Virus record (IMG/VR): IMGVR_UViG_3300035698_011202
Coordinates: 1-64,000 of that record
Source: a virus
Reading direction: 5' to 3' (one strand)
DNA length: 64,000 nt
Shown one piece after another: positions 1 through 64,000 of the stretch. The notes below the pieces were generated by a model. It worked only from the letters and a program-made list of their open reading frames with translations. It made no database searches and was not told the origin of the DNA. How positions within the stretch are numbered: the stretch's first letter is position 1; the number at the start of each line of letters is the position of its first letter. The translations under genes and the position numbers were made by a program.

Positions 1-78
1 AATGGGGACTACAGCCTACGAGAAGCGAACGCTGCCATACACAAGCCAGTTTTAAGTAATCATCTTGTTCTGGGAATT

Positions 79-152
79 TGGTACAACCGAGTGGACTCGA
101 ACCACCGACCCCTACCATGTCAAGGTAACAGACTAGTGCTCTAAGTAGTTGA
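79..152 (-). tRNA. tRNA-Val(GAC)-like sequence, divergent or partial
   Basis: On the minus strand the 3' half reads as a normal tRNA. The anticodon stem-loop is TTACC-TTGACAT-GGTAG (anticodon GAC, valine). A five-base variable loop, a T arm GGTGG-TTCGAGT-CCACT and an encoded CCA end at 79-81 follow. The 5' half is poor: a possible D arm TAGA/TCTG has no GG in its loop, and the acceptor stem pairs at only about five of seven positions. The 3' half resembles gammaproteobacterial tRNA-Val(GAC). It may be a decayed phage tRNA, or the tRNA 3' end carried in a phage attachment site. No integrase is visible beside it. Confidence 0.45.
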
Positions 153-170
153 TTAATATAAAGAAAAATA

Positions 171-194
171 GTGTGGAATAATTCCATTCCACAC
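171..194 (-). terminator. Hairpin terminator at end of the leftward late operon
   Basis: There is a perfect 9-bp inverted repeat, GTGTGGAAT / ATTCCACAC, with a 6-nt loop. On the minus strand it is followed by the T-rich tract TATTTTTCTTTA. It lies just downstream of the holin gene, where leftward late transcription would end. Shape and position support a Rho-independent terminator. Confidence 0.65.
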
Positions 195-236
195 TCACGC
201 CACACTAAGAAATCGGTCAGTACGTTTTTTGTACAA

Positions 237-785
237 TTACCTCGGAGGTTTTTCTAAGCCTTGATTATGTCGTTGCTCGTCTTTACTTTGAGAGCTTCTT
301 GAACTACCAAACCAAAAGTTTAGTATCTGCGGAATGGCTGCAGTCATCACGCCTAACAGTATAGCAAGGTCGGTAGGGATTTTAATCTGTGAATGCTGCA
401 CGACAATATAAAGCAGCGTTGCAATCAAGCCAAAGTATCCCACAATAAAAATAGAACTTAAAGTCAGTTGTGGAACGATAGAAGTACGCGTTGCCATCTC
501 ACGGGCCGAGTCTCTATCTTTTTGGTGAAGCTGCTCTTTCTTCAAACCAATCTCAGCCATCTTAGCTTCGAAGGCAAGGTCAGCATTTTTAAGTGCTAGT
601 AATAACTCAGGTGAAGCTTGAGCAAACAGCTTCTCAAGTTCAGCTTCAGGATTTTTAACCGCCACTTCATCACTACCCAGAAATTCGTCAGCTAAAAACT
701 TGACCGCCGTTCCAGCGAAAGGCGTACCAAATGTTCCCGCTAAAATAGGCGCAACTTTTCTAACAATATCTTTCCAATCACTCAT
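237..785 (-). CDS. Holin, gene-transfer-agent 3-TM type
   Basis: A 182-residue protein. It starts with a hydrophobic Gly/Ala-rich segment (about residues 12-37, APILAGTFGTPFAGTAVKF). A charged region with QKDRDSARE follows, then two strong membrane helices (about 104-128 and 137-158). This layout matches the 'holin of 3 TMs' family of gene transfer agents and phages (PF11351), which opens the inner membrane so that endolysin can reach the cell wall. The gene is last in the leftward operon and overlaps the upstream gene by ATGA-type coupling. The nearby endolysin supports the role. Confidence 0.75.
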   Translation of the reverse strand: MSDWKDIVRKVAPILAGTFGTPFAGTAVKFLADEFLGSDEVAVKNPEAELEKLFAQASPELLLALKNADLAFEAKMAEIGLKKEQLHQKDRDSAREMATRTSIVPQLTLSSIFIVGYFGLIATLLYIVVQHSQIKIPTDLAILLGVMTAAIPQILNFWFGSSRSSQSKDEQRHNQGLEKPPR

Positions 786-1002
786 CAGGTTTTAGTCTCC
801 CGTTTTTAAGAATAGGTAAGTTAGGGCCATGTACTCGCTGTAACGCTTTACGTATTTTACGCAAAGCTGTGGTGCGGTTTACATCAAACATCTCAGCTAC
901 GGCTGTGTAACTTTCCGTTTGAATGTACTGGTTAAGATACAAGCGTTCTTCCATATCTGCTTTTGCAAACACAGCAGGGGTCATTAGTTTGGTTATACTC
1001 AT
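778..1002 (-). CDS. Small helix-turn-helix protein in the lysis cassette
   Basis: A 74-residue protein. The start is the ATG inside the conserved leader ATTGACGATG. The core reads as a helix-turn-helix, with YTAVAEMFDVNRTTALRKIR giving the 'helix - FDVN turn - recognition helix' pattern of Fis/resolvase-like or transposase-type domains. It lies between endolysin and holin and overlaps the holin start. It could regulate late or lysis expression, but no target is visible. The family is not recognised. Confidence 0.5.
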   Translation of the reverse strand: MSITKLMTPAVFAKADMEERLYLNQYIQTESYTAVAEMFDVNRTTALRKIRKALQRVHGPNLPILKNGRLKPDE

Positions 1003-1014
1003 CGTCAATATTTC

Positions 1015-1560
1015 CTAAGCTATTCTGTTCTTTAGCCAACCAAACAAAAACGTTTCGTTAGTTTCAGTTTTTTCACTGATGCGAATGTAGTATTCGCCCT
1101 GCAAACAATTTAAAGCTTTTAGCAGTACCGCCTCACCGTGGAGTGTACGTTGACGTAGAAAACTACGTAATGCTTCCTGAGTTTTCTCACCCATGATGCC
1201 ATCCGGTGTTATGTCAAGATAACTGCGCTGCTTTTTATTCAGCGAGTTTAAGGCGCGTTGTAACCAACGTATAGCCGTGACTTCACCGCAATTTATACCG
1301 CTATCAAATACTTCTTCTGCAATGCGTGAGGACTCTTTTTCGATTAGGTCCAGTTGTGGTTGATACCAATACTGCTCAGCGTAGATTTGCACTGCTTCGT
1401 AGCGGGGCATACGTTCCATATCCCCGTAGTACCCAAACTCTCTAGCGACCGCTATGGTAATACCAAAATTGGTTTCACCGCCTGCGTCATCAGGGTTGTT
1501 GACATAACCGCCTTCTTTTTGAATAACGGAATCAATAAACTTTTCTAGTACAGCCCGCAT
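1015..1560 (-). CDS. Endolysin, GH108 N-acetylmuramidase with peptidoglycan-binding tail
   Basis: A 181-residue protein. The N-terminus contains the GH108 signature VIQKEGGYVNNPDDAGGETN followed by FGIT, in which the Glu of EGGY is the expected catalytic acid. The C-terminal half (LDITPDGIMGEKTQEALRSF) matches the small peptidoglycan-binding domain usually fused to GH108 enzymes. It cleaves glycan strands in the periplasm during lysis. There is no signal peptide, so export depends on the holin. Its ATG overlaps the stop of the preceding gene by one base (TAATG). Confidence 0.88.
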   Translation of the reverse strand: MRAVLEKFIDSVIQKEGGYVNNPDDAGGETNFGITIAVAREFGYYGDMERMPRYEAVQIYAEQYWYQPQLDLIEKESSRIAEEVFDSGINCGEVTAIRWLQRALNSLNKKQRSYLDITPDGIMGEKTQEALRSFLRQRTLHGEAVLLKALNCLQGEYYIRISEKTETNETFLFGWLKNRIA

Positions 1561-1949
1561 TATCTCTCACTCACTTGACTAACTTTACGGATAGCTTCAA
1601 CCATTTCGGGTAAAAGTTTTGACAGACCTGATATGCCTGATTCGGTACTATTAGATATTTTTTCTAAATGGGTTAGCCGTTTATTAATAGACTCTAAAAT
1701 TAATTCGTTACGCTGCTCGGTACGTAACATAAACGAAGTAAAGTGAGACTCAATCTCAGGCTTGTCGTAATAATTTTTAGCAATGTTTTGTTTAAAATCC
1801 ATATGCTCTTTCACTATCAAGGTAATAGCTGATGTATTCTTATCAATATTTCCAGTCACGCTTCGGAGAATAAATATACCAATCGTTGTCAACACACCTG
1901 AAAGTGCGACAAGAACTGTCAGTATCGATGTAAAGGCTTGGGTATCCAT
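1560..1949 (-). CDS. Single-pass membrane protein with coiled-coil tail
   Basis: A 129-residue protein. One clear membrane helix is at residues 8-30 (ILTVLVALSGVLTTIGIFIL). It is followed by about 95 polar residues with heptad-like helices (LILESINKRLTHLEKI). It sits directly upstream of the endolysin and is coupled to it by TAATG. An N-terminal anchor plus coiled coil beside the endolysin fits an inner-membrane spanin or antiholin-like protein. No outer-membrane spanin lipobox was found, so this role is only a suggestion. Confidence 0.55.
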   Translation of the reverse strand: MDTQAFTSILTVLVALSGVLTTIGIFILRSVTGNIDKNTSAITLIVKEHMDFKQNIAKNYYDKPEIESHFTSFMLRTEQRNELILESINKRLTHLEKISNSTESGISGLSKLLPEMVEAIRKVSQVSER

Positions 1950-1950
1950 T

Positions 1951-2259
1951 TTACTGCTCCAATAATAAAACTAGCTCTAGCTGGGCGCTGATATAAGCAC
2001 CTAACGCGACAATAGTTTTTAGGTTTTCTAATTCACAGCCGAGCACATTCAACGGGTGAGGTTGGTGCTGGGGCAGTTTTAGTGCTAAGGGTCTAATATA
2101 AAATTGGTTCGAGTGAAGGACGTTGTTGTGATACCTACGCGTTAATTTCTCACAGTCAGGGGTGAGGCGAGGGGATTTAGTAATGGACGTTATGGGGAGT
2201 GCTAACACAACACAATTGCCATCGATAACCAGACAATTGTGTTGTATTTTAACAGGCAT
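1951..2259 (-). CDS. Hypothetical protein upstream of lysis genes
   Basis: A 102-residue protein with no recognised family. It ends one base before the next start (1949), suggesting translational coupling. The start region is duplicated: ATGCCTGTTAAA occurs twice, 14 bp apart, and a separate nine-codon micro-ORF with the conserved leader lies just upstream (ATG at 2292). The choice of start is therefore uncertain. Confidence 0.45.
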   Translation of the reverse strand: MPVKIQHNCLVIDGNCVVLALPITSITKSPRLTPDCEKLTRRYHNNVLHSNQFYIRPLALKLPQHQPHPLNVLGCELENLKTIVALGAYISAQLELVLLLEQ

Positions 2260-2318
2260 CGTTTAACAGGCATAGCCATCTCCATCACTCATCGTCAACC
2301 ACAGGAATTTTAAAAGAC

Positions 2319-2340
2319 AATAGCCCAGTTATGGGCTATT
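2319..2340 (-). terminator. Hairpin terminator after the fibre-adjacent genes
   Basis: Perfect 9-bp stem AATAGCCCA / TGGGCTATT with loop GTTA. On the minus strand it is followed by TGTCTTTTAAAATTCC. It sits between the small gene ending at 2362 and the lysis genes. The short T tract suggests partial termination between tail and lysis modules. Confidence 0.55.
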
Positions 2341-2361
2341 GGTCAATATAGCGAGGCTGTT

Positions 2362-2721
2362 TTAGCTTTGCATAGGGGGGAGTATGACTTCTACTAAATG
2401 CGCTTCACACGCAGTTTCAAGCTCTGCAGCATTTTTTGGTACGCTGTTTAACTGGAAACGAAATTGTTTATTATCCATTTCGTCGCCTTGGTTATTCAAA
2501 TTATAAGGAGGGTGACCGTCATCCATCGCTTTCTGAGTAGGCCAATAGACTATTTGCATGTGGGCCTGAGTATTCATGTCCGACCGTTCAACAGGCTCGT
2601 TTAGATTATTGTTATGATAGACACTCAACGAGCTGTTGCAGTTCATGTTGAAGTTAATAACTTTTATCCTAGCATCTGTCCAAGTTTGGCCTTGTGGGTC
2701 TGTAAATGTTGCAGTAATCAT
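2362..2721 (-). CDS. Hypothetical protein downstream of tail fibre
   Basis: A 119-residue protein beginning MITATFTDPQGQTW. It is rich in Asn and appears mostly beta. Its place directly after the giant fibre and a small possible chaperone suggests a tail-associated or receptor-interaction accessory protein. No family is recognised. The hairpin at 2319-2340 lies just downstream. Confidence 0.55.
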   Translation of the reverse strand: MITATFTDPQGQTWTDARIKVINFNMNCNSSLSVYHNNNLNEPVERSDMNTQAHMQIVYWPTQKAMDDGHPPYNLNNQGDEMDNKQFRFQLNSVPKNAAELETACEAHLVEVILPPMQS

Positions 2722-2739
2722 TTTTTATTCCTGTGTGTT

Positions 2740-3090
2740 TTAAGTTATAGGGTATTGCGCTTTAATAGCTAATACTTCATCTCGCCAAGCCTTTTCAGCC
2801 AGCTCTGTTTTATCGAATTGAAACTCAATAAACATAGGGTCTGACCTCAAGGTGTATGCACTCTTTCTTTTGATTAGGTTTACTTTAGAGGCCGCAGACA
2901 TGCACACCTCAAAGCATTCTTTATCTATATTATAAACTTTACCAACATAATTAAATGTTGGGTCAAACACTATCTCTATCCAATTTTCCAAGTTTTGAGG
3001 AATAGGAAATACTTGGACATTAGTTAAGTTAGTTTTCTCAACAAACGCCCGTGTATAAGTCAGCTCTTCTTTAAATTTACTTCTAAACAT
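2740..3090 (-). CDS. Possible tail fibre assembly protein
   Basis: A 116-residue protein. The ATG at 3090 overlaps the stop of the fibre gene by one base (TGATG), so the two are translated together. An in-frame GTG one codon upstream is an alternative start. The C-terminus, with KAWRDEVLAIKAQYP, recalls the 'W-R-E-L' tails of phage tail assembly chaperones encoded after fibres. That resemblance is weak; the coupling to the fibre is the stronger evidence. Confidence 0.45.
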   Translation of the reverse strand: MFRSKFKEELTYTRAFVEKTNLTNVQVFPIPQNLENWIEIVFDPTFNYVGKVYNIDKECFEVCMSAASKVNLIKRKSAYTLRSDPMFIEFQFDKTELAEKAWRDEVLAIKAQYPIT

Positions 3091-6000
3091 CACCCATTAT
3101 CCTTCTCTACAATGTTAACGCCACTTACCTTAAAGATGGTTGCGTCCTCTCCCGTATTAGTCAACGAAGTCCAACTAGTGTTAGGGCGTACTTTCCAAAT
3201 ATTCGCCCCCTCGCCACCCCAAAGTACAAACTGATTAAGGTCTGACAACGTGTAACTTTCCACTAGGTCAGCTACAGGTAATAACATAGCTTTTATAGTG
3301 TCATTGTTATTTGAAGAACCCAAAACAGACACAAACTGAAAGGCTCTCATATCAGAGGCTAGCGTTATGGTGCCTGAACCCAGACCTGAAGCATTGTAGT
3401 ACAATAAAGTGTAATCTAACTCCATCTCAATGCGCTTAAATGCAGGAGATTGAGCTTGCCAGAATGTACGAGTAATAGTAGTAGGTGTTCCACTAACGCG
3501 GGTCACTTGCAATACATACACTTCCGTAGCATCAGTAACATTAATGTCTTGGTATAAATCATTAATACTTAAATTAGCATTACGGTCGTAGTATCTTCCG
3601 TTTTCATTAGTGTTACTAGACGTGCCTGTGTAAGTCTTATCTACAATAGGTGTTGTTGAGGTTGTATTTCTATAAACACGCACTCTCCAAACAGGACTTG
3701 TGTAATCGGCCCCACCTGAAGATTCACCTGAAAACTGAGATGAAGCTACTAACCTCCATGACAGGTTGACTTTATTTCCTAAAACAGTCACTGCTGGTAA
3801 GGTGGTGGTGATACTTGTACCCGATTGAGAGGTAGTAACACTCTTGGTTGAGTTAGCATTAGTACCTACGTAATAAGGGTTTATCTCAGTACGCGCTTGG
3901 TCTTGTATCGAATCAATGTCTACCGTGTCTTTAGATAACTTTCCATCCAAGAAAGCGTTACCTTCAGCGTCAATAGAGAATATCTGCCTTTTAACACTCA
4001 AGTTATCATTTAGTAATGCGAAGGATATAGGCACTTGGGCATCAGGCGTAATTCTTAAAGACCTTCTATCTCCTGCTGCACCTACAACACCATTCACTTG
4101 TAAGTGTTTAGTCTGTATGGCACCTGAAGAAATCCAGTTAGCAGTAATAGTGTCCTCTAGTCCTACGGGGGGTTCATCGGGTAAGAAGTCATTGAAAGTA
4201 AGAACTTTAGATTTAGCGATGTTTGACCCGTGAGACTTAGCATACATATAACCATTAGCATCTACTTCCCAGTTGTTACCTATTAAGCGGTTACCTCTGA
4301 AATTTTGATTGTTACCGCTAGTGTTACCGTGGAATGTTTGGGCAGCATAATTATAGAAAATTGGTACGGATGTCTGAAAGTACATACTACCAGAAGCAAA
4401 AGCTGTACGTCCGTTAGTGTCTGAATAGAACCTACCATCATTACCATCACCCACTCTAAGGTCACCATTTACTATCACATCATGTGAGAATGTAAATTTA
4501 TCACCCGCCGCTTCATACCTAAGCCTAGTTCCATTATTAATATAAAACCCTGCTTGGTTATCAGATTGCCTTACAAACATTCTGAAAGTAGTGGTGCCCG
4601 ACTCTATGTTTATTGCAGTTTCATCCGATGTTTTACGCACAGTTAAGTCATTACTAAAAGTCTTACTTCCTGTAAAAGTTTGAGTACCTGATAACTTAGC
4701 TAAGTCGCTGTCGTTACCACTTGTCCAAACTTTGTACCTAGCATATCTATTTGAGTCTACGTTTGAGTAATATTCTAAGTCCCCATAATACGTAAAGACA
4801 AAACCACATGTAGCTGCTGAACCCACAGGAGAATAAAAATTAACTACTGTTTTTGAGGCACCAGTAACAGGTAAATTATAAGTACCTGATGCTAATTTAT
4901 TAGCCCAGTTATTATCTTGATTTAGTACACCCCTAGAACTTTTAAAATACTCAGGGCCACTGTGTTCATGATTTATACCTGCATAAGACGCATCTGTAAC
5001 ACTAGCTCTAAACTGAGCAGGGGTTGTGGGCCTTATATAATTATCAGTACTTTGATTAACCTGAGTCATGATGAACTTCACATTACCGTTCGTAGTGCCG
5101 TACTCACTCCTAAATAAGCGAGCTTGAATGTCACCAGAACTGTTACGTTCAACAACGGTATTCACAGTACTTGCAGAGGTTGAACTTTTATTGTTCAAGT
5201 TAGAGGCATTGCTAGATGTACCGTCCAAGCTACCTATAAAGTTAGCATGTAGTGGGCGCAGCGTTGTATGGTTAACACCATCAGCAAAGTAGAAATGACC
5301 ATCACTATGTAACGCCAATCGTCCTTGTTGTCTACCACCCCAATGAAACGCCAAAGCAGGAGCATAAGCATTAGAAGACTGACTAGTACCTACATAGTTA
5401 GTCTCTCTGAGTTCAATAGCTGCGTTCTGATAACCTCCATTGACGTCTGTAGACAGAAACTTATTATTTCCTTTAAACACGTTATTTGCTACAGCGTAAG
5501 CGCCGTTAGTGACGGTCTTGGCGTTACCATCAAGTTCACCTTCAAACGTATTACCTTTAAAGTTAGGAGCCTGAAACAGTCCACTAGCATGAAATATTGC
5601 CTGAGTAGTTCCGTTATAACCATTTTGCTGACCTGAAAGTATCCGGATGCTATTATCAGAGGCTAATATTAAGTCTTCAGTAGTGTGGTCATTTTCATAG
5701 TAACCTAAGCCTATAAGAACTTTCTCTGGTGCATCTCCTGCAAACACCATACAAGTTGAATCACTGTGAAAGGCTAATGCGTTCTGCAAGCTGTGTGTAA
5801 AAATACCACCACTTGAAGACTTAATTAAATATCTACGCACATTTCCAGAGTTGTTAAAGTTCAACTCACCTGTGAGTGTTCCTCCCGCTAACGGTATATA
5901 AGCAGCAAGCTGAGATTGCATAGCTACGTTACTTCCGTCCCATACTAATTTACCACTAGCGTTACCTAATGCTAAACCTGCTGCCGTAGGTGTATTTCCT

Positions 6001-9000
6001 CCCTCATGTATAAATATAGCACCACTACGTATAAAGCCATTGACTTGCAGACCTGCTCCACTGCCTGATGTTATCTCACCGTTTATGTGCAATTTACTAG
6101 ATATGGAAGCAATGCCCGTCATCACAGGGTTAGTAGATTTAACAAAATCAGAGGCGTGTAATCCGTCTAACTTATCAGCATCCAAGCCCGAACCTGTACC
6201 GTGGTTCATAGAGTTCCAAGAGTTTACCAACGTACAAGAAACTTTTTTAGTGCCTGTAGGCTCCACTTCATCAACAATACGCTCAACTGTGTTTACGTTT
6301 GTCGCTCCTCCCGCGTCCCTTACATGAACGTTAAAAGAGTTCCAGTAGGACTGTCTAGGCCACCAAAAACACAAGACACCTTGATGCTCTAATAATTTTA
6401 TAACCCCGTTAAAGTTACCCCCGCTGTTTATTCCCGAAACGCTTAATATAGTATCGTTATACAAGTATCCTTGAACCGTTATGATAAATGGAGGATTGCT
6501 TGAAGAATAACTCTTGCCAGATACTTCCATGACAAAAGAAGCACCGTTTTTTGCAGTTGCAGCAATACGAGTCTTTACTAGCGTTCCATTAACAAAGTTG
6601 CTTCCTGACTGTATACGGTCTAATTGCTGTACAGTAAGGCCATTAAGAAGGCCCGCATTAGTAGCATTAGTAGCATTAGTAGCATTAGTAGCATTAGTAG
6701 CATTAGTAGCGTTAGTAGCTGTGGCTGCGTTGCCTGTAATGCTTTGAGGTATATTGCCCTCGTGTATTAACTTCTTCCAAGACGCAAAACTAGCGTTAGA
6801 ATACCTACGCATGTAAAGGTCATCGTTATCACCAAAAGCAAGTTGTTTTCCATAAGGCCCGCTATGGCTATTCATCCATACAACACCGTTAGCATTATTA
6901 CCGCTAAAAGGTTTGTTGCTAGCATCCCCGCTATATCGTTGATACGTTAGAGTGTCAGCAGAAGTATTTGGAATCGTATTTAAGTTGCCAGTGCCTCCTC
7001 CTGATAATGTCTTAGCACTATTTGCGTTACCACTTAGATTACCTTCAAAATTTGTTGCTTTAACTGTACCTGTACTGCCTTCATAAGTGAAGGAAGTGTG
7101 ACTATGTATTGTACCGCTCACGTTAACTGTGACAGGGTATTTACCACTAAATGTTGTAGGAATAGACGTAAGTTTTGTCGCGGTTGATGAGTTACCTTCT
7201 AAAGCTCCCTTGAACGTTGTCGCCGTAACTTTCTTAGTCGAAGGGTTGTAATTAAAATGTGACCCAGAATCATATAATTGAGAGCTACCATTATGCCAAA
7301 CAATCGAATAATCAGTATTATTACTGGTATTCTCTGACACTAAAGACTTACTTGCACGTCCATCTAAGGCTCCTTTAAATGTTGTTGCAGATATTTCACC
7401 CGCTCCGGGCTTTACCTCTATAGTAGTAACAGACCTGAGATCAGAACTATTAGCAGCATGGAATACGAGATTAAAAGAATCAAAGGCAGAACTGTTTTGT
7501 ATTATACTAGCAGGTATTGAAATATCTGCAGTGCCGTCAAAACTTACACCGTTTATCTTTCTTGACGAGTATAGCTTAGTAGCACTAACCGCTTGACCTG
7601 AGTATTCCGAAGTGCGGGCAGTGTCTGCGTTTCCTGACAGTCTACCCTTGAATATGGAAGCTTCTACAATCCCTGTACTACCTTCATAAGTAAACGCGCT
7701 ATGGCTGTTTATTATACCATCAACACTCGCAGCTACAGGATGCTTCCCACTAAAGTTTTGTGCTATATAAGCTAACTTAGTAGCTGTATCGGCGTTACCT
7801 ACTAGCCCACCTGCAGCATATAGTTTACCGTCAGTCCTGAAGTCATAGTTACCGCCTGTAGCATTTTGACTAGTACCAACTGTGGTAGTGTGAATAGCCG
7901 TTGCGCCTGTGTATGAGTGACTGTCTTGAAAAGAGACAACTTCAGTATTAGCTGTAAATACGTCACACGCCATGTTAGTGCTACCTGAGCCGCCTAGACG
8001 CATAACTTCTATGGCGAATTTGTCATTACCGTTACTCGTAATCCTTATAGAGAGTTGCGCATAAGGCCCAGAGTGGCTTTTCACTAATATATCATTAGAG
8101 TGACTACACATAACATTTACTTCTGCGTTTACTACAACACCACTACTAGTCCCCGTAAAAGAGAAAGTAGCGTTAGAAGCAAGACGAGAGCCTGTAACTA
8201 CAGCTATTACTGTATAAGCATCTTTTGTAATATTAAAAGTTGTACTGTAACGTTTCTTAAAGTCTACATGAGAGAAACTATTCAATTTTGCAGAGTCACT
8301 AGAATAACTAGAAGTAAACGCGTTACCAGTAGTATCTTGATTAAGGCGTGGTAAGTTACTAGCAAAAGAGTTAAGAGTTTGCCATCTCAAGTAGCTATCT
8401 GAACCTGTTGAAATTGCAATCCTATCAGCAGTAACAGCAGTCTCGTTAGCAGACATGTTAAAATAATTGCTAAATATGTAACCATTTTGATGTCTAACTA
8501 CTAATTCGTTACCTGTAAAATCACCAGACCCATCGTTGGCATGAAAGCCATCTACAGTGTCTGCGTCTAAGCCAGAGTTAGGCCCGTGATTTACATCATC
8601 CCATTGCTTACGCCAATTAGACCATGTCGAGTTATATGCTCTTGTGTAAGATTCCCCGTTTACATAGTGTATCGCATGTTGAGCTACTACATTATTATTG
8701 TTACCAAAAGTATTTATTGCGTAGTGTTCTGTAGTAGGATTATTAACATGTGGATCAAATCGATAACCCGATGTTTTACGAGTAGCATTAGGATTTGTAA
8801 AAGCTCCATTTCCTGCCCAAGCAAAGTCATCAACATCTCTAGTACCTAGCAAACTAGCAGTACTCGCGCTACTTGCTGTTCCTGTCAAGTCGCCTACAAA
8901 TACAGCGTGTAAAGAGCACAACGTTGTATGGTCCAGACCATCAGCGAAATAAAAGTCACCATCGCTGTGTAATGCTAAACGTCCTTGTTGCCTACTACCC

Positions 9001-11135
9001 CAATGAAACGCCAAAGCAGGAGCATAAGCCTTAGAAGACTGACTATTACCTACTCCACCAACCTCGCGAATCTCAACAGCTGCACCTTGATATGAACCTG
9101 AAATATCAGTAGAGAAGAACTGATTGTTACCCCCGAACACATTATTCTTATCAATGTAAGCACCTTTAGTGACTGTCTCAGCGTTCCCTTCTAAATTTCC
9201 TTTAAATACAGCAGCTGTAACCTTCTTAGTAGATGGATTATAGTGAAAGTCTGATCCAGAATCATACAGTTGAGAGCTGCCGTTGTGCCACATTATGGAG
9301 TAATTAATGTTGTTAGTCTTATTCTCTGATACTAAGGCTTTGCTTGCTTGACCATCTAAAGCACCTTTGAAGGTTCCTGCTGTTAGCGTATTATTGATGC
9401 CCTCGTAAGTCAGGTCGCTGTGACTATAAATAGACCCTCCTACGTTTACGGTAACAGGGTATTTGCCGTTAAAGCTTTGTGCTATATAAGCAAGCTTTGT
9501 TGCGGTGTTAGCGTTGCCGGTTGTGGCTTGATTCCAAGTTGGGACCGTGCCAAAATTTGAGTAATCTAAATAGTGAGAGCCTTCTTCGCCGTTTAATGTA
9601 GTTGCCGCACCTGATGCTCCACCGCCTTGTGTTGCTTGTGAGAGGGTGAAGTCACCTAGTCGGTTATTAGATGGCATAGTTCCTGATACTTTATTCATAG
9701 TTAATTTATAAATTAACTTTGAAGCTGAGGCAGGAATGTTGTTATCTAGGTACTCTAGCTCTACATACGCGCTACCATAGTAAGTGTTGTTATTTGAACT
9801 ATAAAATTTACCCGTCACATCCACTTGCGCTAAATAAGAATAGCTAACCCCATCGTCTACCGATCTTGTTAACGTCAGTTTTAATCTTGGGTGATTATTG
9901 TAGGAGTTGGGTCCAGAGTAAGAGTTTGAAATCTGCCCTGAAACGCTGACTGTCTCTTGATTGCAAGGGTCTATACTCAGTGACCAAACCTCAGTATTAT
10001 TGGTTGCTGATACCGGAGTGCTAGGATATACCTTGGTTCCACCTGTTGAGCCAGCCACTAGAGGCACTAAAGAAGACAGCACTTCAGGGCTAAATACATT
10101 GAGGGATGTTATGGTGTTGGGTGCTAATCCTCCACCCAATTGCAGATACTCCACTTCAACATCATCGACTACTTTTTTAACAAATTTCAGCATGTCTTGA
10201 CCATCAGAGCCGCGAATATGTATAACCGATTTGTCTTTTTCTGAGGTAAGCACTATGCTTTGAGTAGCCCCGTTGGTTCCTGACGAAAGCTCAGGAGTAC
10301 CCACGGTTAAACTACCTGTAGCTGTTATGTTTTCAGAAAACACTCTATTAGCAAAAACTTGGTCAATGATAGCATCGCCGTTGACTACCAGATTGCCGTC
10401 CACGACTTTAGTGGCCCGTATCCAACTGCCGCTACCATTAAAGTATCTAGTCTCAGCCCAACCAGCGGCCATAAACAGAGTGACTTCATCCAAAAGAACG
10501 CTGTCATTAGGGGTCGCTAACTCTGCCTCAGCGTTGCTCCAATTTTGGCTGGTAACTAATCTATTATAGACCCCTGCGCCTCGGCTACCGTCAAAGTAAT
10601 CCACGTCTTTGATGGGGGAGTATCCCGCTAAAGCGAAACCGATGTTGGTAATGCTTCCGTTGAGGTTATGTATAGAGCAATCCCATCGGTAATTACCTGA
10701 TGGTTTTATACGTGATTCATAAAACTCCACTCCGTTCTTGCAGTAGTAGACTCTTATCCCGTTGTTCACAACTGAAAATACGTCGGTGGGTAAACTGGTG
10801 TTATTAGCACCTTTACTAGTCCCGCTCTCGTATATTACAACTTTTGCGGTGTCATCAACATATATCGCAAAGTCGATAGTGGTGTAACTGGCAGTAGCTA
10901 CATTATTACTTTGTTTGGAAAGTCCTACCATCGATCTAGTGCCCAAAGAACCTGACGCAACACACGTTGAGTAAGACTCTCTTGAGTAAGCGCCTGCGTT
11001 CCAAGAGTTTCCACCACTGGTCTTAGTTACACTAGCAGCCGATACAACCGTATTGTCGCTGTTGACTAAGTTAAAAACCGAGGCTCCGTCAATAATATCT
11101 GATATAGTTGCGGTTCCTACCGCTGTGCGTGGCAT
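3090..11135 (-). CDS. Giant tail fibre / central fibre protein (2681 aa)
   Basis: A modular fibre at the distal tail. The N-terminus (RTAVGTATISDIIDG) is homologous to the start of the next gene upstream and probably docks on the tip. A segment near residues 240-340 (VFSENITATGSLTVG) resembles J-type C-terminal fibre regions. The middle holds duplicated modules: TYEG units, YNPSTKKVTA units, FHWG-RQQGRLALHSDG units and knob-like GLDADTVDGFHA / GLDADKLDGLHA repeats. A run of Asn-Ala-Thr repeats comes from a 9-bp microsatellite. The C-terminal part again has a tip-like segment (FLDGKLSKDTVDIDSIQDQA). It is likely trimeric and receptor-binding. No depolymerase or S74 peptidase motif was recognised. 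Confidence 0.82.
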   Translation of the reverse strand: MPRTAVGTATISDIIDGASVFNLVNSDNTVVSAASVTKTSGGNSWNAGAYSRESYSTCVASGSLGTRSMVGLSKQSNNVATASYTTIDFAIYVDDTAKVVIYESGTSKGANNTSLPTDVFSVVNNGIRVYYCKNGVEFYESRIKPSGNYRWDCSIHNLNGSITNIGFALAGYSPIKDVDYFDGSRGAGVYNRLVTSQNWSNAEAELATPNDSVLLDEVTLFMAAGWAETRYFNGSGSWIRATKVVDGNLVVNGDAIIDQVFANRVFSENITATGSLTVGTPELSSGTNGATQSIVLTSEKDKSVIHIRGSDGQDMLKFVKKVVDDVEVEYLQLGGGLAPNTITSLNVFSPEVLSSLVPLVAGSTGGTKVYPSTPVSATNNTEVWSLSIDPCNQETVSVSGQISNSYSGPNSYNNHPRLKLTLTRSVDDGVSYSYLAQVDVTGKFYSSNNNTYYGSAYVELEYLDNNIPASASKLIYKLTMNKVSGTMPSNNRLGDFTLSQATQGGGASGAATTLNGEEGSHYLDYSNFGTVPTWNQATTGNANTATKLAYIAQSFNGKYPVTVNVGGSIYSHSDLTYEGINNTLTAGTFKGALDGQASKALVSENKTNNINYSIMWHNGSSQLYDSGSDFHYNPSTKKVTAAVFKGNLEGNAETVTKGAYIDKNNVFGGNNQFFSTDISGSYQGAAVEIREVGGVGNSQSSKAYAPALAFHWGSRQQGRLALHSDGDFYFADGLDHTTLCSLHAVFVGDLTGTASSASTASLLGTRDVDDFAWAGNGAFTNPNATRKTSGYRFDPHVNNPTTEHYAINTFGNNNNVVAQHAIHYVNGESYTRAYNSTWSNWRKQWDDVNHGPNSGLDADTVDGFHANDGSGDFTGNELVVRHQNGYIFSNYFNMSANETAVTADRIAISTGSDSYLRWQTLNSFASNLPRLNQDTTGNAFTSSYSSDSAKLNSFSHVDFKKRYSTTFNITKDAYTVIAVVTGSRLASNATFSFTGTSSGVVVNAEVNVMCSHSNDILVKSHSGPYAQLSIRITSNGNDKFAIEVMRLGGSGSTNMACDVFTANTEVVSFQDSHSYTGATAIHTTTVGTSQNATGGNYDFRTDGKLYAAGGLVGNADTATKLAYIAQNFSGKHPVAASVDGIINSHSAFTYEGSTGIVEASIFKGRLSGNADTARTSEYSGQAVSATKLYSSRKINGVSFDGTADISIPASIIQNSSAFDSFNLVFHAANSSDLRSVTTIEVKPGAGEISATTFKGALDGRASKSLVSENTSNNTDYSIVWHNGSSQLYDSGSHFNYNPSTKKVTATTFKGALEGNSSTATKLTSIPTTFSGKYPVTVNVSGTIHSHTSFTYEGSTGTVKATNFEGNLSGNANSAKTLSGGGTGNLNTIPNTSADTLTYQRYSGDASNKPFSGNNANGVVWMNSHSGPYGKQLAFGDNDDLYMRRYSNASFASWKKLIHEGNIPQSITGNAATATNATNATNATNATNATNATNAGLLNGLTVQQLDRIQSGSNFVNGTLVKTRIAATAKNGASFVMEVSGKSYSSSNPPFIITVQGYLYNDTILSVSGINSGGNFNGVIKLLEHQGVLCFWWPRQSYWNSFNVHVRDAGGATNVNTVERIVDEVEPTGTKKVSCTLVNSWNSMNHGTGSGLDADKLDGLHASDFVKSTNPVMTGIASISSKLHINGEITSGSGAGLQVNGFIRSGAIFIHEGGNTPTAAGLALGNASGKLVWDGSNVAMQSQLAAYIPLAGGTLTGELNFNNSGNVRRYLIKSSSGGIFTHSLQNALAFHSDSTCMVFAGDAPEKVLIGLGYYENDHTTEDLILASDNSIRILSGQQNGYNGTTQAIFHASGLFQAPNFKGNTFEGELDGNAKTVTNGAYAVANNVFKGNNKFLSTDVNGGYQNAAIELRETNYVGTSQSSNAYAPALAFHWGGRQQGRLALHSDGHFYFADGVNHTTLRPLHANFIGSLDGTSSNASNLNNKSSTSASTVNTVVERNSSGDIQARLFRSEYGTTNGNVKFIMTQVNQSTDNYIRPTTPAQFRASVTDASYAGINHEHSGPEYFKSSRGVLNQDNNWANKLASGTYNLPVTGASKTVVNFYSPVGSAATCGFVFTYYGDLEYYSNVDSNRYARYKVWTSGNDSDLAKLSGTQTFTGSKTFSNDLTVRKTSDETAINIESGTTTFRMFVRQSDNQAGFYINNGTRLRYEAAGDKFTFSHDVIVNGDLRVGDGNDGRFYSDTNGRTAFASGSMYFQTSVPIFYNYAAQTFHGNTSGNNQNFRGNRLIGNNWEVDANGYMYAKSHGSNIAKSKVLTFNDFLPDEPPVGLEDTITANWISSGAIQTKHLQVNGVVGAAGDRRSLRITPDAQVPISFALLNDNLSVKRQIFSIDAEGNAFLDGKLSKDTVDIDSIQDQARTEINPYYVGTNANSTKSVTTSQSGTSITTTLPAVTVLGNKVNLSWRLVASSQFSGESSGGADYTSPVWRVRVYRNTTSTTPIVDKTYTGTSSNTNENGRYYDRNANLSINDLYQDINVTDATEVYVLQVTRVSGTPTTITRTFWQAQSPAFKRIEMELDYTLLYYNASGLGSGTITLASDMRAFQFVSVLGSSNNNDTIKAMLLPVADLVESYTLSDLNQFVLWGGEGANIWKVRPNTSWTSLTNTGEDATIFKVSGVNIVEKDNG
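6655..6717 (-). repeat. 9-bp in-frame microsatellite in the fibre gene
   Basis: Six perfect tandem copies of GCATTAGTA (plus-strand view) and one variant GCGTTAGTA. On the coding strand each unit encodes Asn-Ala-Thr. Because the unit is a multiple of three, slippage would lengthen or shorten the fibre without breaking the frame. Confidence 0.9.
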
Positions 11136-12169
11136 TAGGCGACCGAAACAGAACAGCTGTACTGCTCTGAACTACCATTATCTATATCGCCAAACGTCAC
11201 CACTAAATTTTTACTATTCGTACCCACTGTTATTCCGTTTCTAGCCCATAAGTAGGTAACGCCTGATGTAATTTCAGAGCCATCTTTATTGTCATAGACT
11301 TTAGCGGTTAACGTCTTTGCGGGACCAGTGTTATTTCTAAACTCAAAACCGTTAACACTTGAGGTAATAATAACCAGTAATGAAGCCGCGCCGGTATTAC
11401 CATTTTGGATTCTAACAATGCTGATAATATCTACAGCATCACCCCCACCTACCACTTTAATTGCCATGGTTTCGGCGTTACCAAAGTTCGCGGCTGAAAT
11501 AACAATTAAGTCGTTACCAGCAAGACCATCTATATCTATAGATTTTGCTTGATTAGCAGCATTTCCCACCGAAAGGGCTGAAAAACTACCTCCGTTTTTA
11601 CTAACAAAGGCTTGCATGTCATTCACTGTGCCTTGGATAACTACAGGTATCTTGATGTCGTTAGTAGCACTGGTGTCAGTGGTGCCTGCTTCGGTAAACT
11701 TAAAGCTTTGGCGGCTAGGGACCAAACTAATAATTGCACCACCGGCACCTATAACAGCCTTAGATAAAGAAATGACTGCCGTAACCAACGTGGCATTACC
11801 CGCGCCATTGGTAACAGTAATAGCTACATCTACTAAACCTGTTTTATCCGCAGTGTTTAATCCTGAAGGACAGGTAGATACCTTTACCACTTTTTGACCC
11901 GCAACTGTTTCAGTAGTCACAGCCCATGTGCCTGAAGGAGTAAGTGCCACATTATAAGTGCTGTTGGCACCCGTACTGCCAAAAGGTATTCTGTTTGCGC
12001 CTAAGTAAACGAACAACTCACATCTAAATAAATTCTTTTCTGCATCGGTTACAACACCGGTGGAGCTTGCCGCAAAGGAATGTGACTGGTTTCCAAGTAC
12101 AACGGAGATGGGGTTAAAACCATCATTAATGTCGGATATTGTAATTGCGCCTATACTAGTTCTTGCCAT
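11135..12169 (-). CDS. Tail tip accessory protein with Ig-like C-terminal domain
   Basis: A 344-residue beta-rich protein. Its start RTSIGAITISDINDG matches the start of the giant fibre. Its C-terminus (FRNNTGPAKTLTAKVYDN) matches the C-terminus of the J-like protein upstream (YFRNNTGALKSITANIF). These shared ends suggest interlocking tail-tip components derived by domain duplication. The stop overlaps the fibre start (TAATG). The exact role is unknown; attachment of the fibre to the tip is inferred from position. Confidence 0.65.
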   Translation of the reverse strand: MARTSIGAITISDINDGFNPISVVLGNQSHSFAASSTGVVTDAEKNLFRCELFVYLGANRIPFGSTGANSTYNVALTPSGTWAVTTETVAGQKVVKVSTCPSGLNTADKTGLVDVAITVTNGAGNATLVTAVISLSKAVIGAGGAIISLVPSRQSFKFTEAGTTDTSATNDIKIPVVIQGTVNDMQAFVSKNGGSFSALSVGNAANQAKSIDIDGLAGNDLIVISAANFGNAETMAIKVVGGGDAVDIISIVRIQNGNTGAASLLVIITSSVNGFEFRNNTGPAKTLTAKVYDNKDGSEITSGVTYLWARNGITVGTNSKNLVVTFGDIDNGSSEQYSCSVSVA

Positions 12170-12187
12170 GATTGTGAAGCTCCGGTG

Positions 12188-15100
12188 TTATATGTTGGTT
12201 ACAGTGCATGTGAGGTTTAAATCCGCGCCATTAGCTACGTCAGTAAAGTCCACTTTTATAGTCTTAAAATTTAGCCCTTGTGGGTCTTCACCATCAGCCG
12301 CAAAAAGATTAGTTGAGGGGGATAGGGACACGTAATCTCCACTGGTTGTGACGTAAACTACTCGCCCTTCATTAGTCCATTTATACTTATATTCACTGGT
12401 GTCATAAGCGGCTACACCGTTAATAAATATATTTGCCGTAATACTTTTTAACGCACCTGTGTTGTTTCTAAAGTAGTTTCCGTTGTCACTTAGAAGCACC
12501 ATTTGAATAGTCTCGCCCTCAGTTAAAGGCAACCACGTATAGATGCTGGCATCCGTAATGATGGCTTGTGCCGTCGTATGTCCTGAACTCAATCCTTGCC
12601 AGGTTAACTCGCCAGCGGAAGTACTAATATTTGTACCCACGGCATCCTCGGCATACGCGGTCCATGTATATAATATTTGTTCTGTGCCAAGGGCTGAGGT
12701 GAGCCTCCATGTGGTATTGCGGTTGTTATCTGTAACCAGTCGATACCAGACATGGTAAATTTGGTCTTTGATAACATTGCCAAAGGACAAACTAGTGTTT
12801 GAACCTACAGGTTTCGCAATTTCAAAATTATCAGACGTGCTGGTTTTAAATTCATAAGTATCAAATTTAGATTCAACTACAGGGGGAGTGACCGTGATGG
12901 TGCCATTGCTCGATGTTGTGTTAGGTGCAACATCTGAGGTATCTTTTTGCAATACAACCAAGGTTTGAGTAAATATTTTTCCATACCCTAAGTCTGAGCT
13001 AACAGGCTGAATAGTGAATGTGTACGTACCCGCTGAAAGCGTTTCAAGTGTAACTTCAGCACTGGTAAGGGTTTGCTTCTTTAGAATGTTTCCGGTGAGG
13101 GTGAGTAACGTAAATTCGTAGTTAGCTGAATCATCCGTCCACGTAATTAAATACTTTCCAAACGCACTGGTTTGTTCAGTGACTACAACGTTCGTAATTA
13201 AAGCCTGCACTGCCTCAATCGTTAAGATGTGGTCGTTTACCGCAAGGGCAGGGTAACGCTCATCAAAGAAATCGTGAAACGCTACACGTACAATTAACTT
13301 GCTAGGTAGAAATACTTGTTGTGACGCTTCTTTGAACTGACTCGCGGTTAAGATTAAGTTGGGTTGAGTTTGAACAGTATTAAATAAAAACGTGTTGTTG
13401 CCATCAGAATCATCAAAGATTGAAAAAGTTACACTAGATAAATAGCCACCTGTTAATAGGGCTACAGGGAGGCTAGTGACTGACCCCACAACATAGTTAA
13501 TATCTGCGTAGGCTTTTAATATTCCATTCTTGAAGCTGCCATACATAAGAGGCAATGCGTTCTCTTCAATTAGGTCAGCCGCCGTGACTCTTCCTAATTC
13601 GTAGGTTAGCGAAGTTACCGCGCTTTTAGTGCCTGACCGCTCAGCGGTGACTCTAAATTCGTACTCTGCAAACTGTAACCCTTTTATCTCAGTAAAATTT
13701 TCTGCAGTATTAACAACTCGACCTATCGACGTACCATTGCTAAAGACTTCTACGCGGTAAGATGTGCCAAACTGACGGTCTTCTTGCTCGTCCCATGAAA
13801 TCCACGCGCTAACTTGAGTGCCTTGCAAGGTATCTACAATAGACTCGTTAACCACAACTAAATTGGTGACTCTCTTTAATGGCGCTAGGAGCTGGAATGA
13901 GTACTGAGGTTGAGTAGCTTGCTTGAGTAAATCAGCTTCAGTGTGCTTTTCAGAATTAAACTCCACCGCTGAAATAGAAAATAATTCTAGGCCAGTATCA
14001 TCAGTTGGCTCAATCGATGTGATCCTATAAAGTTTTGGAAAGCCTATTTGCTTATCAGACCTTGCTCGGTTTCCAATATGCACTACCGGATAATCACCAA
14101 GACTACTCGCCGCAGGATAAGGACGACTTAACGTAAACTTGCGAAGAGGCAGCCCGACTTCAGTATCTTTTATGGTAATAGTAGCGTCAAAATCTTCCGT
14201 AAGTCCTTGCAACGTAAGGCTGTATAAACCGGATTCAGCAAAGTAAATTGGATCTCTTACCGTCAGCGAAAACGTATCGTTAGATACCACGCGGCCCGAC
14301 ACACCATGTCCCATCACAGGGTCTACTATCGCTACCACGTCATAAACTTGGAACTGCACACCCGATAAGGGCATGACAAAGTTAATCGATTCAGTTTCAG
14401 TTTGCCCAGCAACTAAAAATACCAGCGCCTTACGCTCAGCTTCCCACGCATTCGTAGTGCCTAACGACACAAACTCCGTGACATTTAAACCATGACGGTC
14501 AATGGCATCTTGGTTTCTTATCTCAGGTAATTGCTGCGTCGCATACTCACTGTCTTTATCGATAAAGCTCGTAGATACAGCGTTAATCCGCGCCGACGTA
14601 CTAGAATAAGAATAACTAAACGGAGACTCAGAGCTAGTTGATACTGCCATTTCTGCCGTAATAAAGGCCACTGGCACCGTGGGCATGTCGGTGAGTATTT
14701 CTATTTCACCATCATCGTTTTCTAAAATTACCGAAAACGTAGTGGCTAGAATTTTATTAATGAACTCCATGCCACTCATCCGGTCACTTAATACCGCGTT
14801 AAACGTGTATCGAGCTACGCCGGTTTCTGATGTATTCGGATTTTGTAAGTCTTTTGCGTTACTGAAAGCGTTATAACCATCTGCGTATTTAGCTTTGTCA
14901 TAAACTGAATACTTGTTTACTTTCACATTAGGGTTGTAAGAGATAACACCAAACACTTCGTTAAGTATTAGCTCATTGACTATCCAAAAAGGGTTGTCGG
15001 TAGGGAATCGCTCAGGAGCGTACAGGCCATCCCACGCCGAGCTTTCGTCATAGGTCTTAGTACGTGGGTTGTAATTAGATGGAACGCGGCACAACAAGCC

Positions 15101-15928
15101 CCTGTAGTCAGCATTCATCGTAGGTAGACCGTCAATCTGGTCACCAATCACACCTACCACATGCAACATCGCTGTACTTGGGTGATACTCGAAGCTAGGG
15201 GTGTCGTATTTTTTATCTGAAGCCCCATAGCTGCTCAACTTACGTGTAACCAGCTCGTACCCACGCCAAATTATCGTATCAAAGATGTCTTCATCATCAC
15301 TGTTAGTGTTTTTAGTCAGCGTAATTTCGTACTGGTCACCCGTATTTGAACGCACAGGTAACTCAAACTTTAGGCTTCGGGCAAAACCACTTTGAGGGGT
15401 TTTACCTTTTATCCTAATCGCTTTAGTTTCAGAGTAACCACCACCAATTTTTGACAGCACCACCGTCAAAGTAACTTCGTGCTCTTTCACGCCGTCTTTT
15501 GAGTTGCGGTAAAGTGCTTGTGCAACTACCTGAACGTCAAGCTGGTCCCAACCATCAGGAATACTAGGCGTGGTTTTACTAATGGGCGCACCATGAACAA
15601 CTTCCTGACCTACCGTTTGATTTGAGGCGGTGCCGTCAAACAAATATCTAATCGGCGTTTGACCGTCTTCACTCTCAGCAGCGGTTAACGGAGTGCCTGA
15701 TTCAAAACGAATGAGTAGTTCACTTTCCTCAAAGTTAGGTTTGCCTTGGCTGTCAAAAATAGGTGTGTCATCAAGGTAGATGTGGTTTAGCTTTTCTTCC
15801 GCAGATTCACCCACAATGCCACCAATCTGTCCTTGAGCAATACCCATCACAAACTCGAAAGCGTCTGTAGAAAACAGATTGCTTCTAGCATTGCTTGGGC
15901 CGCCGCCTCCGCTGCCTTTAAATCTCAT
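12188..15928 (-). CDS. J: Tail tip protein J (host specificity)
   Basis: A 1246-residue protein. The start is the ATG in the leader GAGGATTGACGATG. The N-terminus (SGGGGPSNARSNLFSTDAFE) is followed by segments typical of the lambda J / TipJ family (EKLNHIYLDDTPIFDSQGKP; GWDQLDVQVVAQAL). Fibronectin type III-like modules come after about residue 700, then an Ig-like C-terminal domain. J forms the tail tip and contacts the receptor. It lies directly after I, as in lambda. Confidence 0.88.
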   Translation of the reverse strand: MRFKGSGGGGPSNARSNLFSTDAFEFVMGIAQGQIGGIVGESAEEKLNHIYLDDTPIFDSQGKPNFEESELLIRFESGTPLTAAESEDGQTPIRYLFDGTASNQTVGQEVVHGAPISKTTPSIPDGWDQLDVQVVAQALYRNSKDGVKEHEVTLTVVLSKIGGGYSETKAIRIKGKTPQSGFARSLKFELPVRSNTGDQYEITLTKNTNSDDEDIFDTIIWRGYELVTRKLSSYGASDKKYDTPSFEYHPSTAMLHVVGVIGDQIDGLPTMNADYRGLLCRVPSNYNPRTKTYDESSAWDGLYAPERFPTDNPFWIVNELILNEVFGVISYNPNVKVNKYSVYDKAKYADGYNAFSNAKDLQNPNTSETGVARYTFNAVLSDRMSGMEFINKILATTFSVILENDDGEIEILTDMPTVPVAFITAEMAVSTSSESPFSYSYSSTSARINAVSTSFIDKDSEYATQQLPEIRNQDAIDRHGLNVTEFVSLGTTNAWEAERKALVFLVAGQTETESINFVMPLSGVQFQVYDVVAIVDPVMGHGVSGRVVSNDTFSLTVRDPIYFAESGLYSLTLQGLTEDFDATITIKDTEVGLPLRKFTLSRPYPAASSLGDYPVVHIGNRARSDKQIGFPKLYRITSIEPTDDTGLELFSISAVEFNSEKHTEADLLKQATQPQYSFQLLAPLKRVTNLVVVNESIVDTLQGTQVSAWISWDEQEDRQFGTSYRVEVFSNGTSIGRVVNTAENFTEIKGLQFAEYEFRVTAERSGTKSAVTSLTYELGRVTAADLIEENALPLMYGSFKNGILKAYADINYVVGSVTSLPVALLTGGYLSSVTFSIFDDSDGNNTFLFNTVQTQPNLILTASQFKEASQQVFLPSKLIVRVAFHDFFDERYPALAVNDHILTIEAVQALITNVVVTEQTSAFGKYLITWTDDSANYEFTLLTLTGNILKKQTLTSAEVTLETLSAGTYTFTIQPVSSDLGYGKIFTQTLVVLQKDTSDVAPNTTSSNGTITVTPPVVESKFDTYEFKTSTSDNFEIAKPVGSNTSLSFGNVIKDQIYHVWYRLVTDNNRNTTWRLTSALGTEQILYTWTAYAEDAVGTNISTSAGELTWQGLSSGHTTAQAIITDASIYTWLPLTEGETIQMVLLSDNGNYFRNNTGALKSITANIFINGVAAYDTSEYKYKWTNEGRVVYVTTSGDYVSLSPSTNLFAADGEDPQGLNFKTIKVDFTDVANGADLNLTCTVTNI

Positions 15929-15955
15929 CGTCAATCCTCATTGTATTTTTACAGC

Positions 15956-16702
15956 CTAGCGGGTAAAAGCGCCGTTCTTAGACTTGCCGCCTAGATAATA
16001 ATTGTACTCAATATCAAAGTAACTCAATTCCTCAGCGTTGTGATACAAAGTGTTCCATGAATCCCAGCCTACATCCTGCTCCCATAAGTTCAAAGCGAAG
16101 CTGCTTAGCCCTGAATCTCTACCTTTCAACGACTCGATGTTGACACTGAACAAGTGACCTCCCCATCTATGCGTCCCAAAAATCATCGGTATCACTGTGC
16201 CAGATTGTATGGTGTTGGGGTAACGCCTTGATACGCGACTATCTTTGTCTTTTTCTTTCTCCAAAGGGTCTTGTAGCTTTTCAATAATCCCGCCAACCAC
16301 TAGACCAATACCCATGGAAAAAGCCGCACTCATAAACATCTGGCCCGCTGTCAGTATCTCGCCCGCTATAATTGCGTTACCTGTCGTAGCAAAAAAGACC
16401 ACAGCTACAATTATTAGAATAATCCCGACTATAATTCTGGCGTTGGCGTTACCCGCACCCGCCATAGTCATAGGGTTGGTCTTCTTTTTGTAACGCAGCG
16501 TCATGGTGGCATCACCGACATGCTTTACTAAATCACGCGAGTCTTGGACTTCATCAATCACGCACTCGTAACGGTCCATTACTTTTCGAGGGTCAAAGTC
16601 AGGGTGAGTTTTCAGTGCTTCAAGAGCTTGCTTATACGTAGTCACATCAAAAGATAATTTCTTAGGCTTGCCTTTGAAGCCTACTAACTTAATGGTTACC
16701 AT
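15956..16702 (-). CDS. I: Tail assembly protein I
   Basis: A 248-residue protein. The N-terminal ubiquitin-like part (VTIKLVGFKGKPKKLSFDV) is followed by a hydrophobic Gly/Ala region (about residues 88-140, ARIIVGIILIIVAVVFFATT). The C-terminal half (YPNTIQSGTVIPMIFGTHRW) is typical of lambda I-type proteins. These form part of the tip complex needed before J assembles. The gene overlaps the preceding JAB gene by 14 nt. Confidence 0.78.
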   Translation of the reverse strand: MVTIKLVGFKGKPKKLSFDVTTYKQALEALKTHPDFDPRKVMDRYECVIDEVQDSRDLVKHVGDATMTLRYKKKTNPMTMAGAGNANARIIVGIILIIVAVVFFATTGNAIIAGEILTAGQMFMSAAFSMGIGLVVGGIIEKLQDPLEKEKDKDSRVSRRYPNTIQSGTVIPMIFGTHRWGGHLFSVNIESLKGRDSGLSSFALNLWEQDVGWDSWNTLYHNAEELSYFDIEYNYYLGGKSKNGAFTR

Positions 16703-17042
16703 AATGTGTCACCCCTCGATAAACGCTATGTCCTTCCACGTAATAGTTCGTCACTTCGTCTTTAGAAATAATAATATGTTGCCACTCAGGAACTTGTGAA
16801 AATAACTCATAGTCAGACTGACTTAAATTAGCTGTGCCTCTAGGGTGGCTATGCCATGACGCTGCAATCCTGTCTTCGTATTTATCAATATCATCATACG
16901 AAATTTCAAAATTGTCTTCAGGGTCATCGGCTATATTTTCGACTTCTACGATTTCTCCGCTGGTCAGCACGAAACCACAGCGTTCAATCTTATCGTTCCA
17001 GTAAGAACGCCATGCTAGGTCAATAGGGTTTATTGAAGCCAT
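16689..17042 (-). CDS. K: JAB/MPN metallopeptidase (N-terminal half of lambda K)
   Basis: A 117-residue protein. The JAMM zinc motif is clear: WHSHPRGTANLSQSDYE gives H-x-H-P and the S-x-x-D pair. Lambda K combines a JAB domain and an NlpC/P60 domain; here the two are separate adjacent genes joined by a TAATG overlap. The likely role is a tail-tip peptidase acting on peptidoglycan or on tail proteins during assembly or entry. Confidence 0.82.
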   Translation of the reverse strand: MASINPIDLAWRSYWNDKIERCGFVLTSGEIVEVENIADDPEDNFEISYDDIDKYEDRIAASWHSHPRGTANLSQSDYELFSQVPEWQHIIISKDEVTNYYVEGHSVYRGVTHYGNH

Positions 17043-17506
17043 TACTTTCTCCTGAAACGCATTTGAGGTGAACGCTTATCTAACACATCCACTATTCCGT
17101 CAATACTGCTTAGGCCATCTACAGCTGGGTGACGCAGTACTGTCGTCACGCGTAACCGCCAGCGGTGGTCATATTCACTAAGCTCAGAAGGCTTCCCGTA
17201 CATATGGTGCAGTATCTTGTTGCGGCCCACGTAGATTCCAATGTGGTTGTCCACAGGCGATTTAAGCAAGTTCATGACCAGTACGTCACCCTTTTGCACC
17301 TTGTTAGGGTTGTTGCCTGTGTCAAAGAAACCCTCTTGATTAAACAAGTTGTGAAGCAAGTTAAGCTGAGGATTTAAAGACCAAGCATTAGGACGAGCGT
17401 GATTTTTTAATTGTAATGAATACTCGTTTTTATAGAACTGCTGCACAAGGGTATAGCAATCTTGAGTACCCAATGAATAGGGTAGGTTTAAGTAGTCAAT
17501 GTACAT
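17042..17506 (-). CDS. K: NlpC/P60 cysteine peptidase (C-terminal half of lambda K)
   Basis: A 154-residue protein. The catalytic Cys lies in GTQDCYTLVQQFY, and the catalytic His in NHIGIYVGRNKILHHM after a KGDVLVMNL strand. These define the NlpC/P60 fold, which cleaves peptide bonds in peptidoglycan. In the tail tip it would help local wall degradation during DNA entry. It is coupled to the JAB gene downstream and follows L, as expected for a split K. Confidence 0.85.
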   Translation of the reverse strand: MYIDYLNLPYSLGTQDCYTLVQQFYKNEYSLQLKNHARPNAWSLNPQLNLLHNLFNQEGFFDTGNNPNKVQKGDVLVMNLLKSPVDNHIGIYVGRNKILHHMYGKPSELSEYDHRWRLRVTTVLRHPAVDGLSSIDGIVDVLDKRSPQMRFRRK

Positions 17507-17507
17507 A

Positions 17508-17996
17508 TTAGACTCTCACCGATGAAAACTCAGGCTGCGCGTATCGACGAGGTGGGAAAACAATTTGGTTTCCGTCACTCGGCATTCTTAGCTCAGCCGT
17601 TATCATATGCTCTGTAATATTCGTTACATGCGACACAATAAAGACTCGTCGAGTATAGGTGCCCAACGATAGTTCTTGAGGTAGCACTCGGTACTCAACA
17701 ACATCTGCGCCTTCTAGGATACGTCTTGACACGTAGTAGGATAGGGCACCATCTTGGTTAGGTAAGTTAAGTTTAGGGCGAGATACTTCACCTGAACTGT
17801 TTTGCTGAAAACCAGCAATAAGAAAAGGATTACTTGTCCACGTTTCACCTAGCCACGTTATAGTTGGACCATCGGTAAGGCGAAAATGAATAGGCGTAGA
17901 ATCTAAGTCTAGGATTTTTATATATAGGAATTTTATACGTTCAGAGGACGTAAGAGATTTAATCTCAGTGGTTAAACTGGGCGAAAGTGTTTTCAT
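17508..17996 (-). CDS. L: Minor tail protein L
   Basis: A 162-residue protein. The start is the ATG of the leader TTGGAGTTGACGATG. Sequence such as FLYIKILDLDSTPIHFRLTD and SRRILEGADVVEYRVLP is typical of the lambda L family, which connects the tail tube to the tip. It lacks the C-terminal iron-sulfur Cys cluster of lambda L, so it corresponds to the shorter L-type version. A hairpin covers its ribosome binding site (18001-18025). Confidence 0.72.
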   Translation of the reverse strand: MKTLSPSLTTEIKSLTSSERIKFLYIKILDLDSTPIHFRLTDGPTITWLGETWTSNPFLIAGFQQNSSGEVSRPKLNLPNQDGALSYYVSRRILEGADVVEYRVLPQELSLGTYTRRVFIVSHVTNITEHMITAELRMPSDGNQIVFPPRRYAQPEFSSVRV

Positions 17997-18000
17997 CGTC

Positions 18001-18025
18001 AACTCCAAATTTTATGCTTGGAGTT
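18001..18025 (-). promoter_or_regulatory. Hairpin that hides the ribosome binding site of gene L
   Basis: Perfect 8-bp inverted repeat AACTCCAA / TTGGAGTT, loop 9 nt. On the minus strand the second arm is the Shine-Dalgarno sequence TTGGAG, four bases before the ATG's GACG spacer ends. In the mRNA this would sequester the L start site and allow translational control. Confidence 0.55.
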
Positions 18026-18042
18026 TAATACAAAGCGCAGAC

Positions 18043-18069
18043 AAAAAAAACCCCGCACTAGGCAGGGTT
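18043..18069 (-). terminator. Hairpin terminator between M and L
   Basis: On the minus strand AACCCTGC-CTAGT-GCGGGGTT is followed by a run of eight T (positions 18043-18050 on plus are A). The stem has one T-G wobble. It is a strong Rho-independent shape placed between minor tail genes M and L. Confidence 0.75.
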
Positions 18070-18077
18070 GATACTAA

Positions 18078-18142
18078 ATTGACGATGAGAAATGGCATCT
18101 GGCGACGCCATCAAACGAGATAAATATTATCATAATGATAAC
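18078..18142 (+). other. Orphan initiation leader, 12-residue micro-ORF and 15-nt palindrome
   Basis: ATTGACGATG, the leader found before many real genes, occurs here on the plus strand inside the minus-strand tail operon. It opens a 12-codon ORF (18085-18123, MRNGIWRRHQTR). The perfect palindrome TTATCAT-A-ATGATAA follows at 18127-18141 and looks like an operator. No longer gene is present. This may be the relic of an inserted gene, or a control site. Confidence 0.45.
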
Positions 18143-18176
18143 GTGCGTCAACAGGTTTATTCTGTACATGAATATT

Positions 18177-18566
18177 TTATGAGACTGATACCTGTTTCAG
18201 AGACACCTGTATGCCCGTGTGTACACCATCAGCCCCTGTCAAGCCTTCAGGGATAACAAGCGGCTGCATAAATTTGACAACTACACTGCCATATCTCTCA
18301 TGTTCAAACAAAAAGGAATCATGCAGCTCATGAGCAAGATAGAAGTCTTCTAGTGCTTGTAACGAATATCTTTTCTGAAACGCAGTTAATACTTTAGTGG
18401 GTTCAAAAAACTTCATTCCTGCAAACGTTAACGTAAACTTTTTTGCAACCGGCGTGTGAGACTTAACCGTATAATCCCAATTATTTCCTAGCGTTACCGC
18501 CTTACCCCTTGCGGGGTACTCGACAGATACTTTGTGCATTGGAAAGTTGAATACTTGTAGTGCCAT
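18177..18566 (-). CDS. M: Minor tail protein M
   Basis: A 129-residue protein. The pattern FNFPMHKVSVEYPARGKAV followed by KKFTLTFAGMKFF fits the phage minor tail protein family of lambda M (PF05939). These proteins form part of the tail tip initiator complex. Its ATG overlaps the stop of the tape measure gene (TAATG). Confidence 0.72.
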   Translation of the reverse strand: MALQVFNFPMHKVSVEYPARGKAVTLGNNWDYTVKSHTPVAKKFTLTFAGMKFFEPTKVLTAFQKRYSLQALEDFYLAHELHDSFLFEHERYGSVVVKFMQPLVIPEGLTGADGVHTGIQVSLKQVSVS

Positions 18567-21500
18567 TAGAGCGTTCCCATATTAATTCGTTTAACTAGTT
18601 GCTTGGTTACGCCGCCTCGCGTGAGGTTATCAGCAATGATATGTACCACGTCATTCGCTCCCAGACTGGATGGCATCTGCTCAGGGCTGACCACGTAGAC
18701 ATTGACTTCTTTGCTACCACTGTCTTTTTGTTGAGCCATCGGATTGCCGCCTAGCTTCTCGGCCTGACGGTCAATTAGATTGGGATCAGCTGAGTTGAGA
18801 GCTTTCACCGTATCGATACCTAATGACTGCACCGCTTTTCTACGAAGCACAAACTCGCCCTTGGCTACTTTGGCAAAAGTGGAATCACGGGTAGACATAC
18901 CACGCGTTATCTCACCGCCACCCGCGTAGCTTCCTGCGAACTGTTCGCCTCCGTTCCAAGCATTCATCCCCCCATTCATATTAGTTGAGGGGTTTCCAGC
19001 CATAGTTGTTCCTGTGGGGCTAAACATACCCCCAAAGCCTGCGCCCGCCACCATTTGCAAGATACCTTTTAGCAACGCGTTAGCCGCAATCTCAGACGCT
19101 ATATCCAACATGCTTTCTAAGATACTGATAGTAAACGCTTTAAAAGCCTCGCTACCTGAAAGAGTGCCGTTTGCAAACGCTGTAAAAGCCTGCGCAAAAT
19201 TGGAGGCTAAATCCTGAGCAACATCATTCAAGCCTTTCATGGCTTCTGTCAACGGGTCAAAGTTATCTAGGCTTTGCATCAACAAGTCGTTGATACCTCT
19301 AAAGCCTCCGGCGACATTTTCAAGTATGCCCTCGGGAGTATCCTGCCCATTTTTAGGTACGTAAGTAGTATCGGTTGTTTCATCACCTAGTGGATTAAAC
19401 CCTTCACCTGTCATAGCAGCAAACAACCTACGGCGTACATCATCATCAAACTGATTAGCTTTTAAATCACGTACTATTGTGCCTAGCTCGTCGGATGTCT
19501 TCTTATTGTCAAGGTTAGTGTCTGACTGATTTTTATTATCATCGGCTAAATCTTTTTGGGCTTGGGCTTGCTTGACTATTTGCTCTTTAATAGTTTTGTT
19601 CAAGCCACTTCCATCAATACCACTATCAACGGCTAAGTCAGGATTACTGGCAACAAGAGATTCAAGGTATTCGATTAAAACTTTCCTAGCCCTAATTGCC
19701 TCAGTGGTTAAGTCTATTTCAGCTTTTGCTCTTTCTTCTCTTTTATCAATTAACTGCTGAGTGACTAGCTGTTGCTCTTCAAGAGAAGCCTCTTTAAATT
19801 GATTAGTGTACTTATCCCCACCTGTGGTGATTTTTTGTAGTTCACTTATCCGAGCTTCAAAAACCTCTTCAGTTTGTTTCAAGGCAATAACCTCAGCCTT
19901 CGCCAACTCTGAAGCTTTTTCTATCTTAGATTCTTGAGCCTCGGTAAAAGACTTTATAAGCCTAAGCCCATCTGTCTCTTCGTAGTCACGGTCTTTTGTA
20001 TCCAGATTTGTGTTTTTACCGTCCAAGGATTTAGCAAACTTTTGAGTGAACAAGTTCTTGTCTATAATTAACTGGGTTTCAGCTTTTGAGCTTATTGCTT
20101 CTTGTTGCGTCAAACGAGTAGCAACACCTTTGCTTTGTGGGCCTTGGTCGTTAAGACGCCCAGCAAAATCTTCCTTTTCCCTAGCAATTGCGCTTATTTT
20201 AGCCTGTAGCAATTCCTTTTCATCTGCCAACACGTTTAATCGTTCAGCTGACGCAGAGGTTGATAGTTCTTTATTGATCGTGCCCATCTGAGCATCAAGA
20301 ATAGCACCTCGGTTTTTGAAATCTAAGTCCTTAGCAAACTTGGCTTCTGTAGCGATATTCTTAAAACCCACCGATAAAGAAAGAATAATTGCATTAACTA
20401 CTTCATTGAATCCTGTGCTCACAAAGGCTTCCTGAAGCTCTTGTGGCGATAAGCCATTGCCTGTTGCGGTTGATTCAATGATTTTATTATTGTCGTTGTT
20501 TTTAGGGTCAAGACCACTTTGTATTAAGACTTCTCTTACCTGATTGCTAGTCAGCTCAGGGTTACTGAGAAGATTTTGTATTTGTAGTGGGTCTACATTT
20601 TGAGCCTCTAAAACTTTACGCAACTCGTCACCTGTCAGTGGTCTATCCCGCAAGGTAGTTTTAAAGTTATTCGTTAGCCTGTCTAACTCCGCTAATACCG
20701 TAGTCTCATTTTCTCCCATTGACGTGTAAGCTTTTAAATCGTCACGCTCATCTAGTTTTAGTACGTTTTGATAGACAGAAGAAATGTTTGACGTAAAGGC
20801 TTTTGTCGCTTGCTCTAATTGCAACATGCCCCCTGTCACCGCATCATCACCTAACGTTGTTAGCTCACGACGATTAATAACGTTGGCTTCTGAGTTAGTT
20901 AAATTATTTTCGAACCCTGTCTGAGATGTAGAGATGGCGAAAATAATACTCTGTAAAGCATCCGTAAAATCTTTACCGTACTTTTTAAACACATCTCCGT
21001 TTAAGCCTGTTTCAGTTGCATATTGTTGTACATTGCCTTCACGAATAAATACATCTCTTAGATTACCTTCTACGCTGAGTATTTTATCTAAAATACTCTT
21101 ACCTTCAGCTACCTTGTCTTTATCAACGTTACCGTCTTTGTCCGTAAAAGCTAACTGGTTGTATTGTTGAGTCAAGCCTGTGACAATTTTAGAGGTATCT
21201 CGCAACGAGGTTGTAAAGTCGCCAAGTTCAATTCTACCGCTGCCGACTGGTCCTCTCTCGCTACGATCCCTTTCTCCCGTATTACCCGTGAGTTTGCGCG
21301 AAGCTTTCTCAAAAATAGCCACTGCACTGTTTTCACCTTTCAGTGGTAGCTGTTCCTGAATAATAGCGTTTGAAGTTCTAGCTGATGCTTTGCCGCCATC
21401 AACAAGGGCGAGGTCTAGGCTCGCGTTTTCCTCATCCTTAAAAGTTTTAACTGCGTCAAATAACCCTTTATAATCCTTTACCGAATCGGGGATATATAAA

Positions 21501-24500
21501 CCCAACGCTTTAAACTCAGAGTTAACGCGCTTAATAGTTGAGGCCAACATGTCCGTGTCTTTACTTAACTTTACTTCGTTGGTAGCAATATTTTGCAGCG
21601 TTTTATTCAAAGCTTTTATGCTGTCTCGACTGGCTATCTGCCTAGATTTAGCATCGTTTTCTTCAGCCGTGGCCTTGTCTACTACATCCTTTAGTTTTGC
21701 ATCGTCATTAAAGCTATCTGCCAAGTACGCAATGCCTCCGAGTAAACCACCTATGGCAGCGAGCACCAGCGTTACTTTTCCTGCTAAAAATCTTAGCGCA
21801 ACAGTTAGTGCTGACGTGCCCATAGCCGCTCTTCTGGCTGTGTTTAAGCTTGAGCGCGTGTTGTCCCTTTGTAATCGATTACTGTTCAAAGGACGTCTAT
21901 CACCATCCCCTGAAACAGTTGAGCCAATCCCTAAGATAGCCGCAATAGCTCTGCCACCTGCAGCCAAGCCTATAGCAAGTTTTCCGAATGACACCACAAG
22001 GGCACCAATAGCAGCGCCCCCCGCAATAGAGCCAATAACCGATAACGCACCACCTACATCTTTTAAGCCGCTCAACATATCCGCAAGCGTAGAAACAAGA
22101 GCTGTTCCAGACTTCAAAAGCGGGTCGAACGCTTCCGAGGTGACCGAGAAAAACGTAGAGCCTAATCGCGCAAACTGGTTCGCAAATGATTCCATCTGAA
22201 TAGCGTTAGCTCTTGCCGCTGCACCACCAATCTCCATCTTCTCAGCCAGCTCATCAGCCACATCGATGTTGTTAGCAAACGCACCAAACGCCGCTGCCGC
22301 TCGAACTTGCATCGTTCGCATAGCATCGGTAACAGTAAATCCACTTTGAGAAAGCTTTTTAAGAACAGGAATTAAACCATTAGTCGATATGTCTAAGTCA
22401 CTCATACTTAAACCAAGTAACTGTGTAGTCCTTACAAACTCTTCTGAGGGCTTTTGTAAGGCGATCAATATCTGACGTAAGCCTGTGCCTAGCGTTGAGC
22501 CTGAACGTATGCCTGAGTTAGCCATGGCTCCTAGAGCTGCAACTGTTTCTTCAAAGCTGACGTTAGACTGAGCTGCGATGTTACCTGCATACTGTAGACC
22601 CAACGCAAGCTTGTTTAAGTTTAGTTTTGATGAGTTAACCGCCGTCGTTAACTTGTCAGCAATGTTACCCATGTCTCTTGCATCACGGTTAAATATGCCC
22701 ATTGTTGACGTAGCTAAGTCTACCGCTTCACTTAGATTTGCACCTACCGCTGTAGCAAACAGCGTAATACCTTCTATCGAGTCTGCTATCTGGTCTTTAC
22801 CAAATCCTGCTTGTCCAAGTACGACCGCTGCTTGTGTGACTTCTAGCGCCGTGAACTTAGTTTTTTCTGATACCGCAACTAACGTTTTACTTAGCCCTTG
22901 CATCTCAGTATTGGTCAAAGCCACAATAGATTGTAGCTGTTTCATCTCCTTTTCGAGCTGAACCATGAACTGACCAGATTGAGTAATAAGACTAATGCCT
23001 GTTCCCATAACTGCATAGTTTCTAAGCAACTGAGCTTGCTGCTTAAACATACCCGCGCCATTGTCCATTCGGCGTCTTTCGTCAGCCGCTAGAAGCGATC
23101 GGGCTGAACTAGTCTGAGCGCGACCTATTTCTGTTTGAGCAGGGCGGTAGTTTTGCTTAATCTTGATTTGCTCTAAGCGTCGCTCAATCCGTTTTAGCTC
23201 AGCGGTGGCTTGGTCAAAAACTACCGATGTAGCTGATGAACTTTTAATTAACCCTTTGACGACATTAGCGTAGTCACCTGCGGATTTTTTTAATTCGTTG
23301 AGTTCAGATGAACTTAAACCAACTAGTGATTTATTCAGTCCCTCTTTACCGGCCCGAGCGAAACGGTCACCGGCTAGGCGATTCTCGGTTTCTCTTAAAA
23401 GGGTGGTGTTGTTGTCACGCTGCAACTTTAAATCATTCTTAAATTGGGTGCTGTTTGACGCATCAATCTGAGCTTTGTTTTTTTGCTGCTGAGTTTCTAC
23501 TCGCTTGTCGCTTTGACGAATACTGGCAAGTTGTGTATCTATTTGTTTGCGTAAGTCAGAGCCTTCTGGCGCATTCTTTACTTGCTGGTTAACCGTTCTC
23601 GCAAACTCTTTTAGGTTGTTTCGTATTTGAGTCAGCTCACCCTTGCTTTTCATGTTTATGCTTTGGTCACCTAGACCACGCGCAAACCTAGCACCTTCCG
23701 ATACGCGAGAGTCAGCCTTTGACCTTGCAGAGACTTCTTGTTTAAGATCAGACGAGTTCGCTCTTGATAACTTACGTTTGGCTTTTTCTGGTTCACTGTT
23801 ATAAAAGACTTTAGCGGCGGCGTTACTTTCTCGCTGCGTCACAATGCCTTCTTTTAATGCGCTTATCTGTTGCTTGCGTAAATCTATCTGGCTACGCAGC
23901 TGCGTTCCTTCAGGAGCATTTTTTACTTGCGCGTTAACCACTTTCTCATACGCGCTCACATCTCTTGAAAGCCTTCTTAGCTCAGCAGGAGATTTGGCCC
24001 CAAGGTCTAATCTAGCCGCACCCCTAACAACTCTTTTCTTACCTTCGCGGGCATTAATATCAGCCGCCAATCTAACCGCGCTAGTTTTGGTAATACTCGT
24101 GCTGTTAGCGGCTCTAACCTTCTCGTCCTGCTTTCGCTTGGCCTTCGCTTCAGGACTATTGAAAACCCGCTTTTGCTCAGCGATAAACGCTTTGCGAGAG
24201 CCTGTTTCTTTATCTAAGGCCGCAAGTTGGTTCTCAAATAAACCTTTAAGACGGGCAGAAGACTTGGCAAAAGCCGTGTCCCCCGTATTGTTAGCTGCGT
24301 TGTTAGCTTTGGTGGCACCCTTTAAATAAACAGCCGTAGCCTGACGTTGCGCTTTTAGGTCCGACGCAGACATGGCACTCGTTCGTGCGTCTGAGAACTT
24401 AGATTCTTTTTTTGCAAGGTTAGGGTTTCGTCTAATTTCTTCGTTTAGAAATGAACGAGTACTTTGAGAAATAGCTCTTTTTATAGCCGGAGAAGAAACC

Positions 24501-24925
24501 ATCTTCCCTGTAATTTCACTCACCCCTTTAGTCAGACTATCCGTGTACCGTTTTACTAAAGCAGGGTCATTTAACTTGCTGGCTAAATTGCCTAAGTTTC
24601 CTATAATCCCTTGGGCTTCAGATTGCAGCGTAGCTACGCCGCCCCGAGAAATCGCCAATGCTCTGTTTAAAGGCGCAAGCTCTGCAGCATTCAAAGCATC
24701 AATAGGTTTTCGACTCTTAGCCGACATGCCGCTAGTCAGCTTTTCGTTAGCCTTAACGACATTATTTATGTCGGTCATAGATTGCTTGACAGTACCCATG
24801 CTTAGTTCAAGGGCTTTTTGTAGCTTCTCTAATTTTTTAGTCGCTTCGTCAACGGCTTTTTGACCGCTTTTATCAAATTTTACTTTTAATACGGTAGTAC
24901 GGATAGAACTGCTGTTATCACTCAT
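18566..24925 (-). CDS. H: Tape measure protein (2119 aa)
   Basis: It sets tail length and is ejected with DNA. The start is the ATG of GGAGATTGACGATG. The N-terminal third is long helical coiled coil rich in Ser, Lys, Arg and Asn. The conserved TP901-type tape measure region lies near residues 640-830 (AAVVLGQAGFGKDQIADSIE; SGIRSGSTLGTGLRQILIAL). Hydrophobic segments occur near residues 960-1000 and 1040-1060. The C-terminus has GEFVLRRKAVQSLG, as in many tape measures. By the usual length relation (about 0.15 nm per residue) the tail could be around 300 nm. Confidence 0.93.
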   Translation of the reverse strand: MSDNSSSIRTTVLKVKFDKSGQKAVDEATKKLEKLQKALELSMGTVKQSMTDINNVVKANEKLTSGMSAKSRKPIDALNAAELAPLNRALAISRGGVATLQSEAQGIIGNLGNLASKLNDPALVKRYTDSLTKGVSEITGKMVSSPAIKRAISQSTRSFLNEEIRRNPNLAKKESKFSDARTSAMSASDLKAQRQATAVYLKGATKANNAANNTGDTAFAKSSARLKGLFENQLAALDKETGSRKAFIAEQKRVFNSPEAKAKRKQDEKVRAANSTSITKTSAVRLAADINAREGKKRVVRGAARLDLGAKSPAELRRLSRDVSAYEKVVNAQVKNAPEGTQLRSQIDLRKQQISALKEGIVTQRESNAAAKVFYNSEPEKAKRKLSRANSSDLKQEVSARSKADSRVSEGARFARGLGDQSINMKSKGELTQIRNNLKEFARTVNQQVKNAPEGSDLRKQIDTQLASIRQSDKRVETQQQKNKAQIDASNSTQFKNDLKLQRDNNTTLLRETENRLAGDRFARAGKEGLNKSLVGLSSSELNELKKSAGDYANVVKGLIKSSSATSVVFDQATAELKRIERRLEQIKIKQNYRPAQTEIGRAQTSSARSLLAADERRRMDNGAGMFKQQAQLLRNYAVMGTGISLITQSGQFMVQLEKEMKQLQSIVALTNTEMQGLSKTLVAVSEKTKFTALEVTQAAVVLGQAGFGKDQIADSIEGITLFATAVGANLSEAVDLATSTMGIFNRDARDMGNIADKLTTAVNSSKLNLNKLALGLQYAGNIAAQSNVSFEETVAALGAMANSGIRSGSTLGTGLRQILIALQKPSEEFVRTTQLLGLSMSDLDISTNGLIPVLKKLSQSGFTVTDAMRTMQVRAAAAFGAFANNIDVADELAEKMEIGGAAARANAIQMESFANQFARLGSTFFSVTSEAFDPLLKSGTALVSTLADMLSGLKDVGGALSVIGSIAGGAAIGALVVSFGKLAIGLAAGGRAIAAILGIGSTVSGDGDRRPLNSNRLQRDNTRSSLNTARRAAMGTSALTVALRFLAGKVTLVLAAIGGLLGGIAYLADSFNDDAKLKDVVDKATAEENDAKSRQIASRDSIKALNKTLQNIATNEVKLSKDTDMLASTIKRVNSEFKALGLYIPDSVKDYKGLFDAVKTFKDEENASLDLALVDGGKASARTSNAIIQEQLPLKGENSAVAIFEKASRKLTGNTGERDRSERGPVGSGRIELGDFTTSLRDTSKIVTGLTQQYNQLAFTDKDGNVDKDKVAEGKSILDKILSVEGNLRDVFIREGNVQQYATETGLNGDVFKKYGKDFTDALQSIIFAISTSQTGFENNLTNSEANVINRRELTTLGDDAVTGGMLQLEQATKAFTSNISSVYQNVLKLDERDDLKAYTSMGENETTVLAELDRLTNNFKTTLRDRPLTGDELRKVLEAQNVDPLQIQNLLSNPELTSNQVREVLIQSGLDPKNNDNNKIIESTATGNGLSPQELQEAFVSTGFNEVVNAIILSLSVGFKNIATEAKFAKDLDFKNRGAILDAQMGTINKELSTSASAERLNVLADEKELLQAKISAIAREKEDFAGRLNDQGPQSKGVATRLTQQEAISSKAETQLIIDKNLFTQKFAKSLDGKNTNLDTKDRDYEETDGLRLIKSFTEAQESKIEKASELAKAEVIALKQTEEVFEARISELQKITTGGDKYTNQFKEASLEEQQLVTQQLIDKREERAKAEIDLTTEAIRARKVLIEYLESLVASNPDLAVDSGIDGSGLNKTIKEQIVKQAQAQKDLADDNKNQSDTNLDNKKTSDELGTIVRDLKANQFDDDVRRRLFAAMTGEGFNPLGDETTDTTYVPKNGQDTPEGILENVAGGFRGINDLLMQSLDNFDPLTEAMKGLNDVAQDLASNFAQAFTAFANGTLSGSEAFKAFTISILESMLDIASEIAANALLKGILQMVAGAGFGGMFSPTGTTMAGNPSTNMNGGMNAWNGGEQFAGSYAGGGEITRGMSTRDSTFAKVAKGEFVLRRKAVQSLGIDTVKALNSADPNLIDRQAEKLGGNPMAQQKDSGSKEVNVYVVSPEQMPSSLGANDVVHIIADNLTRGGVTKQLVKRINMGTL

Positions 24926-24941
24926 CGTCAATCTCCAAATT

Positions 24942-25340
24942 TTACGACAAGCCGCGTATCATGGCTTGCGCTTGTGCAATATTCTGAGGTTCATCTTGCT
25001 TTCGGACAGTTACAGGCTTTTCACTCTCACCACCCATTATGGCAACAGCTACTTTCATAAGGGACTCTTGAAACTGTCCGAACTTAACGGTCTGTAAGCC
25101 TACAACAAGCTTTATCTTTAATTGTATATCAGAATATGCCAGCGACCAGAAGACAGCCTCTAGTTGACTCGGGACAGAATCAAACACAAAACACATTTGG
25201 TCTTCAAATTCTAAGCCCGAATACCAGACGTTGAAGGTTTCTAAATACTTTTCTTGATTGCCTCTGTCCTTTTTATCGAGCTTGCTATCGACTTCTCCCA
25301 AGCTCGTAAAAAAAAATACGATATATGGCTCTCTACCCAA
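24942..25340 (-). CDS. T: Tail assembly chaperone T extension (frameshift product GT)
   Basis: This reading frame overlaps the 3' end of G by 100 nt and lies in the -1 frame relative to it. The stretch after the shift site is expressed as the C-terminus of a G-T fusion of about 220 residues spanning 24942-25603, as in lambda and most siphoviruses. GT recruits tape measure and tube subunits during tail assembly. The gene lies directly before the tape measure. An independent start at the ATG at 25340 is unlikely. Confidence 0.82.
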   Translation of the reverse strand: MGREPYIVFFFTSLGEVDSKLDKKDRGNQEKYLETFNVWYSGLEFEDQMCFVFDSVPSQLEAVFWSLAYSDIQLKIKLVVGLQTVKFGQFQESLMKVAVAIMGGESEKPVTVRKQDEPQNIAQAQAMIRGLS

Positions 25341-25603
25341 TCAAGAAAGTCGATCAAATGGTCCGTGTCTATTTCTAATTCATTAATAGCAAACTCTTCG
25401 GTTATTTTTCCATATTGGTCACGCTTAGATAGACACAATAAAAGTATGTCTAGTCGAACGGTAGCGTTGGTAAAGGTTTCTGAAATTTGTTGTGGGTTTT
25501 CGAATATGGCACTTAATGTGTTGAGCAATCCAAAAGACATAAACAGTTCTTTTTGTGTATCACCACAGGTCAAAGTAAAGCGAGGGGCTAGTTTATCAGT
25601 CAT
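25241..25603 (-). CDS. G: Tail assembly chaperone G
   Basis: A 120-residue protein, starting at the ATG in TTTGGATTGACGATG. It begins TDKLAPRFTLTCGDTQKELF and is mainly helical. Its position between tail tube and tape measure, with an overlapping downstream -1 frame, defines it as gpG. Chaperones G and GT coat the tape measure before tube polymerisation. Confidence 0.85.
   Translation of the reverse strand: MTDKLAPRFTLTCGDTQKELFMSFGLLNTLSAIFENPQQISETFTNATVRLDILLLCLSKRDQYGKITEEFAINELEIDTDHLIDFLDWVESHISYFFLRAWEKSIASSIKRTEAIKKSI
25307..25313 (-). other. -1 programmed ribosomal frameshift site
   Basis: On the minus strand the G frame reads TTT TTT TTA, giving the slippery heptamer T-TTT-TTA, the same form used by HIV-1. 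A -1 shift here enters the T frame exactly (next codon ACG). The site lies in the G/T overlap and at about codon 99 of G. A second, weaker candidate (ATA AAA AGG) lies downstream. Confidence 0.75.
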
Positions 25604-25620
25604 CGTCAATCCAAATTATA

Positions 25621-25656
25621 AGTATAAAAAAAGGCTCCAAAAGGAGCCTTTATACT
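25621..25656 (-). terminator. Terminator after the major tail protein gene
   Basis: The stem AAAGGCTCC-(TTTT)-GGAGCCTTT is extended by flanking AGTATAAA/TTTATACT. On the minus strand it is followed by TTTTTTTATAC. It would separate abundant tube protein mRNA from the chaperone and tape measure genes. Confidence 0.75.
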
Positions 25657-25671
25657 ATCAGGTATAGGTTG

Positions 25672-26505
25672 TTACACAATAGGTGCAGTAACCGTGTCAG
25701 TTAGTAACTCAGCTACTTTGTTCTTGAACTGAGCATAGAACGGGTCACCGCTAATAGGCTTCATAGGCATAAATTCGAACGGGACGTTACCGAAGTTATC
25801 AGTTGTAAACGACATAGTTAATCCTGAACTCACACGAATTTTAGGAATTAACAATACGATGAACTGTCCATCAGCCAACTGACCCTGCACTTTAGCAGAG
25901 TAATAACGGTCAGTATCGGTAGAACCAATATCTAATACGTTAACCAGTGACACGCGAGTACCTGCAGCAAAGCTACTTACTGAAACAACATCTGGCATAG
26001 AAACCGTCATGGTTGCGCTTGTAGAAGTGTTGCCAGAAATACCAGAAACAGCCGTAGCTGTACCCGCAACAATCTTATCCGTAGAAGGGTCACGCAATAA
26101 TACGCGGCTACCAAGGGTAATGTTCTGAATGTCAGCGGCATCTTCAAACGAAAGGTCTACTGAGCCAGCTGAGAATGATGCTGTCCCTGAAGTTTCCAAC
26201 GCTTTTTGAGGGGCTGAAATTAAGCCTGAGCCTTCTAATCCTAACGCATACGCTAAGTTCTGAGTAGTATACTCGTACATTTCAAAAGAACCCCGAGTCG
26301 TTTGACCCGTAGTTAATGAAACGATAATGTCGTTGGTACGACCTTGTGTTAGCTCGGTTTGGTCTTTAGTTGCTTCAATACTGAAGTTTTTTACCAAGCC
26401 TACGCCATGCTGCACAGGGTTTAAATTATACACGTCTTCTGGGTTGCCGATCATTACTTCGGCAGTACCCAACATGAATTTCTGTGATTTAGCATTTCCG
26501 CTCAT
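25672..26505 (-). CDS. V: Major tail tube protein (V-like)
   Basis: A 277-residue protein, starting at the ATG of GGAGATTGACGATG. The N-terminus (GNAKSQKFMLGTAEVMIGNP) and the GLVKNFSIEATKDQTELTQG segment are typical of siphovirus tube proteins. These form stacked hexameric rings. Its strong start signal and following terminator fit high expression. It lies between the plus-strand moron and G/GT. Confidence 0.85.
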   Translation of the reverse strand: MSGNAKSQKFMLGTAEVMIGNPEDVYNLNPVQHGVGLVKNFSIEATKDQTELTQGRTNDIIVSLTTGQTTRGSFEMYEYTTQNLAYALGLEGSGLISAPQKALETSGTASFSAGSVDLSFEDAADIQNITLGSRVLLRDPSTDKIVAGTATAVSGISGNTSTSATMTVSMPDVVSVSSFAAGTRVSLVNVLDIGSTDTDRYYSAKVQGQLADGQFIVLLIPKIRVSSGLTMSFTTDNFGNVPFEFMPMKPISGDPFYAQFKNKVAELLTDTVTAPIV

Positions 26506-26570
26506 CGTCAATCTCCAAATTTTGATTTAGTTAGGTTATAATCAATACCTCAACAAAGGAGCGAAAGACG

Positions 26571-26882
26571 ATGAAACTAACACCGATACCCTTACAACTA
26601 CCCTCGTATATAGTACACTTGGCGAAAACTGCACCTATTGATGAAACAGATACTGCTTCAAAAATTAGGATGCTAACTCGGCATTTTCTGAAAAACGATT
26701 TACCCGTTCCAGATATGTCCTCGTATAAAGACTTGCACCAAGACAAATCTTTCACGTTAAGAATGTCGCAACCTGAGTTGGACACGCTTAATAAGTTCTG
26801 CCAAAAAAAGCTCTATAATCGGCAACAAGCCTTTCAAATAGCTATCGTGGCGAGTCTGCAACATTTATCAGACCTTTACTAG
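26571..26882 (+). CDS. Plus-strand 'moron': ribbon-helix-helix-like protein
   Basis: A 103-residue protein and the only plus-strand gene inside the 36-kb leftward block. A good SD (AAAGGAG) lies 9 nt before ATG, and a TATAAT -10 hexamer is at 26537-26542, with no good -35. The C-terminal part (SFTLRMSQPELDTLNKFCQK, then RQQAFQIAIVASLQHL) fits a strand-helix-helix DNA-binding fold of the Arc/MetJ type. The stop shares a CTAG with the convergent tail gene. It was probably acquired separately and is expressed independently; the target is unknown. Confidence 0.6.
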   Translation: MKLTPIPLQLPSYIVHLAKTAPIDETDTASKIRMLTRHFLKNDLPVPDMSSYKDLHQDKSFTLRMSQPELDTLNKFCQKKLYNRQQAFQIAIVASLQHLSDLY

Positions 26883-27316
26883 ACTACAGCACCGTTGAAG
26901 GTAATGCCCTGATAAACTCTAGCGGTATTACCTCTGACAACAGCCGATATTTGAGTTATCCCATATATCTTCGCAAGGTGGGTTCTTAACCCATTAGTAG
27001 CATTATAAATAGCTATTTCCTGCTCAGGCTTTAGCTCTTTATAAATCGCATCAACGACAAAGCTCAACATCATATTGTTTGGGTCGTTCAAGGTAGAAAT
27101 AGTAATGGTGGCGTTAAAGGTTTCTAACGCTTGCATATCTGAGCCTGATTGCATACTCAAGCCTTCAAGGCCAATCAAATTCACTTCTGGAAATTGTGAC
27201 TCGTTAGCAAACGCATCAAAATTGTCAGCTTGAAAATTATACCCAGCCGTGGCGTTAAGAAGAATAGCTTTGTCGTTGCAATATTTAAGTAGTGAGGCTT
27301 GAATGTTCTGAAACAT
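26879..27316 (-). CDS. U: Tail terminator protein (U-like)
   Basis: A 145-residue alpha/beta protein located exactly where lambda U lies, between the Z-like gene and the tube gene. It begins MFQNIQASLLKYC. Motif-level recognition is weak; the assignment rests on length and order. Terminator proteins cap the tail tube and contact the head connector. Confidence 0.55.
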   Translation of the reverse strand: MFQNIQASLLKYCNDKAILLNATAGYNFQADNFDAFANESQFPEVNLIGLEGLSMQSGSDMQALETFNATITISTLNDPNNMMLSFVVDAIYKELKPEQEIAIYNATNGLRTHLAKIYGITQISAVVRGNTARVYQGITFNGAVV

Positions 27317-27317
27317 A

Positions 27318-28223
27318 TTAGTTTATATACCTGTTTAGTGAAACGCCCTGAAAACCGGCTGAGCTGGTGACACCTTGTAAAAATGCGCGTTCTAATAACT
27401 GATGGTTAACCACGTACCTAGTACCGGCATCCCCTTTACCACCATTAGCTTTTAAGTAGTGAAAAAGAGCACCGTTGTTTATATCCATAGGCGACCCTGT
27501 ATTCGCGTTTAATATTTTTTCTTGCTGTAATTTTTCAGCAATAATATCGTCGTATAAATCTTTCTTGAGTCTTTTTAAGTCTGGGAGTGCAACGATAGTG
27601 GTCTTTGTGCCTGCGATGCCATCGAACATAGCTCTAAATACATGCTTGTTACCGAATGCCTTTATCTTGTCTTTACCAGAACTGGCACCGAAACTTTCCA
27701 TTAACTTCTTAGCGTTTTTTCGCTCAACCACTTTAAAAGCGTCTTCCCAACTAATGAAGGATTTCTTTTTTTGGTCATAAGGTGTGTTGTTCTTAGTTAG
27801 GCGAACACCTCGTCTAAATAACGATGCACCGCCGGTGCTTATATTTTTTTCTACACCACCGAACGCAGCTAGTAAGTCCTCTTCATCTTTATCAGCTAAA
27901 TACTGTAAGGTTTGAGCGAGGTTATAACCAAGACCACTCCAAAGGTCTGAGGGGGGGTTTGTGCCTCCCGCTTTTTCTTGACGCCAACTCATCGTTAGAG
28001 GCGATGAACGATTGGCGATATTCAATCCAGCGCCACCTTTAAAGCTCACTGTTTTTCGAGCAGGGTTCATGTTTTCAACAAAATCAAACAAACTTCTGAA
28101 AAAGTTCTTTAGAAATTTCTCAGAACCTTTAGTTACCTTGGCGTTAGTAACTTCTATCTCAGTTTCAAGCATGTCTTCTAAGTGTCTCTCTAGGGCTTGT
28201 TTGAAATTGAGAACTAACGCCAC
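27318..28223 (-). CDS. Z-like tail completion / connector protein
   Basis: A 301-residue protein beginning with a GTG codon that overlaps the preceding stop (TAGTG). The sequence is Lys-rich and mixed alpha/beta. Position between head connectors and tail terminator matches lambda Z, but it is longer than usual (lambda Z is about 190 aa). It might also be a minor head protein. The function is inferred from gene order only. Confidence 0.5.
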   Translation of the reverse strand: MALVLNFKQALERHLEDMLETEIEVTNAKVTKGSEKFLKNFFRSLFDFVENMNPARKTVSFKGGAGLNIANRSSPLTMSWRQEKAGGTNPPSDLWSGLGYNLAQTLQYLADKDEEDLLAAFGGVEKNISTGGASLFRRGVRLTKNNTPYDQKKKSFISWEDAFKVVERKNAKKLMESFGASSGKDKIKAFGNKHVFRAMFDGIAGTKTTIVALPDLKRLKKDLYDDIIAEKLQQEKILNANTGSPMDINNGALFHYLKANGGKGDAGTRYVVNHQLLERAFLQGVTSSAGFQGVSLNRYIN

Positions 28224-28711
28224 TAGTTGACCTCCACTCGATATAACCCTGAAATATTTCTAATAGTCTTAATGGTTTTGCCATTAATCTTATCATTTAG
28301 CCCTACGGATTCTGCCAGATAATAAATACTTCTCTCTACTACCAGTGAACGCTCATCTGTCAGATTTCCTAATTCGAATACACCCACTATCTGTCGAGTG
28401 CCAATGCTGACTTCTGCGGTCGCTAAACCCGTAACAGGGTGTATGCCTGTGCGCTTTGAATTAAGGGTGACTAAAGTGTTAATGTGCAAACCAAGATACA
28501 CAGCATAACCTTCGGTCATATGATGGTCAGCTAGTAACAGTAAAGGCTTGTCGTTTGTAGATTTTAAAACACGGTTAAAATGTTTATTGTATTTCAGAGG
28601 TAGATACACCAACGAGCGCACTGGCATCATGGTGCTAATATTCTGGCTAGGTTTAGTAACCGCAGCTTGGACTTTTTTATAACCCATTCTATAAGATTTA
28701 TAAGGTGTCAT
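28223..28711 (-). CDS. Head-tail connector protein, unidentified
   Basis: A 162-residue protein in the connector cluster, coupled at both ends (TAATG upstream, TAGTG downstream). It contains an ADHHMTEGYAVYLGLHINTL segment. No family is recognised. A head completion or stopper role is plausible from position alone. Confidence 0.5.
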   Translation of the reverse strand: MTPYKSYRMGYKKVQAAVTKPSQNISTMMPVRSLVYLPLKYNKHFNRVLKSTNDKPLLLLADHHMTEGYAVYLGLHINTLVTLNSKRTGIHPVTGLATAEVSIGTRQIVGVFELGNLTDERSLVVERSIYYLAESVGLNDKINGKTIKTIRNISGLYRVEVN

Positions 28712-29400
28712 TAGACCCCCGTGAACGGATCGGTTCGGGCTACTATCGTCAATAAAGGAATAATCGGTGAGGCTTGCTCAGGTACAAACTTAGTACGCAG
28801 CTCTCTAACCAATCCCTCGAATCGCTGACGTAGAGCTTCAAAATCAAAATTAGCTAAACGCGTTTTACGAATATCGTCTATTGAAAAGCTTTTTAATAAT
28901 TTAAGTTCTAAAAATAACGTTTGTCGCAGGGCTTCTTCATACAAAATAAGTTCGTTAGCATCGGTAGGGTTGTATTGTTCAGCAAGAATATCGATACCTA
29001 AACTTTCGTTTATCGCATAATACCGGCTGTATAAATCAACATCGCTATCAGGAAGCTCACTGGCACTGACACCTAGAGAAGCCCTGACGTTATCAGGAGT
29101 AACAAAGATGAAGGTGTGCTTCTCTAATCTGATAAAGTCTCTGAAAACTCTACTACGGCCCTCAGATTGGAAGTTTAGTATTAGCGTAAACATCTTATTA
29201 GGCTCGTTGTCTAATAATGTCCCAAACTCACTAGCTGGTATAACAATATGCGCGTCAAAAGCAGGAGAGTCATCATAAAATACCTCACCGTTTCGAGCTT
29301 TTAATCGGACACGGACTACGCCCGAATCAGGTGTGAACTGTTCGTCATTTATAACAAAATCACTAAATATTAAATCATCACCAGACTCAAGGCGTATCAT
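28711..29400 (-). CDS. Head completion / connector protein, unidentified
   Basis: A 229-residue protein, starting in the leader AAGGATTTACGATG. An N-terminal beta-rich half (DDLIFSDFVINDEQFTPDSG) is followed by a helical half with YNPTDANELILYEEALRQTL. Adaptor-like connector proteins often have such helical bundles. Gene order supports a head-tail joining role. Confidence 0.5.
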   Translation of the reverse strand: MIRLESGDDLIFSDFVINDEQFTPDSGVVRVRLKARNGEVFYDDSPAFDAHIVIPASEFGTLLDNEPNKMFTLILNFQSEGRSRVFRDFIRLEKHTFIFVTPDNVRASLGVSASELPDSDVDLYSRYYAINESLGIDILAEQYNPTDANELILYEEALRQTLFLELKLLKSFSIDDIRKTRLANFDFEALRQRFEGLVRELRTKFVPEQASPIIPLLTIVARTDPFTGV

Positions 29401-29409
29401 CGTAAATCC

Positions 29410-29730
29410 TTACTTCTTAGAAATCGTTTTTGCTTTGGCAGGGGGCTTAGTAGAAATTTTATTTTCTGTGGCTTCGTCTTCAACTGTCAAAGAAGCAATG
29501 TAATTTTGAACCGCTGATTCAACATCGCCATCGTGGGCCTTTAAAAATTTCTCGAACTCAAGGTCACAAGCTTCTTCTGGCAGTGAATTAAAGCTTCTTA
29601 CTAGCTTCTCATGCACCAACTCATTTAATCGATTTGAGCTATGAATCACAGTAGGTCGGTGAGCGTAAATGTACTCAGACCCAAGCATGTAACTGAAATC
29701 CCCAATTGATTCAACAATATGTTTAGACAT
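29410..29730 (-). CDS. Small protein after capsid gene (FI-like position)
   Basis: A 106-residue acidic protein with a Lys/Pro-rich tail (KPPAKAKTISKK). It follows the major capsid gene, where lambda FI (packaging helper) lies. No sequence signature proves the link. A terminator (29742-29768) separates it from the capsid gene. Confidence 0.5.
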   Translation of the reverse strand: MSKHIVESIGDFSYMLGSEYIYAHRPTVIHSSNRLNELVHEKLVRSFNSLPEEACDLEFEKFLKAHDGDVESAVQNYIASLTVEDEATENKISTKPPAKAKTISKK

Positions 29731-29741
29731 GGTATTACCTT

Positions 29742-29768
29742 AAAAAAGAGGGTGGGAAACCCACCCTC
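29742..29768 (-). terminator. Terminator after the major capsid gene
   Basis: Perfect 9-bp stem GAGGGTGGG / CCCACCCTC with loop TTT on the minus strand, followed by TTTTTTA. A classic Rho-independent terminator that would limit read-through of the abundant capsid transcript. Confidence 0.88.
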
Positions 29769-29778
29769 AAAGGGAGAC

Positions 29779-30990
29779 TTACGCTAAGGTGTTAAAAATT
29801 GTGCGCGTATCGCCGTACACTAAACGGTAACCAGTATTAATGGTTCTTACGTAAGTGATAGACTGGTTTTTGATAGCTTCTTCAGATTCATTAACTACTG
29901 AACCTGTTTCAACTAGCTCTTCTAACGTGTCACCTTGAGAGTAACAAATTAGCTGACCGGCTGGCGCAGAGCTTGATATACGAATAGACACGCCATTCAT
30001 AAAGTCCAAGTTCATTGAAAAGCTAGGCATACCACGGCCCTGAAGCGTTTCAGCATCAGAACTTTGATTGCCATTGTTCGGTAAGAACATTAGGAACAAT
30101 TCTAAAAACATAGAATAGTTACATACGATGGTATCAACCGGCACCATGTCGCGGGCGCGTTGAGTCAAGAAGTCAGCTAAAGCAACATAGTTGTCTTTTA
30201 GGGACTTGGCACCTGAAACATCCCAATTCTTATAACCAGAAGCAGCTTTAACAGTCGCAGCTGCATGAACACCATCACCACTAACTAACAAGTTAGTTGC
30301 TTGACGAACTTTACCGATTTCCATGTTACGAACAATACGAGCAACATAGGGCGTTAGTATGTCTAAGCTTGCACGACGTTCAAATTCGTATGAAGTACGA
30401 ATACCAGAACCATGCTTGAAGAACTTAACGCGACGGTCACTAGACGTAATTGTCTGCATTGGGATGTTCGCTAGTTCTGCGATAGGTGACGTATTAAGGT
30501 TACCTGCATCGTCAAAAATAGCTTCCGTGATAATCTCGTTACCTGTAACTGTACGGGTCTGAGAAACCATACCAGTAGTGCTTTCAAACTGGTCTAAACG
30601 ATTGGTGAACTGCATCATGTCATCAATAGTTTCTGGGAAAAGCGCACGAACTCCTGGACGGGTTGCAAACGTATCTGCAGCAGCTTGAAGGGTCACACCA
30701 GATTTAAAGTCATTTTTAAATGGTAAGTTAAGCTCAGAAAGAGCAGCTTCATAACCTGTTAAAAATTGACCGTTGGCCCCTACGAAGCGGTTGTGCTTGT
30801 TCTCGTCAACTGAGCTTGCAACGTCAATCGAAAGAGTAAGGAAGTCACGGATACTTAGTCCAAATTGCTTTGCCTGTGAGCAAAGTTTAAGACCCGCATT
30901 TTTAGAAACTTCTTGTCTGTCATCAGCTAAACCAGCAAGTACTTCGTTTACTGTTCCGCGTTTGACCTGAGTTAAAGGTGTTAAATTCAT
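29779..30990 (-). CDS. E: Major capsid protein (HK97 fold, E-like)
   Basis: A 403-residue protein. The start is the ATG in TTTGGAGATTGACGATG. Position after the decoration gene, length, and segments such as ADTFATRPGVRALFPETIDD and a C-terminal SITYVRTINTGYRLVYGDTR fit major capsid proteins of siphoviruses. A Gly-rich strand region and conserved aromatic residues agree with the HK97 fold. No pro-domain cleavage site can be proven by eye. Followed by a strong terminator. Confidence 0.82.
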   Translation of the reverse strand: MNLTPLTQVKRGTVNEVLAGLADDRQEVSKNAGLKLCSQAKQFGLSIRDFLTLSIDVASSVDENKHNRFVGANGQFLTGYEAALSELNLPFKNDFKSGVTLQAAADTFATRPGVRALFPETIDDMMQFTNRLDQFESTTGMVSQTRTVTGNEIITEAIFDDAGNLNTSPIAELANIPMQTITSSDRRVKFFKHGSGIRTSYEFERRASLDILTPYVARIVRNMEIGKVRQATNLLVSGDGVHAAATVKAASGYKNWDVSGAKSLKDNYVALADFLTQRARDMVPVDTIVCNYSMFLELFLMFLPNNGNQSSDAETLQGRGMPSFSMNLDFMNGVSIRISSSAPAGQLICYSQGDTLEELVETGSVVNESEEAIKNQSITYVRTINTGYRLVYGDTRTIFNTLA

Positions 30991-31017
30991 CGTCAATCTC
31001 CAAATTTTAAATTGTTC

Positions 31018-31407
31018 TTAGCGAATAATAAATTCGCAAGTGCCTTCAGCAGTGTCTACCTGAGTAACTACAATGTTTGTAGCCGTTGCAGATGCTTTAG
31101 GATAACCAGCATCAGTTGAACCTTGTAAGCCGCCGCCAACTACAGGGGCAGTGCCGACGTAGGTGGCTTTACTACAAAGCATCCAAGAAACCGCACCAGT
31201 TTTAGAACCTTCAGTTACACGGTCTTCATAAGACTCTAGGTAACCAAAAATAACGTCGCCATCGCCAGCTAAGCCTACCAAATGGTTGCCTTTTAAAGCG
31301 ACCAATTTACCTACATCAGCGTTAGCCGTGATGCTTGCATCTAGTTCGAAAGTAGCCGCTGCTGATTCAGTGCGAATACCGTTATGTGTTAGTTGTCCGA
31401 TATACAT
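31018..31407 (-). CDS. D: Head decoration protein (D-like)
   Basis: A 129-residue protein, Ala/Gly/Thr-rich and beta-type, located between the protease/scaffold and capsid genes as lambda D. Segments such as ADVGKLVALKGNHLVGLAGD and FGYLESYEDRVTEG fit capsid-stabilising trimers. Its leader differs from the common one (GGAGATTACTTATG). Confidence 0.65.
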   Translation of the reverse strand: MYIGQLTHNGIRTESAAATFELDASITANADVGKLVALKGNHLVGLAGDGDVIFGYLESYEDRVTEGSKTGAVSWMLCSKATYVGTAPVVGGGLQGSTDAGYPKASATATNIVVTQVDTAEGTCEFIIR

Positions 31408-31421
31408 AAGTAATCTCCAAT

Positions 31422-32600
31422 TTATTTAGTTTGAAACGCACTGTTCCGAGATAGCATAGCTATTTGAGATAAGTTCACTTCGCCAGAGGTAGGCTCATTC
31501 GTTAGTCCACCGCGAGGAATAGCCGCAAGTTTAATTTGCGCGTTCTTCATCAAAGTGATTTTTTCGTCGTTAGACAGACCTTCTTTTAACTCAAGCTCAG
31601 CCGCTACCGCTGCTGCCTTGACTTGGGCATCAAAAAACTCTTGTAAAGGCTTTTGGCCTTCGACAGCAGCTTCCAATTCGACCAATTTCTTTGCGGTTTC
31701 TGACTGTTCAGTTGCCGCTAGTTCTAGTACTAATTTGTCTACCTTATCTTGCAGAGCCGCAACTTCGGTTTTAGAAGCAGCCAGTGCTAAATCTGCACCT
31801 TCCATCTTCACTTCCAATCGTGCTTTGTCTGCTGATAAGCTACTTACTTGATCCGTTATATCTTTTAAGTTCATGTCGTTGCCTTCATCATCATTTATAG
31901 TTGGGGTGGTTGCGGAGCAAAGAAGATAAGCCATTTCGATACCCTTATCGGACATACTAGATGCCGCCAAGGACTGATAGCGTTCTTTACCCAATCGCTG
32001 CTTCGCAGAACCAACGATTTTTGGTTTATCACTCGCGCCTTTACCCACAAGTGACAATTCTTTCCAAGAGCTAAGCTTGGTCAATCTTAGGTGAGTGCCA
32101 TTTACACCAAGGGCATGACCCTCATCGCACTCTCTAAAATAAAAATTCATTTCATTGTTTTCAGCCATATAATCGAAATCACATTCTGAACAATAAGCGT
32201 GGAGAGGTAAGGCACCAACACTTACTTCGTCTATAATCCCAAGGTCAATCTTTTTAGCTTCATCGCTATCAGACTCAACGTAGAACAAGGCGACCAAATC
32301 TTTATGACCAGATTCCGCATCAAGGACCGCAGCATCAAATACTTTACCAGCGGGCAACATGGAACCTTCGTGCATGATGAGAATAGGTACAGATTCAGAA
32401 AGTAAGTGCTCGGACATTTCTACGAGAAATGCTTCCGACATAACTGCTCCGTCGTAAGCAGTTCGAGATTGGTGAATGGGTCTTGTACTGGCGGCAACAG
32501 ATTCATAAGCCGCAATGAGGTTGAAGTCAATATCGTCATTGCCTGAAGCAAGACGTATCTTTTTCTTCAACTGTTCGCTAAGTTGTAGTCGTTTGCTCAT
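31422..32600 (-). CDS. Prohead protease with fused scaffold domain
   Basis: A 392-residue protein. The N-terminal half has prohead protease-like signatures: IIDEVSVGALPLH (candidate catalytic Ser) and SWKELSLVGKGASDKP, as in 'E-x-S-L-V' of U35 proteases, with His in LIMHEGSML. Between them lies a small Cys-rich insert (CSECDFDY...RECDEGH) that may bind zinc. The C-terminal half is a long coiled coil (residues about 245-330), as expected for a scaffold. It would direct and then digest the internal scaffold during head assembly. Confidence 0.72.
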   Translation of the reverse strand: MSKRLQLSEQLKKKIRLASGNDDIDFNLIAAYESVAASTRPIHQSRTAYDGAVMSEAFLVEMSEHLLSESVPILIMHEGSMLPAGKVFDAAVLDAESGHKDLVALFYVESDSDEAKKIDLGIIDEVSVGALPLHAYCSECDFDYMAENNEMNFYFRECDEGHALGVNGTHLRLTKLSSWKELSLVGKGASDKPKIVGSAKQRLGKERYQSLAASSMSDKGIEMAYLLCSATTPTINDDEGNDMNLKDITDQVSSLSADKARLEVKMEGADLALAASKTEVAALQDKVDKLVLELAATEQSETAKKLVELEAAVEGQKPLQEFFDAQVKAAAVAAELELKEGLSNDEKITLMKNAQIKLAAIPRGGLTNEPTSGEVNLSQIAMLSRNSAFQTK

Positions 32601-32674
32601 CGTCTATCCAAATTTTAAAGGCAAGCCTTATTAGCTGTATTAAAAACATTATTTACGAAAATAATCAACCCTAC

Positions 32675-34120
32675 CTAGTTACTCTTAGCTTGTTTATCCG
32701 CAGCTCTTGAGACACTTTCACCAGCAGGGTCAGAGTTAGGTGAAATACGTGTGGCATCAACCTCTAGTTTTTTACTGTTAAAGCCCGTTCCTGATAGCTC
32801 AGGAGATGAATCAGGGCGTATACGGCGATACATAGCTAAATGATATTCGTCGTCAGTAATCAAGCCATCACTCAAATCTTGTCTCAAGCGTGAGTTTTTC
32901 ATGGTGATGTTAGCTTCGCCTTCCAACTCAGAGCGGAGATTTATTTCTGGGAACTTCACTTTTACTCGACCCTCAGAGCCTTGCAAACGTAGCGCCATAG
33001 TCAGAATTTTACTTAACACTTCAGCAATAGGTTTGTTGATACTGTCAGCGTTCATCGCAAACAAGTTGGCTTCCACCGTAGCAGTGTTAACTCCGCTTTC
33101 CCCACGACCCAAAACCGTTGCCATGGTCCTAAGACCCGCTTGGTTTTGCGCGTTTAGCACTTCAATCATTTTACTAATATCAAGACCCGCTGCAGGATTG
33201 CTATCATTTAGCATTTTGACTTCCATCGAGTCGGTGTGAATGATGGGTTGGTCAGGTCTAATAGCCGCGAACTGCGCTCCCATTTCACCGCGTCGGGCGT
33301 TGATGTATTGGCGTAGCTTTAATTGGTCGTTACGTATCTCAGGGGGTGCATTTTTTACTAGGACTTCTTCCAGTACTTTTAGCGTAATGCGAGGGAAGCC
33401 GGTGATTTGCATAATACGATACAAGTCATTAATAACTTGCTGACGTGCCGCCATGGTGTTGATGGCTGATATAAATGGACTACTTGAATACACATCACTG
33501 GGGTCTTTGCGAAACCATGCTACAAAAAACGTCGGTATGTCTAGCTTTACGGGGTCACCGCCACCTTGGTCTTGGTACGGCACCAACTTACCGGCTTCTT
33601 TTTCTTGCCAGCGGATTGAGGCTAATTCTACCAAACGTATTTCCGTTAGTTCTAAAATATCTCCAAACACCGCTTCGGCACCAATACCACCTTGAGCAAT
33701 TATCATGTAACGAAAATCATTAGCCAGTTCAGCTAGTGTTCTCTTGTGAACAAAGCCTTTGGTATAATCACGACGAGTTTCTAGCACCTCAATTATTTCG
33801 TTTACAAGCTTGTACGCCTCGCGGTCTACTGCGCCATCTACATCAGTAACTTCTATGTAAGGCAGGACTTTACCCGCCGTAGTTAGATACGCGTTTAGAG
33901 AGGCACTAGCATCAGGGTCAGATTTTAATAAACTTTTTATTAATTCTTGAGAGTTAGAAGACCTACGTAGGCTTAGTAAGTCATCAAGGTGCTCACGATA
34001 AGCGGGTAGCCCAAAAACGTCATCCTTTTTTTCTTCTTCAAAAGTAGGCGTTATGAAGCTGCCTTTGGGCTTTGTTCGGGTAGGGATAAGAATCTTTAGT
34101 TTGCTAAGTATGTTTGCCAT
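32675..34120 (-). CDS. Portal protein
   Basis: A 481-residue protein directly after the large terminase. Segments FRYMIIAQGGIGAEAVFGD, AWFRKDPSDVYSSSPFISAI and TMATVLGRGESGVNTATVEA are characteristic of phage portals. The dodecameric portal is the DNA entry channel and the docking site for terminase and connectors. Start leader is TTGGACTGACGATG. Confidence 0.85.
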   Translation of the reverse strand: MANILSKLKILIPTRTKPKGSFITPTFEEEKKDDVFGLPAYREHLDDLLSLRRSSNSQELIKSLLKSDPDASASLNAYLTTAGKVLPYIEVTDVDGAVDREAYKLVNEIIEVLETRRDYTKGFVHKRTLAELANDFRYMIIAQGGIGAEAVFGDILELTEIRLVELASIRWQEKEAGKLVPYQDQGGGDPVKLDIPTFFVAWFRKDPSDVYSSSPFISAINTMAARQQVINDLYRIMQITGFPRITLKVLEEVLVKNAPPEIRNDQLKLRQYINARRGEMGAQFAAIRPDQPIIHTDSMEVKMLNDSNPAAGLDISKMIEVLNAQNQAGLRTMATVLGRGESGVNTATVEANLFAMNADSINKPIAEVLSKILTMALRLQGSEGRVKVKFPEINLRSELEGEANITMKNSRLRQDLSDGLITDDEYHLAMYRRIRPDSSPELSGTGFNSKKLEVDATRISPNSDPAGESVSRAADKQAKSN

Positions 34121-34134
34121 CGTCAGTCCAATTT

Positions 34135-36366
34135 TTAGTATCGTGTGATAATTTTATCAGGCGAATAACTATTGCCAAAGCCAATCAAGTCTTGCGCCCC
34201 AAAAAAGTCCTCACTTTCGCCGGACATTAGCATGTTGCTATGACGTATACCAGATAGCCCCACGGTTAAGTTGACGAAGGGTTCTTTGCCTTCTACGTAA
34301 CGATAATACTCAATAGACCCAAACATATAACCTAACGCATGAAAGAAGTGGTCGTTACCATTTAATTTAACCCAGACCGGAATCTTCTCGTCGTTTTCTT
34401 CTCGTACCATGTCTACTAAATGCTCTATAATCATGGTCTTGAATTTACCAAACCCATCGAGGAATAAGTTTCGCTTCTTAATACCAAAAAACACGGAATC
34501 TAGGACGTGGGTTCTGTTTATCTGAACGTAATCTAACTTGTCTAAGCCATCCGTGACCAAAGCAATAGGCTTGTTGACCGTGTAATGAGCAGGAGCAATT
34601 TTTCCATCACTGGCTTCGCGTATAGCATTAGCCGTGGGTGTGTAAGGGTAACGGTCCATCAGGCCACTGATGATGTTGTATTTAGCTCTCATGCTGTCTA
34701 CAAAAGACTGGATAGCCGATGAGGGGCACGTCATAAATTCAACTACGCGAATTTTTTCAGTCCCTTCCATACGCGCTACAACAATGTGACACGTTTTACC
34801 CACGTCTATACCTATGAAGTGGGGTAGGGTGTTATCGACAGGCGGGCATCCAGCGTAGCCAAACATCGCATCGACATCGCTGTCCGACATTTTCTGGTCT
34901 TCATTGGTGTAAGGCTCACCAAGCACCGTGTTGTGGAAGCCTTTTAAATTATCCTTTTCCAAGTACTTGAACATCTGAGTAAAACAATAAACAGGGTCCA
35001 GACGGTGTGTTGAGAAAGTCCTGACACGATAGCCTCGGTTTAAAGTCCTACTTGGATACTTAGCCACCCACTCACGATTATCATGGTCAGCAAGATTAAG
35101 AGGTTTGTGGCATTTCTCGCAATAAACTTTCGCAGTCTCAAGTTTAACTTGTCCACTATCAACAAGCTTAGATGAAAGGTGAATAAAACTATCACAATCA
35201 TCAGGCATACCATCGACACGAACAAAATCGCGGTTAAATAAAGGAACTTGGTGATGATTGCAAGCAGCACATTTAAGAATATATTCATGTTGGTCACTTC
35301 TAGCATAGCCTTTGTCAACACCAAACCCTTCATAGGTAGGTGTACTAAACCGCTGGCTGACTCGGTGGTCTGAACCCTGCAATCGAGAGTTGAACAAAGA
35401 CAGCATATCGGGGGGTGTTAAATCAATTTCATCGTTAAATACAAAGTCAGCATTGATAGATGTCGCATCTGCCTCGCTTGAGCCGGTGACATACAAGTAC
35501 GACGTACCAATTCTCATCAAATCCATGGATTGTTGCGTCTTATCTTGGGCATCTTGCCTGAATGCTTTGTCGTATTTCAGCAAGGGCTGGATACGCGCCT
35601 TAGAAATACGCTTAAACATTCGCTCGTTGGGCATGGTGTAGATTAATGACGTATTGGGTGTACGAATTAGCAGCGTTATTGCTTTGCGAATTTGTATCTC
35701 AGTGTTGTGCGTCGGTATCATTCCTCGACCACACAAAAACAAGTGAGAAGGTGAGTCTACTGATATACATCGAACAGGTACGGGGTCACAGGCTTTGATA
35801 GATTGTATGTAGTGGTGTCCAATCCCGTTCGCGGTGGGTATTCGTATCGTTCGACCCGTTACTAAATGGGCTAATCGATGAGTTGGATGCACGTTGACTT
35901 CTCTGTGCAGCTTAATTCCGAGAAAGTTGACGTAAGTTTCTACTTTCCAGCGATGACCAGCATCAGCGATTATTTTTTCCCCTCCTTTGAATTTTATTTC
36001 AAAGCAGTCATGGTCTTGATAAATGGGTGATACGTAAGTGACGTTGCAGTGCCGTAGATTTTCGTCAAAGACCACATCCCCCACATCAAGAGCGCCCATA
36101 TTACTAAACCCCCCGAGTACACGAACAGGCGTATCTAGCGCCAAAGCAAGACCAACCTGCGATGGCTTGATTACATCCATGTTTGGGTGCATATCGTCGG
36201 CTATCTGTTTTTGGAACGGGTATCGGTCAAAAGAGAAGGGGCGTTTGTTAAGGCTAGTGTTGGCACACATCCAATCGCCATGGCTCATATCAGCCGAATC
36301 TTTGTTATAGCGACCATTAGCTTTAGACACGAAGCTTTGAACAAAGCTGTTCTTTTTCATTCTCAT
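34135..36366 (-). CDS. Terminase large subunit (GpA type) with intein
   Basis: A 743-residue precursor; after removal of the intein the protein is about 595 residues. Joining the flanks restores the ATPase P-loop KPSQVGL-TEIQIRKA. Walker B-like FVFNDEIDLT and a zinc-ribbon (CAACNHHQ ... CEKCHKPL) follow, as in the GpA family. The RNase H-like nuclease region shows acidic residues in FIGIDVGKTCH, GLMDRYPYTP and NGNDHFFHALGY. It packages and cuts DNA. The ATG at 36366 is preferred because GGCGATGAG mimics the common leader; ATG at 36372 is possible. Confidence 0.92.
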   Translation of the reverse strand: MRMKKNSFVQSFVSKANGRYNKDSADMSHGDWMCANTSLNKRPFSFDRYPFQKQIADDMHPNMDVIKPSQVGLALALDTPVRVLGGFSNMGALDVGDVVFDENLRHCNVTYVSPIYQDHDCFEIKFKGGEKIIADAGHRWKVETYVNFLGIKLHREVNVHPTHRLAHLVTGRTIRIPTANGIGHHYIQSIKACDPVPVRCISVDSPSHLFLCGRGMIPTHNTEIQIRKAITLLIRTPNTSLIYTMPNERMFKRISKARIQPLLKYDKAFRQDAQDKTQQSMDLMRIGTSYLYVTGSSEADATSINADFVFNDEIDLTPPDMLSLFNSRLQGSDHRVSQRFSTPTYEGFGVDKGYARSDQHEYILKCAACNHHQVPLFNRDFVRVDGMPDDCDSFIHLSSKLVDSGQVKLETAKVYCEKCHKPLNLADHDNREWVAKYPSRTLNRGYRVRTFSTHRLDPVYCFTQMFKYLEKDNLKGFHNTVLGEPYTNEDQKMSDSDVDAMFGYAGCPPVDNTLPHFIGIDVGKTCHIVVARMEGTEKIRVVEFMTCPSSAIQSFVDSMRAKYNIISGLMDRYPYTPTANAIREASDGKIAPAHYTVNKPIALVTDGLDKLDYVQINRTHVLDSVFFGIKKRNLFLDGFGKFKTMIIEHLVDMVREENDEKIPVWVKLNGNDHFFHALGYMFGSIEYYRYVEGKEPFVNLTVGLSGIRHSNMLMSGESEDFFGAQDLIGFGNSYSPDKIITRY
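35704..36147 (-). mobile_element. Class 3-type mini-intein in terminase Walker A
   Basis: 148 residues, A74 to N221 of the precursor. Block A begins ALALDTPVRVLGG with Ala in place of the usual Cys/Ser 1. Block B has ADAGHRWKVE, with the Trp of the WCT motif. Block F is VRCISVDSPSHLFLCGRG, with the Cys at the class 3 nucleophile position. Block G ends PTHN, and Thr is the first downstream extein residue. These are the marks of class 3 inteins. No homing endonuclease domain is present, so mobility on its own is unlikely. Confidence 0.9.
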
Positions 36367-36434
36367 CGCCATAGTTTAATTTTATGCGTGATAAGGTATC
36401 ATTTGTAGCGAAACATACAATATGGCAGATGACG

Positions 36435-36917
36435 ATGAGCAAGCACTACCCCGAAATGGATGCTCTTAGTATCCAACGATTTATCATTATAAAAAATATG
36501 ATGGATAACGACCCCCTGTACCTCGATGATGACCATTGCCCCTATGATTATGAGGTTGTTCAAAAGCTAAGACAGCTCCTAGATACCCCTAAAGCGCCGG
36601 TTTCATTTGTGGCCGAAGTCGAAGACCTAAATGAGCTTGATGAAATCGATTTTGAAGTGGAAACCAAGAAGCTGTTCCGCGATATAAAGCTGTTTAAAGC
36701 CACACTTAGTAATGATGACTCATCCGAGCAAGTGCAAACCTTTAGAACCATGGTGACACTTATCGAAAAAATGATTGAGTCACAAGAACGAGCATCGGGC
36801 ATCAAACAATTTACAGCCTTCACCTCAATGATTATGGACTCCATGGATAGGTATCTTACCCCTGTTCAAAAAACCGAGTTCCTAGAAACCCTCGAACTTA
36901 CATTGGATAGACAATAA
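36435..36917 (+). CDS. Possible terminase small subunit
   Basis: A 160-residue, acidic, helical protein encoded divergently from the large terminase. The start is the ATG in ATGACGATGAGC (an upstream in-frame ATG at 36384 lacks the leader). The C-terminal half (EKMIESQERASGIKQFTAF, then a short helix ending TPVQKTEFLETL) resembles helical oligomerisation regions of phage small terminases. The assignment rests on that and on adjacency. It could instead belong to the replication genes, three bases before the helicase start. Confidence 0.45.
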   Translation: MSKHYPEMDALSIQRFIIIKNMMDNDPLYLDDDHCPYDYEVVQKLRQLLDTPKAPVSFVAEVEDLNELDEIDFEVETKKLFRDIKLFKATLSNDDSSEQVQTFRTMVTLIEKMIESQERASGIKQFTAFTSMIMDSMDRYLTPVQKTEFLETLELTLDRQ

Positions 36918-36919
36918 TT

Positions 36920-39319
36920 ATGTTTGAATCCCTGTCCCGACAAGCAATTGAACTAGGTTTACCTCTAATCCCTGTTTTTCAGGCCAGTGGTTTACCTTGC
37001 GTCACCGATAAAATTCTACCACGGGCTTTTGACCCTTTAATTCAAGCTAGTATGCGTACCGAGCACCCAACTAAAAACGCCTGTATCTCGTTAGACACAT
37101 TAGGTGACAATGGTTGCCGCTTATATGTGGTCGAAGTGTTCGATTCTCGCATTAACCGACTGCTACAGCCGACTGCAGCATTAGGCCATAAGTTAATTTA
37201 CAAAACTATGGACCCCACAGGCAGAAAAGACTTCGATGTTTATAACCTTGAAGGCGATGTTGTGGTGTCTGTTCAGTTGCGAGGGTACGTCACGGTACTG
37301 AGTGCCACGGATTTACCGAGCAAACACGCAGAAATTATAGTCGTAGACCTGCAACAGTTAAGAGAAATACTGGCTGAGGTAGGTGAAATACGCACTCAAA
37401 ATGACCCTTATACCCGTCTACCCAGCACTTTTGCTCAATTAGACTACCAACTAAAGAGCAAAAACGGGCTGTTTGTGGCTAATTTACTGCTAAAAAGCAA
37501 CGAAAACACCCGAGTTCTTCCGATTTTGCATGAAATTGACGCGGTTTATGCCCAAATGACCGTAAAACTGCTAAAAGACGCTCGATTGGCCCATTCTCCG
37601 GTGGGTTTGTATATACAACACTTTCTTAGTTTATTATCAGAGCAGATTCACGAAAATAAATTGAAGTTACACCCTGACGCGCTGCGAGGTATAGGTGCTC
37701 AGTACAGCGAAAAATACTTTGTGTCGTTGTCAAAAGACGACATTCAAATGGATTACGAGGACTTTAAAACGTTCGCACTGCGCCTAATGTCAGCCGCAAT
37801 AGGCAGTGAGCAAAAGATGTTGGTTGCTTGCCAAGATATTTTTGATGAAATGGCTTTATCAACCGCGCTTAGCAAAATACAGCTGGACCAGTTCAAGCGA
37901 TTCGTGTCACGGCAGTCTGCGATGAAACTCAACATGAATAAAATTGAATCTCAAATACTTGAAACCCGCAAAGAACGCTTTGGCCTTGGGTCGTTTAGCA
38001 ACACACTTGGAAAAGCTATATCCACCCTAAACCTAATGGGTGACTTTCGCTACGACGGAATTATATCCAGTGAACTGCTTCGCTGGTCGGGTGCGTTCTG
38101 GGAAATTTACCCTGATGTTGAACTTCGACAATTCATTAACTACTATTTTGCGTCAAAAGAAATACAGCGTTCAATATCCAAACTCAATGAAATGTGTGAG
38201 TCCATCAAGCGCCAGTTCGCCTCCTACTTGCCCCCTACATCGGGCGTTAACTTTTTAAACTGCTACTTGGATGAGAATTTGAATACCTTTAGCCATGACC
38301 GCCGACAAGGGTTTACGTATGCCTTCGATTTTGAGTACAACCCTGAATTACCAGACCCTGCATTATTCTTAGACTTCCTAAACGATTGCTTTTGTGAGCA
38401 AACGCCTGCAGACCGCGATCGGAATATTAATCTGGTTAAGCAAACCATCGCTGCCACCTTGTTTCAAAAAGGCCCATCACTACAAAAAGCAGTGTTACTT
38501 TATGGCGCAGCCTCGACAGGTAAAAGCCAGCTACTTGAAATAGTAAAGCGGTTAGTGCCCTCGCACAAAACCTGTGCCATCTCTCCTGAGAAGTGGAACG
38601 AGGCGGTCCAAGCTAAAGGACTAAACGACAAGCTCTTGAATGTGTGTGGTGAGCTAAGTGAAACGAAATCGATAGATGCCCAGCGGTTCAAAGACATAGT
38701 AGATGGCAACCCGATTACTCACTCCACCTTGAGTACAAGCTTTACCGTAACGCCACATTGTACTCACTGGTTCGCATCCAACCACTTACCTAAATCCAAA
38801 GACCCCACAGAGGGCTTTAGCCGCAGATGGTTGATTATACAATTCGACAACGTAGTTAAGCCACACCTACGCGTACTAGATTTAGGCTCAAAGATAGCCT
38901 CAGCTGAAAAAGAGCAAATTGTAAATTGGGCTAGTAAAGCAATCACCCAATTAAACGAGCAGCGCAGTTTTGACCTAGCGCCTAATGACTTAGAAGGAGG
39001 TATCGCTCGTATGAATAACAACGTTAGGTATTTTATAGAAACAGCGTGTACCACTCACAATCTGTCTTGGCTAAAAAGCCTCGAAAAAGATGAATTGACC
39101 CAAGAACTGACAGCCTTAAAACCCACATCACTAAAATATATTTATACAAAGTACAGCGTGTTCGTGAAAGATATGAATTGTGGCGCGGGAGTAGACGAGC
39201 AGGAATTTATTATGAGAATGAGGCATCTTGCGGCAATGTTCGGCTTCATCTCTGTGGTAGGAGCAGCAGCAAATCGACGTATAATCGTACAGTATTATGG
39301 GGTGGTTATATGCGCTTAA
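36920..39319 (+). CDS. D5-type SF3 helicase (primase-helicase)
   Basis: A 799-residue protein. Walker A is at about residues 527-535 (LLYGAASTGKSQ) and Walker B-like at LLNVCGELS. FKDIVDGNPITHSTL and the sensor/arginine-finger segment HWFASNHLPKSKD-PTEGFSRRW follow, the standard order of D5/P4-type SF3 helicases. A helical D5_N-like region precedes it (YLDENLNTF; FLDFLNDCF). The N-terminal 350 residues show no clear primase motif; a probable primase gene begins at 63790. It likely forms a hexameric replicative helicase. Confidence 0.85.
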   Translation: MFESLSRQAIELGLPLIPVFQASGLPCVTDKILPRAFDPLIQASMRTEHPTKNACISLDTLGDNGCRLYVVEVFDSRINRLLQPTAALGHKLIYKTMDPTGRKDFDVYNLEGDVVVSVQLRGYVTVLSATDLPSKHAEIIVVDLQQLREILAEVGEIRTQNDPYTRLPSTFAQLDYQLKSKNGLFVANLLLKSNENTRVLPILHEIDAVYAQMTVKLLKDARLAHSPVGLYIQHFLSLLSEQIHENKLKLHPDALRGIGAQYSEKYFVSLSKDDIQMDYEDFKTFALRLMSAAIGSEQKMLVACQDIFDEMALSTALSKIQLDQFKRFVSRQSAMKLNMNKIESQILETRKERFGLGSFSNTLGKAISTLNLMGDFRYDGIISSELLRWSGAFWEIYPDVELRQFINYYFASKEIQRSISKLNEMCESIKRQFASYLPPTSGVNFLNCYLDENLNTFSHDRRQGFTYAFDFEYNPELPDPALFLDFLNDCFCEQTPADRDRNINLVKQTIAATLFQKGPSLQKAVLLYGAASTGKSQLLEIVKRLVPSHKTCAISPEKWNEAVQAKGLNDKLLNVCGELSETKSIDAQRFKDIVDGNPITHSTLSTSFTVTPHCTHWFASNHLPKSKDPTEGFSRRWLIIQFDNVVKPHLRVLDLGSKIASAEKEQIVNWASKAITQLNEQRSFDLAPNDLEGGIARMNNNVRYFIETACTTHNLSWLKSLEKDELTQELTALKPTSLKYIYTKYSVFVKDMNCGAGVDEQEFIMRMRHLAAMFGFISVVGAAANRRIIVQYYGVVICA

Positions 39320-39420
39320 AAATAGTTATAGCGTTTTATACTTTAGTATAATGGACGTTAGTTTAATGGGGACTGTTTTTTATATTGACAGATTTTAAAA
39401 ATAGGCAGAAACTCCCGCCC

Positions 39421-39523
39421 GACGGTGAGTTCAGAACATAGTAAAAAAAAGACGATGAGTTCAGAACGCAGTAAAAAAATGACGATGAGTTCAAAACGCA
39501 GTAAAAAAATGACGATGAGTTAA
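39421..39523 (+). repeat. 30-bp tandem repeat encoding a decapeptide repeat
   Basis: Three full 30-bp copies start at 39421, 39451 and 39481 (GACGATGAGTTCAGAACGCA then GTAAAAAAAT), and a partial fourth at 39511. The unit carries GACGATGAG, the core of the gene-start leader. Because 30 is a multiple of three, an open frame from GTG 39425 to TAA 39523 encodes 32 residues with the repeat MSSERSKKMT and several internal ATG codons. It may be DNA sites or a short peptide gene. Confidence 0.75.
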
Positions 39524-39587
39524 ATCAGGCAACATACCCTTTAAAGCTTATTCTATTCGTGGCATTCGCGTGGGCGTGAACATCAAG

Positions 39588-39619
39588 CCCTCACTTCTTT
39601 GAAGTGGGGGTTTTCTTTT
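39588..39619 (+). terminator. Strong terminator after helicase / repeats
   Basis: Stem CCCTCACTTC / GAAGTGGGGG (one T-G wobble), loop TTT, followed by TTTTCTTTT. It ends rightward transcription from the terminase-small/helicase pair and isolates the next promoter. Confidence 0.85.
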
Positions 39620-39808
39620 GCCCGAGTTTCGCCATGACACATAGACCGGCCCTTTCAAATTCCCTTTCAAATTATTAAATATTCATAGCTTTTCGCTTTT
39701 CGCTTTTGGCTCTAGCTTTTCGGTTTGAGGTATGAACTTCTACCTCCGTAAAATCCTAATTTTTTTCAGCTGGAGTGAGGGCACAACCAGACTAAGGTGT
39801 TGTTTCTG

Positions 39809-39837
39809 TTGACCTTTTTAGCCGATACCCTTAATAT
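39809..39837 (+). promoter_or_regulatory. Candidate sigma-70 promoter
   Basis: TTGACC, 17-bp spacer, TAATAT. It lies just downstream of a terminator and about 115 bp before the gene at 39954. It is followed by two CAAATGTACC repeats 21 bp apart that could be operators. The -10 is a four-of-six match, so this remains a prediction. Confidence 0.5.
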
Positions 39838-39870
39838 ATGTGGGTCGGATAAGGAGTCTGGCAGGGGGTG

Positions 39871-39901
39871 CAAATGTACCCGTTCAAGGCACAAATGTAC
39901 C
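39871..39901 (+). repeat. Paired CAAATGTACC repeats downstream of promoter
   Basis: CAAATGTACC at 39871-39880 and 39892-39901. Their starts are 21 bp apart, two helical turns, about 35 bp after the -10 hexamer. The spacing on one face of the helix suggests a protein binding site or roadblock operator. Confidence 0.5.
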
Positions 39902-39922
39902 TTGTTACTTTTAATTAACTCA

Positions 39923-39939
39923 GGTGGGGACTCCCCACC
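39923..39939 (+). repeat. Dispersed palindrome, copy 1
   Basis: GGTGGGGACTCCCCACC, arms of 8 bp around one central base. It lies 14 bp before the ATG at 39954 and after TTTAATTAACTCA. Confidence 0.9.
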
Positions 39940-39953
39940 AAAAGGCAAAAAAA

Positions 39954-40832
39954 ATGACCACATCAAACGTAGTAAATTCAGTAAACGTAGTAAATCCAGT
40001 AAAAGCTAACTTCGAATTTTTACTAAAAAAGGACAAAGAAATTCTGTTCAATAAAGTTGGTTTTGCCGTGACCCTAGTATGTAATGGGTTGGTTGATATA
40101 GGTCAAATTATTGACCATATCGATGCAAGAAATGACGCGAATGGTATCGCTCAAATTGATTCTCAATGTGATGGATTTAGTCAGATTAAAGGTTTTGTGA
40201 AAGACTTCACAAAAAAGCTAGTTGAGTTGGAATTTTTACCAAAAAGTCACTTGAATATTGGCGAATGTAAACCCGCTCAGTTCACTGCTTATGGTAAATT
40301 CTTGCTTGCTGGCGGCACAAAAGACGCGTTTATTAAAAAGTTATCGGCTATGAATGGCGATTACGAACGCGCTGCTAAGTGGAATACTTTGTTAAATTCG
40401 TTCCCAACGCTAGCCGGTTTTGAAGGCGCTGAAGGTCAACCGCCAGTGCTACCTGCTGAAGTCTTAGCATTAGCCGAAAACTTAGAGCGCGACCATGCCG
40501 ATGCGCTGAATATCAACGCGATTTTAATCGCTAACGATAATGCTAAGTTTGATGCCGCATTGGCCATTGTGAATGCTCGGACCAACGCCATAGAAGCTGC
40601 TAAGCAGTCGCTAATTGATGCCGAAGCTTTACCGCTAACAGGTGGGGACTCCCCACTAGAAGCGCCAACCGAAGTGCTAACAGGTGAGCGATTGACCGAA
40701 GTGCTAGAAGCCGTGAACAATAAAGTCTTAACTAATATTGAGCTGTTAATGAATGATTACATCGATGCTAGTTTTGATGCGGTTCAAAAGGCAAAAGTTA
40801 GAAAAATGATGATTGCATTTGCCCAATCGTAA
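39954..40832 (+). CDS. Unknown 292-residue early protein
   Basis: The start is the ATG after a poly-A stretch; an upstream in-frame GTG lies inside the palindrome and is less likely. The protein is helical and rich in Ala, Asn and Leu. Residues 14-100 are more polar (FLLKKDKEILFNKVGFAVTL). It carries an in-frame palindrome copy that encodes GGDSP within a linker between two helical regions. First gene after the candidate promoter and followed by a terminator, so it forms its own transcription unit, probably early and abundant. No family recognised. Confidence 0.7.
   Translation: MTTSNVVNSVNVVNPVKANFEFLLKKDKEILFNKVGFAVTLVCNGLVDIGQIIDHIDARNDANGIAQIDSQCDGFSQIKGFVKDFTKKLVELEFLPKSHLNIGECKPAQFTAYGKFLLAGGTKDAFIKKLSAMNGDYERAAKWNTLLNSFPTLAGFEGAEGQPPVLPAEVLALAENLERDHADALNINAILIANDNAKFDAALAIVNARTNAIEAAKQSLIDAEALPLTGGDSPLEAPTEVLTGERLTEVLEAVNNKVLTNIELLMNDYIDASFDAVQKAKVRKMMIAFAQS
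40642..40656 (+). repeat. Dispersed palindrome, copy 2, inside a gene
   Basis: GTGGGGACTCCCCAC within the coding region of the 292-residue protein. It is read in frame as part of TGGDSPL. The flank AACAG before it matches the intergenic copies. Confidence 0.9.
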
Positions 40833-40850
40833 AAACAAATAACCATCCAG

Positions 40851-40876
40851 AACCCGCTGACAAGCGGGTTTTGTTC
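40851..40876 (+). terminator. Terminator after the 292-residue protein gene
   Basis: Stem AACCCGCT / AGCGGGTT, loop GACA, followed by TTTTGTTCT. It lies 19 bp after the stop codon. A good Rho-independent shape. Confidence 0.8.
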
Positions 40877-40881
40877 TCGCG

Positions 40882-40955
40882 TGACGCATGACGCATGACG
40901 CGTGACTCCCCTTGTACCATTTACTGCCCACCGCTAGGCGCTCACAGTGAGCGCC
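40882..40955 (+). repeat. Heptamer tandem repeat and 8-bp hairpin
   Basis: TGACGCA is repeated in tandem three times with a final change (40882-40902, then TGAC). A perfect inverted repeat GGCGCTCA-CAG-TGAGCGCC lies at 40937-40955 without a T tract. They sit in the 252-bp gap between two unknown genes and may be protein binding sites. Confidence 0.6.
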
Positions 40956-41056
40956 TTGCTGTGAGCTGTGTATTTTGCTGGGAATAGTAAAACGCGAGAC
41001 AAAAAAACTGGGGCATTTTTGGCCCTATATATCGCGGGAAATTTAATTAACTAACG

Positions 41057-41071
41057 GTGGGGACTCCCCAC
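41057..41071 (+). repeat. Dispersed palindrome, copy 3
   Basis: GTGGGGACTCCCCAC after TTTAATTAACTAACG, 13 bp before the ATG at 41085. Confidence 0.9.
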
Positions 41072-41084
41072 TAGGAATATAAAA

Positions 41085-41576
41085 ATGTCTACTTTACAAG
41101 CTAAGCAAATCCTTAAACTAAAAAGCCTTGTAGCTAAGGGTACAGCGTTGTACCAGTTGCACAAAAGCACAACGTTCTTGAAAGGGAGCTACGACAATGA
41201 AGATGGGATATGCGTCGTTGTCCTGCCTATGAAGTGCGATAACGACAACAACTATTATGACATGATAGGTGAAAAGCTCACCTGTGATATGGACTTTCCC
41301 GAAGATGGAATAGCCGTTTCCATGTCTGGCGACGCTAAAGAGCATTATGAATATGTCACTAGCGAGTGGGTTATCTACCCCCTCATAGCCGAGTTAGGGC
41401 TTGTAAAAAGAGTAGATGAAGATGGGAGGCTACACATCGATATACCCAAACTAGACGCGATACCAAGGTTTATGACCGGTGAATTAAACCTTCAAAATTT
41501 TAAGGGTAAGACCGTAGCATTTTGTCAGGCCAGTGGCTTGAGCATTTTGGAAACAGACCTAGCGTTAACCGCTTAA
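41085..41576 (+). CDS. Unknown 163-residue protein
   Basis: It begins MSTLQAKQILKLKSLVAKG. Mixed alpha/beta with acidic stretches (DMDFPEDGIAVSMSGDAKEH). No family recognised. Palindromes lie on both sides (41057 and 41592), marking it as a cassette of the accessory region. Confidence 0.65.
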   Translation: MSTLQAKQILKLKSLVAKGTALYQLHKSTTFLKGSYDNEDGICVVVLPMKCDNDNNYYDMIGEKLTCDMDFPEDGIAVSMSGDAKEHYEYVTSEWVIYPLIAELGLVKRVDEDGRLHIDIPKLDAIPRFMTGELNLQNFKGKTVAFCQASGLSILETDLALTA

Positions 41577-41591
41577 TTTAATTAACTAACA

Positions 41592-41606
41592 GTGCGGACT
41601 CCGCAC
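41592..41606 (+). repeat. Dispersed palindrome, copy 4, compensatory variant
   Basis: GTGCGGACTCCGCAC, after TTTAATTAACTAACA. Relative to the other copies a G in the left arm is C and the matching C in the right arm is G, so pairing is kept. This is the strongest sign that symmetry is selected. Confidence 0.9.
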
Positions 41607-41624
41607 TAACAATTGGAATTGACG

Positions 41625-41807
41625 ATGGAAACAATAGTATTAGTAATACTTGTACTAATCACCTTTTGGCTTGCCCTAATGGTCATTAAAATTACCCTTA
41701 ACGCTGCTTTATCGTACAAAAAACGGGTCACAATTCGCAGAAAGATGTTCATAGCGCGAAAAAAAGCGCGTGAAAAATATTTTAAGCACCTGTTTTTGCG
41801 CGATTAA
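41625..41807 (+). CDS. Small membrane protein with basic tail
   Basis: A 60-residue protein, starting at the ATG of TTGGAATTGACGATG. One membrane helix (residues 4-26, VLVILVLITFWLALMVIKI) is followed by a strongly basic C-terminus (KKRVTIRRKMFIARKKAREK). It is likely anchored in the inner membrane with the basic tail in the cytoplasm. Function unknown; small early membrane proteins can alter host functions or exclusion. Confidence 0.65.
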   Translation: METIVLVILVLITFWLALMVIKITLNAALSYKKRVTIRRKMFIARKKAREKYFKHLFLRD

Positions 41808-41939
41808 GGTGGACGGGGGGGATAAAAACGCAGTGCAATTTCACCCCCAAAGTCAACGCGCACTGCTCACCGCTAACATGAATAAGCTCACCGCTAACAT
41901 TCACTTTTTACTTAAATCTTCACAAAAGGGTCTACCACA

Positions 41940-42185
41940 ATGTCCATATTTTCAATAATCGCCAACACGTTTAGCGTCAACAAAACGATGTTATCTGCCT
42001 CAGAAATGCAATTACTGGCATCTATAAATGCGTCTGCCCGTACATTAAAAGCGCAATTAGAGGCCAAAAAATTGGGCGCTCAGCGTGCAAAAGTCCAAGT
42101 AAAAGACTGCTACCGTAGCAATAAAACCCTGTTACGGACTCCTATTAGTACAAAAATTGCACGAAAAGCCCCTATTAATCTATAG
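41940..42185 (+). CDS. Small basic protein of unknown function
   Basis: An 81-residue protein with an SD-like AAAGGG upstream and a start at ATG 41940. A helical middle (EMQLLASINASARTLKAQLE) and a basic C-terminus (KTLLRTPISTKIARKAP). Just upstream, GCTCACCGCTAACAT is repeated twice, 21 bp apart (41865, 41886). It may bind nucleic acid; no family recognised. Confidence 0.5.
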   Translation: MSIFSIIANTFSVNKTMLSASEMQLLASINASARTLKAQLEAKKLGAQRAKVQVKDCYRSNKTLLRTPISTKIARKAPINL

Positions 42186-42728
42186 CTTTGCGGGCTAGGG
42201 TAAATTAGTAGGTTAGTAGCCACTATCGCTTTATGCCGTCATATGTCGGGTCTTGAGAAGAATAAAGTGTACAGAATCAAAAATAGCAGACATTTTTCTT
42301 ATTAAAAACATTATGTATTAATTAGAAATATGAGTGTGATCTAAAAAAGAGCCATCAAAAAAAGAGCCTACAATTTAGTTCCTAAGCGTGACCGCACGAA
42401 AGTCCTCAGGCGACATCCGACAGCTAAGAGTCCAAACGCGCCAACGTCATTGCTGGGCGATTTGACTTTTGCTCCTGTATCGCTCGGTGTTGATATATAA
42501 TTTTATAGATATACCAATGCTTAGGTTGATGCTCGAACGTGTCACCTTGCTATGTTTGCTTTCGTATTTCGGGTATTGTGTCTGCTTAGTTTGCCCGTAG
42601 GGTATGAAGGTATTAAAAAGCTTGCAATATATTATTCTTTGATCGAATAATACTCACAGTAAATCGGGGATTAAGACCTGATTACTATTTTATAGATGGG
42701 GACTCCCCACTAACAATTGGAATTGACG
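42186..42728 (+). other. 543-bp gene-free region with repeats and inverted repeat
   Basis: No convincing gene. Visible elements: duplicated AAAAAAGAGCC (42343-42353 and 42357-42368), an AT-rich stretch (TTGATATATAATTTTATAG near 42490), and the inverted repeat TATTATTC-TTTGATC-GAATAATA at 42630-42652. The palindrome copy 5 and the standard leader come at the right end. It could hold an origin, a small RNA or a decayed gene; none can be shown by eye. Confidence 0.5.
42697..42709 (+). repeat. Dispersed palindrome, copy 5
   Basis: TGGGGACTCCCCA, the shortest arms (6 bp). It is followed by CTAACAATTGGAATTGACG before the ATG at 42729, the same sequence that follows copy 4. Confidence 0.85.
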
Positions 42729-43259
42729 ATGACAAACACGACATTTGTATGCTCTCAACGAGCGACGCAGAAAGAGATTTCTGAGATTCGCCTTCAAGTA
42801 TTCACATTGGGTAATCGCCTAAATAATTATCGCATAAATAATGCGGTGCGAGTTCGTGCTGCGTTGGGCGATTTGTTGCTTGCCTCCATACGCCGTGAGG
42901 CTGAGCTGACGGCGTTATTATCCTTCCTTAATACGACGTGTCGTATTCTCAATAAAAAGCCCATAACACCTCACTGTGAGGTTATTACAAGCGATTTAGA
43001 CGATGCGGTGGGTAACATCATTGGATTTAAGAACGATGGCAAGGGTTTCGCCATCATTCCTACATTTAGGGAGTTGGGCGCGGTGTTTGTTCCGACTCAA
43101 TATAAAGTGACGTTGTTGCGTAACACTGATTTCGAAAAGCTTTACATTGTAATGCTAAACGACGAGCTAAAGGCTGACTTTCTAGGCCGCCAGCAGCTTG
43201 TTCAAGAGCATAACGCCCTAGTATTGAGGCATACCCACCTTATGTGCCTCTTAGCTTAA
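42729..43259 (+). CDS. Unknown 176-residue protein
   Basis: Start at the ATG in the leader TTGGAATTGACGATG. It opens TNTTFVCSQRATQKEISEIR. It is helical at both ends with a beta-rich middle (GFAIIPTFRELGAVFVPTQY). No family recognised. Palindromes flank the gene on both sides. Confidence 0.65.
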   Translation: MTNTTFVCSQRATQKEISEIRLQVFTLGNRLNNYRINNAVRVRAALGDLLLASIRREAELTALLSFLNTTCRILNKKPITPHCEVITSDLDDAVGNIIGFKNDGKGFAIIPTFRELGAVFVPTQYKVTLLRNTDFEKLYIVMLNDELKADFLGRQQLVQEHNALVLRHTHLMCLLA

Positions 43260-43268
43260 CAGCGAGCG

Positions 43269-43287
43269 AGTGGGGAGTCCCCACTCA
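43269..43287 (+). repeat. Dispersed palindrome, copy 6 (reverse orientation)
   Basis: GAGTGGGGAGTCCCCACTC, arms of 9 bp with central G. It is the reverse orientation of copies 1-5, just after a stop codon. Confidence 0.9.
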
Positions 43288-43321
43288 AAACTTAAATTAA
43301 CTTGAAAATTGGAAATTGACG

Positions 43322-43431
43322 ATGAAAAATACTTCGGTATCAAATCTAACCTGTCCTCAGGTGTTCAACTAATGGCGGTCGCTACGTTCGACACTCAGCG
43401 AGAATTAGCTTCTTGGGTGAATAGTTTATGA
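43322..43431 (+). pseudogene. Frameshifted small gene
   Basis: The leader GGAAATTGACG precedes ATG at 43322, but the frame stops after 16 codons. One extra A in the run ATGAAAAATAC would give a 36-residue protein starting MKKYFGIKSNLSSGVQ and ending in TFDTQRELASWVNSL. Its TGA overlaps the ATG of the next gene (ATGA), as with real coupled genes. A TTG start in the second frame (about 40 residues, near 43312) could also express it. Either a real one-base deletion or a homopolymer sequencing error. Confidence 0.6.
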
Positions 43432-43796
43432 CTGTTCTGATAGGTGAAATGCTGACCCGTGAGCAGTGTTGGCTTGAATATCATGCAAACCGTGATTTTG
43501 AGGCAAGTTACGATGCTTTTGAAATGGGTTATCACTCTGTGCTGGGTCAAAACACCTGTTCGTGGGCTATTCACATTGATGAAATGTCACGCGGTCTTTG
43601 TGATATTTCACGGGAAGAAGCCTTCGACTTAATGGAGGCGCATGAGTGTGAAATCCAGCGAGAATATGACCGTTATGCCCCGCCTGAAGAAACTGAAGAA
43701 GAAGCTCAGGCTTACTTCGAGTTTCACCATCTAAAGCCTGTGACAGCTCCATACTGGCAAGTGTGTGTGGCTAAAATAGACGCGGCTTTAGCTTAG
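43428..43796 (+). CDS. Unknown acidic 122-residue protein
   Basis: It begins MTVLIGEMLTREQCWLEYHA and is rich in Glu, Asp and aromatic residues (REYDRYAPPEETEEEAQAYF). The start overlaps the frameshifted gene upstream by ATGA. Such acidic small early proteins may mimic DNA or bind host proteins, but nothing specific is visible. Confidence 0.6.
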   Translation: MTVLIGEMLTREQCWLEYHANRDFEASYDAFEMGYHSVLGQNTCSWAIHIDEMSRGLCDISREEAFDLMEAHECEIQREYDRYAPPEETEEEAQAYFEFHHLKPVTAPYWQVCVAKIDAALA

Positions 43797-43800
43797 AATC

Positions 43801-43817
43801 GGTGGGGACTCCCCACC
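43801..43817 (+). repeat. Dispersed palindrome, copy 7
   Basis: GGTGGGGACTCCCCACC, four bases after the stop at 43796 and directly before the GTGTGACACC array. Confidence 0.9.
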
Positions 43818-43825
43818 AATAAAAC

Positions 43826-43920
43826 GGTGTGACACCTGTAAAATTGATGACCAATAAAACGGTGTGACACCTGTAAAATTGACGATGAGAAAACAGTGTG
43901 ACACCTAATAGTGTGACACC
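43826..43920 (+). repeat. Array of four GTGTGACACC palindromes
   Basis: GGTGTGACACC (5+1+5 palindrome) at 43826-43836 and 43861-43871, then GTGTGACACC at 43896-43905 and 43911-43920. The first two lie in a 35-bp direct repeat (CCAATAAAACGGTGTGACAC and on). ATTGATGA/ATTGACGATG leader copies alternate with them and open only micro-ORFs. Spacings of 35, 34 and 15 bp suggest a regulated operator array before the large operon at 43994. Confidence 0.75.
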
Positions 43921-43993
43921 TATCAAATTGACGATGTGAACAAACAGCAAGGTTTTTGCCTTGCACTCCAATTAAATTGACGAAGAGATAATT

Positions 43994-45697
43994 ATGACTG
44001 TTATTGCTATGAGTAAAATCGAAGTACAAGCCCACTTTGCAGATAAAATGGACAATTGCCATCCTTTGGTTGCCGATGCGATTAACAATTGCGTTGGCGG
44101 GTTGCAAATCCGATCCGTGTTCAAGCCTGAATTAAACAGAGAGGCGTTACAATCCAAAGTACAGGTAGCTTTGAGAAAGTTGGCTGCCCACCCTATAGGT
44201 GAGCGTAAAAAGGGTCGTATCTTGGGTGAGGGCAGCAGCATGGATTTTAGATTACACCTAAGTATTCATCAAGATACCCCTTATATGGTGAGTAATATCA
44301 ACGAGATTTGGGTCAACTATATGGTCACGGGTGACATGCCTGCTGAGCGGTCTGTGGGCAGTAAGTTAATGCACAAGGGTCGTGTGCCCATTTCTAAAGT
44401 AGTGTCTGATTTCAGTGATGGCTTGTGCGGTATATTTCGCAACCAAGACCAAACGGTCAAGGACTTTATTGCTGAGATTAACCAGTTGGTAAGTTCCAAT
44501 ATATTTGTGATGACTAAAAGTAAGCTCAAGCATCACTATCAAACGTTTGCAAAAACTAAAAATACGACCTCTTGCATGTCAAAGCCTGACGAACAATATG
44601 AGATGGGTGGTGGTCACCCTATCGATTGTTATGAACAAAGCCCAAATATGGCATTAGGTCTAATGATTAGGCCCGATGCGACTTTTTCTGAGGACCATTA
44701 TAGTTTTGCGGGTCGCATGTTTTTCTTGCATAACCTTGAGGGCAAGTTTGTCGGACGTTCCTCGTTTTACGGCAACGAATCTCAAAAAAGGTTCATCATT
44801 GACCAACTCAATGACAGTGGTATCGACAACACGCTTTACGGCGGTTTGCTGAACGTTATCACTAACCACGATAACGAGTTGATGGTGCCATATATCGATG
44901 TATGCCATCAGCCCCATCGTGACCCTCAATCAAATAGATTGCATTGGCTAGCTGACTTGACTGAATTGCAGGACAATAATTGTATGCACTTAATCGACCA
45001 GCAAATGTGGTTGGAAAAAGGTAAAAAGTACCTTTTTATTGGTGAGCCTGAGTATTGTGGTAATGAGCAGTATTTTCATGGAGAGGCCAGTGACCAAGGC
45101 CGCAAAGTATGCCGTTTAGTGGACGTAGACGACGCGCAGCGGTCATGGACTGATTTATCAAAGGGTGTGGTCCTGATATATGTACCAAGCCGTGACGAGT
45201 CGTATCCAGAGGACGAAGTGGTTTATTCCGACTATTCAGACAGCTATATACACGAGGACGATGTAGTTCACTTAGTAACAGGCGAGATAATGCACGAAGA
45301 TGACGAAGGTAACGAGTATGTCCAATGCGATGACAGCGGCGATAACATTCGCATAGATAGGGCAATTCGCTCTGATTACCACGACCGGTGGTATCGAAAG
45401 GATTTGCATGGCGATATTCTTAGTTATTGCTCAGAAGAAGATGACTATTACTTAGACCACGAAGAAGATAACTTTATGGAGTATCACGGCTACGTTCAGG
45501 TTGTTGATATTTACGGTGATAAGGAATGGTCTAAAAACGCGGTGTTTTCTGAGTTTAGAGGTGCCCATCTTGACGGCGATAGCGCCATTTCCACACCCAC
45601 CAATGATTATATCTATTCAGAAGATGTAATCGAGTGGTTAGAGGCCAATGATTCGTACGAGTACGAGTTTGGTGAATTTACAGAAAAAGCAGCATAG
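43994..45697 (+). CDS. Large unknown protein A of the paralogous pair
   Basis: A 567-residue protein. Residues about 110-310 share a pattern with the next gene: DFSDGLCGIF, Cys in TTSCMSK, an HP...SPN-MALGL segment, YSFAGRMFFL, RSSFYG and NHDNELMVPY. The C-terminal 190 residues are very acidic and built of Tyr/Asp/Glu-rich units (SDSYIHEDDVVHLVTGEIMH; DYYLDHEEDNF). No enzyme family is recognised. It starts an operon with its paralogue and a zinc peptidase, five-base gaps between genes, controlled by the repeat array upstream. Confidence 0.7.
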   Translation: MTVIAMSKIEVQAHFADKMDNCHPLVADAINNCVGGLQIRSVFKPELNREALQSKVQVALRKLAAHPIGERKKGRILGEGSSMDFRLHLSIHQDTPYMVSNINEIWVNYMVTGDMPAERSVGSKLMHKGRVPISKVVSDFSDGLCGIFRNQDQTVKDFIAEINQLVSSNIFVMTKSKLKHHYQTFAKTKNTTSCMSKPDEQYEMGGGHPIDCYEQSPNMALGLMIRPDATFSEDHYSFAGRMFFLHNLEGKFVGRSSFYGNESQKRFIIDQLNDSGIDNTLYGGLLNVITNHDNELMVPYIDVCHQPHRDPQSNRLHWLADLTELQDNNCMHLIDQQMWLEKGKKYLFIGEPEYCGNEQYFHGEASDQGRKVCRLVDVDDAQRSWTDLSKGVVLIYVPSRDESYPEDEVVYSDYSDSYIHEDDVVHLVTGEIMHEDDEGNEYVQCDDSGDNIRIDRAIRSDYHDRWYRKDLHGDILSYCSEEDDYYLDHEEDNFMEYHGYVQVVDIYGDKEWSKNAVFSEFRGAHLDGDSAISTPTNDYIYSEDVIEWLEANDSYEYEFGEFTEKAA

Positions 45698-45708
45698 GAA
45701 AATTGACG

Positions 45709-47211
45709 ATGAGTTATACAAGTAAGACCTTTAACCAATTACAGGCTTCAGTTTTGAAGTCTATGGATGATTTAAATCTAGCACCTATAGAAATACTTTC
45801 GTTGACGAAGAACGCAGCTATGAATGCTGCCCAGCGTTACGCAGAAAAGTATTTGGAGGTATCGCTACGTCAAGGCGATCCTTCTCAGATGAAGCGGCTC
45901 CGAGCGTTTATGGATTCAGCTGGAAACTGTTGTTATGACTTCAATATAGTGGGGAGTCCCCACTCAGAAGAGGATGGTGAGTATCGGTTCACTTATAGCG
46001 TTGATTTTGACCGTCAGGACGGCCTGTACCTGCAAAAACGCTCAAAGCGAGGTGTCAGCCTTGGTCGAGTACTTGGTGACTTTGACGACGGCCTGATGCT
46101 CAATCTTCAATTCGATGGCGATACGTATATTCGCAGCTATCACGAGGTAGAAGCATTAAAAACTGAGGGTATGCCCCAAAGCGAGTTGATCAAGTACTTT
46201 GTCAACAAATTCAAAGCACAATCAAAAAATGCTTTTGTGTATTTCACAGACGTTAACATCGACCAACATTACAAATCTTTGTCTCAAGTGCGTGACTTAG
46301 ATACCTGTTTGAGTCGTAAAAACTCACACTACCATCGCAAGGTCAATGGCACCTATTACCACCCATTGCGAACATTAAACAAGTCGCCAAATGTCCGATT
46401 GGCTTTACTATCCAACACTCATCACAGCGAGTGGGAGGACGGCCAGTACCCCTTTGTGGGTCGTTGTTTAGTCAAGATGGACGAGCTAGGTAAGGTCACG
46501 GGTCTATCTCGTTACTATGGTCACGAAAAGTTCAGTCGTGATTCGCTAAGTCAAGCGTTTAACACTAGAGAAGGAGTGCAAGGCGGGGTATTTAAGGCGG
46601 TATATGATGACGAAAACGAATTGATTTTGTTTTTTGCTGACCAACTAACCTCAGATTCTGAAGAGAAAAATGCGGTTTCGTGGATAGATAATCCTAGTCC
46701 TAGATGGTTCGATATTCATGTAGGCCGCGAGTTTTCGTCCCTCAAGAATCGCAAAGATTTACTGGTAATGGGTAATACCAATCGCAGTTTTGGGGTCACG
46801 CCCAGCTTCGATGGCAGGGAAGTGACTACTTGTAGCAATGCTAAGTATGTGCGTAACGACAGACCTAAGCCCGATAAGTATAGCGACTACGTTTATAGCC
46901 TTGAGTATGGCGTAATCAGGGCCAGTAACTACGATTTGACGTTCAATATTGCGCTAAACGACTTTGTAGTAGACGGCGACATACTACACCGCTCAAATAC
47001 GGGGGATGGCATTACGCATTATCACGTAGAGAAAAACTTGTACGTACAAACTATCTTTCACGATTGGGTGTTACGTGACGAAGTGATACTTTTCTTTGTC
47101 GCATATAGCAGTTGCTATGTCCCGATAGATAATGACCTTGGCATCATATACGGTCAAGAAATGGGCACACGAGAACTTGAAGAATTAATAGCTGACACGA
47201 TTGCAGCATAG
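45709..47211 (+). CDS. Large unknown protein B of the paralogous pair
   Basis: A 500-residue protein, starting at ATG of GGAAAATTGACGATG. It matches protein A in the central region: GDFDDGLMLNLQF, Cys in DTCLSRKN, YHPLRTLNKSPNVRLALL, YPFVGRCLV, SRYYGHEKF and DDENELILFF. Its N-terminus (residues 1-75) is helical; the end is a shorter beta-rich part. A palindrome inside the gene encodes VGSPH. Function unknown; conservation of Cys, His-Pro, Arg and Tyr-Gly in both paralogues hints at an active or binding site. Confidence 0.7.
   Translation: MSYTSKTFNQLQASVLKSMDDLNLAPIEILSLTKNAAMNAAQRYAEKYLEVSLRQGDPSQMKRLRAFMDSAGNCCYDFNIVGSPHSEEDGEYRFTYSVDFDRQDGLYLQKRSKRGVSLGRVLGDFDDGLMLNLQFDGDTYIRSYHEVEALKTEGMPQSELIKYFVNKFKAQSKNAFVYFTDVNIDQHYKSLSQVRDLDTCLSRKNSHYHRKVNGTYYHPLRTLNKSPNVRLALLSNTHHSEWEDGQYPFVGRCLVKMDELGKVTGLSRYYGHEKFSRDSLSQAFNTREGVQGGVFKAVYDDENELILFFADQLTSDSEEKNAVSWIDNPSPRWFDIHVGREFSSLKNRKDLLVMGNTNRSFGVTPSFDGREVTTCSNAKYVRNDRPKPDKYSDYVYSLEYGVIRASNYDLTFNIALNDFVVDGDILHRSNTGDGITHYHVEKNLYVQTIFHDWVLRDEVILFFVAYSSCYVPIDNDLGIIYGQEMGTRELEELIADTIAA
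45948..45964 (+). repeat. Dispersed palindrome, copy 8, inside a gene
   Basis: AGTGGGGAGTCCCCACT in the coding region of protein B, read in frame as VGSPH near residue 82. It is in reverse orientation. Confidence 0.9.
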
Positions 47212-47222
47212 GAAAATTGACG

Positions 47223-48602
47223 ATGACATTTAAAACAGAATTAAAATTGATTGCTAACGAATCCAAGGTATTTCACAACACGGACGCTTTTTTACCCAGT
47301 GTGATATTGCCACAGATATGCCGCCATATCCGAGGCCATAACAGTGTTGGCGAAAAGAATTTCCTTAAAAACTGGCTTGAGCCAGCGTTCAAGAAGCTTG
47401 GCCTTGAGTTCACCAACGATGCCTTTGGTAACTATTACGTGCAAATAAAAGGCCCGCAAATGGAGCGAGTGCTGCACGTAGGCCACTTAGATACGGTCAG
47501 TAGTGCCAGTAATCTCAAGAAATACCAGAAAGTAATTATCGACAAAGATAACTTTATGACGCTAGACCATGCTCACTATGCAAGTCTCAAAGGGGCTGAT
47601 GCTTCTATGGGTGTGCTTGGCGCTGATGACGGCTCGGCTATCGCTGTAATGTTGTATTTGATGGCTAACGGAGTATCGGGCTGTTTTTTACTAACCAAAG
47701 CAGAAGAAATTGGATGCCTTGGTGCAAACTACATCGTAAAAAATCACCCTGAGTTCTTAGAAAAGTTCGATATTGCGCTAGAAGTTGACCGAGCAGACAC
47801 CTTCGAGCTTATCGCTGAGCAAAGTACAGGTAAGTGCGCCAGCCGTGGATTTACAAAAACACTAGCGGATGCAATCGGCATGAAGCACGAGCATTCGGAT
47901 GGAGGAATTATTACTGACCTTGGGAATTTTAATAACCTAATCAAAGAGGGAATTAACATAGCCGCTGGCTATTTATTTCAGCATTCCAGTGATGAGATTC
48001 AAGACATGCTTTACATTGAGATATTAGCTAAGCAGATGGCTAAGCTAGATTATGGCTCGTTGGTTGTATCCCGAAAAGTCACTGATTTAGGTGACACAGG
48101 TTGGGGTAACTATGGGGGTTATGGTGGTGGTTACAGTCGCTCCAAAAGCAGCTCAGGATTACACAAAAACTCTGGGTACAGGTACGACGATTATGAAGAT
48201 TACGATTACGATGGTTTTTTCTCTTCTAAACAGAAAAGCAAGACTGAGGATGTTAAAGGTATTTGCCCTGCGTTGCTGCAAAAAGACCCTGCGTTAGAAA
48301 CAGGGTTGAGCATAGATGACTTGACTTATGACGAGAAAACCGACCTGTACCAGAACCTTTCAGATTCTGATTGGTATTTTATGCTCAACGCTGATGCGAG
48401 GCGCGAGCTGATGCGTTTCGAATATCCAATTATAACGGGTGTTACGTGTGACAAATTACCCTATGCCGAACTCGTTGACTTTATTGCGTCAGACCCAGAG
48501 GCATTTGCTAACTATTTCATAGACCAAAAGCTCGACCTAGCGGTAGTTGGCGCGGATGATTATTTGCAAGATATTAACGATATATACGAAGGAAAATTAT
48601 AA
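47223..48602 (+). CDS. Zinc aminopeptidase/carboxypeptidase-like protein (M20/M28/M42 type)
   Basis: A 459-residue protein. Metal ligands appear in the expected order: VGHLDTV (about residue 86), GADDGSA (133), AEEIGCLGA (160), EVDRAD (186) and FQHSSDE (252). This is the two-zinc exopeptidase or deacylase core. After it comes a Gly/Tyr/Asp-rich linker (GNYGGYGGGYSRSKSSSG) and a separate C-terminal domain (residues about 340-459). The substrate is unknown; it shares an operon with paralogues A and B. Confidence 0.8.
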   Translation: MTFKTELKLIANESKVFHNTDAFLPSVILPQICRHIRGHNSVGEKNFLKNWLEPAFKKLGLEFTNDAFGNYYVQIKGPQMERVLHVGHLDTVSSASNLKKYQKVIIDKDNFMTLDHAHYASLKGADASMGVLGADDGSAIAVMLYLMANGVSGCFLLTKAEEIGCLGANYIVKNHPEFLEKFDIALEVDRADTFELIAEQSTGKCASRGFTKTLADAIGMKHEHSDGGIITDLGNFNNLIKEGINIAAGYLFQHSSDEIQDMLYIEILAKQMAKLDYGSLVVSRKVTDLGDTGWGNYGGYGGGYSRSKSSSGLHKNSGYRYDDYEDYDYDGFFSSKQKSKTEDVKGICPALLQKDPALETGLSIDDLTYDEKTDLYQNLSDSDWYFMLNADARRELMRFEYPIITGVTCDKLPYAELVDFIASDPEAFANYFIDQKLDLAVVGADDYLQDINDIYEGKL

Positions 48603-48850
48603 TGAGTAAATGTTCTAAGAAAGAAGGATGTAATTTGTTTTTCAACGGCGTGTGTCAGGCGCTTTGTGGTCAGCCACAAGACATTTTTGTGGCTGAGTTT
48701 AATAGAGCCAAAAAAACGGTGGCAGCGCCAGTGACGGGTGCTGGATTGTCAAGTACCGCGAACTGGTACAAGCCCAAGCCAGCCGTGGTCTATAAGCCGC
48801 GCCATGTCACTGCCAGTATCCGTACAAGACGCGACTATTTACCTGTATAA
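48602..48850 (+). CDS. Small protein with Cys cluster
   Basis: An 82-residue protein coupled to the peptidase gene (TAATG). Four Cys near the N-terminus (SKCSKKEGCNLFFNGVCQAL, then C) could bind zinc. The C-terminus is basic and extended (YKPKPAVVYKPRHVTASIRT). It may act with the peptidase. No family recognised. Confidence 0.55.
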   Translation: MSKCSKKEGCNLFFNGVCQALCGQPQDIFVAEFNRAKKTVAAPVTGAGLSSTANWYKPKPAVVYKPRHVTASIRTRRDYLPV

Positions 48851-48859
48851 TTAACTAAC

Positions 48860-48880
48860 TGAGTGGGGAGTCCCCACTCA
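48860..48880 (+). repeat. Dispersed palindrome, copy 9 (reverse orientation)
   Basis: Arms of 10 bp around a central G (TGAGTGGGGA / TCCCCACTCA), following AATTAACTAAC. It is 18 bp before the ATG at 48898. Confidence 0.9.
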
Positions 48881-48897
48881 AAAACTAGGAATTGACG

Positions 48898-49149
48898 ATG
48901 AAACTAAATCACACCACTCCTGCTGTTGGTAGAAAATCCACGCGTGAAAATAAAGGTAGCACTCAGCTTTTTTTAGTGTTGTTTACTAATTTTAATGGGA
49001 TGAAAACCCAAGAAATTGTCAAAGCTTTTAGTTTTGACGAGCTACATTCTTGGATTGAGAAGTTCAAAGCGGATTATGGCCCCCGTATGACTCATAGTAT
49101 CCAACATATTAACAAAGCGCGTATAGCTGACAAAATAAATATTGCTTAA
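48898..49149 (+). CDS. Unknown 83-residue protein
   Basis: Start at ATG of AGGAATTGACGATG. The segment FSFDELHSWIEKFKADYG resembles the end of the frameshifted small gene at 43.3 kb (TFDTQRELASWVNSL). A shared small domain is possible but weakly supported. No family recognised. Confidence 0.6.
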   Translation: MKLNHTTPAVGRKSTRENKGSTQLFLVLFTNFNGMKTQEIVKAFSFDELHSWIEKFKADYGPRMTHSIQHINKARIADKINIA

Positions 49150-49180
49150 ATTAACACCACTCAAAAACTAGGAATTGACG

Positions 49181-49684
49181 ATGACATTAGCAGAACAAAT
49201 ATTAGATAGACTTTTCTCTTTAGACGAGCAGCAAAAGCAAATCCTCGAATTAATTAAGAACTTACCAGCGTCTAGGGACGCTGCATTTGAAGCTGAATTA
49301 CAAGCGATAGTCGAGCCTACGGTTTTACCGCTTATTGAGTTACCTGTGACGTTGCATGAAGCACCTGTGGCTCTTAAAAACTCCCGGCTACTTTTGAGCG
49401 ACATGACTAAAGGCACTAACGCCGCACTTGGCTTGCGATTGCTAAAAAAACACCCTGAAGTATTGGGTAGGATTATAAGGTTGCGTAGAGAAGGCTACTT
49501 GAACGATGACGTCTTTGAGTTTCTTAGCTCTGATTTTATAAATATTCACAAGGAATATCATATTGGAGCCATTATCACAGCGGCAACTCAGGTCAGGTTC
49601 ATGGTAGGACAGACCAAAAACCTAAAAGCCACGGCTGCTTATAGGCGCTTCATCAAAGATTGTGAAGCGGGTATTAAAGTATGA
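49181..49684 (+). CDS. Unknown 167-residue helical protein
   Basis: Start at ATG of AGGAATTGACGATG. The N-terminal heptad region (EQILDRLFSLDEQQKQILEL) suggests oligomerisation. The second half (KHPEVLGRIIRLRREGYLND) has a helix-turn-helix-like pattern. First gene of a chain coupled by ATGA overlaps to the HTH proteins that follow, so a DNA-related role is likely. Confidence 0.6.
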   Translation: MTLAEQILDRLFSLDEQQKQILELIKNLPASRDAAFEAELQAIVEPTVLPLIELPVTLHEAPVALKNSRLLLSDMTKGTNAALGLRLLKKHPEVLGRIIRLRREGYLNDDVFEFLSSDFINIHKEYHIGAIITAATQVRFMVGQTKNLKATAAYRRFIKDCEAGIKV

Positions 49685-49857
49685 GGCCCAAGTACGCGTT
49701 CACAGAAGAAGAGAAGGTGCATATCTTCAAGCTGCGTCGTGAAGGAACTTTTGCAGATGTGGTTGCCGCGTATCCTAAAAAAAGCCTAGTGAGTATTAAG
49801 CGGTTGATTATGCGAATGGGCTTGTCTTCCACCGATTCACCAAGGACATATTCATGA
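49681..49857 (+). CDS. 58-residue helix-turn-helix protein
   Basis: It begins MRPKYAFTEEEKVHIFKLRR with ATGA overlaps at both ends. The pattern 'EEEKVHIFKLRREG-TFADVVAAYPKKSLVSIKRLI' is that of a three-helix SANT/Myb- or homeodomain-like DNA-binding unit. Probably a small regulator. Confidence 0.6.
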   Translation: MRPKYAFTEEEKVHIFKLRREGTFADVVAAYPKKSLVSIKRLIMRMGLSSTDSPRTYS

Positions 49858-50114
49858 ATTATTTTACAGCTTGGTTTCGCCGTAAGAAGGGTACGGACAT
49901 GAATTTGCCTATAAATTTCCATCAAAAGTGGAAGGCGCGTATGCCTGATGTGGCTCAGATGATCCAGCAGGGTTTGTTGGTCAAGCACATTGCCAAACAT
50001 TACCAGTGTGCGCCTAGCACTGTTGTAGAGGCGGTAACTATGCACAGCATAGGTGTTAACCGGCTAAAGCAGAAGTTTAGAGCAGAGGGTACGTTATGCA
50101 AACAACTCTCGTAA
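49854..50114 (+). CDS. 86-residue helix-turn-helix protein
   Basis: A resolvase/Hin-like HTH is seen in VAQMIQQGLLVKHIAKHYQ followed by CAPSTVVEAV (helix-turn-helix). The Arg/Lys-rich ends favour nucleic-acid binding. Overlaps the previous gene by ATGA and the next by 19 nt. Probably a regulator paired with the preceding HTH protein. Confidence 0.62.
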   Translation: MNYFTAWFRRKKGTDMNLPINFHQKWKARMPDVAQMIQQGLLVKHIAKHYQCAPSTVVEAVTMHSIGVNRLKQKFRAEGTLCKQLS

Positions 50115-50254
50115 AGCATCAGTCCCAGAGATACTGGACAGAAAAAAATCGGTGTCTTGAGTGCGCGTATAGAACGCAGTTCTCAAGTCATCACTGCCAG
50201 ATTGTTATTAGCAAGCCTATGCAAAAATGCCCTTGGTTTAAGGAAAATTTATGA
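50096..50254 (+). CDS. 52-residue zinc-binding-like protein
   Basis: Begins MQTTLVKHQSQRYWTEKNRC. The Cys/His pattern C-x2-C ... HHC ... C (CLECAYRTQFSSHHCQ, KCPWF) looks like a small zinc ribbon. It overlaps both neighbours, and its stop shares ATGA with the start at 50251. Confidence 0.55.
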   Translation: MQTTLVKHQSQRYWTEKNRCLECAYRTQFSSHHCQIVISKPMQKCPWFKENL

Positions 50255-50703
50255 AAGCGCGTAATAAAAAGTACAACCCGTTGCGGGTTGCTATTCTCAA
50301 AGCTGAAAGGGTACTGTCAGGTTATTGCATTATTAATGTGAATAACCAAGGCGGTGTGTGCCGGTTGTTGAAGCTAAACGGGGACGAGGTGATGGTCACG
50401 CAAGCAATTCACCACACCCTTACGTTAACCAAGTTCAACTGGTCAATTTATATGGCTGCTTTTGGTATTAATGGTACTGAAAATTACACTAAGTCTAAGA
50501 TTGCTATCTCTGATAAGCCCTACCTTCAGTCAGAGCTAATCGAGTTCTTAAACCATGAGCATCAAAAGATACTGAAAGGTTTCAATCCGTCGCAGTTGTG
50601 TGGGTTTGGTTGGATTGCCAGCCCCACAGGGCACGATTTCACAGAAGAACACGCCTACCAGCTTTTTGAGCGGTATGGTGCGTTTACGGAGTTAGCCGCA
50701 TGA
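50251..50703 (+). CDS. Unknown 150-residue protein
   Basis: Basic start (MKARNKKYNPLRVAILKAER) followed by a beta-rich region and a helical end (EEHAYQLFERYGAFTELAA). Coupled both upstream and downstream by ATGA. No family recognised. Confidence 0.6.
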   Translation: MKARNKKYNPLRVAILKAERVLSGYCIINVNNQGGVCRLLKLNGDEVMVTQAIHHTLTLTKFNWSIYMAAFGINGTENYTKSKIAISDKPYLQSELIEFLNHEHQKILKGFNPSQLCGFGWIASPTGHDFTEEHAYQLFERYGAFTELAA

Positions 50704-51029
50704 GTGACCTAGTGCAAATGCTCAGAAAACAAACCAAATTACACAGACTAGGCGGTGCAGTGCAATTAGGATATGTGTTTCTCAATGCAGCTAATAGAAT
50801 CGAGAAACTTGAAGAAGAAAACAGGAAGTTAATCCTTGCTAGAAACGAAAAGGGCGAGTTAAACGCTCAGCTTAAAAGCCAAGTGCTAAAACTTGAGACA
50901 CTGATTAACAGCCACCATAAAGTAGTAGAGAGTAATTTGCTTCGTGTGATTTTACAGCACGAAAATACGATTGACCAACTCAGGTCAGATTACAACGACT
51001 CAATGGAGTCTAACGGGGGTAGCTGTTGA
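50700..51029 (+). CDS. Coiled-coil protein
   Basis: A 109-residue protein. A long helix with heptads from residue 32 to 95 (NRIEKLEEENRKLILARNEK). Likely dimeric. Overlaps its neighbours by ATGA and TTGA. Function unknown. Confidence 0.6.
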   Translation: MSDLVQMLRKQTKLHRLGGAVQLGYVFLNAANRIEKLEEENRKLILARNEKGELNAQLKSQVLKLETLINSHHKVVESNLLRVILQHENTIDQLRSDYNDSMESNGGSC

Positions 51030-51157
51030 TTACCGACCAGCAGAAGGAGAAAGAATTAGCCTTGTACAACCAAGGTTATGAAAAAGGTGTAAAAGATACA
51101 GCTGTCAGCTGTGCTTATATTTTATTAATTGGATTTATGGTGCTGGCTTTTTTATAG
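51026..51157 (+). CDS. 43-residue membrane peptide
   Basis: Reads from TTG overlapping the previous stop (TTGA): ITDQQKEKELALYNQGYEKG then a membrane helix (CAYILLIGFMVLAFL) at the C-terminus. A tail-anchored small protein. The TTG start is inferred from coupling. Confidence 0.5.
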   Translation: MITDQQKEKELALYNQGYEKGVKDTAVSCAYILLIGFMVLAFL

Positions 51158-51184
51158 CTCACCCAAAACAACTTGGAATTGACG

Positions 51185-51679
51185 ATGACTTTTTATACAA
51201 AAGACGAACTGTATTGTAAATATGTAGAACTTATCCCTTCAGAAGAAGTGCATAACACGTTTATGCCTCTAATGGAAAAGTACCCTCGACTAATAGGACT
51301 GGACATGAAGACTTGTAATCTCATGGACCAGTTTCGTGACGACAAAAACCCTTCTGGCTATGGCATGGCAGATTGCTATTTGGTTGGTCGTAGCGAAGAG
51401 CAAAAAACAATGTTGTTTGTGTTTGGCTCCAAGACTGAAATAGTTGACGTAAGTGTCGCGTCTAACTATTTTCAAGGGTCTATGAGTGTGGCGGCATTAA
51501 GTGTGGCGTGTCAGATTTTGTGGCACAATCATCTGGCGGCATTTGCAGATTCTATGGGACAACATCTGCTTTCTTCTTGGGCAGCAGATATGTATTATGC
51601 TCTTAAAGATGTTGTTTACCTTGAAGCTCTAGGCTTATCAGACAACGACAGGTCAGCTATTGCTGGCTTCTTAGATTAA
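51185..51679 (+). CDS. Unknown 164-residue protein
   Basis: Start at ATG of TTGGAATTGACGATG. Begins TFYTKDELYCKYVELIPSEE; helical C-terminus (HHLAAF-type region and YYALKDVVYLEALGLS). No family recognised. First gene of the next leader-driven set. Confidence 0.6.
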   Translation: MTFYTKDELYCKYVELIPSEEVHNTFMPLMEKYPRLIGLDMKTCNLMDQFRDDKNPSGYGMADCYLVGRSEEQKTMLFVFGSKTEIVDVSVASNYFQGSMSVAALSVACQILWHNHLAAFADSMGQHLLSSWAADMYYALKDVVYLEALGLSDNDRSAIAGFLD

Positions 51680-51695
51680 AAAATTGGAATTGACG

Positions 51696-51848
51696 ATGAA
51701 ACAATCATATGTATGGGTGCCCTCAAAAAACTTCTCTTCATTACTTAGCCTTTGTATCTATTCGATACCGCTGGGCGAGTACATTTTACGCCGTGAAGCT
51801 GTCGTAGACGAAACAGGTCAAGTGACACTAGCGGAGGATTTCGCATGA
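51696..51848 (+). CDS. Unknown 50-residue protein
   Basis: ATG in TTGGAATTGACGATG. Reads MKQSYVWVPSKNFSSLLSLC and ends VTLAEDFA; its stop overlaps the next ATG. Too short for family recognition; leader and coupling support expression. Confidence 0.55.
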   Translation: MKQSYVWVPSKNFSSLLSLCIYSIPLGEYILRREAVVDETGQVTLAEDFA

Positions 51849-52045
51849 CTGAAGCGGAAGAAATGGACTTGTATGGCGACTCTCGTAGCTCTTTTGAGGC
51901 GTACAGTTTCCAACTTTCCGTCGCCACGGTAAGACGTGAGCATGGAAGTAAAATTACAGGGGGGATGATAGAAATAGCTACACTAGTTAATTATCACTTT
52001 GCTCGAATGAAGCGATTAGAGGTCAAGCCAGAGACTGACGTTTAA
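51845..52045 (+). CDS. Unknown 66-residue protein
   Basis: Acidic start MTEAEEMDLYGDSRSSFEAY. Coupled to the preceding small gene by ATGA. No family recognised. A structured RNA region follows. Confidence 0.55.
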   Translation: MTEAEEMDLYGDSRSSFEAYSFQLSVATVRREHGSKITGGMIEIATLVNYHFARMKRLEVKPETDV

Positions 52046-52120
52046 GTTAGTCTCTTATCTTTTAACCCCGATGGTGCTTGTTGACGAACAGGCCGCGCCT
52101 ACTTGCGAAAGTGTAGGGCT

Positions 52121-52208
52121 TATTGAGTTGGTGACTTAGTTCAAGCGACGGTTTGAAGAGGTCTATGCGTGAAACGTGGTTCGACTCCACAAAGTCACCA
52201 ACTCAATA
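52121..52208 (+). ncRNA. tRNA-like RNA with 17-bp closing stem
   Basis: TATTGAGTTGGTGACTT (52121-52137) pairs perfectly with AAGTCACCAACTCAATA (52192-52208). Inside are a D-arm-like hairpin (TTCAA...TTTGAA) and a clear T arm (GTGG-TTCGACT-CCAC). Only about 16 nt separate them, so no anticodon stem can form. A hairpin AATACG-TTAAG-CGTATT-ATTTT (52205-52225) overlaps its end and may terminate it. Upstream, CCTAC...GTAGG (about 52098-52117) folds as another hairpin. Candidate tRNA mimic or processed small RNA. Confidence 0.55.
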
Positions 52209-52254
52209 CGTTAAGCGTATTATTTTAGTAATTAACTACAATTAGGAATTGACG

Positions 52255-52434
52255 ATGAGAAATCATTTTGAACAAAACGAGTACGTCCGACTTGTTAACA
52301 GTCCCAGTAAAGTCTACGTGGTAATAGTCCAAAACGGGTCTAGGGTTTCGGTTAAACGTGAATACTACCAGACCCCAGAGGTCGTTGCGTTACGAAGCGA
52401 GATTATTGACCGAAGTTTATTGGAGCGCCTGTAA
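52255..52434 (+). CDS. Unknown 59-residue protein
   Basis: ATG in AGGAATTGACGATG. Short beta-rich protein (EYVRLVNSPSKVYVVIVQNG). Its TAA overlaps the ATG of the kinase gene, so they are co-translated. Confidence 0.6.
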   Translation: MRNHFEQNEYVRLVNSPSKVYVVIVQNGSRVSVKREYYQTPEVVALRSEIIDRSLLERL

Positions 52435-53090
52435 TGATAGTAGGAATTACAGGTAAGGCGGGTGTGGGGAAAGACACATTGTTCAAGCTTCTAGCGCCCA
52501 CCTACCCTAATGCTAAACGTTTTGCTTTTGCTGATGAGATTAAAGTGTTGTGCGCTTTGTACTTTGATTGGAAAGAGAGGCATTTAAACGGTTATTTAAA
52601 AGATAAACTAGTTCCCACCAATGGTTCAAAGATAGGGCATAGTCGTTTAAATGCTCGATTGCATATTCTAGCAAAGGCGGTGGGTTTATGTCCTGAGTTA
52701 GTGATTAAGCATTTTTTAGCCGCGTTTAAAATGTTCGAGTTGCGAGGACAGGTAATGCCGCGAGAAGTCATGCAGTATATGGGCACCGAGATAGGTAGAG
52801 TGCTATACACTGATTTTTGGGCCATTGTTTTAATGGCCCAGATACAAAAGTCAGTGGGGACTCCCCACCACTTTGTTACTGATGTTCGTTTCGACAGCGA
52901 GGCTTACGCTATCAAGGCGCAAGGTGGTGTAATTATTCAGATACATCGACCTAATGTACCGGATGTAAGAGAGCATTCATCCGAGTCAGGTGTCCATCTA
53001 ACGCTTATCGACCACATTATTATTAATAGCGAGGATGTGCATTTCTTCAAGCACCAAGCTTTGTCTTTTTTAGGGAAGTTCAATGCCTGA
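52434..53090 (+). CDS. Deoxynucleoside monophosphate kinase
   Basis: A 218-residue P-loop kinase. Walker A is MIVGITGKAGVGKDTLF. The segment MPREVMQYMGTEIGR then TDFWAIVLM is typical of phage T4 gp1-like dNMP kinases, and TDVRFDSEAYAI gives the conserved D-x-R-F. It phosphorylates dNMPs for phage DNA synthesis. A dispersed palindrome inside the gene encodes VGTPHH just before the D-V-R-F motif. Confidence 0.82.
   Translation: MIVGITGKAGVGKDTLFKLLAPTYPNAKRFAFADEIKVLCALYFDWKERHLNGYLKDKLVPTNGSKIGHSRLNARLHILAKAVGLCPELVIKHFLAAFKMFELRGQVMPREVMQYMGTEIGRVLYTDFWAIVLMAQIQKSVGTPHHFVTDVRFDSEAYAIKAQGGVIIQIHRPNVPDVREHSSESGVHLTLIDHIIINSEDVHFFKHQALSFLGKFNA
52854..52868 (+). repeat. Dispersed palindrome, copy 10, inside the kinase gene
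   Basis: GTGGGGACTCCCCAC in frame, encoding VGTPH between an amphipathic helix and the conserved VTDVRF strand. An insertion point in a loop would be tolerated. Confidence 0.9.
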
Positions 53091-53412
53091 GCTAACTCAG
53101 TTCTATGGAGCCTTGCAACAGGTAGCAGACTGCCAACTCAAAATGGTGCAGTTAACTAAAGAGTTCCAGGATTTAAAATCGACCTTGAAAATCGCTGTGG
53201 CCCACGTCAACAAGTTAAATCAACCTACCACTGCCCAAGAAAGAAAAGGCTTACCCCCCAAGGGGGCGCAGTACTTTACGCTTGGCTCATATTGGAAGGT
53301 AGACCAATTTAACAGGTTGATGCAGCACACAGGCACTGCTTGGGTTCGCTCACTTAGAGAGCGCAAGCACATCATTAATAAACCGCTTGTTATTTTTAGG
53401 AAAACAATATGA
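53083..53412 (+). CDS. Unknown 109-residue protein
   Basis: N-terminal coiled-coil-like helix (QQVADCQLKMVQLTKEFQDL), then a basic C-terminal half (WVRSLRERKHIINKPLVIFR). Overlaps the kinase gene by 8 nt. No family recognised. Confidence 0.58.
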   Translation: MPELTQFYGALQQVADCQLKMVQLTKEFQDLKSTLKIAVAHVNKLNQPTTAQERKGLPPKGAQYFTLGSYWKVDQFNRLMQHTGTAWVRSLRERKHIINKPLVIFRKTI

Positions 53413-53558
53413 TAGTCACTACGCAAACTGCACAAGACCATATAAATTGGATGAACTATAAATTTAATAAATCTCGGATTTATTTAGGTGTAATTATATC
53501 TTTGCAAACCTCACAAGAGCAGTGGTGGAGACACACACAGCGCAATAAAAAGCCATGA
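53409..53558 (+). CDS. Unknown 49-residue protein
   Basis: Reads MIVTTQTAQDHINWMNYKFN and ends WWRHTQRNKKP. ATGA overlaps at both ends place it in the operon. No family recognised. Confidence 0.5.
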   Translation: MIVTTQTAQDHINWMNYKFNKSRIYLGVIISLQTSQEQWWRHTQRNKKP

Positions 53559-54169
53559 ACAAAGAGCAAAAGTTCCGTCTACGTACTAGTGTGCAGCAGT
53601 GGTCAAGAGAGTATCACGCGCCTTTTATTAGGCCACTGTACAAAGCCCTGTTAGAGCACTATCAAACGCATCATTCAGGCGTTAATTGGAATGTTGCTAT
53701 TGCTCAAGCCAGAGCAGACTTTATAGTAGCAAAGCGGTGGGGTGAGATGACTTGTAAGCAGCGTTCGGTTCGGTTGTATGTAGATGGACTAAACATAGAG
53801 CTTTCGTGTGCTACGGCAGCGTGGGCTTTGATATTTCCTGACTATCTACTGGTCACTTACCCCACGTTCCCTATAGGTAGGGCAGGTAAATTATCGGACG
53901 AATGGAGTCACAGCTGCAATCCTTTTTATTGGCAGCCGAGTCACCTGTGGCACTTGCCAGAGCACGTTTACTTAGCTATGGAAGGCGAGTATGGCCCTAG
54001 AAAAAAAGAGGCTTTAAATCCTAAGAAATACGAGGATTATTATGCGTTGCGAAAAACTTATTGTGAGTATTTCTGTAAATCATATAATCTTAATCCTGAA
54101 GTATTAACCCCTATAATTAACAAGGCAAGGCCGACGCTTCATATTGCGTCGATATTTGAGGTAAATTGA
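53555..54169 (+). CDS. Unknown 204-residue protein
   Basis: Rich in Trp, Tyr and His (SHSCNPFYWQPSHLWHLPEH). Several Cys and His in the C-terminal half (YCEYFCKSYNLN) could bind metal. Coupled to its neighbours by ATGA and TGATG. No family recognised. Confidence 0.6.
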   Translation: MNKEQKFRLRTSVQQWSREYHAPFIRPLYKALLEHYQTHHSGVNWNVAIAQARADFIVAKRWGEMTCKQRSVRLYVDGLNIELSCATAAWALIFPDYLLVTYPTFPIGRAGKLSDEWSHSCNPFYWQPSHLWHLPEHVYLAMEGEYGPRKKEALNPKKYEDYYALRKTYCEYFCKSYNLNPEVLTPIINKARPTLHIASIFEVN

Positions 54170-54381
54170 TGACTATAACTAAATTAGAGGGTGTAATGGT
54201 TCTAACTAAACGCTTAGGTAAAACACCCACCTTGGCGCTTGCACAAGAGCTTTTAGACGTGATGTTGGAACTAAATGAAGAGCACAGTGGGGTATTTGCT
54301 AAAGAACAACTTGATGGGGTAATTGAAGTCAGGGACAAGCTAAAAGAGCAAGAAGCTCAAACCAAGGAAAAGAGGCATTAA
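54169..54381 (+). CDS. Unknown 70-residue helical protein
   Basis: The ATG at 54169 overlaps the previous stop (TGATG); an in-frame TTG at 54166 is an alternative. Contains TPTLALAQELLDVMLELNEE, a helix pattern, and a charged tail (KLKEQEAQTKEKRH). Confidence 0.55.
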   Translation: MTITKLEGVMVLTKRLGKTPTLALAQELLDVMLELNEEHSGVFAKEQLDGVIEVRDKLKEQEAQTKEKRH

Positions 54382-54415
54382 GCATCAATTAAGCGATATT
54401 CACGTAAAAATTGGG

Positions 54416-54610
54416 ATGACACTCGATTCTTACGTGCATTTTACATATAATGATGGGACTACCCAGCGTTTAATAGAACATTTAGGCGTTACTACCGGAG
54501 GCTGGAAGGCTTTATTGGCTGGGAAGCGAGAAATTACATTAACTGAGTTATTAAAACTTTCGGTTTGGTTTAAAACAGACTTAAACAAGATACTCACAGC
54601 AAACTTTTAA
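54416..54610 (+). CDS. Small XRE-like DNA-binding protein
   Basis: A 64-residue protein with a lambda-repressor-type fold pattern: TTQRLIEHLGVTTGGWKALL, then AGKREITLTELLKLSVWF and DLNKIL. Single domain, Cro-like in size. A possible regulator of the early region. Confidence 0.55.
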   Translation: MTLDSYVHFTYNDGTTQRLIEHLGVTTGGWKALLAGKREITLTELLKLSVWFKTDLNKILTANF

Positions 54611-54625
54611 AATTTGGAATTGACG

Positions 54626-55321
54626 ATGATGAATCAAACAAGACAGTTGCCTTCGTATGGGTTACATACAAGCGATCAAGGTATTACCTACTTATTTCAA
54701 GACCTGTGCCCCTATGGTTGGGAGTTTTTAGGACTAAAAAATAGCCGTTCAAATCTGAGCGTCAAACACTTAAAAAACCAATGCCCCCACCAAATTAATA
54801 TGTACTTAGCCCAGCGTGTGCTTAGCAAAAAGGTTTGGGATTCGTTTTGCAGAATTATAAACGATCCTTTAGTCAGAGCTATGCTGCCTTTGCCTAACGG
54901 TAGGACGTATTCTTTTGACCAAAACTCAATAGAAAATTCAACCGAATGGTTTAGCTGCTTAGAGCGATTAGCGTCACCGTTACATACAGGTGTAAAGCCT
55001 TTTTGGGTAGACTCAAATCAAGCTATGGCTAGAAAGCTTACGCTAACAAATATACAGCCTTTGGTCTTAATGGATGTCAAAGCTGAGAATACATTGGATG
55101 TAAGAAGGCTACATGACCTAAATAAAACGTGTCCTAGAACCTTAATTATTAGCTGTACCGAGCAGCTAGTATTAACGCCTTCGGTAGAAGTTATTCAAAC
55201 ACAGCTAGAATCGTTAATATCCTTAAAAGATATGATTTCATTGCCATTAGAGCATATTGGTTCCTATTTAATTGCAGAGCATTGCAAGAGTACCCTTCAA
55301 TTAGAATCTATTACTAACTAG
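54626..55321 (+). CDS. Unknown 231-residue protein
   Basis: ATG in TTTGGAATTGACGATG. Mixed alpha/beta; segments VDSNQAMARKLTLTNIQPLV and PRTLIISCTEQLVLTPSVE. No family recognised. It lies between two HTH genes and ends one codon before the SD (GGAG) of the next gene. Confidence 0.6.
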   Translation: MMNQTRQLPSYGLHTSDQGITYLFQDLCPYGWEFLGLKNSRSNLSVKHLKNQCPHQINMYLAQRVLSKKVWDSFCRIINDPLVRAMLPLPNGRTYSFDQNSIENSTEWFSCLERLASPLHTGVKPFWVDSNQAMARKLTLTNIQPLVLMDVKAENTLDVRRLHDLNKTCPRTLIISCTEQLVLTPSVEVIQTQLESLISLKDMISLPLEHIGSYLIAEHCKSTLQLESITN

Positions 55322-55329
55322 GAGAAAGT

Positions 55330-55668
55330 GTGTCCAACGTAAACATGACCGCATTACGAGTAGCTATATCAGACAGTGGTTTTACACAGTCCGATATATG
55401 TAAAGAATTGGGCATAAAGCAGCCATCGTTATCTAAAAAATTACGTTGTAAAGAAAAGGTTGACGTAATATTTATGTTTAAAGTAATGAAGATTGTTAAC
55501 GCCCCGATTAACGATATTTTTCCAGATTTGCAGGAAAAGTTAGCCAAGGCGTTAACGTTAACACCAGAAAATAACCAACAAGCTTTGAATCAAATATTAG
55601 GGCTTTTAATGTTACAGGCTAATCTAATTGACTATAAAAATACCGAATCAACCGAGATACAATCCTGA
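55330..55668 (+). CDS. XRE/Cro-family DNA-binding protein
   Basis: A 112-residue protein starting at GTG with SD GGAG five bases before. HTH core: SDSGFTQSDICKELGIKQPS then LSKKLRCKEKV, followed by the dimer helix MFKVMKIVNAPINDIF. The C-terminal part is helical and Gln/Leu-rich. Probable transcription regulator. Overlaps the start of the SF2 helicase gene by 41 nt. Confidence 0.7.
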   Translation: MSNVNMTALRVAISDSGFTQSDICKELGIKQPSLSKKLRCKEKVDVIFMFKVMKIVNAPINDIFPDLQEKLAKALTLTPENNQQALNQILGLLMLQANLIDYKNTESTEIQS

Positions 55669-57097
55669 GTTTGATTTTAACAGGATAATGCAAAACAGAG
55701 AGAAGCTTCAGCTTAGGGATTACCAGAACAAGCATCTATCATTTTTATTAAGCAACCACCGAGCCGGTGATTTAAGTGAAGCAGGGACCGGAAAGTCCCC
55801 AACAGCAGCACTTTGGATTTACGCTCAATCGCAAGATAAACGTGTTATCTGGGTAATGCCTAAGTCTTTACTAGTAAAAAACTACTTCGAGTTACTCTTG
55901 TGGTCAAATTTGACCCCCGACGAAGTAATAATACTAGATGGCAGTATCGGTCAAAGAGCCAAGCAATTAGCTAACAAAACCACGCGTGTTTTTATTATGG
56001 GCTATCAATGCTTTGCAAATAACTGGAATAAAATTGTTGAACAGTTTCCAGATACATATCATTTAGCAGTAGACGAGCATCACTTAGGTTTCTCTACCCA
56101 TTGCCAATACAACTTTCACCAGCGCAAGTACGTTGGGGCTATGAGAACACTAGAGTTTTACCAGTTTTTAAAGCGCGGGGGGGCGCTATTATCGATGACC
56201 GGCACTATGATTTCAGGGAGGCTAAACTCAGCTTACTCATTTATTAACGCGGTTAATCCTAGCTATTACCCTACTTATGAAGCTTTTATGCAGTGGCACA
56301 GCCTTCGAGATGAGTACGGCAACCCGTTTCATTGGAAGAATCACGGGAGGTTGCAAAAAATACTAGATAAACACTCTTGTCGGGTGACATTTGAAGAAGT
56401 ATACGGAAAAGAGAAAAAGGACATGTTTATTCAAATGTGTACGATGAGTCCTAGTCAATATAAGGCTTACAAGGACATGGAAAACAGGCAGATTTCTATG
56501 CTAGGTGACGATTATCTTGAAGCAGATAACGCCGCCGTTGCGATAGCTCATTGCTTTTCGATTATGCAGACTCCCGAAAAGCATGGTTTACCCTGCCATC
56601 CTACGGACTCAAAAGAGGCGCACCTAGAAAACTTGTTAGATGACCACAAAGAAACAGGCCGACCGTTAATTATCTTCGATAAGGCTGTGGATAACCATTA
56701 CAAGGTTGCGGAAATGTGTAAGAAGCGGGGGATGACGCATGGAATTATGAACTCGCGGGAAACCACTGATAGGGGTGTGATGGATTATCAATTTACAGGT
56801 GGACAGATGCAAATCATGATTTGTTCCCCAGCTGTAGCAGGCATAGGATTCAATTGGGGCCACGTAGATGACATGGTGTTCAATAGTTTAGATTGGCAGG
56901 ACTCTACGTTTATCCAGAACTATAGAAGAGCCATGAGGGGCGTTAGAGAGCGTCCACTACGAATATACGTTTTCGTATATCGGGGCGGCTTAGATATTTA
57001 TATTGCTAAGAAGCTAAAAGAAAAATCCAGAAACCGACTAATGGTGGAAGAGGGTGTCGATGTAGAAATCATTGATGCCATATTAAATGCAGTATAA
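55628..57097 (+). CDS. SF2 (SNF2-like) DNA helicase
   Basis: A 489-residue protein if the TTG start at 55628 is used; ATG at 55688 is an alternative. Motif Q/LRDYQ, Walker A SEAGTGKSPTAALW (about residue 52), motif II AVDEHH (148), motif III LSMTGT, motif V AVAGIGFNWG and motif VI QNYRRAMRGV (428) are all present. ATP-driven translocase acting on DNA in replication, recombination or repair. Confidence 0.88.
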   Translation: MTIKIPNQPRYNPEFDFNRIMQNREKLQLRDYQNKHLSFLLSNHRAGDLSEAGTGKSPTAALWIYAQSQDKRVIWVMPKSLLVKNYFELLLWSNLTPDEVIILDGSIGQRAKQLANKTTRVFIMGYQCFANNWNKIVEQFPDTYHLAVDEHHLGFSTHCQYNFHQRKYVGAMRTLEFYQFLKRGGALLSMTGTMISGRLNSAYSFINAVNPSYYPTYEAFMQWHSLRDEYGNPFHWKNHGRLQKILDKHSCRVTFEEVYGKEKKDMFIQMCTMSPSQYKAYKDMENRQISMLGDDYLEADNAAVAIAHCFSIMQTPEKHGLPCHPTDSKEAHLENLLDDHKETGRPLIIFDKAVDNHYKVAEMCKKRGMTHGIMNSRETTDRGVMDYQFTGGQMQIMICSPAVAGIGFNWGHVDDMVFNSLDWQDSTFIQNYRRAMRGVRERPLRIYVFVYRGGLDIYIAKKLKEKSRNRLMVEEGVDVEIIDAILNAV

Positions 57098-57110
57098 CGA
57101 GGATTAATTA

Positions 57111-57416
57111 ATGACTGCCCTTTCAAAACTAAAAAACTTTGAAGCGTTTGAGCTAAAGCTCACAGATATAGATACTGACGACTCATTGGTAGCGTTGTTA
57201 GTTATTAGTTCACTTTTACAGGTAATTAAGACTGACTCACAGATTACTTCAAAGTCCGATAAAGCTAACATATCTATGATGATAGCGGTGATGGAGAAGC
57301 AGTTTAGAGCTTCGCCAGAAGAGGACAAACAACCAGTACGTTTGGCTCTTTTGGAAAACCTAGAAACTTTTATTAAAGAAATCAGAGATAGTGTTGACAC
57401 ATCTTTGGACTCTTGA
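57111..57416 (+). CDS. Unknown 101-residue helical protein
   Basis: Starts at ATG 57111, 13 bases after the helicase stop. Mostly helical and acidic (LTDIDTDDSLVALLVISSLL). Between helicase and the abundant-type protein at 57522, so perhaps an accessory replication factor. A bulged hairpin (57425-57452) follows the stop. Confidence 0.6.
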   Translation: MTALSKLKNFEAFELKLTDIDTDDSLVALLVISSLLQVIKTDSQITSKSDKANISMMIAVMEKQFRASPEEDKQPVRLALLENLETFIKEIRDSVDTSLDS

Positions 57417-57521
57417 TAAGGTTAGTTTCCATACCGGCAAAGGGTATGAAACCATTGAGAAAACAATGCTAAAAATCAAACCCAACTTAAAATCTAAATA
57501 TGACGAATGAGACATTAAACA

Positions 57522-58349
57522 ATGAACAATAACATCAACGAAATAATCCAAAACGCTAAAAATCAAAACACTGCTGGCATCATTGTAAACGATGACTCTA
57601 AAAACGTTATCGAGCAAAAGATTGCTGAAGTGTCAAATGATAATAGCCATGCGCTCGTTACTAAAGATAATACTAACGAGATGGCTGGTATAGATATGGA
57701 TTCTTTACCCGCTGAGCTAAGAGCCTTATTAATGGGCGGCGCAGCGCCAAGTCAAGAGCTAGGTAACGCTACAAAGACAACGCTAGGTGTCGATACGTGG
57801 TTACAACCATCAGGTATGGGCTTAACCGCTAAAGAGTGCGATGACGTATTAAAGCCGTTCAAAGCCTCCATCGTTTATAGTAAAGGTGATGGTGTCAACA
57901 AAATCAAAACTGTTCAAATTGAGTCGGTATCTCCTACAGGTGATGTTGAAGTGCAATACGTCAGTACTGTCGATGATAAAGGCGAAAAAGGTTCAGATGG
58001 TCGCCCTTGGGGTCTATCAATTGTTGAGGCTTACACTCAGGCTACTCAAAAAGGCCGAAAGTACCCTTACGATTCAGCGCAAATCATATTGATTGCTGAA
58101 GAAGATGTAACAGGCTTTGATGGCGAAGTGTTATTTGAAAAAGGCACTAAGTTCGGACATTCTACGCCGCGTACTGGTTGGAACAACTTTGCTGACCTTG
58201 ACCAAAAAGTAGGTCAATGTGGATTAGTTGGAAAGAAGATACTGGTACAAGTATCTAACGAAAAAGTTCTTATGAAAGGTCGCAAGCCTTGGGGCGTGTT
58301 GGCTTTTGCTTTGATCGGTGTAGCTGAAGACCAAGAAGTAGTCAGCTAG
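57522..58349 (+). CDS. Unknown 275-residue replication-cluster protein
   Basis: A polar N-terminus (MNNNINEIIQNAKNQNTAGI) and a beta-rich domain from residue 85 (VDTWLQPSGMGLTAKECDDV; VEVQYVSTVDDKGEKGSDGR). It has its own terminator. Position between helicase and exonuclease/polymerase, size and separate unit suggest a single-stranded-DNA-binding or similar protein, but no SSB motif is proven. Confidence 0.6.
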   Translation: MNNNINEIIQNAKNQNTAGIIVNDDSKNVIEQKIAEVSNDNSHALVTKDNTNEMAGIDMDSLPAELRALLMGGAAPSQELGNATKTTLGVDTWLQPSGMGLTAKECDDVLKPFKASIVYSKGDGVNKIKTVQIESVSPTGDVEVQYVSTVDDKGEKGSDGRPWGLSIVEAYTQATQKGRKYPYDSAQIILIAEEDVTGFDGEVLFEKGTKFGHSTPRTGWNNFADLDQKVGQCGLVGKKILVQVSNEKVLMKGRKPWGVLAFALIGVAEDQEVVS

Positions 58350-58379
58350 TACCTTTAAACACTACGAATATTACTCATA

Positions 58380-58401
58380 GGGGCTTTTAAGCCCCTTTTT
58401 T
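58380..58401 (+). terminator. Terminator before the exonuclease gene
   Basis: Stem GGGGCTT / AAGCCCC with loop TT, followed by TTTTTT. Strong Rho-independent form that ends the transcript of the 275-residue protein. Confidence 0.85.
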
Positions 58402-58418
58402 GACTACGGAAATTGACG

Positions 58419-64000: not shown

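Follow-up and report, generated by a model that had tools for sequence, protein, structure and literature searches.

Class 3 inteins are recognised by a first position without a nucleophile, by Trp at block B:12, Cys at F:4 and Thr at G:5 (the WCT residues), by His at B:10 and Asn at G:7, and by Ser or Thr at position +1 (PMC3196547; PMC5222942); 1701 of them have been counted in nr (PMC7891396). The described inteins most similar to the element reported here are MsmDnaBi1 (6bs8) and MchDnaB1 (6rix/6riy), two class 3 inteins of 139 and 145 aa that likewise lack an endonuclease and interrupt a P-loop, in their case that of mycobacterial DnaB. The P-loop serine of DnaBi1 doubles as splicing nucleophile (PMC6195587), and MchDnaB1 uses a protease-like triad, Cys124-His65-Thr143 (PMC7664689). 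Other class 3 inteins occupy sites c, d and e of the mycobacteriophage terminase TerL1, also in the ATPase domain (Kelley et al. 2016, PMC5050341). Class 3 inteins, their presence in phage terminases (PMC5050341) and class 3 mini-inteins in a P-loop (DnaB) are thus already known.

The locus studied here lies in a window of 64,000 nucleotides taken from a 72-kb virus record (IMGVR_UViG_3300035698_011202, positions 1 to 64,000). The minus strand of the window carries, at 34135..36372, a terminase large-subunit gene recognised by its ORF translation and profile matches, whose precursor has 745 aa. It is the only terminase copy in the record and precedes the portal, capsid and other head genes, which are found on the same strand. 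The N-extein (36148..36372, minus strand) has 75 aa, ends in KPSQVGL and shares 88% aa identity with the terminase of an uncultivated relative, L002. The C-extein (34135..35703, minus strand) has 522 aa starting from TEIQ and is followed by the stop codon; its matches to PF05876 GpA_ATPase (E 2e-16) and phrog_675 (E 1e-103) identify the exteins as those of a gpA-type terminase. The host of the insert is a tailed phage with a gpA-family terminase. An earlier note, made from the sequence alone, had placed a class 3 mini-intein in the Walker A motif of this terminase at 35704-36147, limits that are right to the base. They correspond to residues 76-223 of the precursor, in frame (window 36147 down to 35704, minus strand), and the 148-aa insert lacks an endonuclease domain. 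This identification is supported by all the tests made: those of the sequence, the signature residues and the predicted fold, and the comparison with empty- and occupied-site homologues.

In phmmer searches the insert matches the class 3 DnaB inteins 6rix, 6riy and 6bs8 over its full length (E about 1e-19; 6rix best, E 8.5e-20), and the NCBIfam intein_Cterm model TIGR01443 matches it above its cut-off. A Pfam search returned no match within the insert, so that the window copy encodes no endonuclease and is not an active homing element, unlike the allele of the contig L001 described below. Elsewhere in the window, neither another copy of this intein nor a second one of its kind turned up. The AF2 model of the mini-intein (pLDDT 89) adopts a HINT fold, for which the top Foldseek matches are class 3 DnaB inteins (E about 1e-11). 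These are also its nearest PDB structures: the MchDnaB1 and MsmDnaB1 structures superpose with Z 22.0-22.3 at 1.2-1.6 A (for MchDnaB1, VIA-align Z 22.3, 1.6 A over 130 residues), followed by the gp41-1 WCT mutant with Z 19.0. A separate observation concerns annotation: the PHROGs terminase families phrog_15 and phrog_36964 are matched by the intein alone (E 5e-14 and 2e-17). These profiles include class 3 intein sequence, and annotation with them can hide inteins.

The boundaries of the insert are fixed by relatives that lack it. Its excision from the translation restores ...IKPSQVGL|TEIQIRK..., and the L002 gene, whose exteins are 85-88% identical, reads exactly KPSQVGL-TEIQIRK and has 597 instead of 745 residues, as the rejoining of the flanks suggested in the earlier note requires. 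Exactly those 148 residues are missing from relatives at 85%, 60% and 48% identity, the comparison with intein-free homologues for which that note had called, and the site is also empty in L003, L038, Pseudoalteromonas phage KB12-38 and many others. The segment is not a normal domain of these terminases, since 52 of the 65 in the terminase tree are devoid of it and the remainder carry inteins. The intein-free L002 protein matches PF05876 over profile positions 4-234 (E 1.6e-21), and its structural model (pLDDT 80), with which Foldseek returned phage large terminases, places a strand at 64-68, the loop KPSQVGL at 69-75 and a helix at 75-89. According to this model, the insertion junction (75/76) is the last step of the terminase P-loop, so that Thr+1 (codon 35701..35703, minus strand), also located by the class 3 alignment, is predicted to act as second nucleophile in splicing and, in the mature terminase, to be the Walker A Thr.

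The Ala start and the motifs GHRW, VRCISV and PTHN before Thr that had been read from the DNA are all present in the translation. Position 1 is Ala, not Cys, Ser or Thr, with the boundary given by L002. The WCT residues are Trp67 (block B:12, codon 35947..35949), Cys127 (F:4, 35767..35769), the predicted first nucleophile, and Thr146 (G:5, 35710..35712). They are accompanied by His65 (B:10, 35953..35955), the base of the proposed catalytic triad and the equivalent of MchDnaB1 His65 (PMC7664689), by the predicted cyclising Asn148 (G:7, 35704..35706) and by Thr+1, all on the minus strand. His65, Trp67 and Cys127 are found in 81 of 81 sequences of the class 3 set and Thr146 and Asn148 in 80 of 80, an invariance that is partly built in, as the 82 sequences of the alignment were gathered by similarity. 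The note had chosen Trp67 and Cys127 correctly but had missed His65; the Thr of the WCT set is Thr146, inside the intein, and not the Thr+1 that it had listed. Its numbers C200 and W140 fit a start at the ATG at 36366; counted from the ATG at 36372, these residues are C202 and W142. The second Cys to which it pointed, in FLCGRG, does exist (Cys139). Nevertheless, it is Cys in just 11 of the 82 class 3 inteins, and it was rejected as a catalytic or conserved residue.

The numbers of His65 and Trp67 are identical to those of three characterised class 3 mini-inteins, and C127-H65-T146 are the equivalents of the MchDnaB1 triad. Like MsmDnaBi1 and MchDnaB1, the window intein combines H65, W67, C(F:4), T(G:5) and N with a Cys48, and its +1 residue is the Walker A Ser/Thr. 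Contrary to them, it resides in a gpA-type terminase instead of DnaB, it has Thr at +1 and Leu at -1 where they have Ser and Lys, and it belongs to a separate clade of the intein tree. The TerL1 inteins differ in that their hosts are of the Terminase_1 family and their sites lie outside the P-loop; moreover, TerL1-c, in the form used in cleavage assays, has a LAGLIDADG domain (PMC5050341). Class 3 inteins are also carried by the terminases of Vibrio phage 489E54-1 and of an Endozoicomonas plasmid (CP092490.1, gpA type), the latter at the equivalent QVG|T site, but these inteins are full-length with endonucleases and their exteins are distant. No paper joining intein, terminase and gpA was found in an incomplete coverage of the literature, and we do not claim the host family as new.

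These residues suggest how the insert could be removed. The terminase gene would be translated as the 745-aa precursor, in which Cys127, activated by His65 and Thr146 and positioned by Trp67, would attack the Leu(-1)-Ala1 bond. The N-extein would be transferred to Thr+1, and Asn148 would then cyclise, releasing the 148-aa intein and a 597-aa terminase with a rebuilt Walker A loop, KPSQVGL-T. The ATPase would be broken until the intein splices out. We are highly confident that a gpA terminase is here interrupted, in its P-loop, by a class 3 mini-intein that is spliced by the class 3 pathway and belongs to a site-specific lineage whose window copy has no endonuclease; of this, splicing and the order of reactions are the parts that we infer. 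An alternative would be a HINT domain that has lost splicing or retains cleavage alone, in which case the terminase would be dead and the phage defective. Precedent exists in one published class 3-like intein, which is dead and lacks catalytic residues (PMC3196547). Yet the window mini-intein has lost no catalytic residue and its frame is intact, the extein differences from L001 are mostly synonymous (8 of 10 silent), and the terminase is single-copy in the record, all of which make a dead domain very improbable. The exteins evolve under purifying selection (dN/dS about 0.03-0.07, with dS saturated in the comparison with L002). Since they do so in a record with a single terminase copy, the intein would have to splice for the terminase to work. 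The most economical reading is hence that of an endonuclease-less remnant, maintained because splicing is obligatory.

It could also be imagined that a functional intein is kept for the sake of conditional splicing, with a redox control through C48-C127 that would switch on packaging only in suitable conditions. MsmDnaBi1, also a class 3 P-loop mini-intein, is inhibited when its Cys48 and its catalytic Cys form a reversible disulfide (PMC6195587). The window intein has a Cys at this position (codon 36004..36006, minus strand), which is invariant in the seven same-site inteins aligned and would be a likelier redox partner of Cys127 than Cys139. Nevertheless, Cys48 is shared by 52 of the 82 class 3 inteins, including endonuclease-bearing ones, and may thus be structural, and the existence of close relatives without any intein indicates that regulation by the intein is not required. 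We therefore regard conditional splicing as unlikely, and the suggestion of the earlier note that the intein may time terminase activity as a speculation with precedent in the DnaB inteins.

The window intein has many relatives at its own site. The scan of viral contigs and genome contigs recovered, at the exact same KPSQVG|T position of related terminases, full-length class 3 inteins with LAGLIDADG endonucleases of 344-409 aa (L006, 373 aa; L018, 344; L062, 403; L064, 409; L065, 399; L068, 372; L180, 407; L253, 365). Together with the partial L001 intein, these share the site, the intein clade and the terminase family of the window intein and differ from it by the additional LAGLIDADG domain, which in L001 and L062 matches PF14528. 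The intein of L188:3324-5987 (IMGVR_UViG_3300037863_000166) has 281 aa and both its LAGLIDADG motifs are damaged (GTRLKSG, LMDTGGG), so it is apparently in mid-decay, and L186 has a second mini-intein at this site (145 aa), 39% identical to the one in the window. One terminase family thus shows the site empty, full-length (344-409 aa), decaying (281 aa) and mini (145 and 148 aa). These states are patchy on the terminase tree, with 11 changes, at least 8 of which are forced by well-supported branches. In the intein tree (82 rows), the same-site inteins form one clade (support 97/93) with one intruder, L117. The same-site intein tree was built on only 108 columns, and the columns in which MAFFT had spread the mini-intein linker across the endonuclease were left out of use. 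The two mini-inteins might have a single origin, as they are joined in a 17-row tree with support 59/15, but the 82-row tree separates them. As judged from these sequences, such a distribution is that of a site-specific element with repeated entry and loss, and the window intein would belong to a lineage specific to the terminase site whose LAGLIDADG-bearing members persist in related phages.

A near-identical relative of the window is L001, a contig of 24.8 kb. Over 24 kb, between about 12120 and 35781 of the window, the two share 98-99.6% identity, and at 35781 the match ends inside the intein. Both inteins finish with the same 70 nt (35704..35773, minus strand), and everything upstream of these is unrelated. 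In that upstream part, L001 encodes, in frame, a LAGLIDADG endonuclease with 64% identity to the one in L062. In the 45 nt that precede the last 75 nt of the intein, L001 agrees with the window at 13 of 45 positions, which is near chance, and with L062 at 35 of 45; over the last 75 nt themselves, the agreement of L062 with either L001 or the window is only about 63%. When both strands were compared, the linker DNA of the mini-intein showed no significant similarity to the L001 endonuclease. We rejected the idea that the mini-intein arose from the L001 allele by a simple, recent loss of the endonuclease, on account of these 13/45 and 35/45 agreements and of the linker. The shared intein end and common downstream phage background, combined with a different upstream origin, rather place a breakpoint inside the intein. 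Both inteins would accordingly be mosaics recombined within the intein, although the order of the alleles is not readable from the breakpoint, and the mini and LAGLIDADG alleles look as if they sit within one phage species. In that case, both alleles would coexist in near-identical phages.

The main caveat on the L001 allele is a strain-level misassembly, in which reads of two phages would have been joined in the conserved C-terminal block of the intein and the phage itself would have no full-length allele. Assemblies often begin at strain branch points, and L001 starts just 819 nt upstream of the breakpoint, within the endonuclease domain, so that the N-terminal half of its intein is unseen; searches with the exact N-extein DNA and with endonuclease peptides found no other contig with this half. 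The GC3 of the L001 endonuclease part (0.33, against 0.44 in its terminase) also mildly favors an artifact. By contrast, its total GC (41.6%) is nearer to that of the phage (42.8%) than to that of L062 (48.4%) and argues mildly against one. Furthermore, the reading frame is unbroken across the junction and the 70-nt identical run starts at block F rather than at GMIPTHN, the motif with the highest conservation. A misassembly is, on balance, improbable. If both alleles are real, the mini-intein might act as a shield, its occupied site blocking invasion by the full-length intein present in the population (L001), while the alleles would swap parts by recombination in their shared end and not by ordinary homing; we consider this scenario a long shot.

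The usual explanation of mini-inteins is that they are remnants deprived of their endonuclease, and alleles are normally compared across species. The distinctive point of this locus is the pair of mini and full inteins in near-identical phages: mini and endonuclease-bearing inteins stand at one codon boundary in phages that are 98-99.6% identical over 24 kb. With an empty site in a relative of 85% protein identity and a decaying endonuclease in others, the homing cycle becomes testable in one phage group, as does the idea that a mini-intein keeps the site closed to re-invasion. Halobacteria are a described case in which different intein states coexist, both between lineages and within them (PMC4071816). 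With this locus, the P-loop class 3 inteins gain an example from a gpA-family terminase, and this example may serve as a short splicing tool for Leu(-1)/Thr(+1) junctions.

Some observations concern other loci. An RGSGK|T site is occupied by related class 3 inteins three times in the genome of Planctomycetes bacterium syqfu (CP087563.1; L260, L255, L259). Two copies are full-length (346 aa), and the third, of 159 aa, is almost the same sequence with the endonuclease cleanly removed, so that this trio pictures mini-intein formation directly. The Endozoicomonas sp. Mp262 plasmid mentioned above (CP092490.1; L056, terminase with full-length intein at 2339-5313) is linear, 39.5 kb long and unannotated, its terminase frame appears shifted downstream of the intein, and it is probably a phage or phage-plasmid. 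In Actinopolymorpha pittospori (L281, NZ_JADBEM010000001.1), one ORF contains two separate class 3 intein starts, possibly reflecting two inteins in one protein. Within the window itself, the 24-nt sequence TCATCGTCAATCTCCAAATTTTAA is repeated with at most one mismatch at 24922-24945, 26502-26525 and 30987-31010 (plus-strand letters), and a variant of it occurs at 43302-43325 of the minus strand. The minus-strand reading of the repeat is GGAG, a spacer and ATG, located where tail and capsid genes begin, and it looks like a repeated translation-start module; the capsid gene probably starts at the ATG within it, not at the TTG at 30996.

Follow-up and report, generated by a model that had tools for sequence, protein, structure and literature searches.

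The pieces of the system described here are already present in databases, as proteins of unknown function. The nearest to its large proteins are those of phrog_6980 and phrog_13313—Drulisvirus gp11/gp12, Kantovirus gp19 and a Maculvirus “putative structural protein”—whose function is annotated as unknown: they lie directly upstream of a peptidase gene, carry a C-terminal zinc-ribbon-like region and contain the core SCM...HP..Y...GR...K.Y.R.YG...PYxD, and both this core and this position recur in the proteins A and B analysed here. A and B nevertheless depart from them, being less than 25% identical, giving no direct match and forming a tandem pair; besides, the repeats of A are devoid of their CxxC cysteines. 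The peptidase that follows A and B resembles the phage M28-type peptidases (phrog_4191 / PF04389), matching both and sharing their metal and catalytic residues. It is 26-28% identical to the aligned phage relatives, and its own C-terminal part is longer, with a Gly/Ser/Tyr-rich linker.

The GNAT fold is one of those known for the non-ribosomal transfer of aminoacyl or acyl groups. The GNAT-fold non-ribosomal aminoacyl transferases FemX, MprF/A-PGS and Sbb17 are linked to the phage core by fold matches that are weak but agree between two models; on the other hand no sequence homology with them is detectable, and the second half of the fold is apparently missing from the phage core. Rac of phiKMV/LUZ19, a phage GNAT linked to the cleavage of the host RNA polymerase alpha, offers another likeness, that of an (apparent) GNAT-type phage protein connected in effect with proteolysis in host takeover (PMC7552054). 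Rac however keeps its acetyl-CoA pocket, its gene adjoins late genes and it relies on host proteases (PMC7552054); no homology was shown between Rac and the proteins described here. In the literature searched we found no functional study of the large protein and peptidase pair, nor any description of these large proteins as a single family or of their near-obligate pairing with the peptidase. To this set our DNA adds a diverged and duplicated member.

The stretch analysed, hereafter the window, comprises 64,000 nucleotides of a 72,231-base virus record (IMGVR_UViG_3300035698_011202), with replication genes on the plus strand and structural genes on the minus strand. An operon of four genes preceded by an operator-like array had been proposed there from the letters alone, and A, B, the peptidase and the Cys protein are all found where they had been placed:

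43826-43921, no strand assigned: operator-like array, four copies of GTGTGACACCT, upstream of A
43994-45697, plus strand: protein A, 567 aa, made of an N-terminal region, a core and C-terminal repeats
Protein A, residues about 180-305: core domain, with invariant C194, R241 and D302
Protein A, residues about 405-465: degenerate zinc-ribbon-like C-terminal repeats
45709-47211, plus strand: protein B, 500 aa, ATG start, diverged paralogue of A
47223-48602, plus strand: predicted M28-type dinuclear zinc exopeptidase, 459 aa, matching PF04389 and phrog_4191
48602-48850, plus strand: Cys protein, 82 aa, with the N-terminal Cys cluster C-x5-C-x7-C-x3-C

The start of the Cys protein does overlap the peptidase stop, by 1 nt (TAATG), and the two genes are translationally coupled. 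For this protein no relatives were detected, no Pfam match and no PHROG match above chance, and it was not seen beside the relatives that we inspected, so it is doubtful that it belongs to the module. In the window, neither Rfam nor tRNA scans gave a match, and PADLOC, which covers known components of anti-phage defence, gave no match.

That A and B are paralogues is borne out by BLASTP (24% identity over 223 residues, E=1e-13), and the motifs first noticed as shared are found in both. Neither protein has a Pfam or NCBIfam match, nor a PHROG match above chance; a resemblance to PcfJ was considered, but no Pfam match supports it. Against a profile of relatives from which the window sequences were excluded, A matches at E=8e-11, with 0/1000 shuffles matching; B is too diverged to match this profile, and matches its relative L012 at 3e-21. 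When the core is aligned across A, B and six phage proteins, Cys and Arg are invariant and PYxD nearly so; in the family core C, R and D are invariant, S, M, Y and PY near-invariant. B retains C, R and D, but S, M, Y and the PY of PYxD are replaced in it (TCL for SCM, HPLRTL for HPxxxY, FFAD for PYxD), and zinc-ribbon repeats are not recognisable in it. On this sequence evidence A and B belong to one family, called here the A-family, with an invariant Cys, Arg, Asp core, B being attached to it via A and L012.

The window peptidase matches phrog_4191 at 4e-51 and Pfam M28 (PF04389) with 30.2 bits, for a cut-off of 21.3, and keeps all the metal and catalytic positions, which are invariant (H88, D90, D135, E161, E162, D189 and H254). 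We thus predict an M28-type zinc exopeptidase with an intact active site. This protein also gave access to the family: single-protein scans of viral contigs with A, B or the peptidase returned nothing, as did a tblastn search of 50,697 phage records with A and B, whereas the peptidase search matched 375 phage records. The family of A and B thus came to light only through the neighbours of the peptidase. In the phage records inspected—Rhizobium phage Pasto, Vibrio phage DE10, Klebsiella phage SU503, Bradyrhizobium phage BDU-MI-1, Pseudomonas phage C171 and Thermus phage TSP4—a large “hypothetical” ORF stands just upstream of the peptidase. In Autographiviridae (Drulisvirus, Maculvirus, Kantovirus and Pasto) an A-family gene lies directly upstream of it, and the same order is found in BDU-MI-1 and a Thermus phage, in prophages of Pasteurellaceae and in many uncultured phages. 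A scan of 398 Pseudomonadota genomes gave only the known prophage, and so supplied no cellular relative from which a function could be borrowed; when PDB sequences were searched with the family profile, only chance matches came up.

The strength of this association was measured in both directions. In the forward direction an iterated core profile was run over the ORFs of 86 loci, i.e. 80 IMG/VR loci gathered by the peptidase alone and 6 phages. The core protein is directly upstream of the peptidase (≤150 nt) in 65 of them and nearby in 13 more; seven of the remaining eight have less than 0.7 kb of DNA ahead of the peptidase, and in one locus (L044) no copy was detected despite the presence of upstream DNA. 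The core protein is thus carried by 78 of the 79 loci with sufficient upstream DNA. Against circularity, 80 loci were also gathered with the large protein alone: the peptidase is directly downstream in 78, one contig ends too early, and in L154 the peptidase lies in an overlapping frame, which makes 79/79 testable loci, all of one clade and some on contigs common to the forward set. Clustering of all neighbours revealed no other gene comparably conserved with the pair. The module is located among early/replication genes; in Pasteurellaceae prophages the pair is within the replication module, since it is flanked by primase/helicase and nuclease genes on one side and an SNF2-type helicase on the other. 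We regard it as practically certain that a protein of the phage-specific A-family and an M28-type peptidase form a conserved two-gene module.

The pair is present in hundreds of sequenced phages, many of them infecting Klebsiella, in which its members are annotated “hypothetical”, “structural” or “peptidase”. Since very different phages prove to share one module, the two orphan annotations come down to a single testable question, that of the target protein of the pair.

Fold prediction gives a pointer to the nature of the large protein. The AF2 model of an A-family relative (L027) has a mean pLDDT of 93 and a pTM of 0.58; the model of A is poor overall (mean pLDDT 62), with a core at about 80-92. 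The order of elements in L027, beta-alpha-alpha-beta-beta-beta-alpha-beta, is that of the first part of the GNAT fold, the second half of which is not evident in the model. Compared with the PDB, the great majority of the top 50 matches of L027 are GNAT-fold proteins (FemX, MprF, A-PGS and acetyltransferases), the best being FemX with a probability of 0.94, and the top 12 of A, from an independent model, are SSAT and other GNATs. Individually these matches are weak: their E values are 0.04 or worse, none passing 0.001, and their TM is 0.18 or less by the length of the query, whose model is multi-domain. Inspection of the beta4-alpha3 region of A and its relatives showed that the acyl-CoA motif R/Q-x-x-G-x-G/A is absent; profile-profile comparison showed no similarity to Acetyltransf_1 or Acetyltransf_6 (shallow alignments, 30 rows each), and no A-family member matched the GNAT models. 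Because of this missing motif and negative comparison we call the core GNAT-like, not GNAT. Judging from the models, the A-family core probably has such a GNAT-like fold. A fold search against viral models recovered the whole family, from Drulisvirus, Maculvirus and Pectobacterium phages as well as from uncultured ones, and gave weaker matches to a LIM-domain protein and to a phage protein annotated as amidoligase (rank 31, E 0.0055). The C-terminal repeats of the family look zinc-ribbon-like.

The best overall explanation, which we put forward tentatively, is that the large protein is a GNAT-like transferase, with an invariant Cys, whose protein or peptide substrate is trimmed by the peptidase. 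The A-family core would be a transferase domain of divergent GNAT-like type, devoid of the usual CoA loop; it would attach an acyl or aminoacyl group to the protein or peptide, perhaps via the invariant Cys; the zinc-ribbon-like repeats would recognise the target, and the exopeptidase would trim or remove residues of the same target. That the A-family is a transferase and shares its target with the peptidase is a possibility to be held with slightly more reserve. A more precise version, which we consider unlikely, is that a phage-restricted, Cys-dependent and CoA-motif-free GNAT-like transferase tags proteins, possibly with an amino acid, the tag being edited or removed by the dedicated exopeptidase. 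Were it true, it would amount to a hitherto undescribed system for modifying and editing protein termini, shared by several tailed-phage lineages, and protein tagging with trimming would be a new phage route to host rework. The sequence-only reading had proposed a peptide or protein modification or anti-host system: the link to the peptidase stands by its conservation and the GNAT-like fold is a weak pointer in this direction, while the modification or anti-host role itself we still infer.

The main rival, which we think somewhat unlikely, makes the A-family a non-enzymatic targeting or regulatory subunit, capturing a host or phage protein via its zinc-ribbon-like repeats and delivering it to the exopeptidase. 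The obligate pairing and the gene order would suit such an adaptor, as would the LIM-like repeats, with LIM proteins among the fold matches, the divergence of the sequence, too great for any enzyme family, and the persistence of B despite its lost conserved residues. However, the invariant C, R and D, together with the near-invariant S, M, Y and PY, resemble an active site more than a binding surface.

Both products could otherwise be virion or ejection proteins, packaged and injected to act early on the host, or have a role in particle maturation. In the Drulisvirus fHe-Kpn01, the annotations of gp12 (A-family), gp13 (peptidase) and gp14 record their detection in purified particles by LC-MS/MS, and the authors considered 29 proteins as “phage particle associated”, some of them merely carried over (PMC7291057). 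The same preparation also held RNA polymerase, 5'-3' exonuclease, endonuclease VII, maturases and endolysin, so that carry-over is likely; moreover the genes lie among early/replication genes and, in the window, do not share a strand with the structural genes. We therefore hold a virion role to be improbable. The sequence-only reading had envisaged, against itself, that proteomics might place the large proteins in particles with no link to the peptidase; in fHe-Kpn01 the A-family protein and the peptidase were detected together, amid non-structural proteins. The toxicity screen made on this phage was restricted to unknown proteins absent from particles (PMC7291057), so gp12 and gp13 should be outside it. 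The gp14 ORF directly follows the peptidase (L092, 7031-7498), and an ORF of similar size is found there in two other Drulisviruses (L005 and L091); gp14 may be a third partner of the module in these phages.

M28 enzymes are commonly aminopeptidases, and the peptidase might then act on free peptides, for amino-acid supply or similar, the large protein being a separate takeover factor and the two merely co-inherited in the early region. That each gene so closely accompanies the other in very diverged phages, where the remaining neighbours change, is hard to conceive without a functional linkage, and this makes the supply scheme distinctly improbable. As to a peptide ligase of the ATP-grasp, glutamine-synthetase-like or nucleotidyltransferase type working with the peptidase, phage operons of this kind were reportedly described (Iyer et al. 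2009, known to us via citation) and an amidoligase-annotated protein is among the weaker viral fold matches, but these folds, proposed at first for checking, appear nowhere among the listed PDB matches of L027 or A and no Pfam match supports them, so that we reject such an identity and consider the scheme barely credible.

A, B and the peptidase had also been noted as joined by the same junction. GCAGCATAGGAAAATTGACG is indeed present at both the A/B and the B/peptidase junctions. However, ATTGACGATG occurs in 23 copies in the window, for 0.1 expected, at start codons on both strands (e.g. 45702, 47216 and 48891 on plus, 15926 on minus) and ahead of many unrelated genes, including minus-strand structural ones; the junction, being a start-codon context used throughout the genome, therefore does not tie A, B and the peptidase together, and its value as evidence of linkage was discarded. 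What makes the link of A and B with the peptidase strong is its conservation across many phages. As ATTGACGATG is rare in the DNA of the relatives, it is a feature of the window phage and not of the module. Cluster K mycobacteriophages carry start-associated sequences, of which ATTGACGATG is reminiscent. By contrast, the operator-like array holds: GTGTGACACCT, a near-palindrome GTGT-N-ACAC, has exact copies at 43827, 43862, 43896 and 43911, upstream of A, and none elsewhere in the window, 0.9 copies being expected even with one mismatch allowed. These copies would act as operators.

Another palindrome, TGGGGA(C/G)TCCCCA, is found ten times in the window for 0 expected (39925, 40643, 41058, 42697, 43271, 43803, 45950, 48864, 52855 and 59237), always in the plus-strand early region and mostly between genes, one copy being within B. 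These are possibly dispersed operator or stoperator-like sites.

In the core tree A and B group with Pasteurellaceae prophage proteins (support 99/95), their sister relation being weakly supported (92/32). Locus L068 has an independent tandem pair (97/84), L086 two copies, and Thermus phage TSP4 one copy on each side of the peptidase. B would be a lineage-specific duplicate with several conserved residues lost, and may be a partner or a regulator of A. The two TSP4 proteins (L007, 4041-4922 and 6173-7174) are short, have the core domain but no zinc-ribbon repeats, and so represent a minimal form of the A-family. In Pseudomonas phage C171 (L008, 5178-5980) the annotation divides the peptidase between two adjacent ORFs, gp21 and gp22, which may reflect a frameshift, an error of sequencing or a genuine split. 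Finally, genes for a MoxR-type ATPase or Lon-like protein and for vWA/metallopeptidase-like proteins stand downstream of the pair in some phages (L070, 7204-9729; L007, 8903-10636).
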